Below are positions 1-64,000 of a stretch of DNA of 64,000 nucleotides, piece after piece. Source of the stretch: Patiria pectinifera (lineage: Eukaryota; Echinodermata; Asteroidea; Valvatida; Asterinidae); assembly GCA_029964075.1 (NCBI GenBank), contig CM057133.1, forward strand, positions 16,330,699 to 16,394,698, in the 5' to 3' direction. The position numbers and the translations under genes are program-made. The notes under the pieces are model-generated. The model was given only the letters and a program-made list of their open reading frames with translations, was not told where the DNA came from and searched no databases. Position 1 is the stretch's first letter, and every line of letters starts with the position of its first letter.

Positions 1-180
1 TATCAGGTTGGTGGAGAATCAATAGGCCCAGTGGTTCTTACCTCGCCTTCCACCTCTGTGGTCTGGGTTTGATTCCTGCCCTAGCTGGTCCGCATGTGGA
101 TTGGGTTTACAGTCCCTACCTGATTCTGTGGGTTTTCCCCAGAATATTTTTCTGGAGTTTTTCTCCCACTTCTAAAACTG
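1..180 (+). repeat. tRNA-derived SINE-like sequence
   Basis: At 28-38 there is an A-box-like stretch (AGGCCCAGTGG) and at 66-76 a B-box-like stretch (GGTTTGATTCC), spaced as in a tRNA head. A non-tRNA body follows. This is the layout of a tRNA-derived SINE whose left end may be cut by the window edge. A second B-box-like motif sits near 258-270. Assignment is by promoter-box pattern only. Confidence 0.45.
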
Positions 181-1609
181 TTATTGCTTCATTACCTTAC
201 AGGTTTCTTCAGGCTTGCGAGCCACAGTGCCCAGGGCACCAAGCTGAGGAATCACTGGTTTCAATCCCAGAAAAAATAAAAATAAATAGTAATACTTTAC
301 TGGCTAACCCTCTCAATATTTCAATTTCTCAGCATAAGAATATCTCAGCCAAAAGGATTGTGAGCCCACGAAAATATCGGAGCTGCAAAAATTTGACGCC
401 AGAGTCATGTCTGCAAAAAAAAGTGTAAAATCTTTTATTGCAACACTGCGTACTGTACATGTAGATGTATGGACAATTATATACAAATGAATTAACTGAA
501 ATAAAATTTACACTGCAGTTCACCAAACTAATCACATTTACTTGTACATTTTTGTCTTGGTGCATGATCTTACTGTCAATATCTTATTTACATAATGCAT
601 GTGGTCAAAACATTGAAGCCAATGTACACGTGTACAATTGTACGCTGTACATGTATCTGCACAAGTGTAGTAAGAGTCCTTATTTTCATCTTTTTCCAAA
701 ATACATGTAATTTGTTGCATTAAATTATTAGAATCATTTCCAAAGCCTACTTTATTTGGGCAAGTCACTTTAATATGGACCTCTTTCGATTTTCTAGAAT
801 ACACATAATGAATCGTTAGCTGCAATGATCAATTGACTGCATAGAGTGTCAATTAATTATGAAAATCTAAAAGATCACGAAGGAAACCCTTAACTGCCAA
901 AGAACTGTGCACTGGTGCCCCCGTCAGCAGTGGAAGGTGTGAGGACCATAGACATCGCCAAGATTTTTTTCTAGCGGGGGGCAAGGCACATTATTTCCCA
1001 AATCCTTGTACTTTCTCTAGCATATTCTCAATTTATGATTTTTTTTTTAGGGTGGGCAGGGGGACATTTGCCCACCCCACCCGCATTCACACCCCTGCGG
1101 GTTGTAAAATGTGCATTCAATTAACAGCAATATGGCTTTGCACCTCTATTTTTTGTTTTGGCCCACCCCCCCCCCCTACCCCTCGCGACGCCCATTGAGA
1201 GGACAATCGGGTGTCATTCCAACATTTTAGCCCATACCATGTGTACTGACACGAAGACACTGCAAGAAAGACATAGTACTAAAAAAAGACATGGAGTACT
1301 CCAAACACTGGCTCTGAAAAGTGTTGGCCACATGTCTGTTCCTGCATGGGGTCTATAAGGCACCAAGTGTACATGAATTGCCCAGAAATGTCATCCAAAA
1401 CTAGACAATACAGCTTGAAAATACTGAATGACGTGCCATTTCAATAACCAACATTTAATGTACTCGTAACCAGTATTCCAGCGTGTCTATGACACATTTA
1501 CCTAAAGTTTCACACCTTGTAACATTTTTTGAAAATATGTACGGAATTGACCCCATTCTCCAAGTGTGAACACATAACTAATTTTTTTTCATTAATCAAC
1601 ACGTTTCCA
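181..1609. other. Region downstream of DPCD, no gene seen
   Basis: AT-rich sequence 3' of the minus-strand DPCD gene, with scattered ACATGT motifs and homopolymer runs. It should contain the DPCD 3' UTR, but no clear polyadenylation site was fixed. No convincing coding exon was recognised on either strand. Confidence 0.5.
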
Positions 1610-7348
<5,739 letters not shown>

Positions 7349-7460
7349 TTTTTAGCAACTACGGCAACCAGAAACAGCGCCCTCTCTTTCTGTTACTATA
7401 GGCCTTTCCTTTGTTTGTAAACATTGACCGGAAACCGACGCATGCGCATTTGCTGGTTGG
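7349..7460 (-). promoter_or_regulatory. Candidate DPCD promoter with NRF1-like site
   Basis: Sequence just upstream of the DPCD start holds CGCATGCGCA at 7439-7448, a match to the palindromic NRF1 site often found in CpG-type promoters of metazoan housekeeping genes. A GGCAAC half-site lies at about 7363-7368, but no full RFX X-box was seen. No TATA box is obvious. Confidence 0.45.
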
Positions 7461-8207
7461 CAAACGTCTGCTTTTTTTAGGAAGGCACTGTTCGAGAACA
7501 ACCAAAATGACATCGTCATACATCATGAATATTGGATTTGATCTTGAATATTCATTTATAAGATGGATCCGCCCATACAGTTTCGCCGCGAATTTTAACG
7601 ACTAGGCTATGTGTTGTACCTGTAATCCGGAAGATCATCATGCTGAAAATAATACTGAGTCTGCTGTCAAATTGACGGTATCCTGGGAGTGGTTTTACTA
7701 GACTAAGGACGATCTGTTACTGACTGTGTATCAAGTATTATTTGCTTTCAGTGTATTTTTCAACCTACACGGTTGCTGTAATTTTAAAGATGACAAAACT
7801 ATGACAAATTTTGTTCTGTTTGTAAGGTTAAGTACATGTAAAACGTTTCTCAAGTTTTATGGTATTTATTTAGGCCCTATTATTATTATGAATTTTTTTT
7901 TATTTAGGGGGGGGGTGTTTTTAAAATTAACTTTCAAACAGAATAATTATTGTGTTCTTGTGAAGATATGCATAAAATACGAGTCCGCCTTTAAATGTAC
8001 CAGCCCACTCACTTCAATTCAATTCTGTGACATTTATTTCGAGCATCTTAAATGAACAAGCTGCAAAATTGTTGCAAAAATAAATGCACCAGGGTTAGCT
8101 GTAAAAAAAAAATTAAACGGGAACAACTTTTGAACCAGGTACATGTATTGTAAAAAAATTTAAAAATTAAACTTAAAGAATTTTTGTATAAACGACAATG
8201 ACGATAG
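7461..8207. other. Intergenic stretch, no gene seen
   Basis: AT-rich sequence between the DPCD promoter and the minisatellite. A modest plus-strand open frame at 7726-8055 has low-complexity composition and no recognisable motif. Confidence 0.45.
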
Positions 8208-8753
8208 CCGCCACCAAAATGACACGTCGCCCACCCAAATGAAGTGTCGTCAACCAAAATGACGTGTTGTCAACCAAAATGACATGTCTTCCACCAAAAT
8301 GTGTTGCCCACCAAAATGTTGTCGCCCACCAAAATGACGTATCTTCCACCAAAATGACATTCAGCCCACCAAAATGACGTGTCGCCCACCAAAATGACGT
8401 GTCACCCACCAAAATGAAGTGTTGATCGCCCACCAAAATGACGTGTCGCCCACCAAAATGACATGTAGCCCACCAAATTAAATGACGTGTCGTCCACCAA
8501 AATGACGGGTCGCCAACCAAAATGACATGATGTAATTCCACAAAAATGACGTACATACCTGTCGTCAACCAAGATGACGTGTTCCACATGTACCCCCTAA
8601 AAATGCGGTGTCGCCAACCAAAATGACATATATCACCAACCAAAATGACGTTTCACCCACCGAGACGATGTGTTCCACAAAATTGATATCGCCAACCAAA
8701 ATGACATTTCGCCAACCAAAATGACGTGTCGTCCACCGACAAAATAACATGTC
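8208..8753. repeat. Minisatellite, about 20-bp unit CCACCAAAATGACGTGTCGC
   Basis: More than twenty imperfect tandem copies of a roughly 20-bp unit with the core CACCAAAATGACGTG, varying by CCAACC/CCACC and by short insertions. The open frame seen on the minus strand is a by-product of the repeat. One inverted copy of the core (GTCATTTTGGTGG) lies outside the array at 9141-9153, just before the YqaJ gene. Confidence 0.9.
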
Positions 8754-9199
8754 TATATATAGAAATGTCACAGACTCATTTCTTCATGCATGGTGTAAAT
8801 AAATCCACCAACTAAAATAGTCTCGTCAACATGGAGGAATGGTCTCAAACGCAAAACCCAGTGCCAATATTATAGGTTGGATTTTATTAACTTCTTTATT
8901 AGATAATTTTGTAACATTAGGCAATATACAATACAGGCAGACAGGCCAATTCCCTTTAACACATGGGCCTAAATTCATTACTTCTACTTCATTCGGACTC
9001 GTTCAGTCACGGAGAAAGGGTGTACATGTACATGTACAATGTACATGTACAATATCTGTACAGCAAATTTTACGTTATAAATATTCACACATGACGACAT
9101 GTAAATTATCATATTTGAATATGCACAATATGACGATGTCATTTTGGTGGTTCTCCATAAGTGCTTACCCTTTTTTTAGCGCACTTTCTAAATAGTAAA

Positions 9200-11957
9200 A
9201 TGGACTCGGACGAGCACTCGTACGCAAGAAGACGGCCGATACTATCCGTTATTAATCAAATATATGAAGAGCATTTGTATTTTCCGAAGGCAAGTCGTTC
9301 GGAGTGTACATCATCATATGTCAACCAACTTGATCAGTTATCGAGAGAAAGGTACAATGACAAATTAACAGTTCAATTTCCAAACGGAACTTTACAGATA
9401 CCAGATCCGTTCGGTGGAGGATTGCAGTACAGTAACAACCCAACCTTGTGGCCTGAAAGCTTCGAGTATGGCGACATGTATAATTATTTGATTAATTCAC
9501 CTGGCCCATACACTAAAGACTCAATGAAATCATTCAAGTCATTGGACTCCTACAGCTACTTTGTGAATGGATTTGTCCAGGCCATACTGTATTCTTCAGT
9601 AAGTGCTGATAGCCCTGTGTGTGTACTTCGAAGCAGGGTCACTCATTCACAGAGCTTGACCAAACCCCCTGTGAGTACCTGGATAATGATCAACAAATCC
9701 ACAGGATCAGTAGTTGCTGCTCACTGCATGTGCATGGCAGGGTAAGAGAAGAGCTTTACTTCAATTAGTTTTGTGACGAGGAAAAGTGTTGCAACCTGAC
9801 GCCACTTCAGCGGTTGTGTACAAAGTCTATGGACAGTCGAGAGAACTTTTGAAGTATTTCCTAACAGTAACAAATTGGAAGTGTTTCTCAGTCCCAGAGT
9901 CATGTCCAACATGTCCAATCATCATTATGATGAGATGATATAATTTTGAAGAAAAAAAGCAGCGTCAGGTTGCAACGTTCATTCCGAAAAGGACAACATG
10001 CTTTTCAGAAGCAGCATATAAAATATATTTTATGACTAGGGGCCTACTTTATGTTTTGTAAAAATTCATTCCAAGGTTTACTCTTTAAACTTTAGCCAAG
10101 TTGAAGGATTTTAAGTGCAAATATTTTTTCAGGGTGAATGGTACTTAGTCACATGTACCTCCAAGTACCAACTTTACAATAGTAACAGTAGCCAACTACT
10201 GAATGCTAGTAGTAGTCGTTGGCACAGCAAAATAATTTATTCCTACATAGCTCATTACATCAGGAAAAAATCAATGCGCTTTATGAAATTAATCGCTTAC
10301 GTCATTAGAAGTGCATCAAAATCACTTGGAATATTTATACTAAAATCTGACAAAAATATTATGTTTTAAGACCCGTGAACTTGGCTATGTTATTGACGCT
10401 AGCTTAACAGGTCTAGGTTTAGTGCCGACTCACAAGGTGATTGTGTATCTACGGGCCTGGTTCCTATGAGGGAACAAAATCCACTTTTAATTATTTGACT
10501 AACCAATGAAACTTGTCGGCGACAGTAGGAACATTCATGTATGGGGTGCTGATTTTTTAGGGTAATTTGGGGGTACTGTGAACACGTAAGGTGTGCTGAA
10601 TCACATAGCACCAACCATAAACAGCATAAGAACATTTGAATTTCTACCCCAAGGAACTTCAACAATTACAAAAGAAATGTGTCATCAGAAATCTGCTTCA
10701 AGTTAAAAAGGGCATATTTAAATAAGAAAACACCTTGACTGCAATTTGATCGAAACTAAACAGGGGCCCTACACATTTGTGTTCTTGGATTGGGGTGATA
10801 AGGAGATTGTCTTCCATTAACATGATTTTGTGTTACATATATTTTATTTCCAGGCTTGGAGAGGCATGCAGCCATATTGCAGCAGTAATGTTCAAGTTGG
10901 AGGCAGCGAACCGCCTAGGTTACACTTCACAGGCATGCACTGAAAAGGCCTGTAGTTGGAACAAAGACTGCATGAATGGGAGGGACTTAGACCCATGTAC
11001 CCTTAAAGATCTTAGCTTCACAAAGCCTAAACATCAGTCAAGTCAAGGCCGGCAAGAAAATAGGTCAGTACGCCCACTCAACCCTCCATCAACAGCCACT
11101 TTAGGAGATCTTGATTTAGATGCATTGAAAAGGGTAAGCCCAGAGGCATGCATTTTTTCACTCCTGCCTAAGCAAGATGAAGACACTGACACAGCATCAG
11201 AAAATGAAAATAATGTAAAACTAGAGTTGCAGACAGAACTACCAACACCCTATTGTCACCTTAAAGCAACTGAAGTTCCGGACCGTCAGCAAATCTCTGA
11301 AGAGCAAGCAGAACTCATTGCATCAAGCACATCTGGACAGAGAAAATCAAACTTGTGGCACCTCTATCGTTATGGTAGAATTACTGCATCAGTACTGGGG
11401 TCTGTGGTCAAATTCATGAATGGATCGTCAAAGAGGGATGTCTCTTCACTCTGCTCCAAAATGCTTGGACTTAACTCGTTCTTTCCAACCAGGGCCATGA
11501 AATGGGGGATTGATCATGAGTCAGTGGCCTTGGCTTCTCTGAAACAGTGTTTAGAGTTAGAGGGCCATCAAAATGTTACACTGTGGAATGTTGGGCTCTA
11601 CATAGACCCAGATTCACCATTTCTTGGAGCATCTCCTGATGCCATGGTCAGTTGCACATGTTGTGGGGTGCAGTGTGTGGAGGTCAAATGTCCACACAAA
11701 AAAAAAATGCACACAACCTAGATCCACAAAGTTTTGCTGGAGCCAAAGCCATTGACTGTTTGAATGTGACAGGACATGAACAAAATTGTACAATCTCTCT
11801 GAAGGAAAAACATGACTACTTTTACCAAGTGTTGTGTCAAATTGGTGTTCTAAACAAATTGAAAAATGTATCATCTGGGTTGTTTGTTGTTTGGACATCC
11901 AAAGGAATGTTTGTGCAGAAGATTCATCATAATGCAGACCAGTGGAAAGCAATTTAG
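9200..11957 (+). pseudogene. SWIM zinc finger plus YqaJ-like nuclease gene of a DNA transposon, damaged
   Basis: Exon 1 is 9200-9741 and exon 2 starts at 10854 (AG acceptor), joining in frame. The join falls inside a SWIM zinc finger: CMC at residues 176-178 from exon 1, then GLGEACSH from exon 2 (pattern CxCx(n)CxH). Exon 2 then carries a YqaJ/lambda-exonuclease-type domain: GRITASVLG, AMKWGIDHE, FLGASPDA with its acidic residue, and the ExK-type EVKCP. At the run of ten A at 11698-11707 the frame breaks, and the rest of the domain (AGAKAIDCLN ... YFYQVLCQIGVLN) continues in another frame to a TAG at 11955-11957. Coding-like sequence continues past that TAG for about 15 codons. SWIM-YqaJ proteins are common passengers of animal DNA transposons. 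The gene faces the THAP transposase gene at 14573-17520. Confidence 0.85.
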
Positions 11958-13141
11958 GAATACAGTGAATTGTTTTTAAACAATATCTCCAGCCTTCAAT
12001 TGTAAAGATTGCACAAAAGCCAGAGTTGTAGTTTTGGATAGACTTGACTCAAGTCGGAATTGCACTAATTCGGTGTCTCAAATTACCAAACACACTTAGT
12101 TTACATCTTTCCAGAAGCATGACAAGTTATACTAAACGCCCGTTTCACTTAAGTACATGTATAACAATTAAAACAGTGCTTGCACATATTGTACGTCTAC
12201 ATGTGTGGATGTGCATGCATCAAGCACCATGTACGTGTACATGTATATAATTTTTTTTTTTAAGTTAGCAATTCCGACTTGATCAACTGCTATCAGCACC
12301 CCCACCCTGGCGAAATGAAACAGAACTGAGCAAAAGTACATTGAAGTAAAGGTGAAATGAGGCAAAAACAAAAGTTACAAACAATACAGAGTGGGGATTT
12401 GCTTCCTCCAATCTTCAGATTTATTTATGTATAATCTTTTTATTTATGTATAATCTAGACATTTGTTAAATATACTGTATAAAATAAACTATGTAATTAA
12501 GATTTTTTTATGGAAAAACAATTGGCATCTTTCATTTTGACGTTTGTGAGGAAAGTTTGCTCATTGGCTGTCTGTCATGAACTGACACAACAACAAATCA
12601 CTAAAAGGCAATTTTACTACATGTATGCACACTGTAATCTAAAATTCTGGCAACTGTTTGTTCACAAACCAATTTGGTTTTAAGTGTACATGTTTTAAAC
12701 CAACCAATTACATATTTATTCCCATAGGCTAAAAAAAATGTCATGTTTACGGTACCTGGAAATTTTGGGGCCAAATTGCCATCCTAAAACTGTTTGTCAT
12801 TTTGCAAAAAAATACAGTACACATATATTGTTAATGAGTCTCAAACATTGCAAAAGAACATTCAAACTGGAATGAAAGAAAAAAAAAAATCAGCATAAAA
12901 TCATTTCCCTACCTATCTACCTGAATTTGTTTTCCCCCAGACTGTTACCGTAAACACACAAATTATTTTGTTGGCCTAAATATTAATATATTGCAGAAGA
13001 ATTAGAATATCACATATTTTATCATATACATGTATTTCAAATTCAAATGTAATTTAAATAATATTTTTGTGAGTTGTATGGTCAGTTTGAAGGCAAAATA
13101 TTTAAAAAACTATTGATGTATTTAAGTTATTTATTTGTGCT
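11958..13141. other. AT-rich interior between the two transposon genes, no gene seen
   Basis: Contains a possible remnant of the YqaJ C-terminus up to about 12005, ACATGT runs near 12180-12246, and long A/T-rich sequence. No intact coding region recognised. Confidence 0.45.
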
Positions 13142-13527
13142 AGGCCAAAAAATGAAAGTCTCCGGTTTCTGGTATGCGCACGTCACCGTAGCCATGCAAA
13201 CCAGCAAAATGAAAAAAAAAAAACTTTCAATGCAAGATATGATGTCTCAAAACTGCCACACTCACTGGTTTGATTGGAATCTGCTGCTGCACAATTTTAA
13301 CGTGTTTTAAAACATGGGAGTTGTGATCAAGTATACAAGTAAGCTTTATGTGTCCTCTCTAGATTCCCATATATTTTGCACTAAATTTAGTCGGGCACCA
13401 TTTGCAATCATCAGCCAACATTTGAAAAAAAAAGTAAAACAAAAACAAAAAACAAGCTGTGTTGCCGCACGACTTTTGGGACAAGCTCCACACCAGAAAC
13501 CGCAGACTTTTTTTTTTTGCCTTTAGG
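13142..13527. mobile_element. PIF/Harbinger-like MITE, copy 2
   Basis: Begins AGGCCAAAAAATGAAAGTC and ends with the degraded inverse (ACCAGAAACCGCAGAC then a T run). Its interior matches copy 1 in inverted orientation, including the TTGATTGGAATCTGCTGC segment. It lies inside the larger transposon, between the two genes. Confidence 0.75.
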
Positions 13528-13669
13528 TCATGTCAAACTATAGGCCTACCTCTATACATTTATACTGTACATGTACTTCACCATATTTTAATTTGTACAA
13601 AAAGCAATGGAATAAAAAAAGTTAAGTTGAAATTATTTATTCTTGTAAAATAAATGGATTTGGACATTG

Positions 13670-13785
13670 TATAGATTGTGTGACCTGCAAATTCCTCTCA
13701 TGATAGTTTTTCACCTTCGTGAATGCAAGAATGGCAAGGGTTGATCTCGCATTGAAAAGATTGAACCCCTATGCATTGCCTATAA
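13670..13785 (-). pseudogene. Decayed fragment of a THAP-DDE transposase
   Basis: The segment GTGAATGCAAGAATGGCAAG and its surroundings align with 14731-14845 of the intact transposase exon (GTGAATGCAGGAATGGCCAG), same strand, with many substitutions and small indels. It covers part of the catalytic core around the second aspartate. No open frame remains. Confidence 0.7.
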
Positions 13786-13837
13786 AATGAAGGGAATTTG
13801 ACCGATAACCACTCTAAAAACTACAGTATGACCATTT

Positions 13838-14165
13838 AACCCCACATCAACAGCCACTTGACTCGAGATCTAGATGTAGATGCATTTGAAACGGTGAACC
13901 CCAATGCATGCATTTTTTCACTCATCCCCAATCTAGATGAAAATACTATACTATAACCGGAATCAGGAAATGAAAATTAAAATAGAGCGGCAGATGAAAC
14001 TACCAAAACCTTTTTTGTCACTTTAATTAAGGAAACTTGGGATGTTTTGGTTGGGGGTGCCCTTTGGCTATGCCACTGCATTGCTCTGCAGTCCACACAC
14101 TGAAGAGCAAGACTTTTTTTGTTGGCCTTAATACCTTTTAATGGTCACATTACTGCATTATTGAC
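13838..14165 (+). pseudogene. Decayed fragment of the SWIM-YqaJ gene
   Basis: The segment starting CACATCAACAGCCACTTGAC aligns with 11080-11395 of the nuclease gene (CCATCAACAGCCACTTTAGG), sharing GATGCATTTGAAACGGTGA-like, GCATGCATTTTTTCACTC and ATTACTGCAT landmarks, with stops and indels throughout. It lies to the right of a transposase fragment, the reverse of the order in a single element. Confidence 0.7.
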
Positions 14166-14572
14166 ATGGTAAAGATTGGTTCATCGTACTTATGTTCCCT
14201 TACGGGCTCCGTGCACAAATACTCCCAACAGTCAGAGAAAGAGAGTTGGGGGAGACCTAGACTGGTTCCCAGTTCATCCACTGCATTTTTAGCATGATCA
14301 GAAGTCAGTGGGGTGCGGATTAGTCTGGCAGTGGCAGACCATTGTTAGAAACATGAACATATTTGCGCATCGACCACGCCTGACTGTCACATGAAGACAC
14401 TGTGACTAAAAACTTTGGTACATTCAGGAATTCATGCACATGGTTCTCAAAAGTGGTAACAAAGAAGCCTCTCTTGTTTGCGCAAGGAGCCCGTTTAGGG
14501 TATAAAATGAGATGGACAGTAGTGTCCACAGAACAAATTGGATGTTTAGTTCCTTTAATTGAGGTAGCCACA
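14166..14572. other. Stretch between decayed nuclease fragment and transposase stop
   Basis: Probable 3' UTR of the minus-strand transposase gene. An 83-codon minus-strand open frame (14571-14320) exists here in a different frame. It shows no family signature and may be transposon-derived or chance. Confidence 0.35.
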
Positions 14573-17520
14573 CTACTTGACTAGAGTTGGAAGAAGATTG
14601 GTCAATGCAGCACACACTGCAATTATGTCATCTATAGTTCTAACAAACGTTATGGGTACAACATGCTGCAAAATGTGAAATTCCTTAATACGCCCTATTG
14701 CTCTTTCTACATGGATGCGGACATTTGATAGACTGCGTGAACCTGCAACTTCCTGTCCAGATAGTTGTTTCTTCCCTTTAGTGAATGCAGGAATGGCCAG
14801 AGTGGCACCATGTACAGCAAGTTCCTCACCAATAGTGAACCCCCTGTCAGCTAAGATGAGGTCACCAGGCAACAGTTTCTCATAAAGCCCACTCTTCTGG
14901 GTCAATGTTTTATCGGAAACTCTACCTCCAAAACATCTGGACAAAAACATAACTGCACCAGTAGGTGAAATGCCTATTAAAACTTTGATAGTATTGTGAT
15001 GTTTGTAGTGACTATATGTGTGTGCTCTAAGTTTGAGATCTGAAGGACGTTGCATAAATATTTCAAAGCAGTCAATGATGACTGTTGTTTTGCGATACTT
15101 CTTTGACTTCTTAAAAGCTTTGGGAAGAGTGCGTCTAAGAGTGTTTCTATCTGGCCAATGTATCAATGGCTTCATCTTGCCAGCCATGTGCTTAATCCAT
15201 AAATTAAATATCTTGGAAGCGCTGGATCGTGATATTTGAAAGCGGTCCGCTATGTCATCAAAAAGTAAATCCAGCCTAAGCTTCATAAGAACTAAAAATA
15301 ACTGATCCTTTAAATTAAGACATCTGCAAAACGAAGAAGACACACCCTGAACAAGCTGATGAAATAACCACAGAAAAACTAAATAAGAAGGAAGACCAGT
15401 ATAGAATTTACATTTTTTGTCAGATTTAATTCTATCATTGGACCACTTTAGTTTGTCCACTTTACTGTGTAGGGAGTGAATATCAGATTTTAGATTTGCT
15501 ATTTCATCACGGTACATTTTGTGTGGGTCACATTCCTGGGGATCCATGGTCTGACTTGAAGCTTGTCGGGTAGTTGTTTCGTGCACACAATTTTCCTTCC
15601 TCCTCTTTGTGGATGGTGGCAGCAAAGGCGAGCTGCTGGAAAAAAAATTTAAAAAACAAAAAGATTTTGGGAAAAGGCAATTAGCATTAGGCTTTGCATT
15701 AGGCCAAAGAAATGCTTCTGATTAATACATGGCATTTGAAAATTACATGAGTTAGGTAGGTATACATGTAGGGAAAGCCGTGATGTGCTGGGTTTTTTTT
15801 CCCCATTCAGGGTAGGTAGGGTAACCAGATGCGGAACTATTATGTTTTGGCCTAAGTAGAGTAAACTTATTCACATTAAACAATGTTGTATGTATTTAAT
15901 CAAAGTAACCAATTTTTATTTTTATGCATTATAAAAAAAATTGAGGTGTATAAACAATTTAAATTAAAGGCGGTTGCTTCAAAAAGGCATGTGGGCAGGG
16001 ATGATAACCTGGGTTTTTTTTTTATTGGGCCTGAAGTTAAACAAAAATGAACTTACAAAAAGTTTAAAATTCAAAATATATTGGTCCTCAAAAAAATTCC
16101 ATGACTATTAATTTACTGTTTAGGGCTGGAATTTGAGAAAAGAACTAGGTCAAATAATAAAAAAAAAACACGTTTAGCGTTCCCGCCCACTTGCTCTTTG
16201 GAGGCCGCCTCCTATTTCATTTTTTTTAGCAACCAAAAAATGATAAATTTTAAACAGACATCATTTTGGCCTAGCCCATAAAAAGCTGGTATGTCATTTC
16301 CTGAGTCCAATGGCGGTAATAAAAAAACAAAAAACTGGCAGCCATTTTGCAACATAGCCTAGTCAGGTGGCCATTTTGGAGAATTAAATCAATCAAAGGG
16401 CCTCCCGCTTCCTTTTTTGCAAAAAGGCAAGCACTAAACATGTTTTTTTTTATTTGACCATATATAAGACTTCATTTCTTATCTTTTGTTTTCATGCCGC
16501 GAGAACCCTGATACTTCTCTCACATCTCATTAAGTGAAGTGATCTTTTCAAAAAGGAGACTGATAGTGTATGTAAATCAAATGTCATAAGAAAATGCAAA
16601 CGTACTTAGTCACTGGGTCTGGTTCCAGCTGTGGCATGGATGGTGAAGTGGTGGTTTGCTTCCTCTTTCGATCTGAGCGCTTCTGCCATCTCTCGTGACG
16701 TTTAAGTTGCTCCTGCCCTTTCCTGAGTTGGTCAGCTGTAGTTCCGCTAAATACAGTTGGAACGAAGTCCACATGATTGTCATCTCTGGAGTAATTTCCT
16801 GCAAAATCCCAAATCAGAAAAGATAAAGAATAATTTAAATAAAATCAAGGTTATGATGAAATTGCAATATGAGTTCAGCTACATTTTTTCCCCTATGTCT
16901 TTGCATAATACTATCCATTTATCAATAATAATAATAAATACCCACAATATTTTATTGCATGCATGATGATGCAGAGTCCTGGAGTCTATCCTACTCCAGT
17001 GCGGGCCATGTCAAGGCTAGCACTTGACTTGTCACGCTGGTTAGCATGGTCATGATGGTTTGCCTCGTCAATTGCCTAAGAATAGACCCTTTTTTATCAT
17101 AGGCCTGGAGGCCTAGGCTAGGCCTAGGTCCCCTGGCCTAGCCTAGCCTAATCATTCATGATTCTTATGTTTTTAATTTATTCCTCCCATGGTTTGTTGA
17201 AATAAAAACACAAATAATCTTAACCGGTTGAGGCTTTCATGATTTATAAAAACCTCAAACAATGCCCATAGATCATGTAGGCCTAGTGATAGACCTTTAC
17301 CTGTTTACTGACCAGAAACAAAGTGTCGACTGCAGATCCTATCATGTAGTGATGGTTGCCACTGCTCATCAAAGACATCTGTCCAGTCGCTGTGTTGCCG
17401 TACGGCACAAATCCAAGCCTGCCGTTGCACTGGAAAGGCCTCAAAATCGGGAAAACGGAAACATTTTATTCCCGAGTCTTTCATGTGCCGCTTGTTGCAA
17501 CAACAACAAGTAACAACCAT
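14573..17520 (-). CDS. THAP domain plus DDE_Tnp_4 transposase, three exons, intact
   Basis: Exons 17520-17313, 16798-16606 and 15635-14573 (stop TAG), lengths 208, 193 and 1063 nt, in frame at both GT-AG joins; 487 aa. Residues 1-86 form a THAP DNA-binding finger: C5/C8 near the start, W36, ICSRHF giving C63 and H66, and the closing FVPTVF at 81-86 encoded by exon 2. The domain is complete only after splicing. A basic linker and a short coiled-coil (about 177-203) follow, then a helix-turn-helix-like DIADRFQISRSSASKIF (about 261-277). The DDE_Tnp_4 nuclease fold has candidate catalytic D322 (IIDCFEI), D397 (LADRGF) and E444 (HVERAIGRIK). No stop or frameshift interrupts it, unlike the facing nuclease gene. 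The family moves DNA by cut-and-paste. A domesticated host gene cannot be excluded, but the setting favours a transposon. Confidence 0.9.
16960..17160. repeat. AGGCCT-rich palindromic low-complexity run
   Basis: Within intron 1 of the transposase gene, 17100-17150 is a run of overlapping TAGGCCTA/CTAGGC motifs. Simple palindromic repeat; no function seen. Confidence 0.5.
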
Positions 17521-17717
17521 TGTGACGCCGCCGGCCGCTTTCACCTTTCGTATTTTCAAGAGACTTACGAACGTCACGTCAGCGGACTGTTCAGCTGCTG
17601 TGAAACTCGAATTGCGCGGGAAACGAGATTTGTCAACATCGGTAGTTTGCCAACCAAAATGGCGGGTTTGTTTTGTCACGTGATGCGTGACGTATCAAAA
17701 GAAAGGCTTATTAATGT

Positions 17718-18440
17718 AGTCTGGTTCCCCGACCTGACAATTTCCCCCGACGTCTACACGTCTTAAATTGTAGGTCAGGCAGCCTCCGTGGCTAAAAATA
17801 AACATGACGGCATTAATGGCCCTTTTTCAAAGCGCGGCTTCGTTTCCGAATTCGCTTTATCACTTGTAGCTTTTAATGTTCTGATCAAATTTTTAAATAA
17901 ATCACTTGCTTCGTAATATCATATAATTATAATAATACAGTTTGATGTTTTCGTAAGATAACATTGAGTAATGTTGATCTGGAATCTTCAAAATTACGGA
18001 ACCAAATAGCACTGTTAGCAGGCGGAGCCGAATGAAGACCGAGTTTTGGAAAATCTCGGTAACGGTCGTCAAATTCAAAATTGTACATGACGCAGCAAAA
18101 AGTTCGGCCGTACGATCCGAGTATATTTGATGCACAAAATCGTCGTTGAATTTCAAGTTTTCTAAATGAAAACAATGAATATTAATTATCAACTCATTTA
18201 AAATAAAATTAATAAGCAATTAGCAGTTAATTAACCCTATATTATATACTCGGAAATACTCGGGCGCTATCCGATTGTCGACGAAACGACTTCGGCAAAC
18301 TTCGGAAATTTTCGGAAAAAGGAGGAATTCCTCCCGTTTTAGTCACGTGACGTAAATTGTAATACATTGTATTACCGGAGGCTACCGGACCTAAGATTCA
18401 TCAGGAATAGTCGGAATCTTTTGGTCTGGGAACCAGACTA
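17718..18440. mobile_element. hAT-like nonautonomous element
   Basis: Ends are GTAGTCTGGTTCCC at the left and GGGAACCAGACTAC at the right. The flanks are TATTAAT on both sides, a 7-8 bp target duplication as made by hAT transposases. Inside, no coding region was recognised. Related ends occur at 48907 and 57137. Confidence 0.7.
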
Positions 18441-19229
18441 CTATTAATGAACCTCTCGATAGAGGGCACGGGGTGCACTCTCAGCCCCATTGAAAACAGT
18501 GTAAAATCAACAAAGCTAGGGGCCAAATAACATGCAAGCCGACATCACTGGGGTTTCTCAAACAAAAATTAAATTATTGTCTTGTACTTTATCTTTTCAT
18601 TTCTTTTCAATTTTGGGTAGACTAGCCGATTACATTTTTAAATATTCACACCAAAACAAAATCACCTCCCGAAAAGTGATAGTTCCCAAGCCTGCATGTA
18701 GCCGTTTTACATGTGGCATCATTCCACTTTCTCAGGCAAATAGGTCCCATTTTTCAACCGTAATTTTATCAAGCCTGCCCTCTGATCGAAGCCCAAAAAC
18801 CAGGGAGTTGATCCTTGGCTACATTTACACAATTCCACCGTTTTTAAAGCCAAACGGTCTCCGTTTTCAAAAGAAACTGGGGGTCACTTTTTGTGCTAAT
18901 CAGCTCGCGTAGAAATTCTCACTTGAATTAGTTCACTGCACCCAGAGGGTGGACAAACAACCCATTTTTTTGTTACGATCATATCAGACTTCCCAACTTT
19001 TTTTCGATTTTGCAATCCTCCATCCAAAAGGCTTTTATTTTTGGTTGCTTTTGCTCACCAACGGATCGATCTGCCCACGATCTGCCGTTATCAAATTTAT
19101 TCCATCACTTGAACTTCAGCCGATCGGATCTTTTTCTCATTTAAAAGTGGCAGTGTTTTGTAGAGACTGAAGCTTACACCCTGTCTGCAAAGAAGCCTAT
19201 ATCCAGTGAGCTCAATTAACCAAGGGCTA
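18441..19229. other. Stretch with no recognised feature
   Basis: Contains a 126-codon plus-strand open frame (18532-18912) and a 73-codon one, but neither shows a domain, good start context or splice-linked continuation. Possibly degraded repeat. Confidence 0.4.
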
Positions 19230-20760
19230 ATATTAAAGGTACAAGAACAAGTACTCAACCGCTAGGTATGACCATGAAATTAAAGAGTTTCCGATCAAAA
19301 TTAAGAGAAAGGCTTGGTTCAATTCAGGTATCACCAATGCCCCAGCGTACTACAAGCATGATTACATCAAGGCTCGACATGATGTGACGGCAGCAAAGCG
19401 TGAGGCATTAAAAAAAAAATTAAATGGTGGCTTCTGAAATTCGAGATGAACCTAAGTCTTTCTGGAAGTACGTATCGTGAGGAGATATGAAGGTAATCTG
19501 TTCCGAGAGGATTAAGGACAAGGCAGATATGCCATGATTGTTTTCATCTTTTTTTTTTTACAGCAGAAGATATGTCAGGTGTCTTGAGCAGGTGTAGAAC
19601 ATAGAGATTGCACCTAGTCTGGTGTTTAAGTACCTATCGAAGTTGAATCCAACAAGTCGCCTGGCCCCGATGGGTTTCACCCATGAGGAGCTAGGTTAAA
19701 AAGGCTATTCCACCTCAGTATTGCGCTCTAGATGTCTCAGTTGAATTTGGTTATATTCCTAAAGAATGGAGAGCAGCTCATGTTAATCCTGGCCTCATGT
19801 CTAGCTGTTGGAAACTACCGGCCGATCACTGCAGCCCCACTTCAGTCAGACTGACGTAATTGTGAAATATATTAAGGAGGATCATAGCTTTGTTAATTCT
19901 CACCCAACCAGCATATTGGCTTTAAAAGAGGTATAGATCTACAACTATACTCGGTTACTCGAAAAGTCGTTCATCACATGGTCTGCTCTGCTTGATCAAT
20001 GTTATTCCATAGATGTCGTTTATACTTAGACTTGCAGGTGAAGGCATTTGACTTGGCGTCTCACAACCGTCTACTTGAAAGAGGTTGGAAGGATACGGAA
20101 TTGTGGTCATGCACGTTTGTGACTGGATCGAAGCTCTTAAAAGATCGTATAATGTCATATCTGGGTCTGCTTCAGATTGGTATGAGGTCACAAGTGGAAT
20201 TCCTCAAGGTGTTTCACTTTTAGGGCCTGTGTTGTTCTTTATTACGGCAAAAATATAATTATTTGCGGATGATACTAATTAAGATCTACATATAGTGTGA
20301 GAGGAGAAAACCCCTCCCCTTCCCTGCAGGAAGACCTGATAATATAGCACTTGATGAGTGGTCTAATAAGTGGCAACTTCAAATTAATCCCAAGAAAACG
20401 GTGGAGTCGTGCGGATTGGTGTTGATGAGCGCAATGGCACTTCTCTAATGAAGGGAAGTGGAAGTGATGTCTTTCATGATCTCAAAGATGTATCATCAGA
20501 GAAGGATCTATAGGTGTTATCTTTGACTCACTGTTGAAATTTCGTGACCAATGATCAGCTAGCTCTGCATCTGCACTGAGTTTCGAAAGGTTAATGCTGG
20601 GAGCGATGATATAATAAGCGGACATAATAGTTGTGGTATCTTGTTTGTACAAATCCCAGGTGCGACCTCATCTTGAGTTCAATAGTGTGTCTGGTCTCCT
20701 ATCTGATTAAAGATATTAATTACATTGAATCAGTCCCACGTATAGAGCAACTATTGGTTC
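19230..20760 (+). pseudogene. Decayed non-LTR retrotransposon reverse transcriptase (Jockey/CR1-like)
   Basis: Reverse-transcriptase motifs in the normal order but in shifting frames: IKRKAWFNS near 19290, NKSPGPDGFH at 19651, WRAAHV near 19768, NYRPI at 19812, KAFDLASHNRLL near 20041, SGIPQGVSL at 20193, FADDT (catalytic box) near 20262 and WSNKWQLQINPKK near 20358. Many frameshifts and stops show it is dead. The motif set fits the Jockey/CR1 group of LINEs; the clade is not certain. No endonuclease domain or 3' end was defined. Confidence 0.85.
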
Positions 20761-21700
20761 TAGAGGACAACCTCTGAGACTGTTGGTGCTGCATTAGGTC
20801 TACCCACTCGAGTATCGACGACGCCTCGGGCAGACGTGGTCCAGGTCTATATACAATTCCCGGTGAACTTGATCATGTAGAGGTGGAACAAATATTTAAG
20901 CCTATATCAACTAAATCACGCCTGAACTAGACGTCACACCAAGAAATTTATGATGTAGACTGGATGTCATCATGTACGGAAATACAGCTTTTTCGGCACA
21001 TCGATTCGTTGACACTTAATCAGCTGCCAGTGAGGAAGTGGTCCAACTCCACTCAGTTCTTAGTTTACAGGCTGTCAGTCAATAATTTTCAGAAATTCCA
21101 CAACCGTAAATTCACTCCAAGATATTCATTTTTAATTACCTCATCAACTGCCATTCTCTTCTGTTATTTTTTATTCTGCAACCAGACCTCTTTAAGTTAA
21201 TAGATCAGATTAGTTCTGACCAAAATTTGTTGGGTCATATGTTAAGCCTATATATATAGGCTTCAACTCGACCGACCCTCAGGCAATTACAAGCAAGATT
21301 TTACATTGCTACAAAAACAATAATTTAGAAACAACTGTATTTTTTCGGGGTGAAACGTAAAATAACTCGAGCCCGCGCCCGGACAGTACAAAGGTTTTTT
21401 TAGCTTTAAAGAGAAGTACGAAATTATTGGTCAGCAATATTGGCTTTGTTGGAGCATGGAGAGAGTGATAAAACACAGGCGAAGACAACCTCGTTTTCAT
21501 TGTGTTCAGCAGAACGCTCCCGCCACAAGCTACTATTGCAAAACGAGCTTGTAATGAAAATAAAATAACTCCCCGGGGATCGGGACGAGGTTGCTGGCGG
21601 AGGGTAAAGCCGCTTTGGGCTACGGCTTGAAGTAACATCAGTAACACACTTGTCTGTTAGAAGTGGCATTAGCCGCTTCTATGTGTTATGTACATTAGCC
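20761..21700. other. Stretch with no recognised gene
   Basis: May include the 3' part of the dead LINE up to about 20950. A GC-richer segment at 21360-21640 lacks a recognisable coding signature. Confidence 0.4.
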
Positions 21701-21839
21701 ATAGCCAAGATGCGGTAAAATTAGACGGGTACCCATTCGACGTCCATTCATTACCGTACTATACAAAGGGCGTGGACATGGGTACCCACAATAAATAAAT
21801 TGCTGTATTGACAACGCCCGGAAAATTTGTCAGGCATTA

Positions 21840-21924
21840 TTGGACTTTGTCTCGGCGTTTGGGTTGTGAAATCTGCACCAAGTCTGTCTGTTTCTTCGCT
21901 TATTTCACTCGCTCGGGATTACAG
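21840..21924 (+). other. Candidate 5' noncoding exon (possibly of the G gamma gene)
   Basis: A GC-richer, pyrimidine-rich segment ends in ACAG followed by the strong donor GTAAGC at 21925. The next compatible acceptor on this strand with a recognised coding exon is at 28330, just upstream of the G gamma start codon. No start codon lies in the segment, as expected for a 5' UTR exon. The link is inferred. Confidence 0.35.
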
Positions 21925-22231
21925 GTAAGCTTTCGTCGTTTCAGAGATGATTTATACTTTGACAGCACTGGATATTGACGGTCTCCTTTCCCTATAGTAT
22001 TAATCTACGAAGTACGACGGTAAAAATGTTTGCCACAGCAGAATTAATATTGCACGCGCTGCACACACACAGCATAGCATCGTGACTCGTCACCTCCATT
22101 TTGTATGCAGTGTGTACATGTACTGCTGACTGGAGTAGAGGCCTACACCACATTCACATGTTTGTGTAAACAAAATGCCAGAACATTGTTTCATCACATT
22201 TAACAATTAATTTGCCAATACATGCACATGA

Positions 22232-23168
22232 CTAGCTGGAGTTACCCAGCTCTGAGTTTTATCATTGGGTTGTCATCTAGAGCTGGAGCTCATTTTTCTC
22301 GAAAACGATAGTATAGGCAAAAAAAATTTGGAAAATGTTGAATTTTGTCCCCGTTACACACTAATTGCAACTGCAACTCACCCCAAACTTGCCTGGAATA
22401 ACCATTACACAGGTCCTTGAAGTAAAAAACGATCCACGATGAAGATTCAGCCTACAATTGCAGTGAAAACAGGAAAAATAACCGCTAACCTGACAACCTT
22501 GCGAGCATGTCCACGAACGCCGATGGTTTGTGCACACACAAAATTTGTGTACGATTGAATGGCGGTCGGTTACCGGTACCAGGCTGTCAACTAGTCGTTT
22601 TTGCCGGCTGGCGATTGGCTGTTGGCGCATGACGTCGCGCGGAAGCGTAACACCCGATGACTGTTTCATGTACTCATATTAAGTTTACCACTCGCATCAC
22701 AGCTGCGGTACTGGAACCGCAACCGATAGTGCATGAAACAGTCATCGGGTGTTACGCTCCGCGGCGTCATGCCCCAACAGCCAATCGCCAGCCGGCAAAA
22801 CCCACCCGTTGACAGCCTGGTGCCGGTAGTTGACCGCCACTCAATCGTACACAAATTTTTTTTTGTGCACAAACCATCGGCGTTCGTGGACATGCTCGCA
22901 AGGTTGTCAGGTTAGCGGTTATTTTTCCTGTTTTCACTGCAATTGTAGGCTGAATCTTCATCGTGGATCGTTTTTTACTTCAAGGACCTGTGTAATGGTT
23001 ATTCCAGGCAAGTTTGGGGTGAGTTGCAGTTGCAATTAGTGTGTAACGGGGACAAAATTCAACATTTTCCAAATTTTTTTTGCCTATACTATCGTTTTCG
23101 AGAAAAATGAGCTCCAGCTCTAGATGACAACCCAATGATAAAACTCAGAGCTGGGTAACTCCAGCTAG
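22232..23168. repeat. Large near-perfect palindrome (arms about 438 bp, 61-bp spacer)
   Basis: 22232-22670 and 22732-23168 are inverted copies over their whole length, with only scattered differences. Both outer ends read CTAGCTGGAGTTACCC inward and both inner ends CTGTTTCATG. It could be a foldback transposon or two head-to-head copies of one repeat. A transcript across it would make a very long hairpin. No coding region recognised. Confidence 0.9.
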
Positions 23169-23991
23169 CACATGACATGTATCAATAAGTTGTAAGTACA
23201 TGTATAAAATAAGGCCAAGCACTAAAAAGAACTAAGTTCCTTGTCCAGGGCTGGGCTTTTTTTAAAGGGAGTACGAGAAGGCAGTTAAATATTAAGGATG
23301 GTAGATTTTTCAAGATGGATTTGTCATGTTCTTCCAAGTTCCATTTCATCTTCTTGATTCGTTTGCTGATAAATTTGTGTCTAAAAAGAGCCGTTGAACT
23401 TGTATAAAGGCGGCAAGTAAGAAAGTAAACCAGTTTCTCATCCCCACCCGCTTTTCCCACCCGCCTCCTTTAGTTTGAATGTTTAAACATTATTTCATAG
23501 TCTACATTTGGAATATATTTTGTGTATACTTTTGTATTGCCAATATATTGTCTTTTTATTTGTTTCCTACAAAAGTTTAGCTGTGTAGATAGCTAGATAG
23601 ATGCACAAGTTATAGCTTTGTCGTTTACATTTCTATCTTTTTTTCTGAACATGCTGAAAGAAAAAGGAATTTGAAACAAAGTGAGGGGTATTCCATCAGT
23701 ATAGGGTGTACCAAACCTACCAAACAAGAGTTAACAGCAATTTTATCATCATCTGCAACATTTACTTCAATGGACTCGAGCTGCCAAAGGGCCTCACCTT
23801 GATTGATTAATATTTCAATGCTGCCATTCATGACAGTACATACCATTGTTTTTAGACCAGCAAACAACGGATCATCCAAAAAAAAGAGGAAAAAATCAAA
23901 CACACTCCCAAAGAAAGCCAAAACAAAATGTAACAACATACTGAAAAAACAGATCAAATAGCAAAGCCGACGCAAAATGTAATGTTCAACA
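23169..23991. other. Stretch with no recognised gene
   Basis: AT-rich. A 126-codon minus-strand frame (24005-23625) is rich in F/L and overlaps repeat sequence at its start; no homology recognised. Confidence 0.4.
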
Positions 23992-24195
23992 GGAAAGATT
24001 TCCATATACGAAGTTCACTCAACACCCTGTGTACAAACCCTATGAGATTGGACTGAAAAATTCTAAGTGTTGTCTAAGAAAATGCTTGTATTTTCTCACT
24101 GCTCAAATTGACTTTGATGACATGAAATTGCTATCTGGGGGCTTGTTAGTCAATACAGAGGAAAATTAGTGAACTTCGTATATGGAAATCTTTCC
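23992..24195. repeat. 27-bp perfect inverted repeat pair
   Basis: 23992-24018 and 24169-24195 are perfect inverse copies (core TCCATATACGAAGTTCAC). A third copy lies at 24769-24795 because the right member is inside the duplicated block. The sequence next to each arm (AACATACTGAAAAA...) is also shared in direct orientation. Confidence 0.8.
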
Positions 24196-25180
24196 GTTCA
24201 ACATACTGAAAAACAAAACAAATAGCAAACCAATCAAAGGAAAAATAGAAACAAAACAAAATGTCAAAACTCAAATAATAAATGAATTCATAAACCAACC
24301 ACAGATCACCTTTTAGGCTTTTCTGCCACACGCTTCATAACTATATGACAAATATAGGCCTAATACCAAAACAATACATACATTGTACAAACCTGTGCCT
24401 ATATCACTAATTAAACCTTTTTATCACTGATTTATCATAATCTGTCAGGTTTGTGCACAAGTTTAATTATTCAAAGCTAGTTATTTTTAATTTTCTTGGG
24501 GGGTGGCAGTGTTCTTAACAAATAAACCTGTTTTTGGCCTGAATTATGTGTGCTTATATGAAATGTGACCTCAACTGCATCTAAACAAAAACGATGTCCA
24601 GAAGCTGCCAAAATTGCTCTTTTGACTAGATAGAATCCAGCTCTGCGACGTTATGGTGGGGTGTGAACAATAAATTGGTGGCAATTTAAATGGGAAATAG
24701 CATCAAATTGACTTTGATGACATGAAATTGCTATCTGGGGGCTTGTTAGTCAATACAGAGGAAAATTAGTGAACTTCGTATATGGAAATCTTTCCGTTCA
24801 ACATACTGAAAAACAAAACAAATAGCAAACCAATCAAAGGAAAAATAGAAACAAAACAAAATGTCAAAACTCAAATAATAAATGAATTCATAAACCAACC
24901 ACAGATCACCTTTTAGGCTTTTCTGCCACACGCTTCATAACTATATGACAAATATAGGCCTAATACCAAAACAATACATACATTGTACAAACCTGTGCCT
25001 ATATCACTAATTAAACCTTTTTATCACTGATTTATCATAATCTGTCAGGTTTGTGCACAAGTTTAATTATTCAAAGCTAGTTATTTTTAATTTTCTTGGG
25101 GGGTGGCAGTGTTCTTAACAAAACCTGTTTTTGGCTTAAATTATGTGTGCTTATATGAAATGTGACCTCAACTGCATCTA
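24103..25180. repeat. Near-identical 478-bp direct duplication at 600-bp offset
   Basis: 24103-24580 recurs at 24703-25180. The first roughly 416 bp appear identical base for base; then a 4-bp indel and a few changes follow. The copies are separated by 122 bp of unrelated sequence. Recent duplication or an assembly artefact. Confidence 0.9.
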
Positions 25181-26059
25181 GCCAGCATAAAAAAATGGCC
25201 CCAAAAAGTTGACTTTCTACCTACCCTATATTGAAACATTCTACCTCACTGATTGAAACAGCATGTGATCGGAAATAGATGAATTTTTTTCTTGGCCTTA
25301 CATGTACGATATGAAATATAGATTGTAAAGGATGTCAATTGTCATACAGATTTGCATTTTTCAGTAGGTCTATCTTTAGCAGGATGCACGGTACATGTAC
25401 ATTGTACATGTAGGTAACATTAAACAGCATTTTGGAATAGGCATTAGTTTCTGCGATACAAATTTCTGTAATTGATTTAAAAATAAGAAAAGAACAGTTC
25501 CTCTTAAGATGTGCATTAATTTCTAATTAAGCTTTGTTTCATCTGGAAAAAATAGTTGAAAAACACATCCTTTAACCCTTACCCCCTTTGATAGATCTAA
25601 GACAATAAGAAGCTTGGAAGGACACACACAACTATGTAGCCTAATTATAAGGCTTAATTCTCCTTGTGCAATCAGGTATTTTCACACTCTTAGATTTTTC
25701 AGCAATGGGGGAAATTATGTACCAGTCAAACATCCCAGGGGAGTGATGCTACTTACATGTAAGGCATCACACCGGAAAGATGATGTGTTGAAGTGTTTGT
25801 AGATCGTTTCTATTCCACGCCGCACCAGTGGGCTGGTCATGTGGGAAGAAGCCAGCTGGCCCACATCGCATACATGTACTGTAGGTCTGTCATGAATGCA
25901 AACATCACGTACATGTATCCAGTACTGCCATATTTGTTGAAAAATACATGTACTTTGACATGTACATGTATGCCTGTAGATGTATGTACACTGTCAAATT
26001 CTCATGGTGAAGTAATTTAAATTCTGTGCTATATTCTAAAACAATGTTCTGTAGAGATG
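25181..26059. other. Stretch with no recognised gene
   Basis: AT-rich with ACATGT runs (25389-25412, 25870-25985). No convincing exon. Confidence 0.4.
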
Positions 26060-26212
26060 ATGATAGTCTCGTTAATACAAACTCGTTTGGACCTAGCCAA
26101 ATTGTTTGTTATATCAGAATTTTGTATTAAGAGGAACATCAGTCCCATTCATTATGTACATAAATGCACAGTCTTGTATTAACAGAGTTTGTACTAACGA
26201 GAGTGGACGTAT
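26060..26212. mobile_element. pogo/mariner-like MITE, copy 1
   Basis: Begins TCTCGTTAATACAAACTCG and ends in a degraded inverse (GAGTTTGTACTAACGAGA). The internal sequence matches the better preserved copy at 52571-52761. Confidence 0.65.
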
Positions 26213-26234
26213 AAAACAGTGATTCAATATTAAA

Positions 26235-26645
26235 GGTAGAGTAGATCATTTGTCTGATCGTGCATTTTTTCATTTGAAGCAACAACGGTGCTCAAAATTA
26301 AAGAAGGGTGCTTAACAACTACATTGTAACCTGATGAAGTTTTTGCTCAGTGAACGCTGTACATTCAGAGAAAACAATATTCTAGGATCTCAATTTCAAT
26401 TCAAAAGTTGCCAAGTCATGTTTTGAATAATACCGAAATCAGGGTCCGGGACATGTTCTCATTCAGCCGATTGTAGCTTCGCACATGTGCGTCATGGCAC
26501 GGCTTGCACGCACCCATTCAAGGCTTCGCCAAATTAAATAACAAACTACTAACGGAAACTTCCAAAAATACGTCTTTATCAGGGGTTTTTTTTTCAAAAT
26601 TATAGCATGCCAGAAAGAATAATTTCACAGGGATTTTAGTGTCAT
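26235..26645. mobile_element. AAGGTAGAGTACATC-family MITE, inverted copy
   Basis: Starts AGGTAGAGTAGATCATTTG and shares internal landmarks with 4379-4927 in inverse order (GTGAAATTATTCTTTCTGGC on the opposite strand). Its right terminus is not clean. Confidence 0.55.
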
Positions 26646-27029
26646 AATTGTCTTTAATTAAGCCAGGGCGTGGTAAAAAATAATGTTGATGTTAGCAGAC
26701 GCTTCATTGGTGACCGTCTAAATTCACTCAAGACTCCAGTGCTGTCTTGCTATCATGCATGAGTACGGCGAAGACTGCACAAGTCATTCACAGCACGCTG
26801 CAGAGGTGTGTGGCATACATGTAATTAAATCTGGAATCTATTTTCCGTATTTTGCAAGTATAATTTCATTAGGCTTTCCATCTCCTTATTTATCCATTTG
26901 GAATTTGAATGATGTGTGGTTCATCTTGGAGACCACTTTGTTTGTTAAAGGTTGTTGATGTAATTGTAAAGCTCACGATACAAAAAGAAGCAATAGAGAC
27001 GATATTAAAAAGTAGCCTTCAATATAGAA

Positions 27030-27160
27030 CAAACAGAATTACACTACATGAACATGTACAATTGTACAGTGTACATTCTCCATGTACATGCATGAGCATG
27101 TACATGTACATGCATGAGCATGTACATGTACATGTACGTAAACGTGGACATTGTACATAA
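27030..27160. repeat. ACATGT palindromic microsatellite
   Basis: Overlapping TACATGTACATG and CATGAGCATG motifs. Similar short runs occur at 9029-9062, 25389-25412, 37336-37366 and 40893-40940. Each is self-complementary. Confidence 0.7.
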
Positions 27161-27340
27161 ATATATGTAGACTGAAGGAAACGCTGTACAACAAGTAACA
27201 GTCCTTACAAAATGTGTCCTGCTTCAAATAGAATTTCCAATTTTGATGTTGTTTCTTGGAAACTAGAGATAACCATGTGACCTATTGGTAATTTGCATAC
27301 AGACCGGTGTAATAGTATACAAATATTGTTTGGTTTATGA

Positions 27341-27474
27341 GTGCAATGGTACATGTAAGAAGAATTTCATGAGGTGACGAAGGAATGTTCCATTCCACGA
27401 GGCTAAGCCGAGTAGAATGGAACATTCCATCTGTCACCGAATGAAATTATTCTCACCATTGCACGAATGTGAAA
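27341..27474. mobile_element. Hairpin-forming inverted repeat element
   Basis: Outer ends GTGCAATGGT and ACCATTGCAC; inner stem GGAATGTTCCATTC / GAATGGAACATTCC around a short loop at about 27400-27412. The whole 134 bp can fold as one hairpin. Confidence 0.7.
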
Positions 27475-27898
27475 CATTCATTATTTGTTTTGTACACACC
27501 TGAATAAATCCTCGGCGTTTGATTGGTCAAAGCTAACCGGTACCAATAGTGTCAACATGCAATGGAAAAACCTCCATTTACTGTGGAATTGAACTTTTAT
27601 TTTTGCCAGGCCGTGGGTTGGGACGAATTTATGTCGATGATCGACGACCTACCAATCAGATGACGGGGATTTACTCAGGCATTGTATAAAACTGCATATT
27701 TTTTTATGTACATGTATGTAACACAAAATGTGTACCACAACACAAGTTAACCTTAAATGAACTCAACCCATCAAAGTTCAACAGCAGGTTTTGTTTGAAT
27801 CTGTTGGGATAGGTACAGTATCCCTAAACTGATGGTCTTTTACTTTGGGGTTGCCAGAATGGGTATGGTTCCTAGTAAATTAGGCTGGGGAGTTAGGG
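27475..27898. other. Stretch with no recognised gene
   Basis: The last part (27840-27898) ends GGGAGTTAGGG directly before a TTAA shared with the next element. It looks like the right end of a second TTAA element abutting it. Confidence 0.4.
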
Positions 27899-28213
27899 TT
27901 AACCCTAACCCCCTAGGCCCTTGTTGCTTACAACCATCCTCAATCCTCCAAAATCCTCCAAAATTTTTCAACTCCGCCTAAATTTGTCAGACAGTCCTGC
28001 CTCAAAATGCATTCATCCTCAATCCTCCAAAATCCTCATGTGCTTCATTCACCATTCATCCTCAATCCTCCAAAATCCTCATGTGCTTCAATCACCATTC
28101 ATCCTCAATCCTCCAGAATCCTCATTTGATTCAATCACCATTCATCCTCAATCCTCTAGAATCCTCCAAAACCGCCAGGAGGATTTTGGAGGAGTGAGGT
28201 GGGTTAGGGTTAA
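27899..28213. mobile_element. TTAA-flanked piggyBac-like MITE, copy A
   Basis: Body 27903-28209 begins CCCTAACC and ends GGTTAGGG, with TTAA on both sides. Target TTAA and CCCT ends are the hallmark of piggyBac-type elements. The interior is about three 44-bp tandem units built on ATCCTCAATCCTCCAAAATC. It ends about 120 bp upstream of the G gamma coding exon. Nearly the same sequence is at 43571-43894. Confidence 0.75.
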
Positions 28214-28330
28214 TGACTGTGAATTTAATATGTCTTTGGCCAGAACGTGGCGTACTTTCACCCACTGATACTAGCATGTTATTACGCACGTGAGTCAACC
28301 GTGTTATTTTATTGTTTCCACTCTGTGCAG

Positions 28331-28541
28331 ATAATTCAAGATGTCGAACCTAGCCACCCTGAGGAAGATGCTTGAGCAGCTCCGGCGCGAGGTCAACATC
28401 GACCGCATCCGGGTCTCCCAGGCCGGCGCCGACCTGCGGGACTTCTGCGAGAAGAACTGCCAGGACGACATGCTGTTGACCGGCAACCCGCCCAATGGAG
28501 AGAACATCTACAAGGACAAGGGAAAGTGTGCGATACTGTAA
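28331..28541 (+). CDS. Heterotrimeric G protein gamma subunit
   Basis: Coding region 28341-28541 (66 aa plus stop), with an AG acceptor after a pyrimidine tract at 28330, so the exon begins in the 5' UTR. Order of features: N-terminal helix that pairs with G beta (MLEQLRREVNIDRIRVSQAG), ADLRDFCEKN, the G-gamma signature DMLLTGNPP, and C-terminal CAIL. CAIL is a CaaX box; its final leucine predicts geranylgeranylation, which anchors the beta-gamma dimer to the inner membrane. Length and sequence fit the GNG2-like group. The coding part is GC-rich compared with its surroundings. The coding region is uninterrupted, whereas vertebrate gamma genes, from memory, usually have one coding intron. Exact orthology among gamma subunits is not resolved, so no symbol is given. 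Confidence 0.95.
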
Positions 28542-29399
28542 CCCTCCCTCGACTTCTTCTCTCTGGTTCTCTTCATCTCTGTGAAAAAAAAAAAAAACCT
28601 CGTCACTCATCATCAGTCCTCCTTGTTTGTTCCGGTTATAGTAACATGAATCCACTTCCAACGCTATTAAGCACCACATCTTCAGATGGGGTTTGCCCGA
28701 CCGTCTCAGCTGGGAAACCAAGTGCCTAATTCGTACTGTAGTCAGCTGTATTCTCCGACGTCTCCTGCCATTTTATGAATTGGCTAGACGTGAGCTTCCA
28801 TGGACTCATTCATGAACTTGAATATGATCTGTGGGGTCCATAGAAACACCCCTCCCTCTATTTATTTTTATGGAAAATGAATTGAAATTGATTTCAGATG
28901 CAGGTCTTCCGTAGTCTGTCTTCTCTTGCGTCATTTTTTTTTGTTCGTCATTGTATGCATTTCAGGTTTGAAAAATGTCCCAATGTACTCACTTTGCTCT
29001 GTCAATAAGACAAGCTCTTGAATCTGACTTGAGTCAACTGATCCCATCAATTACTCTCAACGAACCATGGTGAGGAGTACATGTACGAAAGCTTCACAGC
29101 ATAACGATCTGTCGTCCTGATGGAGTCCTCCTCCAGAGAGTGGCTTCAGCTTCTCCATCACCTTCATGACTTGACAACTCGTGTGTAAACTACGAATGAA
29201 ATCTTCGGTTAAGACTGTAATGTCTGCCCTTCAGACCTGTCGCCTACTGCTATGTCCTACCCCTAAGTAAAACAGAGCACATTCTCTGAATCCAATGCGT
29301 TTTTTATACCAGCTTTAAACTAAGTTGTGAAACCTCATTTATATGTACAGCTGATGCAGGGAGAGAAGTGTCTCCAACAGCCCACATGACTACATATAG

Positions 29400-29633
29400 G
29401 GCCAAAAAAAAAAGTCTCCGGTTTCTGGTATGCGCGCGCGTCACCGTAGCCATGCGCGTCGGCAAAATGAAAAAGTTGTTTTTTCAATGAAAGATGACGT
29501 CTCAAAACTGCCAAACTCACTGGTATGACTGGAATCCTGCTGCTGCACAATTTTAATTTTAGCCGCGTCGCCGCACCACTTTTTGGGCAAGTTCCATACC
29601 AGAAACCAGAGACTTTTTTTTTTTTTGGCCTAA
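29400..29633. mobile_element. PIF/Harbinger-like MITE, copy 3 (internally shortened)
   Basis: Left end GGCCAAAAAAAAAAGTCTCC, right end ACCAGAAACCAGAGAC then a T run and GGCC. It shares the CCGTAGCCATGCGCG and GCTGCTGCACAATTTTAA blocks with copies 1 and 2 but lacks their middle. Confidence 0.75.
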
Positions 29634-31743
29634 CTAAAAATATATGCAATTTTAATAGAAGAAAATTGCCTGTGGTTTGTACTCCAGTGTTTTTACGTGC
29701 CTCTTCTTTTTTTTTGTTCTTGAAGTTTACAACTTGTGCAGAGGTACTACGTGTCAAAAAAAATTCCTACTTTTGCTCCTAAATAACTCCGTTGTATACC
29801 AATGGAATTATACCAAAATTTCAGATCAAGGCATGACAAATTTTGCGAAGGGAGCTTCATCAGCTTTGGGCGAGAGATTTAAACGCCACACTAAAAAATA
29901 CCCATTTCGAGAATGTCGATACAGCATACTGCCACATTTATGACTGCTGTATAACTGTCATGTACCAACTGTATATTTGCATTTTTTTTTCTCCAATTAT
30001 GCATTCGAATCTTACAACCACCAACTTGGTTAATACCCTAGTTCCTCGTGTTGCGATGTTGACGAGGCTCTTTTTGAGAGGTTTCTAAAGGTCGCCAATT
30101 AAGGCCGGTGCCCATGAATTATGCACGTAATCATGTAATGCAATACGTATTCATCTTCAGGGTTTCGACTGACGTAAACGGCAAGGTAACATTGATCTGC
30201 GTGAGTTTGATTTCTAGATGAGGGTTTTAAGTTTAACAATGAAAGTTTACGTCATTCTAGTCCCCTTTAAACGGTCAACCCACTTCAAATATTTCCTTTT
30301 GTTTTGTACAAGTATTGGAATAGGGGATTGGGTAGCGTCAATCATGTCTGCGCTTGACTGAGAATCTCAGCCAATTTATGTGTATGGGTGTATGTTTGTG
30401 TGCAAAATGGTTAGATGACTGAGCAAGTGTGTGTTCACGGGGGGAAAAATTACGCTTGCCAGAAATGTGTTGCTACTGTTGCAAAGTACTTGTATGCCAG
30501 ACTAAATCCTGAACATTATTTTCATTAACTGTTTCATTTCATTTCTGTAACCAAAGTCTCAAAAAGGTCTCTTTTATTTAATTGATATAATAGTGGGACG
30601 GGAAACGAACTGTCATCCTCGATTATTTTCATTGTACAGCTAGCATGAAGTGCATGGCACATGTATGTCACAATCTTTAGCATTAAAAAAAAAACATATA
30701 AATGCTCACAGAAAAAACACTCATTACTAATTTCACGGGGGAAGCGCCATTAGTGAAGTTGTAACTTGTAACACGGGATTGGTAAACTTTGTAGGGGTAA
30801 TAATGATATGCTCTGTGTGAATGTTTTGCCTGTATTTCAGAGCCATTGCATCGCAAGAATGCAGTGATTTTCATTGTTGGACATGTAAACATGTATGTTT
30901 TCCTGTGGAAAAATCAAGTTCTTGCGTTAGTCAGAACCGGTCTCATTTGAAAACTGCTGTGGTTGACATTTGACCTTCAGTGCTGCCATAATTGGACAAT
31001 TATAAGATCATGTACATGTCAACTGTTAAAATCCGTACGGGTTGGCCTGGAAAAATGTGAACTAACTTTGATCATAATTCTCTAGGACTGCGCTGGTACA
31101 TGTACCTACATTTTGTATTGGCATTTTTCAATGAAACCGAAAAGGCTTGAGCTACCACATAGGAGAAAAATTGATGGTTATTATCATGGTGAAATGTTGT
31201 AAGGATAATGTAGTACTTAAATCATGCATAAAAAGTTTTGGAACACACTGCATAGTTCACCATTCAGCACAAGTTTCTGAGAGTATAACATTGGTGCCCA
31301 GTTCCTCTATTTCCTGTTCTATCCATTGTAGTATTTTGTTATTGTAAAAGCATTGTCATTTCATTAAAAAAAACTTAACACCTGTATAATTAAAAAGTAT
31401 CAGCTGATTTTTTTTCAACAAATGTACTTTTTGTTTGTGTAAAAGGTCAAATTCACAGAGTAAGAAAATGAATACCCTCACCTTATAAGACAGAAATGTT
31501 TTGAACTGTATGTTGTTTATTAAAAAAATAATGTAATGTATGTAAATTTCAATGCCATGAGAAGCATTTCTTGGCATGTAGTTAATGTAGTCACTACAAT
31601 TTTAATCTTAGCTACGTAGTCTTAACTTATATGAGTTTTATGGAGAAGTTGCACCAACCCCGTTTTACTGAATTTCCATCACTTTTTTGTCATTTTTAAT
31701 CCTTGATAGGTGAAATTTATAGGTTACTTTTTTAAAACAGATA

Positions 31744-32168
31744 GGGCTGTCCATTTCCGAATAATTTAGTATCCGATTATTCGAAACTGCATTCGACCGA
31801 ATATTCGAATATTCGAAACTCGGCGGTCAAGTTTACACATACCGGCCGCAACTGCGTGCCGAACCTGTCAAAAGTTGCCATGGTTGCACACAAAGCACGC
31901 TGGTTAGAATTTGCGCATGGCGATCGATGTTATGGGTCGCAAGAGTGTTTTGCAGTAAGTATTTTATAACTGGCAATGAACCGCCGTCGACAAGAAAAAG
32001 TTACTGTCAAAAAAAGTGCCATCTGACAATAAAGCGCAGCAACTTTACGATTAAATCAACGTCACAGTTGTGTACGTTCGTTGTACATGCGTAGTTTTTA
32101 TCTTTTGAATATTCAATAAAGAATATTCGGTTGATGTTCAAATATTCGTTATTTTCAGGACAGCCCTC
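31744..32168. mobile_element. hAT-like MITE
   Basis: Ends AGGGCTGTCC and GGACAGCCCT, with subterminal CGAATATTCGAATATTCG repeats. AGGGCTGTC-type ends are typical of hAT elements. A clean 8-bp target duplication was not seen. Confidence 0.6.
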
Positions 32169-33840
32169 TAGCATCCCAAACCAGTCCATGGAGTGCTGTT
32201 GTTTTAATATTCCTTATTTTTGCTTCATGTGTTTCCCTGACTGTATTCAACTTGGTTTACTTCAAACGTCCCACTGTTGTACTTTAAAGTGAAAACAGTA
32301 CTCCGATTTGTAGATTTCGACAGTATCACAGTTAAATTGTATTCTTGTTTGTGTAAAAAAAAAAAAAAGAAGTAAGAATTGGTTGTTAGATCTAATGAAA
32401 TAACATCTGTGAAGAAAAGCGAGTTATACATGTATTGGCAAAATATCGTAGGACATGCAACAGTAGTTTGTTGATTCATTCACCAACCGTTATAATATTC
32501 GTGTGACTGTTGCATGTGTCATTTGTACTCCATCCCAGGGCAATAATATTTCTAATCTTTTTTGAAATATTAATGACAATGTATTAGATTCATTTTCATT
32601 GTGTGTATTCCAAAAGAGAATGAGTAATGTATTCTGCTTTGAGGCTCAAAAGGACCAATATTATGGTGTTGACAGGAAAAATAATTTTCAAAAACAGCGC
32701 TGACTAGCTTTGGTTTTTTTTTTATTTTAAGGGGCAAAAGCGCCCAAAATGTCAAATGTAATATCTAAAACTTGTTTTTAATTTGAATGAGAATTTCATA
32801 AAATTATGTGTAAAAAAAAAATTGAAATGTATTCGTTGGTATCAATCACCATACACTTGCACCTGCAAATTAGGGTAACTGCACTCTTTGGCAGTGCTAT
32901 GAAATTGACACACAGGTGTTTTTTGTAGTAATGGTAATGGCTGTTTTTATTCTGTGCATTGGGTAAAGCTAAGTGCTTTTTATTCCCAGGTTTAAAAAAA
33001 AAATGTGAATCACTGTGTGCACTGTAGCGTGTGATAGCAATACATTGAAACTTTAATTAAACAGTGAATGTGTCCTTCGTCCTTTGTTCAGCCTGTCTGT
33101 TCAGATGTATGTCTCTCATATTAAAAAAAATACCAGTGAAAATACAGTTCCCTTTATCATTAAAATTCTTGACCAAATTCAGCATATTTGTTGTTAATCT
33201 GTGGAGTAGTAAATTAACATGGATTGGACAAATATTCAAGATCAATTTTGGCATTGTAATATGCTGGGAACATTCGCTAGCTTTTGCCCATATGAAAACA
33301 AGGTGATATGGTACATAATTACCACTGAAGCCAACCATGAGAGACAGAAATTTTCTGATTTGTGGTCGCGAATGCTGCCTATGAAGACGGTAATTTTAAG
33401 ATACAATAGGCAGCGCAGCCGGAATTCAGTGTACTTGCTACACATCAACAGAACACCTGCCAACAATTTAATATGCAATGGCCTTTACAATGAGGATTGG
33501 AAAAAGGTCTGCATAAAATATCCTGCAATATTCTTAAAGAGTTGTGATGGAAGGGATTATTTTAAATCTGTCTTGGTTGCCTGGCTTATCTTTGAATCGT
33601 AAATTCTATTAATTGTAAATTGTTTAATCATACATTACACTGACGTTGGCAACATGAGGTAGAATTGGCCCAGGTCTATACAGTAGGCCTATAGTTTTGA
33701 AATTTATTTGTGGGACTGGGAACGAATAAAAAATATTCCAAAGAAAATATTGAAGTTATTGATCGAAGCATTATTTTGCTCATTTATAAAAATGCAAAAT
33801 ACTAAGCAAAATAAAAATGCACAATAAAAACAATGTACGT

Positions 33841-33912
33841 AGGCACGAGAGGGATTTGAACCCTCGATCTTCTGTTTACGAGACAGACGCCTTGCCACTA
33901 GGCCACCGCGCC
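33841..33912 (-). tRNA. tRNA-Thr, anticodon CGT
   Basis: A 72-nt cloverleaf reads on the minus strand from 33912. The acceptor stem is GGCGCGG with TCGTGCC (two G-T pairs) and discriminator T; the anticodon stem TCTGT/ACAGA encloses CTCGTAA with anticodon CGT at 33880-33878; the T arm GAGGG/CCCTC encloses TTCAAAT. A box and B box (GGTTCAAATCC) are intact, and a five-T pol III stop follows about 10 nt downstream (33826-33830 on the plus strand as A). No intron. It closely resembles animal tRNA-Thr(CGT). Confidence 0.95.
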
Positions 33913-34701
33913 AAGCCGTCGAAGAGGGCGTAACAGACGTATATAAACTCATGTGCATTTGCGATTACAACCTAATGACTGGTACCCTGTTATATTCACC
34001 CATTTTTCCAAAATGTTATTTTCTGTGCTTTACGCACAGCCCTATCCACACGTAGATTCCGACTAACATGACTATCCCACACTGCTTTATTCTTTTGTTC
34101 TTAAAAGCTCTAATGTGGGTGCGAAAATTGCTTTTTAGTAGGAACATCCCGAGACATTAATTAATTCATTAAGAACTAGTTTACTGCTTACCAGCGAGAT
34201 GAACAGCGCCACCTATTGAAAATAGAAACAAAAAAATGTTCGGACAGCGCCATCTATCGTTTCCACGTATGATGACATGTGTTATTGAACTACTATCGGA
34301 AAATTCAATTGAAACATAGGCATGGTTGATGCAGTGGTTTGCTTCAAAATTCCGGCAGTGGAAATAAAAAAATACAAACATTGGCACTGTTTACATTAAT
34401 TCACTGGTACTGGGGGCCTACTTTTGGCCCGTGTAATTGCATAAAGATCGATCACCTTAAAGAACAAAAATAGCTCCGGGAAATAAGACGAGGAGCTCGC
34501 GTGATTAAGGCCCATTATCATATCTTTTGAAAACAATGCAGCATGCAAAGTGTATAAATTAGCTTTCTGCTTGACATTGATCAGCCCCTTCTCCTAATGG
34601 AAAACAAACCGGGAAAATGCTAAAATAAGTAAATTAGCATTGCTATAGCATAATAATTTATGAGCTAATAATGCAACTTTTGTATCCAATAAAATACATC
34701 C
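33913..34701. other. Stretch with no recognised gene
   Basis: Intergenic sequence upstream of the tRNA. Two near-identical GACAGCGCCATCTAT-like motifs near 34201 and 34242. Confidence 0.4.
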
Positions 34702-34758
34702 TTTGTTCCTCGAATCATCCATGACTCTGCAGAGTCATGGATGATTGGAGGAACAAAG
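34702..34758. repeat. Near-perfect 57-bp hairpin
   Basis: CTTTGTTCCTC-type ends with inner CATCCATGACTCTG / CAGAGTCATGGATG and essentially no loop. A very small foldback element or cruciform-forming sequence. Confidence 0.75.
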
Positions 34759-34979
34759 GGCCCGGGACGAAGGCATGAGGCTTCATCATGCAGGAACCAT
34801 TAGATACTGACTCATCAGAAAGGCGCTTCAAGCTGCAAAAACACCTGAATGAAAACTACAGCAAAACGATTATTGAAACACTTGAGTGAACATTACGATG
34901 TTGTAACCTGAAATTAAAACAAAAAGCATCAATAATTCATGTGTCCCAAAATTCACTTTAGACCTTCGCTACACCGTAT

Positions 34980-35160
34980 ACCACCGCCCCGTTTTTGGTC
35001 GACAGCTACAGGCGGCGCGGGCGGCCCGGGCCGCGGGCAGAGTTCGAAGGCCATCTCTCCCGGCTCCCCCCCCCCCCTCCTTCTCCGGGCCCCTCCCAAT
35101 CACGCGGCAATGACGGCTCGAAGGCACCGCCTCCCTCGTGACGTCTTTGACTCATCGACA
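34980..35160. promoter_or_regulatory. GC-rich, CpG-dense island with CRE/AP-1-like motifs
   Basis: A strongly GC-rich block (runs such as GGCGGCCCGGGCC near 35020) ends with TGACGTC and TGACTCA motifs around 35139-35155. It looks like a promoter. About 250 bp downstream, a plausible splice donor (ATGAG then GTAAGT) ends at 35415, which could close a first exon. The gene served is not known; PPP2R2 starts 2 kb downstream. Confidence 0.4.
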
Positions 35161-36069
35161 TAGGATGCAGATTTTAAAAATAAACCCGCCACCAGTCTGA
35201 GGATATAGGTTTCGTAATTATAATGGATAGCGGTCAATAATTTTGAAGCTTATAATATACACTGTGCATGTAAGGGCCAGTGACCGAGCTAGTTGTAGAC
35301 CCGCCGCTGCCTGTTCGTTATGATGTAGCATGGCGCAAAGTGTGCTCGACTTTTGATTTTTTTTTCCCATGCTGAGTTTTGACTGAAAAATTTCGGTCTG
35401 GAGGACGGTCATGAGGTAAGTGACATAATTCTATATGTTTCGAAAATATTTCAGAATATTCCACTGTATTTCATTATGTAATTAAATTTCAGAGCTAAAT
35501 TTAAGGAAGGGAGTGAGGTTGCCAGCAGTTTATTACATGAATAATTCTTTATTTTTATGGGTTTATCGAGTATCGGGGAAGGATCAGTTTTCCTATATTT
35601 GAATGTTTTTTAACTAAGTGCAAGAGACGATGGCCCCAAAAAGGTCTGCCAAACTTGACAGATATTGGGTGAAGAGGTATGGGTCCGAGATGCAAGGTTC
35701 AATATTAGATGAATTGAGGAGGATCTAGACTTCAAAATAATAATAAAATGGCTATTTTATTACATTTCGTGTAGGTTCGTCCATAAAAGTTTCCATTTGG
35801 AATGAGCCCAGAAGCGGTGGAACCGGGGGTGAGGGGGAACTTGCCCCCCCCCCCCACGAAAGTTTACCCCCATGCAGTGCCCCTCTTGCGGACACAAATG
35901 CCCAACGAGATGAAAATAAAACTTGCCTTTAAGTTAAAATTTCGGATTATTTGTTTTCAGTATAACCATTTTGCTGCACCGACGGAAGATGCCTTTTACT
36001 GAGCAAGTGCCCTGTACATAGCCTAAGCCCCGCCGACAAAATTCACTGTCTATTACTTTTTCTTCTCAA

Positions 36070-36350
36070 ACAAACAATGTGGTTTCCCAGTTTCCTGGGG
36101 CTAGGCTTCGGGGAAAATAAAGCTAACGTCATTGCTTTGGAAAAATGACAACAATAAACACCATTGTGTATTATCTCTCATTAACTTTGTCTTTGTTTAT
36201 TCATTCACAGCTTTATCCGTGGTTTCCTATAAATTCCTGGGGCTTCGGGGGAAATAAGGCTAACGTCATGCTTTGAAAAAAATGACGACAATCGATCAGT
36301 GAACACCATTTTTATTGTCTCGTTAAATCTGTCTTTGTTTCATTACCAGA
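36070..36350. repeat. Imperfect tandem duplication, about 170-bp unit
   Basis: The motif order TTCCTGGGGCT, CTAACGTCAT, AATGACAACAATAAACACCA and GTCTTTGTTTATTCATT at 36070-36205 recurs in diverged form at 36220-36350. Confidence 0.65.
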
Positions 36351-37059
36351 AGGAGACTTGCCATATAACAAAGACGTTTTGCCGGCCAAATTTAATCACT
36401 CGGTCGGGTCAATCATCCGTGATCATCTGCGCAGATAGGGCGCCAATCCCGGAGCCAACATCTTGGAAATTTGCAGGACTCGAGTTGTCACGCGGAGAAT
36501 GTGCAATAATGATTGAGAGTTGTATCTGCGGCGTACAAGGAGCCCTATCCAGATATCACAGAAGGCTTGCGGACTCCAAAAGATCCGCCTGGCTCCGCCG
36601 AGTTATGAAGATGGGTAATTATGTCATGATGCACGATTTTAATTCATTCAACTCCATGGTGATGGTACATGTACGCTCAACGTTGGCAAAGGTCATTCAG
36701 ATTATTTACTATTATTTAAAAAAGAAAAGAAAAAAAGTTTTTAATTCAAACTGAATCGTTGACACGGTAAGGTGTATTAAAATTATATGGAGCAGGTTGC
36801 CCAACTCGGCGTACAGTTGCAAAGTACCCCAACCGCGCCAGCGCTGCCTACACAAAGATCCCCTTTTTAATGATGCGGCTTCGTAATAGTATCGGGATTC
36901 GGCGAGTAAAATAGAATAAATTATGGTCGAACAAAAATAGAAAAATTACAAAAAAACGCCTTTGTGAAATGAAACAAGTGGAACGGACAACCCCCGCACC
37001 GGCACCGTACAGGTCTACACTTGCACTCGCATATCATGCATGCAATTTGAACGAGGATG

Positions 37060-37245
37060 TCGAGTGACGTCAGCCATTGAAGATTAGAAGAAAATCGCCA
37101 TTTTGGAATGGTCGATAGCGTAAAGGTGTCCCGTGCAATCCGTGCTCTATCCTGTCCATCCAAGGAATTTATGCTAGTTTTATTGTGATTTGAGCTAGCT
37201 CAGACCATAATAAGTCTGCCCTGAATATTGTTTGACAAACGCACC
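37060..37245 (+). promoter_or_regulatory. Candidate PPP2R2 promoter and 5' UTR
   Basis: A perfect cAMP response element palindrome TGACGTCA is at 37065-37072, and an AAATCGCCATTTTGG YY1-like site near 37091-37105, about 150-180 bp upstream of the PPP2R2 start codon. No TATA box. The start codon context is CACCATGG. Confidence 0.45.
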
Positions 37246-40200
37246 ATGGCCGGTAAGTGCAAACTCTTTTAAAATTTTGAGTTCACGTAAACGGAACACA
37301 AGTATTGCTGTGATTTTATGCATGCTAAGTTACCGTACATATGTACATGTACTGTACATGTACACATTCAGTATCGTACTCGTACAGTCGTAGTTCGTAC
37401 AGTCATGACAGTTCAGTGCTTAATTTGTATGTGCTGCAGTGGTAAAACTGCACACAATATATTTCTTCAAAGAAGTAGGAACATTATTTTTCCCAAAATT
37501 TTGCCCATATATATCTTGTAGTGGGAAGATGGAAAATATTTAAATATATGATAGGCACTATTCCACTAAACTGAATGGCATGAACGGCTTGCTCTATCTA
37601 TCATACAGACTACAGTTACTGAACCAGGGACGTTAAAACAAACAACATGAACAAGGCCCAGCAGATCAGAAGGGCCTGCCCTTGCCTTGCCTAGCTACTC
37701 CTAGAACTATGAGGCTCCACGTGAGCGGAGCCTCATCATAGATGAAGAAGCCCGCAAAATTGCCTGCAGCACAAAACACTAATAAAGTACAAAAACGTCC
37801 ATCAAAATGCAGCCATTTCACACAGAACCGCTGCACAGTTTGCCCCTATACTCCGTACTTTATCTCTTGACATACTCACGTGGTGAATCACTCACGTATC
37901 TTGTGCGGAACTAACATAGGTGGATTCTGTCGGTTTTTAGGCCAAAATGATGAAAAATATGCCCTTTCTGCACTGAGCCAAACTGACACTTGAAACGTGC
38001 ACGCATATGATCGAGCGATGATTTTCGGTTCGCTCGGAGCGCGCCGCGGGGGGTACGGTACAAGCGAAATGATAGTATGTGCATGCGTACAAGTGAGGCC
38101 TATGATCTATGAGGCTCCGCTCACGCGGAGCCTCATAGTTCTAGGAGTATTGCCTAGCTTGAGTAACGCTAGCCTTTAGTCAAGTCCCACGCGCTTACCC
38201 GGACACGTGACGCACCCCGGATGCTGACACGTAAAGAGACTAGCACGAGCGGCGAAGCCATGAATGCCTTTACCATCTCGTGGAGAACGCTTATGTTTTT
38301 CTTTACATTTGTCTACCGATTTGGTAGACATGCATAATGCATAATTACCGTTGTGGATTGACCAATGAAGCTGCAGAATTACTAACGTATATCAGCCGTC
38401 GTCTGGCGCCAGACAGCACGCGCGCCATGGCGCGGGTGCTGTTGCTGGTAACCGCAAACCACCGTTAGATGATTGGTTTATATTGCCCGATTTATATTAC
38501 CTGAATAAATGAATAAGTGATTAGCTCCACGAGATAGTAAAGGCCCTTGCGGCTTCGCCGCTTGTGCTAGTCTTTTTACGTGCCAGCATCCGGGATTGCG
38601 TTACGTGTCCAGATGGTCCGGGTATAGGTGCATGGGACTTGACTAAAGGCTAGAGTAACGCCAGCTCTAATGCCTATCGCATTAGAGCTGGAGGCACAAC
38701 TACGTTACAAGAACCGGGTCGTAAGAATCCCGAAATCCCGGAATGTGTATCCCGAGTGCATTACAAAAACGGTCCATTTTCCCTATATTATCCCGACCCA
38801 GATTCCATAATTCTTACCTCATGATGGAGCAGACATTCATGAAGCTAATAATCGACTTCAAACAGAACAAAGAAGACTAAAATATGAAATTTTTCGATGA
38901 TTTTGTTGGCGATTCTCCAGAAACGGTAACCATGAAAAAACGTCGCTCGACACTACTCTGCCGACTGCCGTTGACCAAAAAAAACAACATTGGCCAACAA
39001 AAACATCAGATTTACCTCAAAACGGCCTCCAAATTAATAGATACGCCACGTGAGCTACAAGGAGAGATCGATGATTAAAATCGAGGTACTAAAGTTTGCT
39101 TACGAGTCAGATGAAATGTGAAATTTCCCATTCAATTCCGAGAGCGTCCTTCGCGATCGATCGTGAACACGTTAAATTTCCGACTCGTGTTTGAACAACG
39201 CGATGTGGATGTACGTGCCCAGCGTTCATTCAATGGTCCCAGCGCGATTCCGTTACCAAGCGCGATGCATCGATTATGATAATGAGTAGACTGGATCTCG
39301 TTTGTACAAGTGCATTTCGAACGATGATACGGAGTCAGGAACTAGCTTGAACTGGTTTCCGCTGATAGCTGCCCTAGTTCCCGACTCCGTATCATAGTTC
39401 GAAATGCACTTGTGTGTATAAACGAGATCCAGAGGCCAAATCCTTTCTTATTTCTTGAATGTGGTCCTTGAAGGGGCCACCACTGACTCAACCCTGCATA
39501 ATTCTCAAGCAATCACTGTCAATATGTTGAGGCAGAGCCAGTGACGTCCTGGAGCGGTGCGGAGGATTTCAAGTATAATATAGGCCTAAATGTATGCACG
39601 GCTGAGCATAAACAACACAAGGTCCAGCCCAAGACCTTGACACAGTGCATTCTCCAGAATCAGTCACACATTTTTGCCATGTACAGCCTCAATCCTGCAA
39701 AATCCTCCATTTTGCAAAGAGGATTTGGGAAGGTTAGGGTTGAGGTTACATCTTAGCAAAAATGCCTCTTAGAATTAGGGTTAATTTCTCTCCTCTTGGT
39801 GACCGTGCCAAAGGTATCCCTTGATCTCCCAAGTTGATCCTTGACTTTTGACCTTGATAAATTAATCATGATGATCTTGTTAATCATGTTTTACAAATAC
39901 CAGCAGATTTTAATCAGAACGGTGTTTATTACGGGTAGCTTTGATTCATGGTTTCTTCTGTTGCTGACATGGAACCCGCTGGAAGTTGGACTTTGGCCTA
40001 TAGTACATGTTGTCATTGACAATGTATATGGGTCAGTCTCTAAATTTGGGGTTCACCTTTTTAACTGTCCTTGTTACATCTTACATATAATTTGATAATT
40101 GTGATGCACTCTCTATCCCCAAGGCCCTTTATGCTTGTGTGCATCCTCAATCCTACAAAATCCTCCAGTTGCCACCATGTAAAAATTGGATTCTGCCTCA

Positions 40201-43200
40201 ATCCTCCAAAATCATCCATTATTTCTTGAATTTGTACAGTGGAGGGGTGACCATTCCTCAATCCTTCAAAATCCTCCAACAATCACTGTTAATTAATGGG
40301 TTCAGGCAGTGCCAATAACACAATAATATGAACTCAATACAATGCATCCTCCAAAATCAACCGACTTTTTCTTGCCGTTCATCCTCCATCCCCCAAAATC
40401 CTCCAAAAGTGCCTGGAGGATTTTGGAGGATTAGGGTTTTATACAGTCATCCTCCAAGAGTGATTATGAATAGCAAGCAAAAATTATTTGAAGTCATTCT
40501 TAATAATATAATAATGATACTTGCATGGCAAATTACAAAGTTCCAAGGTACAGTCCTTCTGATTTGAGGCGTGCGATCACACCCCCACACCATCGCACAG
40601 TCTGGGTGCTGACAATTACCCTCGCCTCCGGCTCGGGTAATTATCACTATCAGCACCCAGACTCCAAGCGGTCTTAAACAGAGTGATAAAAACCTCCGGA
40701 GCACACATTTATTCCCTTAGTATTTATAACAGTTTGAGAATAAGGATAAATTTGTGAAAAGTTTCACTTTAACTGAAATTTGTTTTCTTTGCCTTCACAG
40801 GAAGCGGCGAGGTGCAATGGTGCTTCTCACAAGTTAAAGGGACAGTAGAAGATGACGTTACTGATGGTAAGTGCAAACTCACTTTGCAAAATCATGTACA
40901 TGTACATATGCAGATACATGGACATGTACATGTATATTGTACGCTTGTTTGTTGCTGTGGCAGGGTCCGTGGCGTTCTGTACACCCGAGGGGGCAAATGG
41001 CACCCAGCGCAAAGCCCATCACAGCAGGCAACAATTGTTTTATTATACCACGGTAATAGACTACTAACATCTGAAACTGTGGGTCTAGGCTGTTGCGGTA
41101 CACAATTGGCAAACTTTTTGCACAGAATTTTCCGTATTTTTCTTCGTGCTGATGCTGTCCTGTTCAAAAATCAAATTTCTGATCTCGTCTTTGGAACAAG
41201 AGAGAAACCTCTTCTTTGGAAGCCACCTGTTGTCATCTGCCAACATTATTACGGTGAAATTACGGCGAAATTTGCACAGTTAAAAAAAGCAGACGAACAG
41301 TGATGAACGATGTAAACAAAAATGGCAGTCATGGCAGAAATATTGCTTCACCGCCCCTGTGGTACATCTCTTAAAAACGTATATCGATTTACGTAGTACC
41401 AGCGTAGCTACAACCTCGTACCTGAGGTCACACAAATATAATACAACGCGATGGAAACGATCAAATTTTCAATAGCGGGAAAGAAAAAGCTAATGTACCC
41501 GTAGGGATCATCACTCATGTACCACACGCGTGCAGCGTACATCACTGTACAATGTGTGTTTGTCGCATGACACATGATCAATGATGGACCAATAAAAATT
41601 CACAATCTATTACCTGTGGTATAACAAGTGCGCATGTTCAACTTTGGATGTAGTTCTGAACTTTTCATGAGTTTACTTCAAATATATTGGTTCAGCGCGA
41701 ATCTGGAATGCCAGTCTCAAACAAGTGTTACTGATCTCTAATATTCTCATTTCCTGCCGAATCCTATCAAAGAAATTCAGAATGTTTACCTTAACTTTCC
41801 TAACTTCATAAAAAATAGATTTTGGCAGATGAGCCATATGTACCAAGTCCATCGAAATCCGCCTAGTATAGCAGTGGTGGATTCGTGGTGGATTTCAACG
41901 GATTTGGTCCTGAGGCATTATGTGAAGCAGAGTCAGTGATGGATTTTGACGGACTTTGTACTCTATTTTTAAAACGCAGTAGGGAGTTAGGGGTATTAAA
42001 CAGTCCTCAAACAACACAGCATACAATTACATGTACATGTAGTTTGAACACCCCACTGCTCGTTCATAAAACAAGACCAGGATGTGCAGGAAGCCTTGTC
42101 GACCTTCAAACACACTGACAAGATATATGTAACATGTATGGTTATGCTTTGCACAATTTCATACCTGTCATTTATTAGCGGAAATTTTCATTGAATCTGT
42201 CAAATACAAATTGTGCCATGAACATGTACTGTGGGTAATTGAATAAGGAAGTAAATGTATTACCCCCCTTTTATTTACAACACTGCAGTTGAATCTGTTG
42301 CGGTATCACAACAGGTACATACAGTACACAAACTTAACAATGCCCATGCCAACTGCTCTTTTAACTTAAAAACCGTCCTATGAAAACATGCATTGTCCGC
42401 CTTGTTATTACTTGGGTCAATATTGGTCAAGACCCCCATTGGTTTGTACACAGTAGGCCAGGAGGTGAGGAAGAAAATTTTGACTGATTGTGACCCCTTA
42501 AATAGCAGGAGGGTTAATCCTAACTCCCTACTGTCTTTAACTCTATCAAAATCCATTCCCACATTTTGGTGGATTTTGGGGGACTTGGTCCTGCAGGCCT
42601 GGTTTGACTATATATGATGGACATGGGCCTGGAGGCCTAAAGCAAAGCATGCATTGGAAGCAATGTGATTGATGGATTTTGGCGGACTTGGTCCAGTACT
42701 TAGTAAAAGACGGTAAGGAGTTACTCAATGAAGGTTTAACCCTAACCATCCTCAATTCTCCAAAATCCTCCAAAATTTCCCAAAATTTTGCAACTCCGCC
42801 TAAATTTTTCAAAATTGTCAGTTACAATCCTGCCTCAAAATGCATTCATCCTCAATCCTCCAAAATCCTCCTCATCCCAAAACTTTGCACTCGTGTTTAA
42901 ATGAAGGATAACCAACGCCAAATCCTTCAAAATCATCAGACCGTCCTGCCTCAAAATGTATTCATCCTCAATCCTCCAAAATTCTCTTGTGCTTCAATCA
43001 CCATTCATCCTCAATCCTCCAAAATCCTCATGTGCTTCAATCACCATTCATCCTCAATCCTCCAGAATCCTCATTTGATTCAATCACCATTCATCCTCAA
43101 TCCTCTAGAATCCTCCAAAACCGCCAGGAGGATTTTGGAGGAGTGAGGTGGGTTAGGGTTAAGGAAAATTTTGGAATGGAATGCTTTCATCGGTAACCTT

Positions 43201-46200
43201 GCTTTGCTTTGAGAAAAAAAGAAGATGCATTTTCACAGCTTTCTCATGAAGTATGATATATACTGTGCTAAAAGTTTGGCAGGTTAGTTTTTTAATAAGC
43301 TCCTGCATAGTACTGTCGTTCCTGCAATCAACAAAACTGGGGGTCTTTTTGCAAATGGTTTCCATTCCCTTTAATTTAAAACTCGGTGTACATGTATAAC
43401 TCATTGATAACTTCCTACAGTGGCACAGGAATGACAGGTTGAACAATGAAGAGGAAGTGTTTACTACATGTACATGTATAAAATAGCATTTCTGTCCCCT
43501 AAAAAATATTCAAGCTTTTTTATGCCTGTGTCCTTGAATTTTTTGGGGTACTACTTTGTGACTCATTTTTTTAACCCTAACCCCCTAGGCCCTTGTTGCT
43601 TACAACCATCCTCAATCCTCCAAAATCCTCCAAAGTTTTTCAACTCCGCCTAAATTTTTCAAAATTGTCAGACAGTCCTGCCTCAAAATGCATTCATCCT
43701 CAGTCCTCCAAAATCCTTTTGTGCTTCATTCACCATTCATCCTCAATCCTCCAAAATCCTCACGTGCTTCAATCACCATTCATCCTCAATCCTCCAGAAT
43801 CCTCATTTGATTCAATCACCATTCATCCTCAATCCTCTAGAATCCTCCAAAACCGCCAGGAGGATTTTGGAGGAGTGAGGTGGGTTAGGGTTAAAGTATG
43901 CATTAGTTAACTTTATGTATTTCACAGCATGTGATGACCTTTATTTAATTACTAGACAGGCATGTAACTTTACCTCGGATCTGCTGATATCCTCATTTTC
44001 TCATGAATGCCAAATTGAAAAACACTAGGGGCCTAAACAAAGTCTTGTGTGGTTTGGATTGGAATGCCCTCGGTTTTTTTTTCTTTCTCGGTTTTCTTCT
44101 AAATTCCCTGTTGCATTGCGTATGGCAATGAAGTGTTGAACAAGGATGAATATTCAGCAAGATTGTTGCACTTAGTTCATAATATAATTATTTCTTGCTA
44201 TTTTTATGTTAATTTCTGTGGTACATTATTTAATGCGTAATTGATCAACGTTATAAAGGCCGCGCAACACAAATTTAATATATTATTATTAGAATATTGT
44301 GATTATTACAATCACATGTACATGTACCGGTATTTAGCAAAAACATTTGCAGAGAAACGATTTTATGATCTTCAATAGTGTCAAATGAAAATCATTTCAG
44401 GCTCACTTTGTGTAATCCATTGTCCAAGCCAATTATTACATGTACATTGTACATATATACCGGTATGCATAAGTACTGTACATGTATGAATGTACAGGTA
44501 GACCTTCTGTTTGCCGATTTTTTGGCCAAGAATATTTTATTTATTTTTTTATCATTTTCTGAGGATAGCATTCTGTGTACCAGCCATTCAAAGCTAATCA
44601 AACAATTAGGCTGAGTTGTGCAGGCGTGAAAACTTCAAAATTTATTACAATTACATGGACGTGTACCCTCTTAAGAATTAACGTCAAAGGAAATTCGTTA
44701 AACCAAGCAGTGATTTGATTTTATTGTTTAATCTCAGTATTGACAGAGCAGTTGGCATTCAGTTTGCAATGTAGTACTGATAAATATATGTGCGGTTCCT
44801 ACAAATGTAGTTTGCATTCTACAGCTGAGCTCTCAGCCGCAGCATTCCCCAAGCTTTCAAAATGAATTACCGTCTGACATATCTCACAATTTCTTAATTC
44901 TATCCCTCTCTCTCTCTCTGCTCTTTTTCCCTGGCTCTCCTCTAGCCGATATCATTTCCACGGTAGAGTTCAACCACGACGGAGAGCTGCTAGCCACCGG
45001 CGACAAAGGCGGTCGCGTTGTCATATTCCAAAGGGAAGAACAGGTATGCTGAGATAGGGTTACCTGAGGGGGATGTGAAGGGACACAAAGACTGACAATC
45101 ACCCCCCCCCCCCCACCCGACCAGTACACATGCCATGGCATGTGTTTCTGTTATTAGTGAGTAGTACATACACGTACATATTTATGTGCATGTGTGTAGG
45201 CCTACATGTACAATGTAAATGTACACTATTTGTTGTACATGTAGTAACGGCCGTGCAAATAGTACAAGGTGGATGCATCCCATGAGGCTTTTCACATGCA
45301 TTTTGTTTGAAATCAAGTTTGCTTCAGATAGTAATATGTAAGCCCAAGTGCATTTCTGGAAACAAGGATATGAATGGCATAGAACAAGTGGTGGGATTTA
45401 AATCCGGATTTGTTTAAATTCGGTTTGAATTTCACTATTTGGTTTAGATTTGGGAAAATGGATCTTCAAAACCAACCTTTGAAAATAAAGTATTCCATTG
45501 TTTGTGACACAGGCTGAAGAGAACAACTGGAGTATTTCCTAATTTGCTCCGTGGTCTCTGATTGTAACTGCATTCACTTGCTAGTGGTCATCTTGGGATA
45601 TGAATAACCTGCCCATTTGACTAATCAGAGAGTTCCTACCCATTTTGGCAGCATTACTGTTCTGAAGTGTTTTTGTAACTTGGCCAAATGGTCATTGAAT
45701 CCTACAAACTAAATGTTCATGTTTACCCAATCATTGGGAGGGCATTGCATGTGATGCCTCACTCCTGACGTTTTGTTGGCATGACTGTGAGCTGAACAGA
45801 ATTTCCGGTGAAATCGGATAACCGTTATTCGGTTTGAAAAAAGTAGGATAACCAGATTTTGAAATCTCTGAGTTCACCCACCACTACACGGAACGCGGTA
45901 CGCATACATTTTTGCCATGTTCTGTTTTTACCCCTCAGCCGAGAGGCTCGAGGGGTATTGTTGTCTTTGGATAGCTGATAATAGTATACACATGTACACT
46001 CAACTTAAAAAGAAAGTCCCCCTTAATACCTTTTTGTCTGACTCAAAAATCTGTACTGATAGTCGTTACTTGAGCGAGAGGTGCTGAGTAGTTTTTGAGT
46101 TCGACAAAAAAGTATTGGAGGGGGGGGACTTTCTTGTTTGGTTGAGTGTATGTACTAGTATATTAGTAACTAGAGTACCGTATGCAGGAAAAAGGTACAT

Positions 46201-49200
46201 GTTGGTAACATCCATGCAAAAAAAAATAATTAAAGGACAGGCAAAAATTTATTGAGTTAAATTGTACGTGCACATTTGTGCAGGATTTATTTGAATTTGG
46301 CTAGTCCTCTCAATGGGATAACATGTATTTGAAAAACAATTGTAAGAGTAATGTCGTACCAGTGCGTCACAATGAAATTTCAGTTGTGGACATCACAAAA
46401 TGTGCTTCAGTTTCGCTTCCGTATGAAGATTGATCCCAAGATGCAACAGGCCATCAGCCTCGGTCCAAAATGTTGGCCACCGGTGTCCAATGAGGGGAAT
46501 AATCGTCAAAACGATTTTTGGCAAGGTATACACCTCCAGAATTGGAAAATATGTGATAACATTGCAGCAGTGGCAGCTTTTTGGGTGTTATCACCCTTTT
46601 TTTCAAAATGTCCATCAAAATGCTTGTTACCACTCTAGGGGCGGTCTACCTTGTGCATGCGCACTATAATCATTTATGCCCTGATTTGATACTGACCAAA
46701 CCCCCAGGCTGATGGCCTAGAACATTCAGGCTCTGCTTTGATGGAATATGTTGCACAAGGCTGCATCTTTACATGGCAACTGCCTCATTGGAATGGTTAA
46801 GGGGGAGAGAGAGATCACTCATGCAAACAAACTGCATATTGAAATCCACACGTAGCCGCAGCAAGTCAATTCCATGCTTAATTTAACCAGACGTTCGCGT
46901 GTGTATTCATTTCTGGTGTGCAGTTATATATGTTGTGTTCCTGATATACTGACAGATGAGGCTGTGTAACATAATGGACTAAAGACGTGTCATTTTCTTT
47001 TTGCATGGGTTCCCAAATCTGCAGAGTAAAAACTGCACGCCACCGAGAGGGGAGTACAACGTATACAGCACGTTCCAAAGCCACGAGCCAGAGTTTGACT
47101 ATTTGAAAAGCTTAGAAATTGAAGAGAAGATCAACAAAATCAAATGGCTCAACCGCCAAAACTACGCCCATTTTCTGCTTTCAACAAACGGTGAGTCCCA
47201 TACTTTTCTTTGGATATTTTATTTGGTCTGTGTTTATTAAAACAACTCTTGTGTCTGCGAACCATGTTAACAGGAAAAGGCTGATGTTCCTCAAATGTTC
47301 CTAAGATTTTAACCTCTCAAAGCCCCTTTTTTAACCCTTGTTTAACTTCTCTGGCTGGCAAATTCAGCTACGCCATCACAGCATTTAAAAGCAACGAAGT
47401 GACTGTTTTCAACAGTTAAGAACTCCCTTCTTAATTCGATATAGCCATGCTTTGACTGGAGGTGATTGATATGTCAGCTGTACCTACAAGTTACCTTTTT
47501 TGTATTTTGATGGCATTTGACTCGTAAAAGCGTTAACACGAATGTGATCTGACTATTTTTTTTACTAGTCTATATACAAATGCATGGCAAAGGAAATAGA
47601 AGAAATTTTTGACTGCCTGTGACTGATCAAACACTAGGAAGATTAACCCTCCTATGCGAACATACATTCTTTGCCAAGTTGTCCTTGCAGTTAAAATCGA
47701 GCCTTGCGAGCCTGGTTCCACCTCAGAAAATGGCTGCCTCCAAAGTAGCCTATAAAACTGTCACACACAGTAGTTCATTTTAACATCCGTTCTACATGTG
47801 TACCATCCATCTATCTGTGGTTTTGGATCCTCTTTTTAATTACACATATGGGCAATTCCACGGTTTATCACGTTACATTTTTGATGTACTTCTGAGTTCC
47901 CTTGGACTGTAATTAACTTACTGAAAAGGTTTAAAAACTGTTATCCCCATGGCAGATAGAGTAGAACTAGACCTACCTGAGCACCAATGACGACATCCAG
48001 AAAAATGTGTTATGTATGATAAACAAGAGGCACAAAATCGGTATCTCACGTTACATTTTCATAACGTGAGTAACCATGGGGATAACAGTTATTAAACCTT
48101 TTCAGTAAGGTAATTACAGCCCAAGGAAACTCAAAAGTACATCAAAAATGTAACGTGAGTAACCGTGGAATTGCCCATATGCAAAAATCTGAACAATCCT
48201 ATTGATCCAAACTTCTTCTATTCCCCTCTGCTCTTTCAGATAAAACAATAAAACTTTGGAAAGTCTCGGAGCGGGACAAGAAATGGGTAGGTTCCAACTT
48301 GACTGAGGAGGACGGCGCATTACGGGACCCCTGCCAAATCACGTCAGTACGCCTACCCGCAGTACAACCCATCGAATTAATGGTAGAAGCAAGCCCTAGG
48401 TAAGCCCCGGCCACGGACAAATCAACTTATCCGTTAATTCCAGCTGTTGGTAAAGGATTCTGCGAAAAAAAAGAAGGAAACTTTATCACTGAACCCATGG
48501 AGATCAATGAAGTGAGTGTGACGAATGCAAAGATTCAATCTGGCAAAAGCCGTCAAGGCAGAAACCTAAATTCACCTTTGCCAGCCAGATCCCCTGACCT
48601 TTTTGTCTTGGCCGTGTAGCTTCGGGAACCCTTCCAACTCCAAATCGAAGGGCATTCTTTATTTTTCACTAAAAGCCCAGTGTGAAGTAAGAGTAGCTGG
48701 ACTGAACAGATATGAATCCATCGCAATCTGGTTTGTAAGTGTGACGTCATTTCAACTTAAAGGGAATGTACATCATTGTCTTTTACTGTAATTTTCTGAA
48801 ATGAACTATTTGAGGGGTTAGTATAATAGATCAAATATTGTTACACACTGACATGCTTGAAATTTTGTGTTCGAAAATGCTGGAAAAAGCAAGAAAACCA
48901 AAAATGTTCAAGTAGTCTGGTTCCCTGATTCCACTTAAGATAAAATGGATCAATTTATAGATGCCAGAAAATTGTAAAGGTAAGGGAACCAGTCTAGCTG
49001 GCCTGCACCCATTCATGAACATGTAACCAATAGCAAACAAAATTTGGACTGAAAAAAAGGGTAAATTTGGAGCAGCAATTGAAAAATAGTTAGGTTTTTC
49101 CAACGGTGGTCGGCCGACCACCGTTGGAAATGTATACAACAATACAACTTTCTTGAAAATGACTTCACACCAGGTGCCATAATTTTACAAGATGCTTTTG

Positions 49201-52200
49201 ACTATCATTTACCAGCATCCTAGTAAGGTATTTCGTAAAAACTTGGTAGTTTTATTTTTCGATGTTTGCAAATGTTGTATATTCCCTTTAAACCATGCCC
49301 AATGCACACGGTGTAGCATTGGAACCAGAAGTAGTGCAAGTGGCTTGTTTAGCCAGTGGGCTCTTGTAATCAGGGGTGTGTGTGCGTGTGTGACGCAGTC
49401 ACTTACGAACTGGCAACTGCCCAACCTGGCTTAGAATTTTGGCAAGTACGGGAAGGCTCTGTTAAAGAGGTTTCGCAAGTGATTGGATACGCGAAACATG
49501 ACATGTAGGTCATGAGTTTGTGCAGTCTTGTGACGTCATACGCAACTTGCTATCTGCACTTTTGTTGCTTCAAACGAAACAAAAATGCACAAAAAGTAAA
49601 TGGTTCTATGTATGGCCTTTAACCCTAACCACCCCAACTCCATTAAAATCCATCCCCCCCATTTTGATGGATTTTGGGGGACTCGGTCCAGAAGGCCTGG
49701 CGTGACTCAATATTGATGGAGTATGCTGGACTTGGGCCTAATGGCCTGTAGCAGTGGTAGGGGTATCCGATTGATTTTGCCTAGCTTCCTGTACTGCTAT
49801 TGGGATAAAAGCCATGTGTAGCAAGTCCATGAATTGTCAACCAGTGCGTCAGTGGTGGATTCCATTATGTCATGTTATAGTATGTATTGGACGCACAGTG
49901 ATTGATGGATTTTGATGGACCTGGTCCAGTTCCTGGTAAAAGACGCTAGGGAGTTGGGTTAAATCGGTAGGTGTGTTTCAGGAAATTTACCACTATTCCT
50001 AAATTTGTGGCAATTTTGCTAGGAACTTGTGTTTTTGGAAACCCACTCCTGACATGGTTTCCCCTACATTTTTTTCCTTTTGTTCATATATCGTCTGTGC
50101 AGGAGAGTATTTTCTAATGCCCACACGTACCACATCAACTCGATATCAGTCAACAGTGATGGGGAGACGTATATATCAGCCGATGACCTTAGAATCAACC
50201 TATGGCATCTAGGAATCACAGACCAGAGTTTTAGTATCCTTTTGAATTTGACATTAATTTTTTCATTCTTTTGACATATATTGCTATGTATTTATTTTAT
50301 TTTATTTTTGAGGAGTGGGGCATAATTTTTGCTGCTGATGCATTTTGTCTTCCCCGTTATAATTGTCAATGCTGCTAGACAAAATAGAATTTGTATTTGT
50401 AACATCTGCTTTTATGTCTCTCTTAACCTTAACCCCTTGGGCCCTTTTTTGCTAGGAACCATCATCAATCCTCCAAAAACCTGCACTTATCTTTAAATGA
50501 AGGATATCCACTGCCTCAATCCTTCAAAATCCTCCAACAGCCCTGCCTCTCAAAATGCATTTAGCCTTAAAGAGACGGATACCATCAAATTGTCATTTAT
50601 TACCCCAAGGTCTACCAAATGTTAACATGGCTCAGTTAAATTAATTTCTGTGAAAAAAAATCATAAATAAGCAGTTTTTATTTTGTCTGCTTTTCTTACT
50701 CTGAAAAAAGAAATGTTTTATGAAATTTGACTTCCAAAGACAATCACTTTTAATGTGAGGCGTTAAACAAAATATTGTGTGTTTACGGTAACCTGACCTA
50801 CCTGGATTTTTTGCATGCCGAATTGCCGACCCCAAACTTTTTATTGCCACATTTGGCCCCAAATTTAAAATGATGTATATTTTGAAAAATGAAAAAGTCT
50901 TCCCTATGCATGGTGTTTTGTGCCTTTTTATTAGTCAATTAAACAGTTTAATTAAACAAAGATTGTTAAAGGTACGTGTACATGTAGCCCAAAGTAAAAA
51001 AAAAAGTAAAATATAAAAGACAAACTCACAAAAAATTCACAAAACGAAATTATTTTCCTATCTACCTAGGCCTACCTGGATAAATTTTTAGGGTGTTACC
51101 GTAATCGCACAAGTTTTTATCTCCGCCTTAACATTTTCATTTCATTAATTTTTTTGTGATGGGGGGGAGGGGGAAAGGAAGGATTTCTGTTACACTGTTC
51201 AATCACATACAAGTAGTTAGCCCATTTAAATCAAGTCAGTTTTTTTTTCTAAAAGCATCAACTAACCGCAGGGATTCAGATGTATGTTCACTTCACTGTG
51301 TCTAACGCTGCACTCTGTAACAGCTTCAAGGCTTAAAAAAAGAAAAGGGCAACACATAAAATCCCTCCGTCCGTGTCTCTTCCCCCTGAGAATTCCCCCA
51401 TTGAAATGCCACACAAAGCCATCAGGGGGAGACATGCAGAGTCAAATTTCCTGCTGCTTAAGCCAGCCTCACTGCTGTGCCTGTTTTGTTGCGCTGTTTT
51501 TTCGAAATCTGAAATTGTAGACGCACAAGTTTGCTAATAGGTGGGGGATTTCTCGGGCATAATGCAAGTCGGTGTCGGCAATATTGGTACGTCTAAGCAA
51601 TTATTTATTTATTTTTCATCACATTTGATTGTCCTGCTAAGATCCAATGTTTGCCTCATTAATTTTTTGATGTATAGTTCAGGTCAATGCATTCAGTAAG
51701 CAGTTTGCATCAGTTGTTACTTTTTCAAAAAAAAATAAGTTGAATTAATTATCATGTTATTTTGCCAGTCAGTAAGACTTTTTGTAAAATGGCGATTGCC
51801 CCTCCCCCTCCCCTGTTGAAAAAAAAATGATTAAAAGAAAATTAAAAGAAAACAGGAAACTGTTGTTGAAGAAAAGAAAAGGAATAGATAAATTTTGGCT
51901 TGATTATTAAATTGGCTTACTTTCCATCTCGTATTTTTAGCCCGCAGGCTAAAGTGCGCGCTGGAACACAATTATACAATAAAAAGACTGCAAATTAAAA
52001 AGTAAATTGCTTGCTGTGATTAAAAAATAATTAGGGTTAATTAGGTAATTTAAAAGTGTTTATTTGGAAAACCCACATTAAAACAAAATTCGGGCACACA
52101 ACACACAGGCGCACAACCACTGACACCACAACAAAAAGCACAATGGAAGCAATATGGCGGTTGAAAAGAAAACACCACAAAAATAAAAAATCCCACTCAT

Positions 52201-55200
52201 TTTTGGATGCCGTTTGTCAACAGCTTCCTTCCCATCCCTGATTCGGCAGTTCCTTTAAAGATCAAGCGAGGCCGCTGTGCCACTGTCATGTGCCTGTGAT
52301 CTTCATTTCCTGGCTGTCTGACATTTAGGACTCAAGAGCGTAGGATGTCTTGGATTATCACCCGTGTCGGGCCCATTGCCTCGTCTCACAGACCTCATCT
52401 TTATTCAGATTTTTTTTCATTATTGTGTGTGCGCATAAGCTTTACCCAGTAGAGTGAAATTGAAGTGACATTGACCATTGATTTCCCTACAAAAGTTACA
52501 AATCATGATGTTAAAAATTAAGAAAACCTTGGAAATAAGTGACACATATTGTGTTTAGGTATTTTTAATATACAGTCGAGTCTCGTTAATACAAACTCGT
52601 TCGGACCTAGCCAAATAGTTTGTTATATCAGAATTTTGTACTAAGAAGAACATCAGTCCCATTCATTGTGCGCATAAATGCACAGTCGGGACTAAGGCTT
52701 TATGTTTGTTATAACCAGAATTTTGTATTAACAGAGTTTGTACTAACGAGATTTGACTGTACATGTATATACAGACTAGGAATTTCTCATTGTATAGTGA
52801 CTGTGGACACTGTGTATTTAATTCTTTGCACTCATTCCTTCAGTTAAAAAGAAGTACAGGGTGAGTAAAAAAAAAAACGAAACCCAAATGATGGGACCAT
52901 TGTTTTATTGAAGTTCTGCATGTACAAATGTAGCACTTTCAAAATCTAGGATATGAAAGCCCAATTCATACGCTTTCTTTTAGTACAAGAATCATTCAAA
53001 TCACTCATGTACTTTTCAAGTTGCAGAATTTTTAACACAACCACCGTTTTAAGGTTATGTCCACGGATCACAACAAATCTCAGTGTTCTTTCAGCAAAAC
53101 GAAAAATCACATGGATGTGTGTGAATTGTTTTTCGTTTTGGTGAAAGAACGCACACCTTTTGTGTGATCCGCGGACAGAACCTTAAAACGGTGGTGATGT
53201 TTAAAATTCTGTAACTTGAAAGGTACATGAGTGATTTCAATGATTCTTTTGCTAAAAAAAAAAGCGAATGAATTGGGCTTTCATATCCTAGATTTTGAAA
53301 GTGCTACATGCAGAACTTCCTTAAAACAATGGTCCATACATTTGGGTCTCGGGTTTTGTTTTACTCACCCTGTATGTACGACTCATTTTAATTGTACTTC
53401 AGGTAGTTGCACCTTGTTTATGTTATTGCATCAGTATATGCTGTTAACCCTCCTGCTATGTAAACAGTCACAAAGAGTTAAAAAAATCAGTCCTCTTCCA
53501 CTGCCATGCCTTTTACATAGGCTAGTTACCAACAGTCCGATCATTATTCAAGCCAGCACTGTGCTAGTCAAATTCAGTCAACAGACAAAAACAGGCTAGC
53601 GGTAGGCACAGCTGGCTTATCAATCACCTACATGTACAGTCCAAGCATAGCTGTTTCAAGTTGCATAGCATGTAACACTAATCCCATTAACTTTGTTGAT
53701 TTGTATATTTCAAGTCAATCCAGTCAGTGAGCAGTTTGCAACAGTTTTTACATTTTCAAAAAATTAGTGTAATTAATTTATTATCATGTTATTTTGCCTG
53801 TCAGTAAGACTTTTGTAAAATGGAGATTTCTAAGAAATCTTGTTGGCTATCTTTAAAAATTTAGGACGCAACCACTAAAGTTACCGGTAATTAGGTTATT
53901 TTCAAAGTGTTCATTTGGAAAATCAACATTAACCCAAACTTTCTAGGTATTTTTGCTAGGATGTAGCCTCAATCCTGCAAAATTGTCCAATTGGCCTCAT
54001 GGAAAAATAGCATATAGCCTCAATCCTGCAAATTCCTCCATTATTTCTTGAATATGGTCCGTGGAGGGGTGACCACTGCCTGAATCCTGCAAAATTCTGT
54101 GTCAGTGACTGTCAATATGTTGAGGCTTTGCCAGTGACGTCCTGGAGCGGTACGGAGGGCTACAAGCATAATCTTATTTATGCATGGCTGAGCAAAAACA
54201 ACACTAGGTCCGGCCCAAGACCTTGACAAAGTGCATCCTATGAAATCAGTAACGCACTTTTGCCATGTAACCTCAATCCTCCAAATTCCTCCACTTTGGC
54301 AAAGAGGATTTTGAAAGATTCGGGGCAGTTAGGGTAAAAAAATGCAGACACACGACACACAGGCACGCTGCTGCCACTGCACAAAAAGCACAATTGAAGC
54401 AAAGTGGCTGTTTAAAAAAAAAAAATACCAAAACATTTTCCTCATGCCATGCACATGTGCGACCGCCTCCTATCGTGTGACCAAGCTTGGTCACCTGGCA
54501 GAACACGTGAGGCCTCAACAACCCCAGTCGATAAAGACACCATAATGGTGTCGCAAGCTCCTGATACGAGCTCTGTAACTAAAGTCTCAAGAAGCTATCT
54601 TTTATTTAATTGATATAATAATGGGACAGGAAACGAACTTTCATGCTAGATTTTCCTCTCATGTTTGAATGACAAGAATCCTTAACCCTACACCTCAGAT
54701 ATTGTTGATATTAAGCCAGCCAATATGGAGGAGCTAACGGAGGTCATCACGGCAGCCGAGTTCCACCCTAGGGAGTGTAATGTATTTGTTTATAGCAGTA
54801 GTAAAGGCAGCATCAGGTTATGCGACATGAGGCAGGCGGCGTTATGCGACCAAAGTGCAAAAAGTGAGTAGATTGGTCCTCCCGTTTTAGTCAGGGAGTT
54901 TAGATTAGTATTTGAAAATTTGTAAACATGGGGGAAGAAGCCTAGAGGTTTTGAGCTCTGTTCTTGGTACAAATAGAATATTTTTTATTGTTTTCTTTTT
55001 AAACTCTTGCTATATCACAACAATCAGTTCACTTTAAAGGCATGTACAATCATTTGCATTTTGCCCAAAGTATTAACCTAGCAAATATCAAAAAGCTTCT
55101 TTGGATTAAAGATCATACTGGTACTAACACAAACACCCCGTTAAAGTATTCCGTCTGGCTTGCTGTCATTTGGAAGAAATTAGTAAATGTAGGTGATTTC

Positions 55201-58200
55201 CAACAATCGGTCAATTGACTGATCATTGGGAATAAACAGTTCTCTGGACGAAATCGTGTTTCGTGATCGAAAGATTGTGCATGGTTTTTCATTGTTTTCA
55301 TTGTAAAGTGTAATATCCACTGAGCTGAAACTTCAACAGGTTAGGTTTTGAAGATATCTTTGGATATTTAGTTGTGATATTATTGGAAATGAACAAAATG
55401 CATGAAAAGCATATGTTCCTAGGCTATATGCCTTTAGTATTTGTCAAAAGTGATTCTTCCTTTAATTTTTTTTTATTTTTTTTATTTTTATTGGCTGCAC
55501 TCGCTTCAATATCTGCCCTTGAACCAAGTCTTGTGTTCAGAACTCAAAGACAGTAAACGGACCGAATTAAGCAGCTTTGTCGTGAGCTCCCTGGGCCCTC
55601 ATAATCCATCCAAATCGGTACCGTTTCTGACGAGCTCATTAGCTGTCTGATGACATTTTTATGCACCACAAAATTCCCTTAGGCCGAAAAAAAAATTAGT
55701 TCTGCTTCCGATTACATGCCTTTCAAAAATAGGGTCGGTCGGTCGGTTTTTTTTTTTATGCAGTTTGAATGGGGTATTCAATTATATGCGAAGTTTTAGC
55801 CTGAACTATTTCCATTGCACTACGAAAGCTATACACAAAATGGCCACAAGAAGTGAATAAAACCTACCTTAATTATTGTCAATATATTTACGTTCGATAA
55901 GTCGTAAAAATAATGGAAAATTCAGGTCGTTCGCACCATATGCACAACGCTAGTCAAGACGGGAAGCTGGCCAAAACTCCGAAGTGTTTGATGCACTGTG
56001 CATGTGTGGCGCGCGGCCAACAGACCTCGTTTCTACGGTCGAAAATCTCGGGAAACACACTGCATTGTATCACATCAAATACGAGTAGAGCAATCTCAAA
56101 ATGAACTCATGAACACGGAAAATGAATTAACTTGCAAAAAATGTTCTTTCTCCATCGGCGTTTTCTTGGCATTTTTACGATGTCGAATCTGACCAGTTGA
56201 CAGTGCACGTGCCTGCAATGCATAGCCATGCTAGCGCTATCGATCGCATAGCCGTGCACAGACTAGTTACCGCATTTTCATCATGTCTTTTAAATTGGCT
56301 TCTTTTGAAAAAAACTAGCGAATGTAAGTAAGAAAACAAATAAATACAAGTATTTTTTTGACACAAAAGGGTTGTTGAGAGGTATTTTGTGAAGACAGAA
56401 AAGACAAAAGGTTTTTATTTTTATTTATTCAATCATTAATTATTATTTTTTTGGAATTGCCGATAATTTTTTTAGGGTTGCAGCCTAAAAATAGGGTCGG
56501 TCGGGTAACCGGAAGCAGAAGTATTATTCTTTTTGGCCTTGGCGGGTGGGCCAAAGCATCCTCCAATACGTTTCAGCTGGAGTTCATCGGTACATCCAAT
56601 TGACCTCCTCTAATAGCATCAAAAGAGATGGCGTCAATTTTGAATTAAACGTATTTATTTATTTGTACTTGTGTGAAAGGAAAGTAGCATCTTAACATGT
56701 GACGTGATACCTAAAAGTTATCTTATTCCATGACAATATGCTTTATTATATGTAAAAGGCTCTAATCATTTCTGAAAGGCTCGAGTTAGTATTAACTCCG
56801 TGCAAGAATAGTATATGGGCAATGCCAACGCTATGTTATGTCCGGGACAGAGCTTGGTGAATAAACCTGAAAATGTATTTGTTCAAATCCATGATCTTGT
56901 AATGGTCGAGGAGATTACATACTAGGAGTTTTGGATCATTTCTCTGAATCATTAATTAGATGCCATGGTTAATTGGCCGACCAGCGTTGGAGAACACTGG
57001 CTTTTTTCAGAAAGTGCTCCTAAATTGTCATATTTAGTTCCTCTGCATTTTCTTTGCAATTTATTACACACCTGTGAAGAGGTACAAGCCTGCTAGACTG
57101 ATTCTCTGATCTAAGTGGGGTCAGGGAACCAGACTACAAGAATATGATTGGTTTTCTTGGTTTTTCCAGCATCTACATGCCCAAAATGTGAAACAAGTCA
57201 GTGTTACAATATTTGCTATAACATACCAATTCTCCAAATCATTTATTTCTAAAAATTGCAGCAAAAGCAGATGTTGTGCATTCCCTTTAAAGTGGCACAT
57301 GTTATTTTCTTTGACCAAATCAAATATGGATTCCTTTTCTTACAAAGCATCTATCTTCAAATGACTTACCATCCACCCTCTCTCTCTCTATCCCCTCCAC
57401 TCCTCATTCCTCCAGTGTTTGAAGAGCCCGAGGACCCCAGCAATCGTTCCTTCTTCTCCGAGATCATCTCCTCCATCTCAGACGTGCGGTTCAGCCGCAG
57501 CGGCCGCTACCTGATCTCCCGGGACTACCTGTCGGTCAAGGTCTGGGACGTCCTGATGGACACCAAGCCCGTGGAGACCTTCCCCGTCCACGAGTACCTG
57601 CGCAGCAAGCTCTGCTCGCTCTACGAGAACGACTGCATCTTCGACAAGTTTGAGTGCGTCTGGAACGGCAACGACACGTGAGTGTTTTTCTGTCTGGTAT
57701 TAGTACATACTTAACCCCAACCCTGCTGAATCCAACAGGATCCAACTATATCATGTACCTAATGGAGCCCAACAGGGCCCAATTTTACGGCGCTGCTAAG
57801 CACACGATTTTATGCTCACAGAGTCTTCGTCTATTTCACGGAGACCGTAAGCATAAGCACAGGAAAAGGCACGCTAACCTCGGGGGAAAAATTTGCTGAA
57901 CGTAGTGACGTAACAATAGAAATTTCCATGCACGCGAGACCGTTAACACGTCCACGCCGTGAAATAGTGCTTAAGGTTAGCAAATTTTTCTGCTATGCTA
58001 AACAAAACTTTTCTGCTGACTGTTAAGCAGCGCCGTGAAATTGGGCCCAGAGCTCTGAAGAGTGGACTCTAAATTGCTGCCTGCTGTTCAGCAGCATGAT
58101 TCATTATGAGTCCAAAGCTGTTGTAGCTGTGCTTGCTGCAGCATGCTTCTGTAAATTTGCATTACTCTGCCATCAAGACATAAAATTTGATTTCTCTCCG

Positions 58201-58495
58201 TGCTTCTCACAGGGCCATCATGACCGGCTCGTACAACAACTTCTTCCGGATATTTGACCGGAACACGAAGCGGGACTCCACGCTGGAGGCGTCGCGGGAC
58301 AGCACCAAGCCCATGCAGGTGCTGAAGCCGCGGCGCGTCAACACGGGCGGCAAGCGCAAGAAAGACGAGATCAGCGTGGACAGCTTAGACTTCACCCGCA
58401 AGATCCTGCACACGGCCTGGCACCCTAAGGAGAACATCATCGCCGTGGCCGCTACAAATAATTTGTACCTCTTCCAAGAAAAGCCCCCGAGCTAA
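37246..58495 (+). CDS. PPP2R2: PP2A regulatory subunit B, B55 family (PPP2R2), nine coding exons
   Basis: Exons: 37246-37252, 40801-40866, 44946-45043, 47025-47190, 48240-48399, 50103-50233, 54699-54863, 57416-57677 and 58213-58495 (stop TAA). All introns are GT-AG and frame is kept at every join; 445 aa, against about 443-453 for vertebrate members. The protein is a seven-blade WD40 propeller. Landmarks are [10 protein letters not shown] (start), [40 protein letters not shown], the loop [72 protein letters not shown] and [15 protein letters not shown]55 joins the PP2A scaffold and catalytic subunits and selects substrates, for example tau-like proteins and CDK substrates at mitotic exit. The MAG-type start matches the A/D group. 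Exon 1 holds only seven coding bases. Introns contain many MITEs. Confidence 0.97.
37696..38149. mobile_element. MITE with perfect 9-bp target duplication (element 1)
   Basis: Ends are TACTCCTAGAACTATGAGGC and its inverse. TTGCCTAGC directly repeats on both sides (37687-37695 and 38150-38158). Each terminal repeat contains its own small hairpin (GAGGCTCC ... GGAGCCTC). A 9-bp duplication suggests a MULE/Mutator-like mobiliser. It lies in PPP2R2 intron 1. Confidence 0.8.
38170..38652. mobile_element. MITE with perfect 9-bp target duplication (element 2)
   Basis: Ends TAGCCTTTAGTCAAGTCCCA and inverse, extending about 120 bp inward with mismatches (ACACGT, GGATGCTG, GACTAGCACGAGCGGCGAAG). GAGTAACGC repeats at 38161-38169 and 38653-38661. 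It is only about 11 bp from the previous element's right duplication and differs in sequence. Confidence 0.8.
38662..38692. repeat. Short perfect hairpin
   Basis: Stem CAGCTCTAATGC / GCATTAGAGCTG with a loop of about 5 nt, directly after element 2. Confidence 0.6.
39292..39431. mobile_element. Inverted-repeat MITE
   Basis: Left arm CTGGATCTCGTTTGTAC to GGAACTAG, right arm CTAGTTCCC to ACGAGATCCAG. The roughly 55-bp arms are nearly perfect, with a 26-bp spacer. In PPP2R2 intron 1. Confidence 0.75.
39460..39775. mobile_element. TTAA-family related repeat, truncated
   Basis: Shares TGAGGC..GCCAGTGACGTCC, TGGAGCGGTRCGGAGG and ACAAGGTCCAGCCCAAGACC-type blocks with 53929-54336, and ends near GGTTAGGGTTGAGG. 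The left end is missing. Confidence 0.6.
40085..40440. mobile_element. TTAA-family related repeat
   Basis: Holds repeated CATCCTCAATCCTNCAAAATC units and the block ATTATTTCTTGAATTTG, shared with 53929-54336. The right end reads GGAGGATTAGGGTTTT. Termini are degraded. In PPP2R2 intron 1. Confidence 0.6.
40590..40678. repeat. Imperfect palindrome
   Basis: CAGTCTGGGTGCTGACAATTA and the inverse TAATTATCACTATCAGCACCCAGACT flank a CG-rich centre. It lies about 120 bp before PPP2R2 exon 2. Confidence 0.6.
41800..42735. mobile_element. Degraded cluster of second TTAA-element family
   Basis: Repeated blocks GATTTTGGCGGACTTGGTCC and GGGAGTTAGGGGT, and at 42512 TTAATCCTAACTCCC, match the complete member at 49619-49962. 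At least two degraded copies (about 41820-42010 and 42512-42735) are separated by unrelated sequence. Confidence 0.55.
42736..43162. mobile_element. TTAA-flanked piggyBac-like MITE, copy B (expanded)
   Basis: Body 42740-43158 begins CCCTAACC and ends GGTTAGGG, flanked by TTAA. It has the same 44-bp internal units as copies A and C plus an extra inserted segment. Its left end abuts a degraded second-family element. Confidence 0.75.
43571..43894. mobile_element. TTAA-flanked piggyBac-like MITE, copy C
   Basis: Body 43575-43890 with CCCTAACC...GGTTAGGG ends and TTAA on both sides. It is nearly identical to copy A at 27899-28213, including the CCCCTAGGCCCTTGTTGC start block. In PPP2R2 intron 2. 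Confidence 0.8.
45995..46150. mobile_element. Short mariner-like MITE
   Basis: Ends TACACTCAAC and GTTGAGTGTA, with inner AAAGAAAGTCCCCC / GGGGGGACTTTCTT. TA at each edge fits a Tc1/mariner target. 156 bp, in PPP2R2 intron 3. Confidence 0.7.
47850..48181. mobile_element. Inverted-repeat MITE beside PPP2R2 exon 5
   Basis: Outer ends TGGGCAATTCCACGG and CCGTGGAATTGCCCA flanked by TA; arms of about 110 bp include CACGTTACATTTTTGATGTAC and GTTATCCCCATGG inverses. The right end lies about 58 bp before exon 5 and so is close to its branch-point region. Confidence 0.75.
48907..48995. mobile_element. Small element with GTAGTCTGGTTCCC end
   Basis: Starts GTAGTCTGGTTCCCTGATTCC and ends near GGGAACCAGTCTAG. 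The ends match the hAT-like element at 17718-18440 and the inverted fragment at about 57093-57137. Confidence 0.5.
49097..49130. repeat. 34-bp perfect palindrome without loop
   Basis: Each half reads TTTCCAACGGTGGTCGG on its own strand. A related half-site GGCCGACCAGCGTTGG is at about 56977. Confidence 0.85.
49619..49962. mobile_element. TTAA-flanked MITE, second family, complete copy
   Basis: Body 49623-49958 begins CCCTAACCACCCCAACTCC and ends GGGAGTTGGG, flanked by TTAA. The interior has GATGGATTTTGGGGGACTC and GATGGATTTTGATGGACCTG blocks, also seen at 41.8-42.7 kb. The ends resemble those of copies A-C, so one transposase may serve both. Confidence 0.7.
50435..50570. mobile_element. TTAA-family fragment
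   Basis: CCTTAACCCCTTGGGCCC followed by CATCATCAATCCTCCAAAAAC and CTCAATCCTTCAAAATCC: the left part of a copy A-like element without its right end. In PPP2R2 intron 6. Confidence 0.5.
50571..52570. other. PPP2R2 intron 6 sequence, no feature recognised
   Basis: AT-rich with A and T homopolymers and a poly-pyrimidine stretch near 51800. No exon or clear element. Confidence 0.4.
52571..52761. mobile_element. pogo/mariner-like MITE, copy 2
   Basis: Begins TACAGTCGAGTCTCGTTA and ends TAACGAGATTTGACTGTA. TA edges and CAGTNGANNCTCGTTA-type ends are typical of pogo/Tigger relatives. A related copy is at 26060-26212. Confidence 0.75.
52855..53374. mobile_element. 520-bp foldback MITE (mariner-like ends)
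   Basis: Ends TACAGGGTGAGTAAAA and TTTTACTCACCCTGTA. Arms of more than 200 bp are inverse copies (ATATGAAAGCCCAATTCAT, ACCACCGTTTTAAGGTT, TGTGATCCGYGGAC), with the centre near 53108. The transcript of PPP2R2 intron 6 would fold into a long hairpin here. Confidence 0.85.
53929..54336. mobile_element. TTAA-family MITE, long variant
   Basis: Begins TTAACCCAAACTTTCTAGG and ends CAGTTAGGGTAA. The interior has four CCTCAATCCTGCAAA-type units plus the GCCAGTGACGTCCTGGAGC block shared with 39460-39775. Ends are slightly degraded. Confidence 0.65.
55035..55350. mobile_element. AAGGTAGAGTACATC-family relative, degraded
   Basis: Shares AAAGGCATGTACAATCATTTGC, TCTGGCTTGCTGTCATTTGG and CTGAGCTGAAACTTCAACAGG with 4379-4927 in the same orientation. 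Right terminus absent. In PPP2R2 intron 7. Confidence 0.5.
55351..57092. other. PPP2R2 intron 7 sequence, few features
   Basis: Two AGGGTCGGTCGG motifs (55731-55746 and 56493-56507), with AAGTGCAGAAG-like tails, look like ends of one inverted element of about 800 bp (near 55685-56540, TTCTGCTTCCG / CGGAAGCAGAA). No gene recognised. Confidence 0.4.
57093..57137. mobile_element. Fragment with GTAGTCTGGTTCCC end, inverted
   Basis: CTAGACTGATTCTCTGATC to GTCAGGGAACCAGACTAC: a short inverse relative of 48907-48995 and of the hAT-like element at 17718. Confidence 0.5.
57775..58048. mobile_element. MITE with GGGCCCAATTT ends
   Basis: Left GGGCCCAATTTTACGGCGCTG and right CAGCGCCGTGAAATTGGGCCC are inverse. 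274 bp within PPP2R2 intron 8, 164 bp before exon 9. Confidence 0.75.
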
Positions 58496-58986
58496 AACCG
58501 GCTTTAGTTTTGTACTCTCATCGTCTCTCTTAATTATAAAAAAAAAAAAAAAACCAGTGTCCCTCCTCCGTAATGTGTTTGAGAAAGAAAAAAAAAACCG
58601 AGAAAGACAAACAAACCATCCTCATGTCTTCGGTGGATTTATGCTGCCGTTGTCAATGTCGTCATTGTTTTGTTCCATTTTGTGGTTATGCTGGAGGAAT
58701 GCCAAAAATGTACAGTGGTGTAATTTTTTGTAGCGTTGTACAAGGGAGAAAAAAACGGAATATACTAAAAGAAGGTCCACAAGTGCTTTGGTTGAGAGGG
58801 TCGCTTTTGTAGGTCTGTAATGAGGCTGTGCGTCGGTGCCCTCATCTAGATGTTACGCATAGTTGGTGTCTGAGAGGGTGCCCTTTGTTATTTAAATTTA
58901 GTAACAATGAATGCATAAAAGGTTTTACTCGCACCTATCCAAGCGATGCCAAACCGTTGCCCTCTAACTCCGCCTTCACGCATAAG

Positions 58987-59441
58987 GAGTGCGTTCGATT
59001 ACTTCACCCAGCTTACTCGCGCCTGGCTCCTCGCGTGATGACAGACATGCGCAGTGGAGCTAAATAAACAAACGGTGTCGGGTAAAGTTTCGTGCAAGAG
59101 CTGGAAAGTTGAACTTTGACATGACACTGAGGCTGCATCCGAATCTGTTTTGAGCTAGGTCTACTAGGTCCGCGCCCATTGAAAACTACGCGGGGACGCG
59201 CTGACAATAGACAAAGCCGTAGCTCTGGAAGCCCGTTTCCGACACCGCCTGAGGCGCCTGCTTGACGTCATGTTGGCAGCCACGTTTATTGCATGGCCTT
59301 ATGGGACATTTACCCAAGTAACTGGCTTGGTGAGTCAGTTACTTGGGCCAGGCTCGAGCAAGCACAAGAAGTCACGTGAAAGGTAAATCGAATGCTGTCG
59401 CGCTTGCACGAGTAAGTGCGGGGAAGTAATCGAACGCACTC
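58987..59441. mobile_element. MITE with GAGTGCGTTCGATTACTTC ends
   Basis: Left GAGTGCGTTCGATTACTTC, right GAAGTAATCGAACGCACTC, plus inner CTTACTCG/CGAGTAAG. It contains the AATAAA at 59063 and an internal hairpin CCCAAGTAACTG / CAGTTACTTGGG near 59311-59349. Confidence 0.75.
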
Positions 59442-62152
59442 AAGGTCTGTTGTGGGCACCAGTGTTCAACTAGTTCGAACAACTTGCCAAAAAAAAAAAA
59501 AGAAGAGAAGCGAACATGCCATGGTGGCTGCTATGTAGAATTAATAGGCAGTACAAATGGCTTTTGCACTGTCTATTCCTGCCAGATGATCACACATATT
59601 TCAGAAATTAAATGTCGTGACTTCAACCCAGAGTCAGAATAAGTGAGGATTGAAGAAAGTTTGCCCACTATAAACTCAGCGGGTCCAAGACACGGGAACA
59701 GTTCTGTGATATTCCTGTGTCGTAAAAACAGGGTTAAACCTGTTAAAGTTGCTCTATTTTGTTTTGGATTTTTTTTAAATTTCTCATGGGTCTCAAGTTA
59801 TAAACTGCTTGACCCATGTAAAATTTTAAAGTACACTTTCCACAAAAAAATATATAAAGAATATGACTTTATGAAAGTACTTATCAATTTTGTTTTGTCT
59901 TTGAGAACATCAATTCGGGTTACGGCAGGATGTCTTGAGTTATTTTTGTGGAGAAATATATTCACCCAAAGACAAATGCTTTGCAGCTTTTCAATTATAA
60001 AAATGTACCATCCAGTCTTTCAAGAAGGCATGGTTATCATTGCCATATCAATTTCAGACCCCCACCCCTCCCCCTGAACCCTTCCACTCCTTGCCCGTCC
60101 CCCAGTCCTTCCCTCAAACAAAGGAGATTCGTTTACTGACATTTTCAGCGAAACTTTTACAGTGACCTACGGCCCAACTCCAACCATAGCCACGGACAGC
60201 TCAGCTGATGTAGTGTAGACTTAGAATTTGTATATATTAAATTTAACAACAAAAATAACACCCAAAAAAAATAACACAGAAAAAGTGCAAAACGAGACGC
60301 CATAATAGGATGGGATATAATGTAAGTTTCGGTGGTGTACACCGACGGAGTTGGTCAAGTTTTTGTTACTTTTTTGTTTTGGTTTTTTGGTTCCATGTAT
60401 TATGCTTGTGAAATATATTTGAGGGCTGTCGAAATCGTCTACGAAAATAATTGTACATGTACGTATATGTTGAGCATGTGATTATTTTTATATATTTTTT
60501 GGTGCTGTCGATCAGAATGTGATTGTTGGCTTGGGATTGGGGGGAGATTAATCGGGGGCGGGACTTGGAGAGGGAGGGGGGGTCTCGTTCAAAATTTGCT
60601 AGTGTAAAAACTTTTGTGCGGGTACTAGTTTTATAGTCTGTGGTTAAACACATCTTCAGATGTTATGGCCTTTAAGCACCAGAGAGGTGTTCGTTTGTAG
60701 TTGAGCAGAAATCTCACTGTGCTGCTTGGGTTCGCACGTTCTCAACTTTAATCATTTTGACTGGCCGTCATTGGGGTTTTTACTCCAAACCTCAGTTTGT
60801 GTCCGGCTGTAGTTTCAGGAGATTGATTGGGCCCCTGGCCTGTTCGTGCTCTGTTCTGGGAGCATCATATCCTATAATCTGAGACTCGAGTTTAATTCAG
60901 TTGAAACCCCGCTTATAACAAGGAAAATGTTAGGCCCCAAGTCTTTTTTCCCCTTTGTTTTCCTTTGTTTGGCATTACATACCCCCTAGTACCCTAAAAC
61001 GCCTCTGCTTGTATAAATGCACAGACGTGAACTGTTGAAGAAACATATTTCAAAAGCGGAGTTTCTACACTCGACAATTTTCCAATTTATGTAAAAGCAT
61101 TTCCTCGTCAGGGCAACACACCATAAAACCTTTCTTTGTGGTGCAAACAACTGATGCTTCTCGTACTTCTCATTGAACAAAAAGCAGCATGTACAGAAAT
61201 TGGTAGTCATGCGTATTTCCCTCAATACTTGGTTAACCAACCATAACTGCCGTGACAAAGCGTGTTGACGGACCAATTTCTGAAGTAGTGGATTTTCACA
61301 ATTTTTTTGTTATAGTCGCCAATATGACTCGTGATTTGAAGCGATGAACACAGACATTTTCCAGCAAACTACAACTTTCTTTTTTCCATCAGTAGGGAAC
61401 AAGTTCTTAATATATTTCAATCGTGTTAACAATCGAGTTGCCAAAATTTGTCTTGCCCCAAAATTGTGCCTATTTACTCATTAAACTGAAGGGGGACAAA
61501 ATGCCTTAATGATTAGATACTGATTCTGGGAGAGTCTGAAATTTATCAACAAAAACTTATCCTTCAAAAAACTGTGAGGAAAAAGATTGTTTTCTGAAAC
61601 CAGAGGTGTGCGTTGTGGAGGAAAGATGGCCAAATATGTGAAGATTTCAGTGCATGTGTTTATCTACGTTTTGTTCTGGCTAAACTGTTTTGTCGGTTGG
61701 AATAACCGGTGTTGGGTGTTTATGACAGATCGCTCGGATTCACAACACATGGAAGCCTGTTCAAATCTCAGTTTTCGGGAAGAGACAGTTTTATTTCCCT
61801 ATTAAACCAGGGTAAATCCTCTTCGTGATAATTCAGCAAATTGATGTCCATTTCAACCCCCGACATCCTGTTTTGTTCACGGAATGGCCTTTGTCATTTG
61901 CTTCATGAGTTTCAAAACACCTCAGTATTATACTATTGTGCAAACATGCGGCCAATGCCATAGATCTAGTACATGTAAGCACGAAAATGTTTGCTTAGTC
62001 AGTACAGGGTACCAGCCAAAATATCATGCGATGTATATTTTTTATGGCTGGTTATCACCTGATTTACACTTGGCACTTAAATTTGCTCAACAGTTCTGTG
62101 GTGTTGGACCCTGTGTTCAAAGGGAACAGCGTTAACATTCCAATAGTCCTAA

Positions 62153-62216
62153 GACCTAATGACGTCCGATGTGTTTACATGTGGGCTTTCCTATGAGCGT
62201 GACGTCATTAGGTCTC
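62153..62216. repeat. Short inverted repeat
   Basis: GACCTAATGACGTC and GACGTCATTAGGTC separated by about 30 bp; each arm includes a CRE-like TGACGTC. Confidence 0.65.
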
Positions 62217-62936
62217 GGGTCCATTTGTTGTGGGGGGGGTTGTGTTGATTGGCTTGATAATACGGAAACTTACGTCAATTGTAGCATTGGAGAACAGACT
62301 TTTCAGATATGTCCAGATACTGGTTGGGTGTTGTATTAAGCCCAAATAGTCACACGGACAACATCATACATAAGACGTGTTATTTGGAAGAGTCACTGTT
62401 CTGGCTGGGAAAAAAATCGAACTCGTGGCCTGACTTGTGATACGTTTATATCCACTCTGGTTTTGAGTTAGGTTCCGTTGTGCCAATCCTTGTAAAGGTT
62501 GCGTGGCTTTTTCCCTGTTCTGTTTTGCAAAAAAAAATATGTAATAATGTTATGGTATGATAATGCATGGGACTCCTAAAAGAAAAACTGGCACAGTTTC
62601 CTTTTACGGGAAAAATAGCACATGAACATCAAAATGATCATGAAACTTTTGCCTTCTATATATGACACAATTGGGTTAAACTGACATCACCGAGCCTAAC
62701 ATCATTTTGTTATGCCCTGTTACCTATATACACTCTCTGTCCAGTTTGCGTCGAGACTATAGCTGTATGTTTTCGGATGGGAACAAGAACAGAACTGTTT
62801 CTGCTCCGTTGGTATTTTGTAATAAATTAAACTGGCTGAGTGCTATGCTGCAGGTGTCGGGCCGGAGTTCAATGTCTGGTTTGTATAGTGTACGCCCTTT
62901 ATGTGCCTGTACATACCAAAATTAAAAATCACAATC

Positions 62937-63141
62937 AATGGACCGATCCAGTAAGCACCGCCCCATGGTATTTTGACCAATCACAGCCGTGATTTATGTC
63001 CGACATGCGTGCACAAAAGTCCGACATGCGTGCACGCGCGTATGATGCGCGCGGCAGGGAAATGCAGTGTGGCATGGGAGAGGAGCACGTGTTAATTTGC
63101 CCACGTGCGCAGTGGGAGGAGCTTACTGGATCGGTCCATTG
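62937..63141. mobile_element. MITE with AATGGACCGATCCAGTAAGC ends
   Basis: Left AATGGACCGATCCAGTAAGC and right GCTTACTGGATCGGTCCATT are perfect inverses. The interior has a tandem GTCCGACATGCGTGCAC pair and is much more GC-rich than the flanks. Confidence 0.8.
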
Positions 63142-64000
63142 GGAAAACTGTGTAATTATGTAATAAAAGACTAATAAAAAACTCCAAATGCACAACAAAA
63201 ATGGGCCTACTTAAACTATGTATACTATCCCAAACTGTAATATATATATGAACTTATAAAAGAAAAGTTACACCTATGTGCAACTTGACTCGGTAGACTC
63301 AAATTGTGGGTGCGACATTGAAACACTTTACATGTACTTTTTCTGTAATGTACTAAGGGGAAAATAAGTAGCCAACAGATGAAGTTCTCTTTTCAGTGGA
63401 AAACGGGTTTTGGCGGACTAATAGGATGAAGACTTTGAAAATGATTGTATGAAGACAGTGTCTTTTCTGTATCCAACCTATAGTCTGGCCTACAAAATGT
63501 GTTTAGCGAGTGTACACAATTCTTACCAATGTTTTGCTATCACCTCATGCTAAAAATATTTAGCAAGTAAGCATGCTTACAAACTGATAGCAAGAAAGTG
63601 TTTAGAATTGTAGGCCAGGCAAATATCCCCACAGGGGCAATTAGGCTACCTTTGTCCCAATGCCTCAGATTGAAAACTTGGTCCCATGGTCAATTTGACC
63701 TCTCTTGGAAAATTACTCACAACTCTGTCAAAGATTATCAGATTAGGACGTTTGATGCTTCATTTTAAAGTGGAAAGGCGTATCTTTCAAACCATACCTA
63801 TATTATCTATGTAGGTTACACATCCTACGTCTGGCATTCTGTTATATTTTGTTTGCAGTTTGCTTTGATACACACTGTGCAAAGTGACTTTTTGGTAGCA
63901 ACCTCAGTCCAATGCCCTGACCACATGGTTGTTTTGAAAAATGCATATCTGTGCCTACAACCACACTTGTGTCAATATGTCTTACCCATTAATGATATGT
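63142..64000. other. Stretch with no recognised feature
   Basis: AT-rich sequence at the window end. A loose inverse (CAATTCTTACCAAT... / ...CTAGCAAGAAAGTGTTTAGAATTG) near 63517-63612 suggests a degraded element. No gene seen. Confidence 0.35.

Follow-up and report, generated by a model that had tools for sequence, protein, structure and literature searches.

A multi-copy two-gene DNA transposon with a YqaJ-type nuclease in Patiria pectinifera, and a related clade with interlocked genes

About 10 kb of the 64,000-nucleotide stretch of the Patiria pectinifera genome analysed here (hereafter, the window) is taken up by an inserted two-gene DNA transposon of which the genome holds multiple copies. 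The copy has short inverted ends, a duplicated AT on either side, and two convergent genes, a transposase on the minus strand and a nuclease on the plus strand (Table 1). Taken as a whole, with its THAP/HTH/DDE transposase, its SWIM-like/YqaJ nuclease and the mechanism proposed below, it is probably an element of the ISL2EU group. The first-pass annotation of this DNA had assigned a two-gene element to the 8.3 kb from 9200 to 17520 and had left terminal repeats and boundaries open. The transposon is real, but that interval is its coding span alone; the terminal repeats are now located, and the element proper measures 10,310 bp, or about 8.6 kb without a nested element of 1.7 kb.

Table 1. Features of the transposon copy, in window coordinates
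Feature	Position	Strand	Basis
Left target duplication, AT	7398..7399	.	Flank survey; empty site of sibling copy C19a
Whole transposon copy	7400..17709	.	Edges common to the C2 copy and genome-wide end matches
Left inverted repeat, AGGCCTTTCCTTTG	7400..7413	+	End comparison of copies
Subterminal GGTTGGCAAAC, candidate transposase site (putative function)	7455..7465	+	Equal distance from both ends, 3 copies
Younger nested element, with 8-bp duplication TTTTTTTA at 7472-7479 and 9171-9178	7480..9170	.	Missing in C2 and C16
Nuclease exon 1, ending in first half of SWIM-like motif (CMCMAG)	9200..9741	+	Spliced frame
Nuclease exon 2, second half of SWIM-like motif and YqaJ	10854..11957	+	Spliced frame
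YqaJ domain (PF09588, E 6.8e-14), motifs GASPDA and VEVKCP	11356..11706	+	Pfam
Older small inverted-repeat element	13146..13519	.	Shared with C2 and C16
Relic of transposase catalytic exon, 78% identical DNA	13651..13741	-	Self-comparison
Relic of nuclease catalytic exon, 75% identical DNA	13824..14026	+	Self-comparison
Transposase exon 3, HTH_Tnp_4 and DDE_Tnp_4	14573..15635	-	Spliced frame and Pfam
Transposase exon 2	16606..16798	-	Spliced frame
Transposase exon 1, THAP domain	17313..17520	-	Spliced frame and Pfam
Inverted partner of subterminal GGTTGGCAAAC	17645..17655	-	3 copies checked
Right inverted repeat, read inward, AAGCCTTTCTTTTG	17696..17709	-	End comparison of copies
Right target duplication, AT	17710..17711	.	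Flank survey of copies

The edges were defined by comparison with other copies in the genome (614 Mb in 1020 contigs). A copy on C2, 97% identical by BLAST, aligns from window position 7397 to 17711, the alignment ending on both sides, and lacks positions 7475-9173. The outer left end has 26 genomic matches, of which 18 span 70 or more of 84 bases, one spans 40 bases and seven span 31-36 bases; the outer right end has 19 matches representing 17 loci, two loci being split. When the coordinates of these matches were compared by hand, a correctly oriented left end lay 5.5-17.8 kb from the right end at all 17 right-end loci. The annotation had held that its proposal would fall if other copies lacked a common boundary around both genes; the C2 copy has both edges, and every right end is paired. 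At one locus (G000:C7:16708045-16708286), two left-end matches of this family lie on the same strand 172 bases apart, which suggests a tandem duplication of the end.

The target duplication is the 2-bp AT. It is present on both flanks in 13 of the 17 copies for which both ends were read; in three others the left end is damaged, and the remaining copy reads TA/AT. Around the duplicated AT, the 13 clean copies read TATA (8), TATT (3), AATA (2) and AATT (0). Its size is settled by an empty site for the copy C19a, whose joined flanks, with a single AT, match at least 42 places across the junction. The repeat that forms this empty site starts some 20 bases to the left of the junction, and the two examples retrieved, which are paralogous, match at 80 and 79 of 81 bases. 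Duplications of 3 bp (TAT) or 4 bp (TATA) were considered and rejected on this empty site and on the flanks of the clean copies, two of which have A before the left AT with T still at the right end, and three of which have T after the right AT. A search for an empty site of the window copy gave no listed match spanning the junction, the right flank being a high-copy repeat and the left flank matching itself alone, and the same search for copy C1 found none. In the three copies checked, exact inverted GGTTGGCAAAC sits 54-56 bases inside either end. The inverted repeats and target duplications that the annotation had proposed to look for in aligned copies are thus present.

The transposase gene comprises three GT/AG-bordered exons, which join into an intact frame of 487 aa, and the spliced protein matches THAP (1.3e-6), HTH_Tnp_4 (2.3e-16) and DDE_Tnp_4 (8.6e-49) in Pfam. 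A spliced THAP-DDE gene facing the nuclease had been read correctly from the letters alone. A PDB sequence search with the transposase returned a ribosomal protein alone, at E 0.59. The nuclease gene reads rightward from an ATG at 9200. The annotation's YqaJ domain and intron-split motif both stand, the intron dividing a C-x-C...C-x-H motif as CMCMAG|LGEACSH; its SWIM assignment is not borne out by the Pfam model (PF04434), which has no match in the window family and reaches 12.7 bits against a cut-off of 19.6 (E 0.095) in the relative L018. The SWIM label for this putative finger comes from the bare motif, and we therefore write "SWIM-like". Matches of the second ORF in Pfam are to YqaJ and Viral_alk_exo only, the YqaJ region also matching the viral alkaline exonuclease family; a PDB sequence search with the intact sibling nuclease gave no match up to E 1.

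That sibling, on C16, encodes an uninterrupted nuclease of 573 aa and is 99.5% identical in aligned bases. In the window, the spliced frame meets a first stop at residue 469, near 11699, and another in-frame stop at the end of exon 2. From its reading frames, then, the window copy is predicted to be unable to make a full nuclease, and its transposase frame is open. The nuclease frame is broken in the C2 copy as well, and a need for the nuclease is therefore not evident from individual copies. Zinc-finger-like motifs recur on related nucleases: of 30 loci covered by a pattern scan of the YqaJ frame, which is blind to motifs on separate exons, 11 have a SWIM-like motif and 8 a PHD-type one. Pfam places PHD in L013 and PHD-1st_NSD in L017 above cut-off, and PHD in L019 below it.

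The window holds several further repeats and frames. The nested element has inverted ends of about 41 bp and internal 20-bp tandem repeats, and its left end has 40 genomic matches, of which 38 cover 115 or more of 146 bases. Its tandem unit CCACCAAAATGACGTGTCGC (8211-8740) resembles the right subterminal sequence of the transposon, GCCAACCAAAATGGCGGG (17649-17671), at 74-77%; this may reflect either chance or a common binding site. The older small inverted-repeat element is about 82-84% identical to 5617-6000 and 29400-29624. Elsewhere, a 43-bp unit, CATTCATCCTCAATCCTCCAAAATCCTCATGTGCTTCAATCAC, recurs register-shifted in three arrays (28010-28166, 42960-43115 and 43691-43847) with 91-95% matches, and an open frame at 40773-41303 presumably corresponds to an exon of a PP2A regulatory B subunit. 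At the related locus L013, open frames at 1-1308 and 8637-9629 flank the transposon and resemble what we take to be a type B DNA polymerase; this transposon looks as if it had been inserted into a large DNA element.

Two layouts of the gene pair occur among these transposons: the convergent one of the window, and an interlocked one found outside the window in one clade of two families. Among the 69 pairs formed by the 85 YqaJ loci listed, 58 are convergent, 11 divergent and none on the same strand. In the 11 divergent loci, the catalytic domains stand back to back with 346-1700 bases between them, and in all 11 the N-terminal exons of the nuclease are found past the transposase exon, on the nuclease strand; the THAP exon was placed in two of them, L018 and L093. 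In the interlocked arrangement, each catalytic exon lies antisense inside the last intron of its partner. Because the catalytic exons sit in partner introns on the opposite strand, only unspliced transcripts would overlap.

The arrangement is clearest at L018. Its nuclease has four GT/AG exons (628-905, 2230-2460, 2919-3060 and 4466-5254) that give a stop-free frame of 478 aa, with an intron that divides the SWIM-like motif where it is also divided in the window family. The transposase runs on the opposite strand from a THAP exon at 7154 (THAP 1.1e-9) down to a catalytic exon beginning at 4399; the end of the THAP exon was placed by visual inspection, and several splicing solutions are possible for this gene. 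The transposase catalytic exon thus lies in the last nuclease intron, and the last nuclease exon in the last transposase intron. The second interlocked family, represented by L093, has the same exon order; its nuclease is open, but in 218 splice combinations, so that its borders are unsure. In both families, the element ends start GGACCG and the flanks read A-AT and AT-T in the four copies examined (4/4), and an interlocked copy on C11 has an empty site that matches at 180 of 180 bases. The six interlocked rows sampled form one group in both trees, with support of 100/99 for DDE and 80/89 for YqaJ. A further member of the clade, at G000:C6:14871042-14873798, has the transposase and N-terminal nuclease exons, with YqaJ absent among the listed matches, and is apparently decayed.

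How the interlocked layout arose may be reflected in the window itself. Between its two genes lie the diverged pieces of both that the annotation had pointed out: one matches transposase DNA at 14708-14803 (E 2e-14) and the other nuclease DNA at 11066-11264 (E 2e-33), each in the orientation of its parent. From left to right, the transposase piece precedes the nuclease piece, giving the order Y-d-y-D. The C2 and C16 copies align across this stretch with small gaps only, and the relics are therefore older than the spread of these copies. A tandem duplication of the catalytic block would give the order Y-d-y-D if the inner copies decayed, and the interlocked layout if the outer copies decayed instead. 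We put forward, as a hypothesis with a little less than an even chance of being right, that a convergent element became interlocked through such a duplication and loss of the outer copies, and that the relics in the window, which could stem from a tandem duplication, record the same kind of event with the outer copies surviving. Self-comparison of three interlocked elements (L018, L092 and L093) gave no relics of outer copies, and a search for protein-level relics in six other convergent loci also gave none. It is a serious though somewhat doubtful alternative that the relics derive from a nested and rearranged sister element. The block is small and degenerate, and other elements are nested nearby; an internally deleted sister, however, predicts nuclease followed by transposase, and what is seen is the reverse order, in parent orientation.

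As to mechanism, DDE enzymes cut and join DNA, and THAP and HTH domains bind it. By analogy with these families, the THAP and HTH domains would bind the element ends, with the symmetric subterminal GGTTGGCAAAC sites as possible contact points, and the DDE domain would cut at the AT boundaries and insert the element into a site that is mostly T|AT|A, with a 2-nt stagger. The least certain step concerns the YqaJ protein, which would be a lambda-exonuclease-type PD-(D/E)xK nuclease; the functions of second ORFs in such transposons are reported as still unknown in the available text of PMC4482050. Our tentative preference, held with some doubt, is that the nuclease resects the broken donor site, so that repair is biased towards copying the element back. 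A role in trimming or processing element ends or flanks is rather unlikely. It is improbable that the nuclease acts outside transposition as a module for defence or competition against rival elements or foreign DNA: YqaJ-type nucleases do occur in viruses, and the region matches the viral alkaline exonuclease family, but coupling to one transposase lineage over many families better fits a part in the element's own cycle.

Sequence comparisons offer a moderate case for selection on the nuclease. Exon 2 of the C2 and C16 copies gives dN/dS of 0.105 on 11 changes (8 synonymous and 3 nonsynonymous), the pair L055-L058 gives 0.10 with dS saturated, and the young pair L019-L052 gives 0.32. The case is held at moderate because two other young pairs show no constraint: L014-L016 (dN/dS 0.83 on 4 changes) and L054-L057 (7 changes, all nonsynonymous).

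The guess that the element is an ISL2EU-type two-gene transposon agrees with the published description in gene content and target duplication, and departs from it in two traits. In the portions of PMC4482050 available, ISL2EU elements encode a THAP/HTH/DDE transposase and a YqaJ protein (a gene content likewise given in the available text of PMC9179366), duplicate AT within A|AT|T, have inverted repeats of 6-259 bp that usually start GG, and average about 4.8 kb. The window family shares the THAP, HTH and DDE domains, a second ORF with YqaJ (broken here and intact in C16), the 2-bp AT and short inverted ends. Its flanks, in contrast, are mostly T|AT|A, whereas A|AT|T is found in all four interlocked copies examined; its inverted repeats start AG on the left and AA on the right, whereas the interlocked families have GG; at 8.6 kb it exceeds the reported mean; and its nuclease carries a SWIM-like motif, which those portions of PMC4482050 do not mention for ISL2EU. 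Within the open-access literature as far as it was accessible, we met no ISL2EU element described with a SWIM-like or PHD finger or with interlocked genes, and the family may already be catalogued; the accessible part of PMC12730594 yielded no mention of YqaJ.

Other known systems fit less well, by the same partial sources. KolobokE, likewise a DNA transposon, codes for a lambda-exonuclease-like PD-(D/E)xK nuclease (PMC9587614, available text), but the window transposase is DDE_Tnp_4 with HTH_Tnp_4 and not of Kolobok type. PIF/Harbinger elements have two ORFs and a related DDE transposase (PMC4482050, PMC9179366), but as described there their second ORF is Myb/SANT and their duplication is the 3-bp TWA. 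Spy has a related DDE transposase, but a single ORF and no target duplication (PMC4482050). On gene content and duplication, compared with the published description, we assign the element to the ISL2EU group of PHIS transposons, within which its target flanks and repeat start mark it as a sub-lineage; it is called a variant because those two published traits are absent from the window family. A new PHIS group seems quite improbable. The lack of AATT in 13 clean copies and the AG/AA starts would suit it, as would a related family with its own nuclease whose left ends read AT|AGAGCC or AT|TGAGCC, but PMC4482050, in the text available, defines the groups by composition of the duplication, the A|AT|T flanks being a conserved trait beside it, and sibling families of the same genome with the same gene pair show both A|AT|T and GG.

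The association of the two genes extends across the genome, which has at least 85 YqaJ loci and at least 106 loci of relatives of the window transposase. Among those listed, 69 of the 85 YqaJ loci have a related transposase no more than 10 kb away, where about 0.3 would be expected under random placement; 16 of the 85 and 37 of the 106 transposase loci are unpaired within that distance. One of the unpaired YqaJ loci is copy C1, a member of the window family with both ends and the nuclease and no transposase match within 10 kb. The two genes have also diverged together. Their distances are correlated over 25 pairs (r 0.88, 0 of 5000 permutations), a value inflated by near-copies, and with one pair from each of 15 families (r 0.57, 0 of 20000 permutations). 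The trees and distance pairs leave out L062 and L064, which have broken domains; L012, L013 and L015, of the same family as L014 and L016, were unpaired in the distance test. The other 14 families are 26-49% (YqaJ) and 32-53% (DDE) identical to the window family. That the two are unrelated mobile or host genes which adjoin by chance would suit the unpaired loci and C1, but it can be dismissed for practical purposes, given this pairing and co-divergence and the copies on other chromosomes that enclose both genes within the same two edges.

Finally, we note what this genome offers for the study of such elements. Many families have kept transposase and nuclease together while the two diverged together, and intact and broken nucleases exist side by side, which makes the genome natural material for asking what use an exonuclease is to a cut-and-paste transposon. 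In some sibling families the nuclease bears PHD-type fingers, which raises the question of a connection with chromatin. The interlocked clade, whose two antisense genes each sit within introns of the other, is architecturally unusual, and an intermediate that accounts for the origin of this layout may survive in the window.
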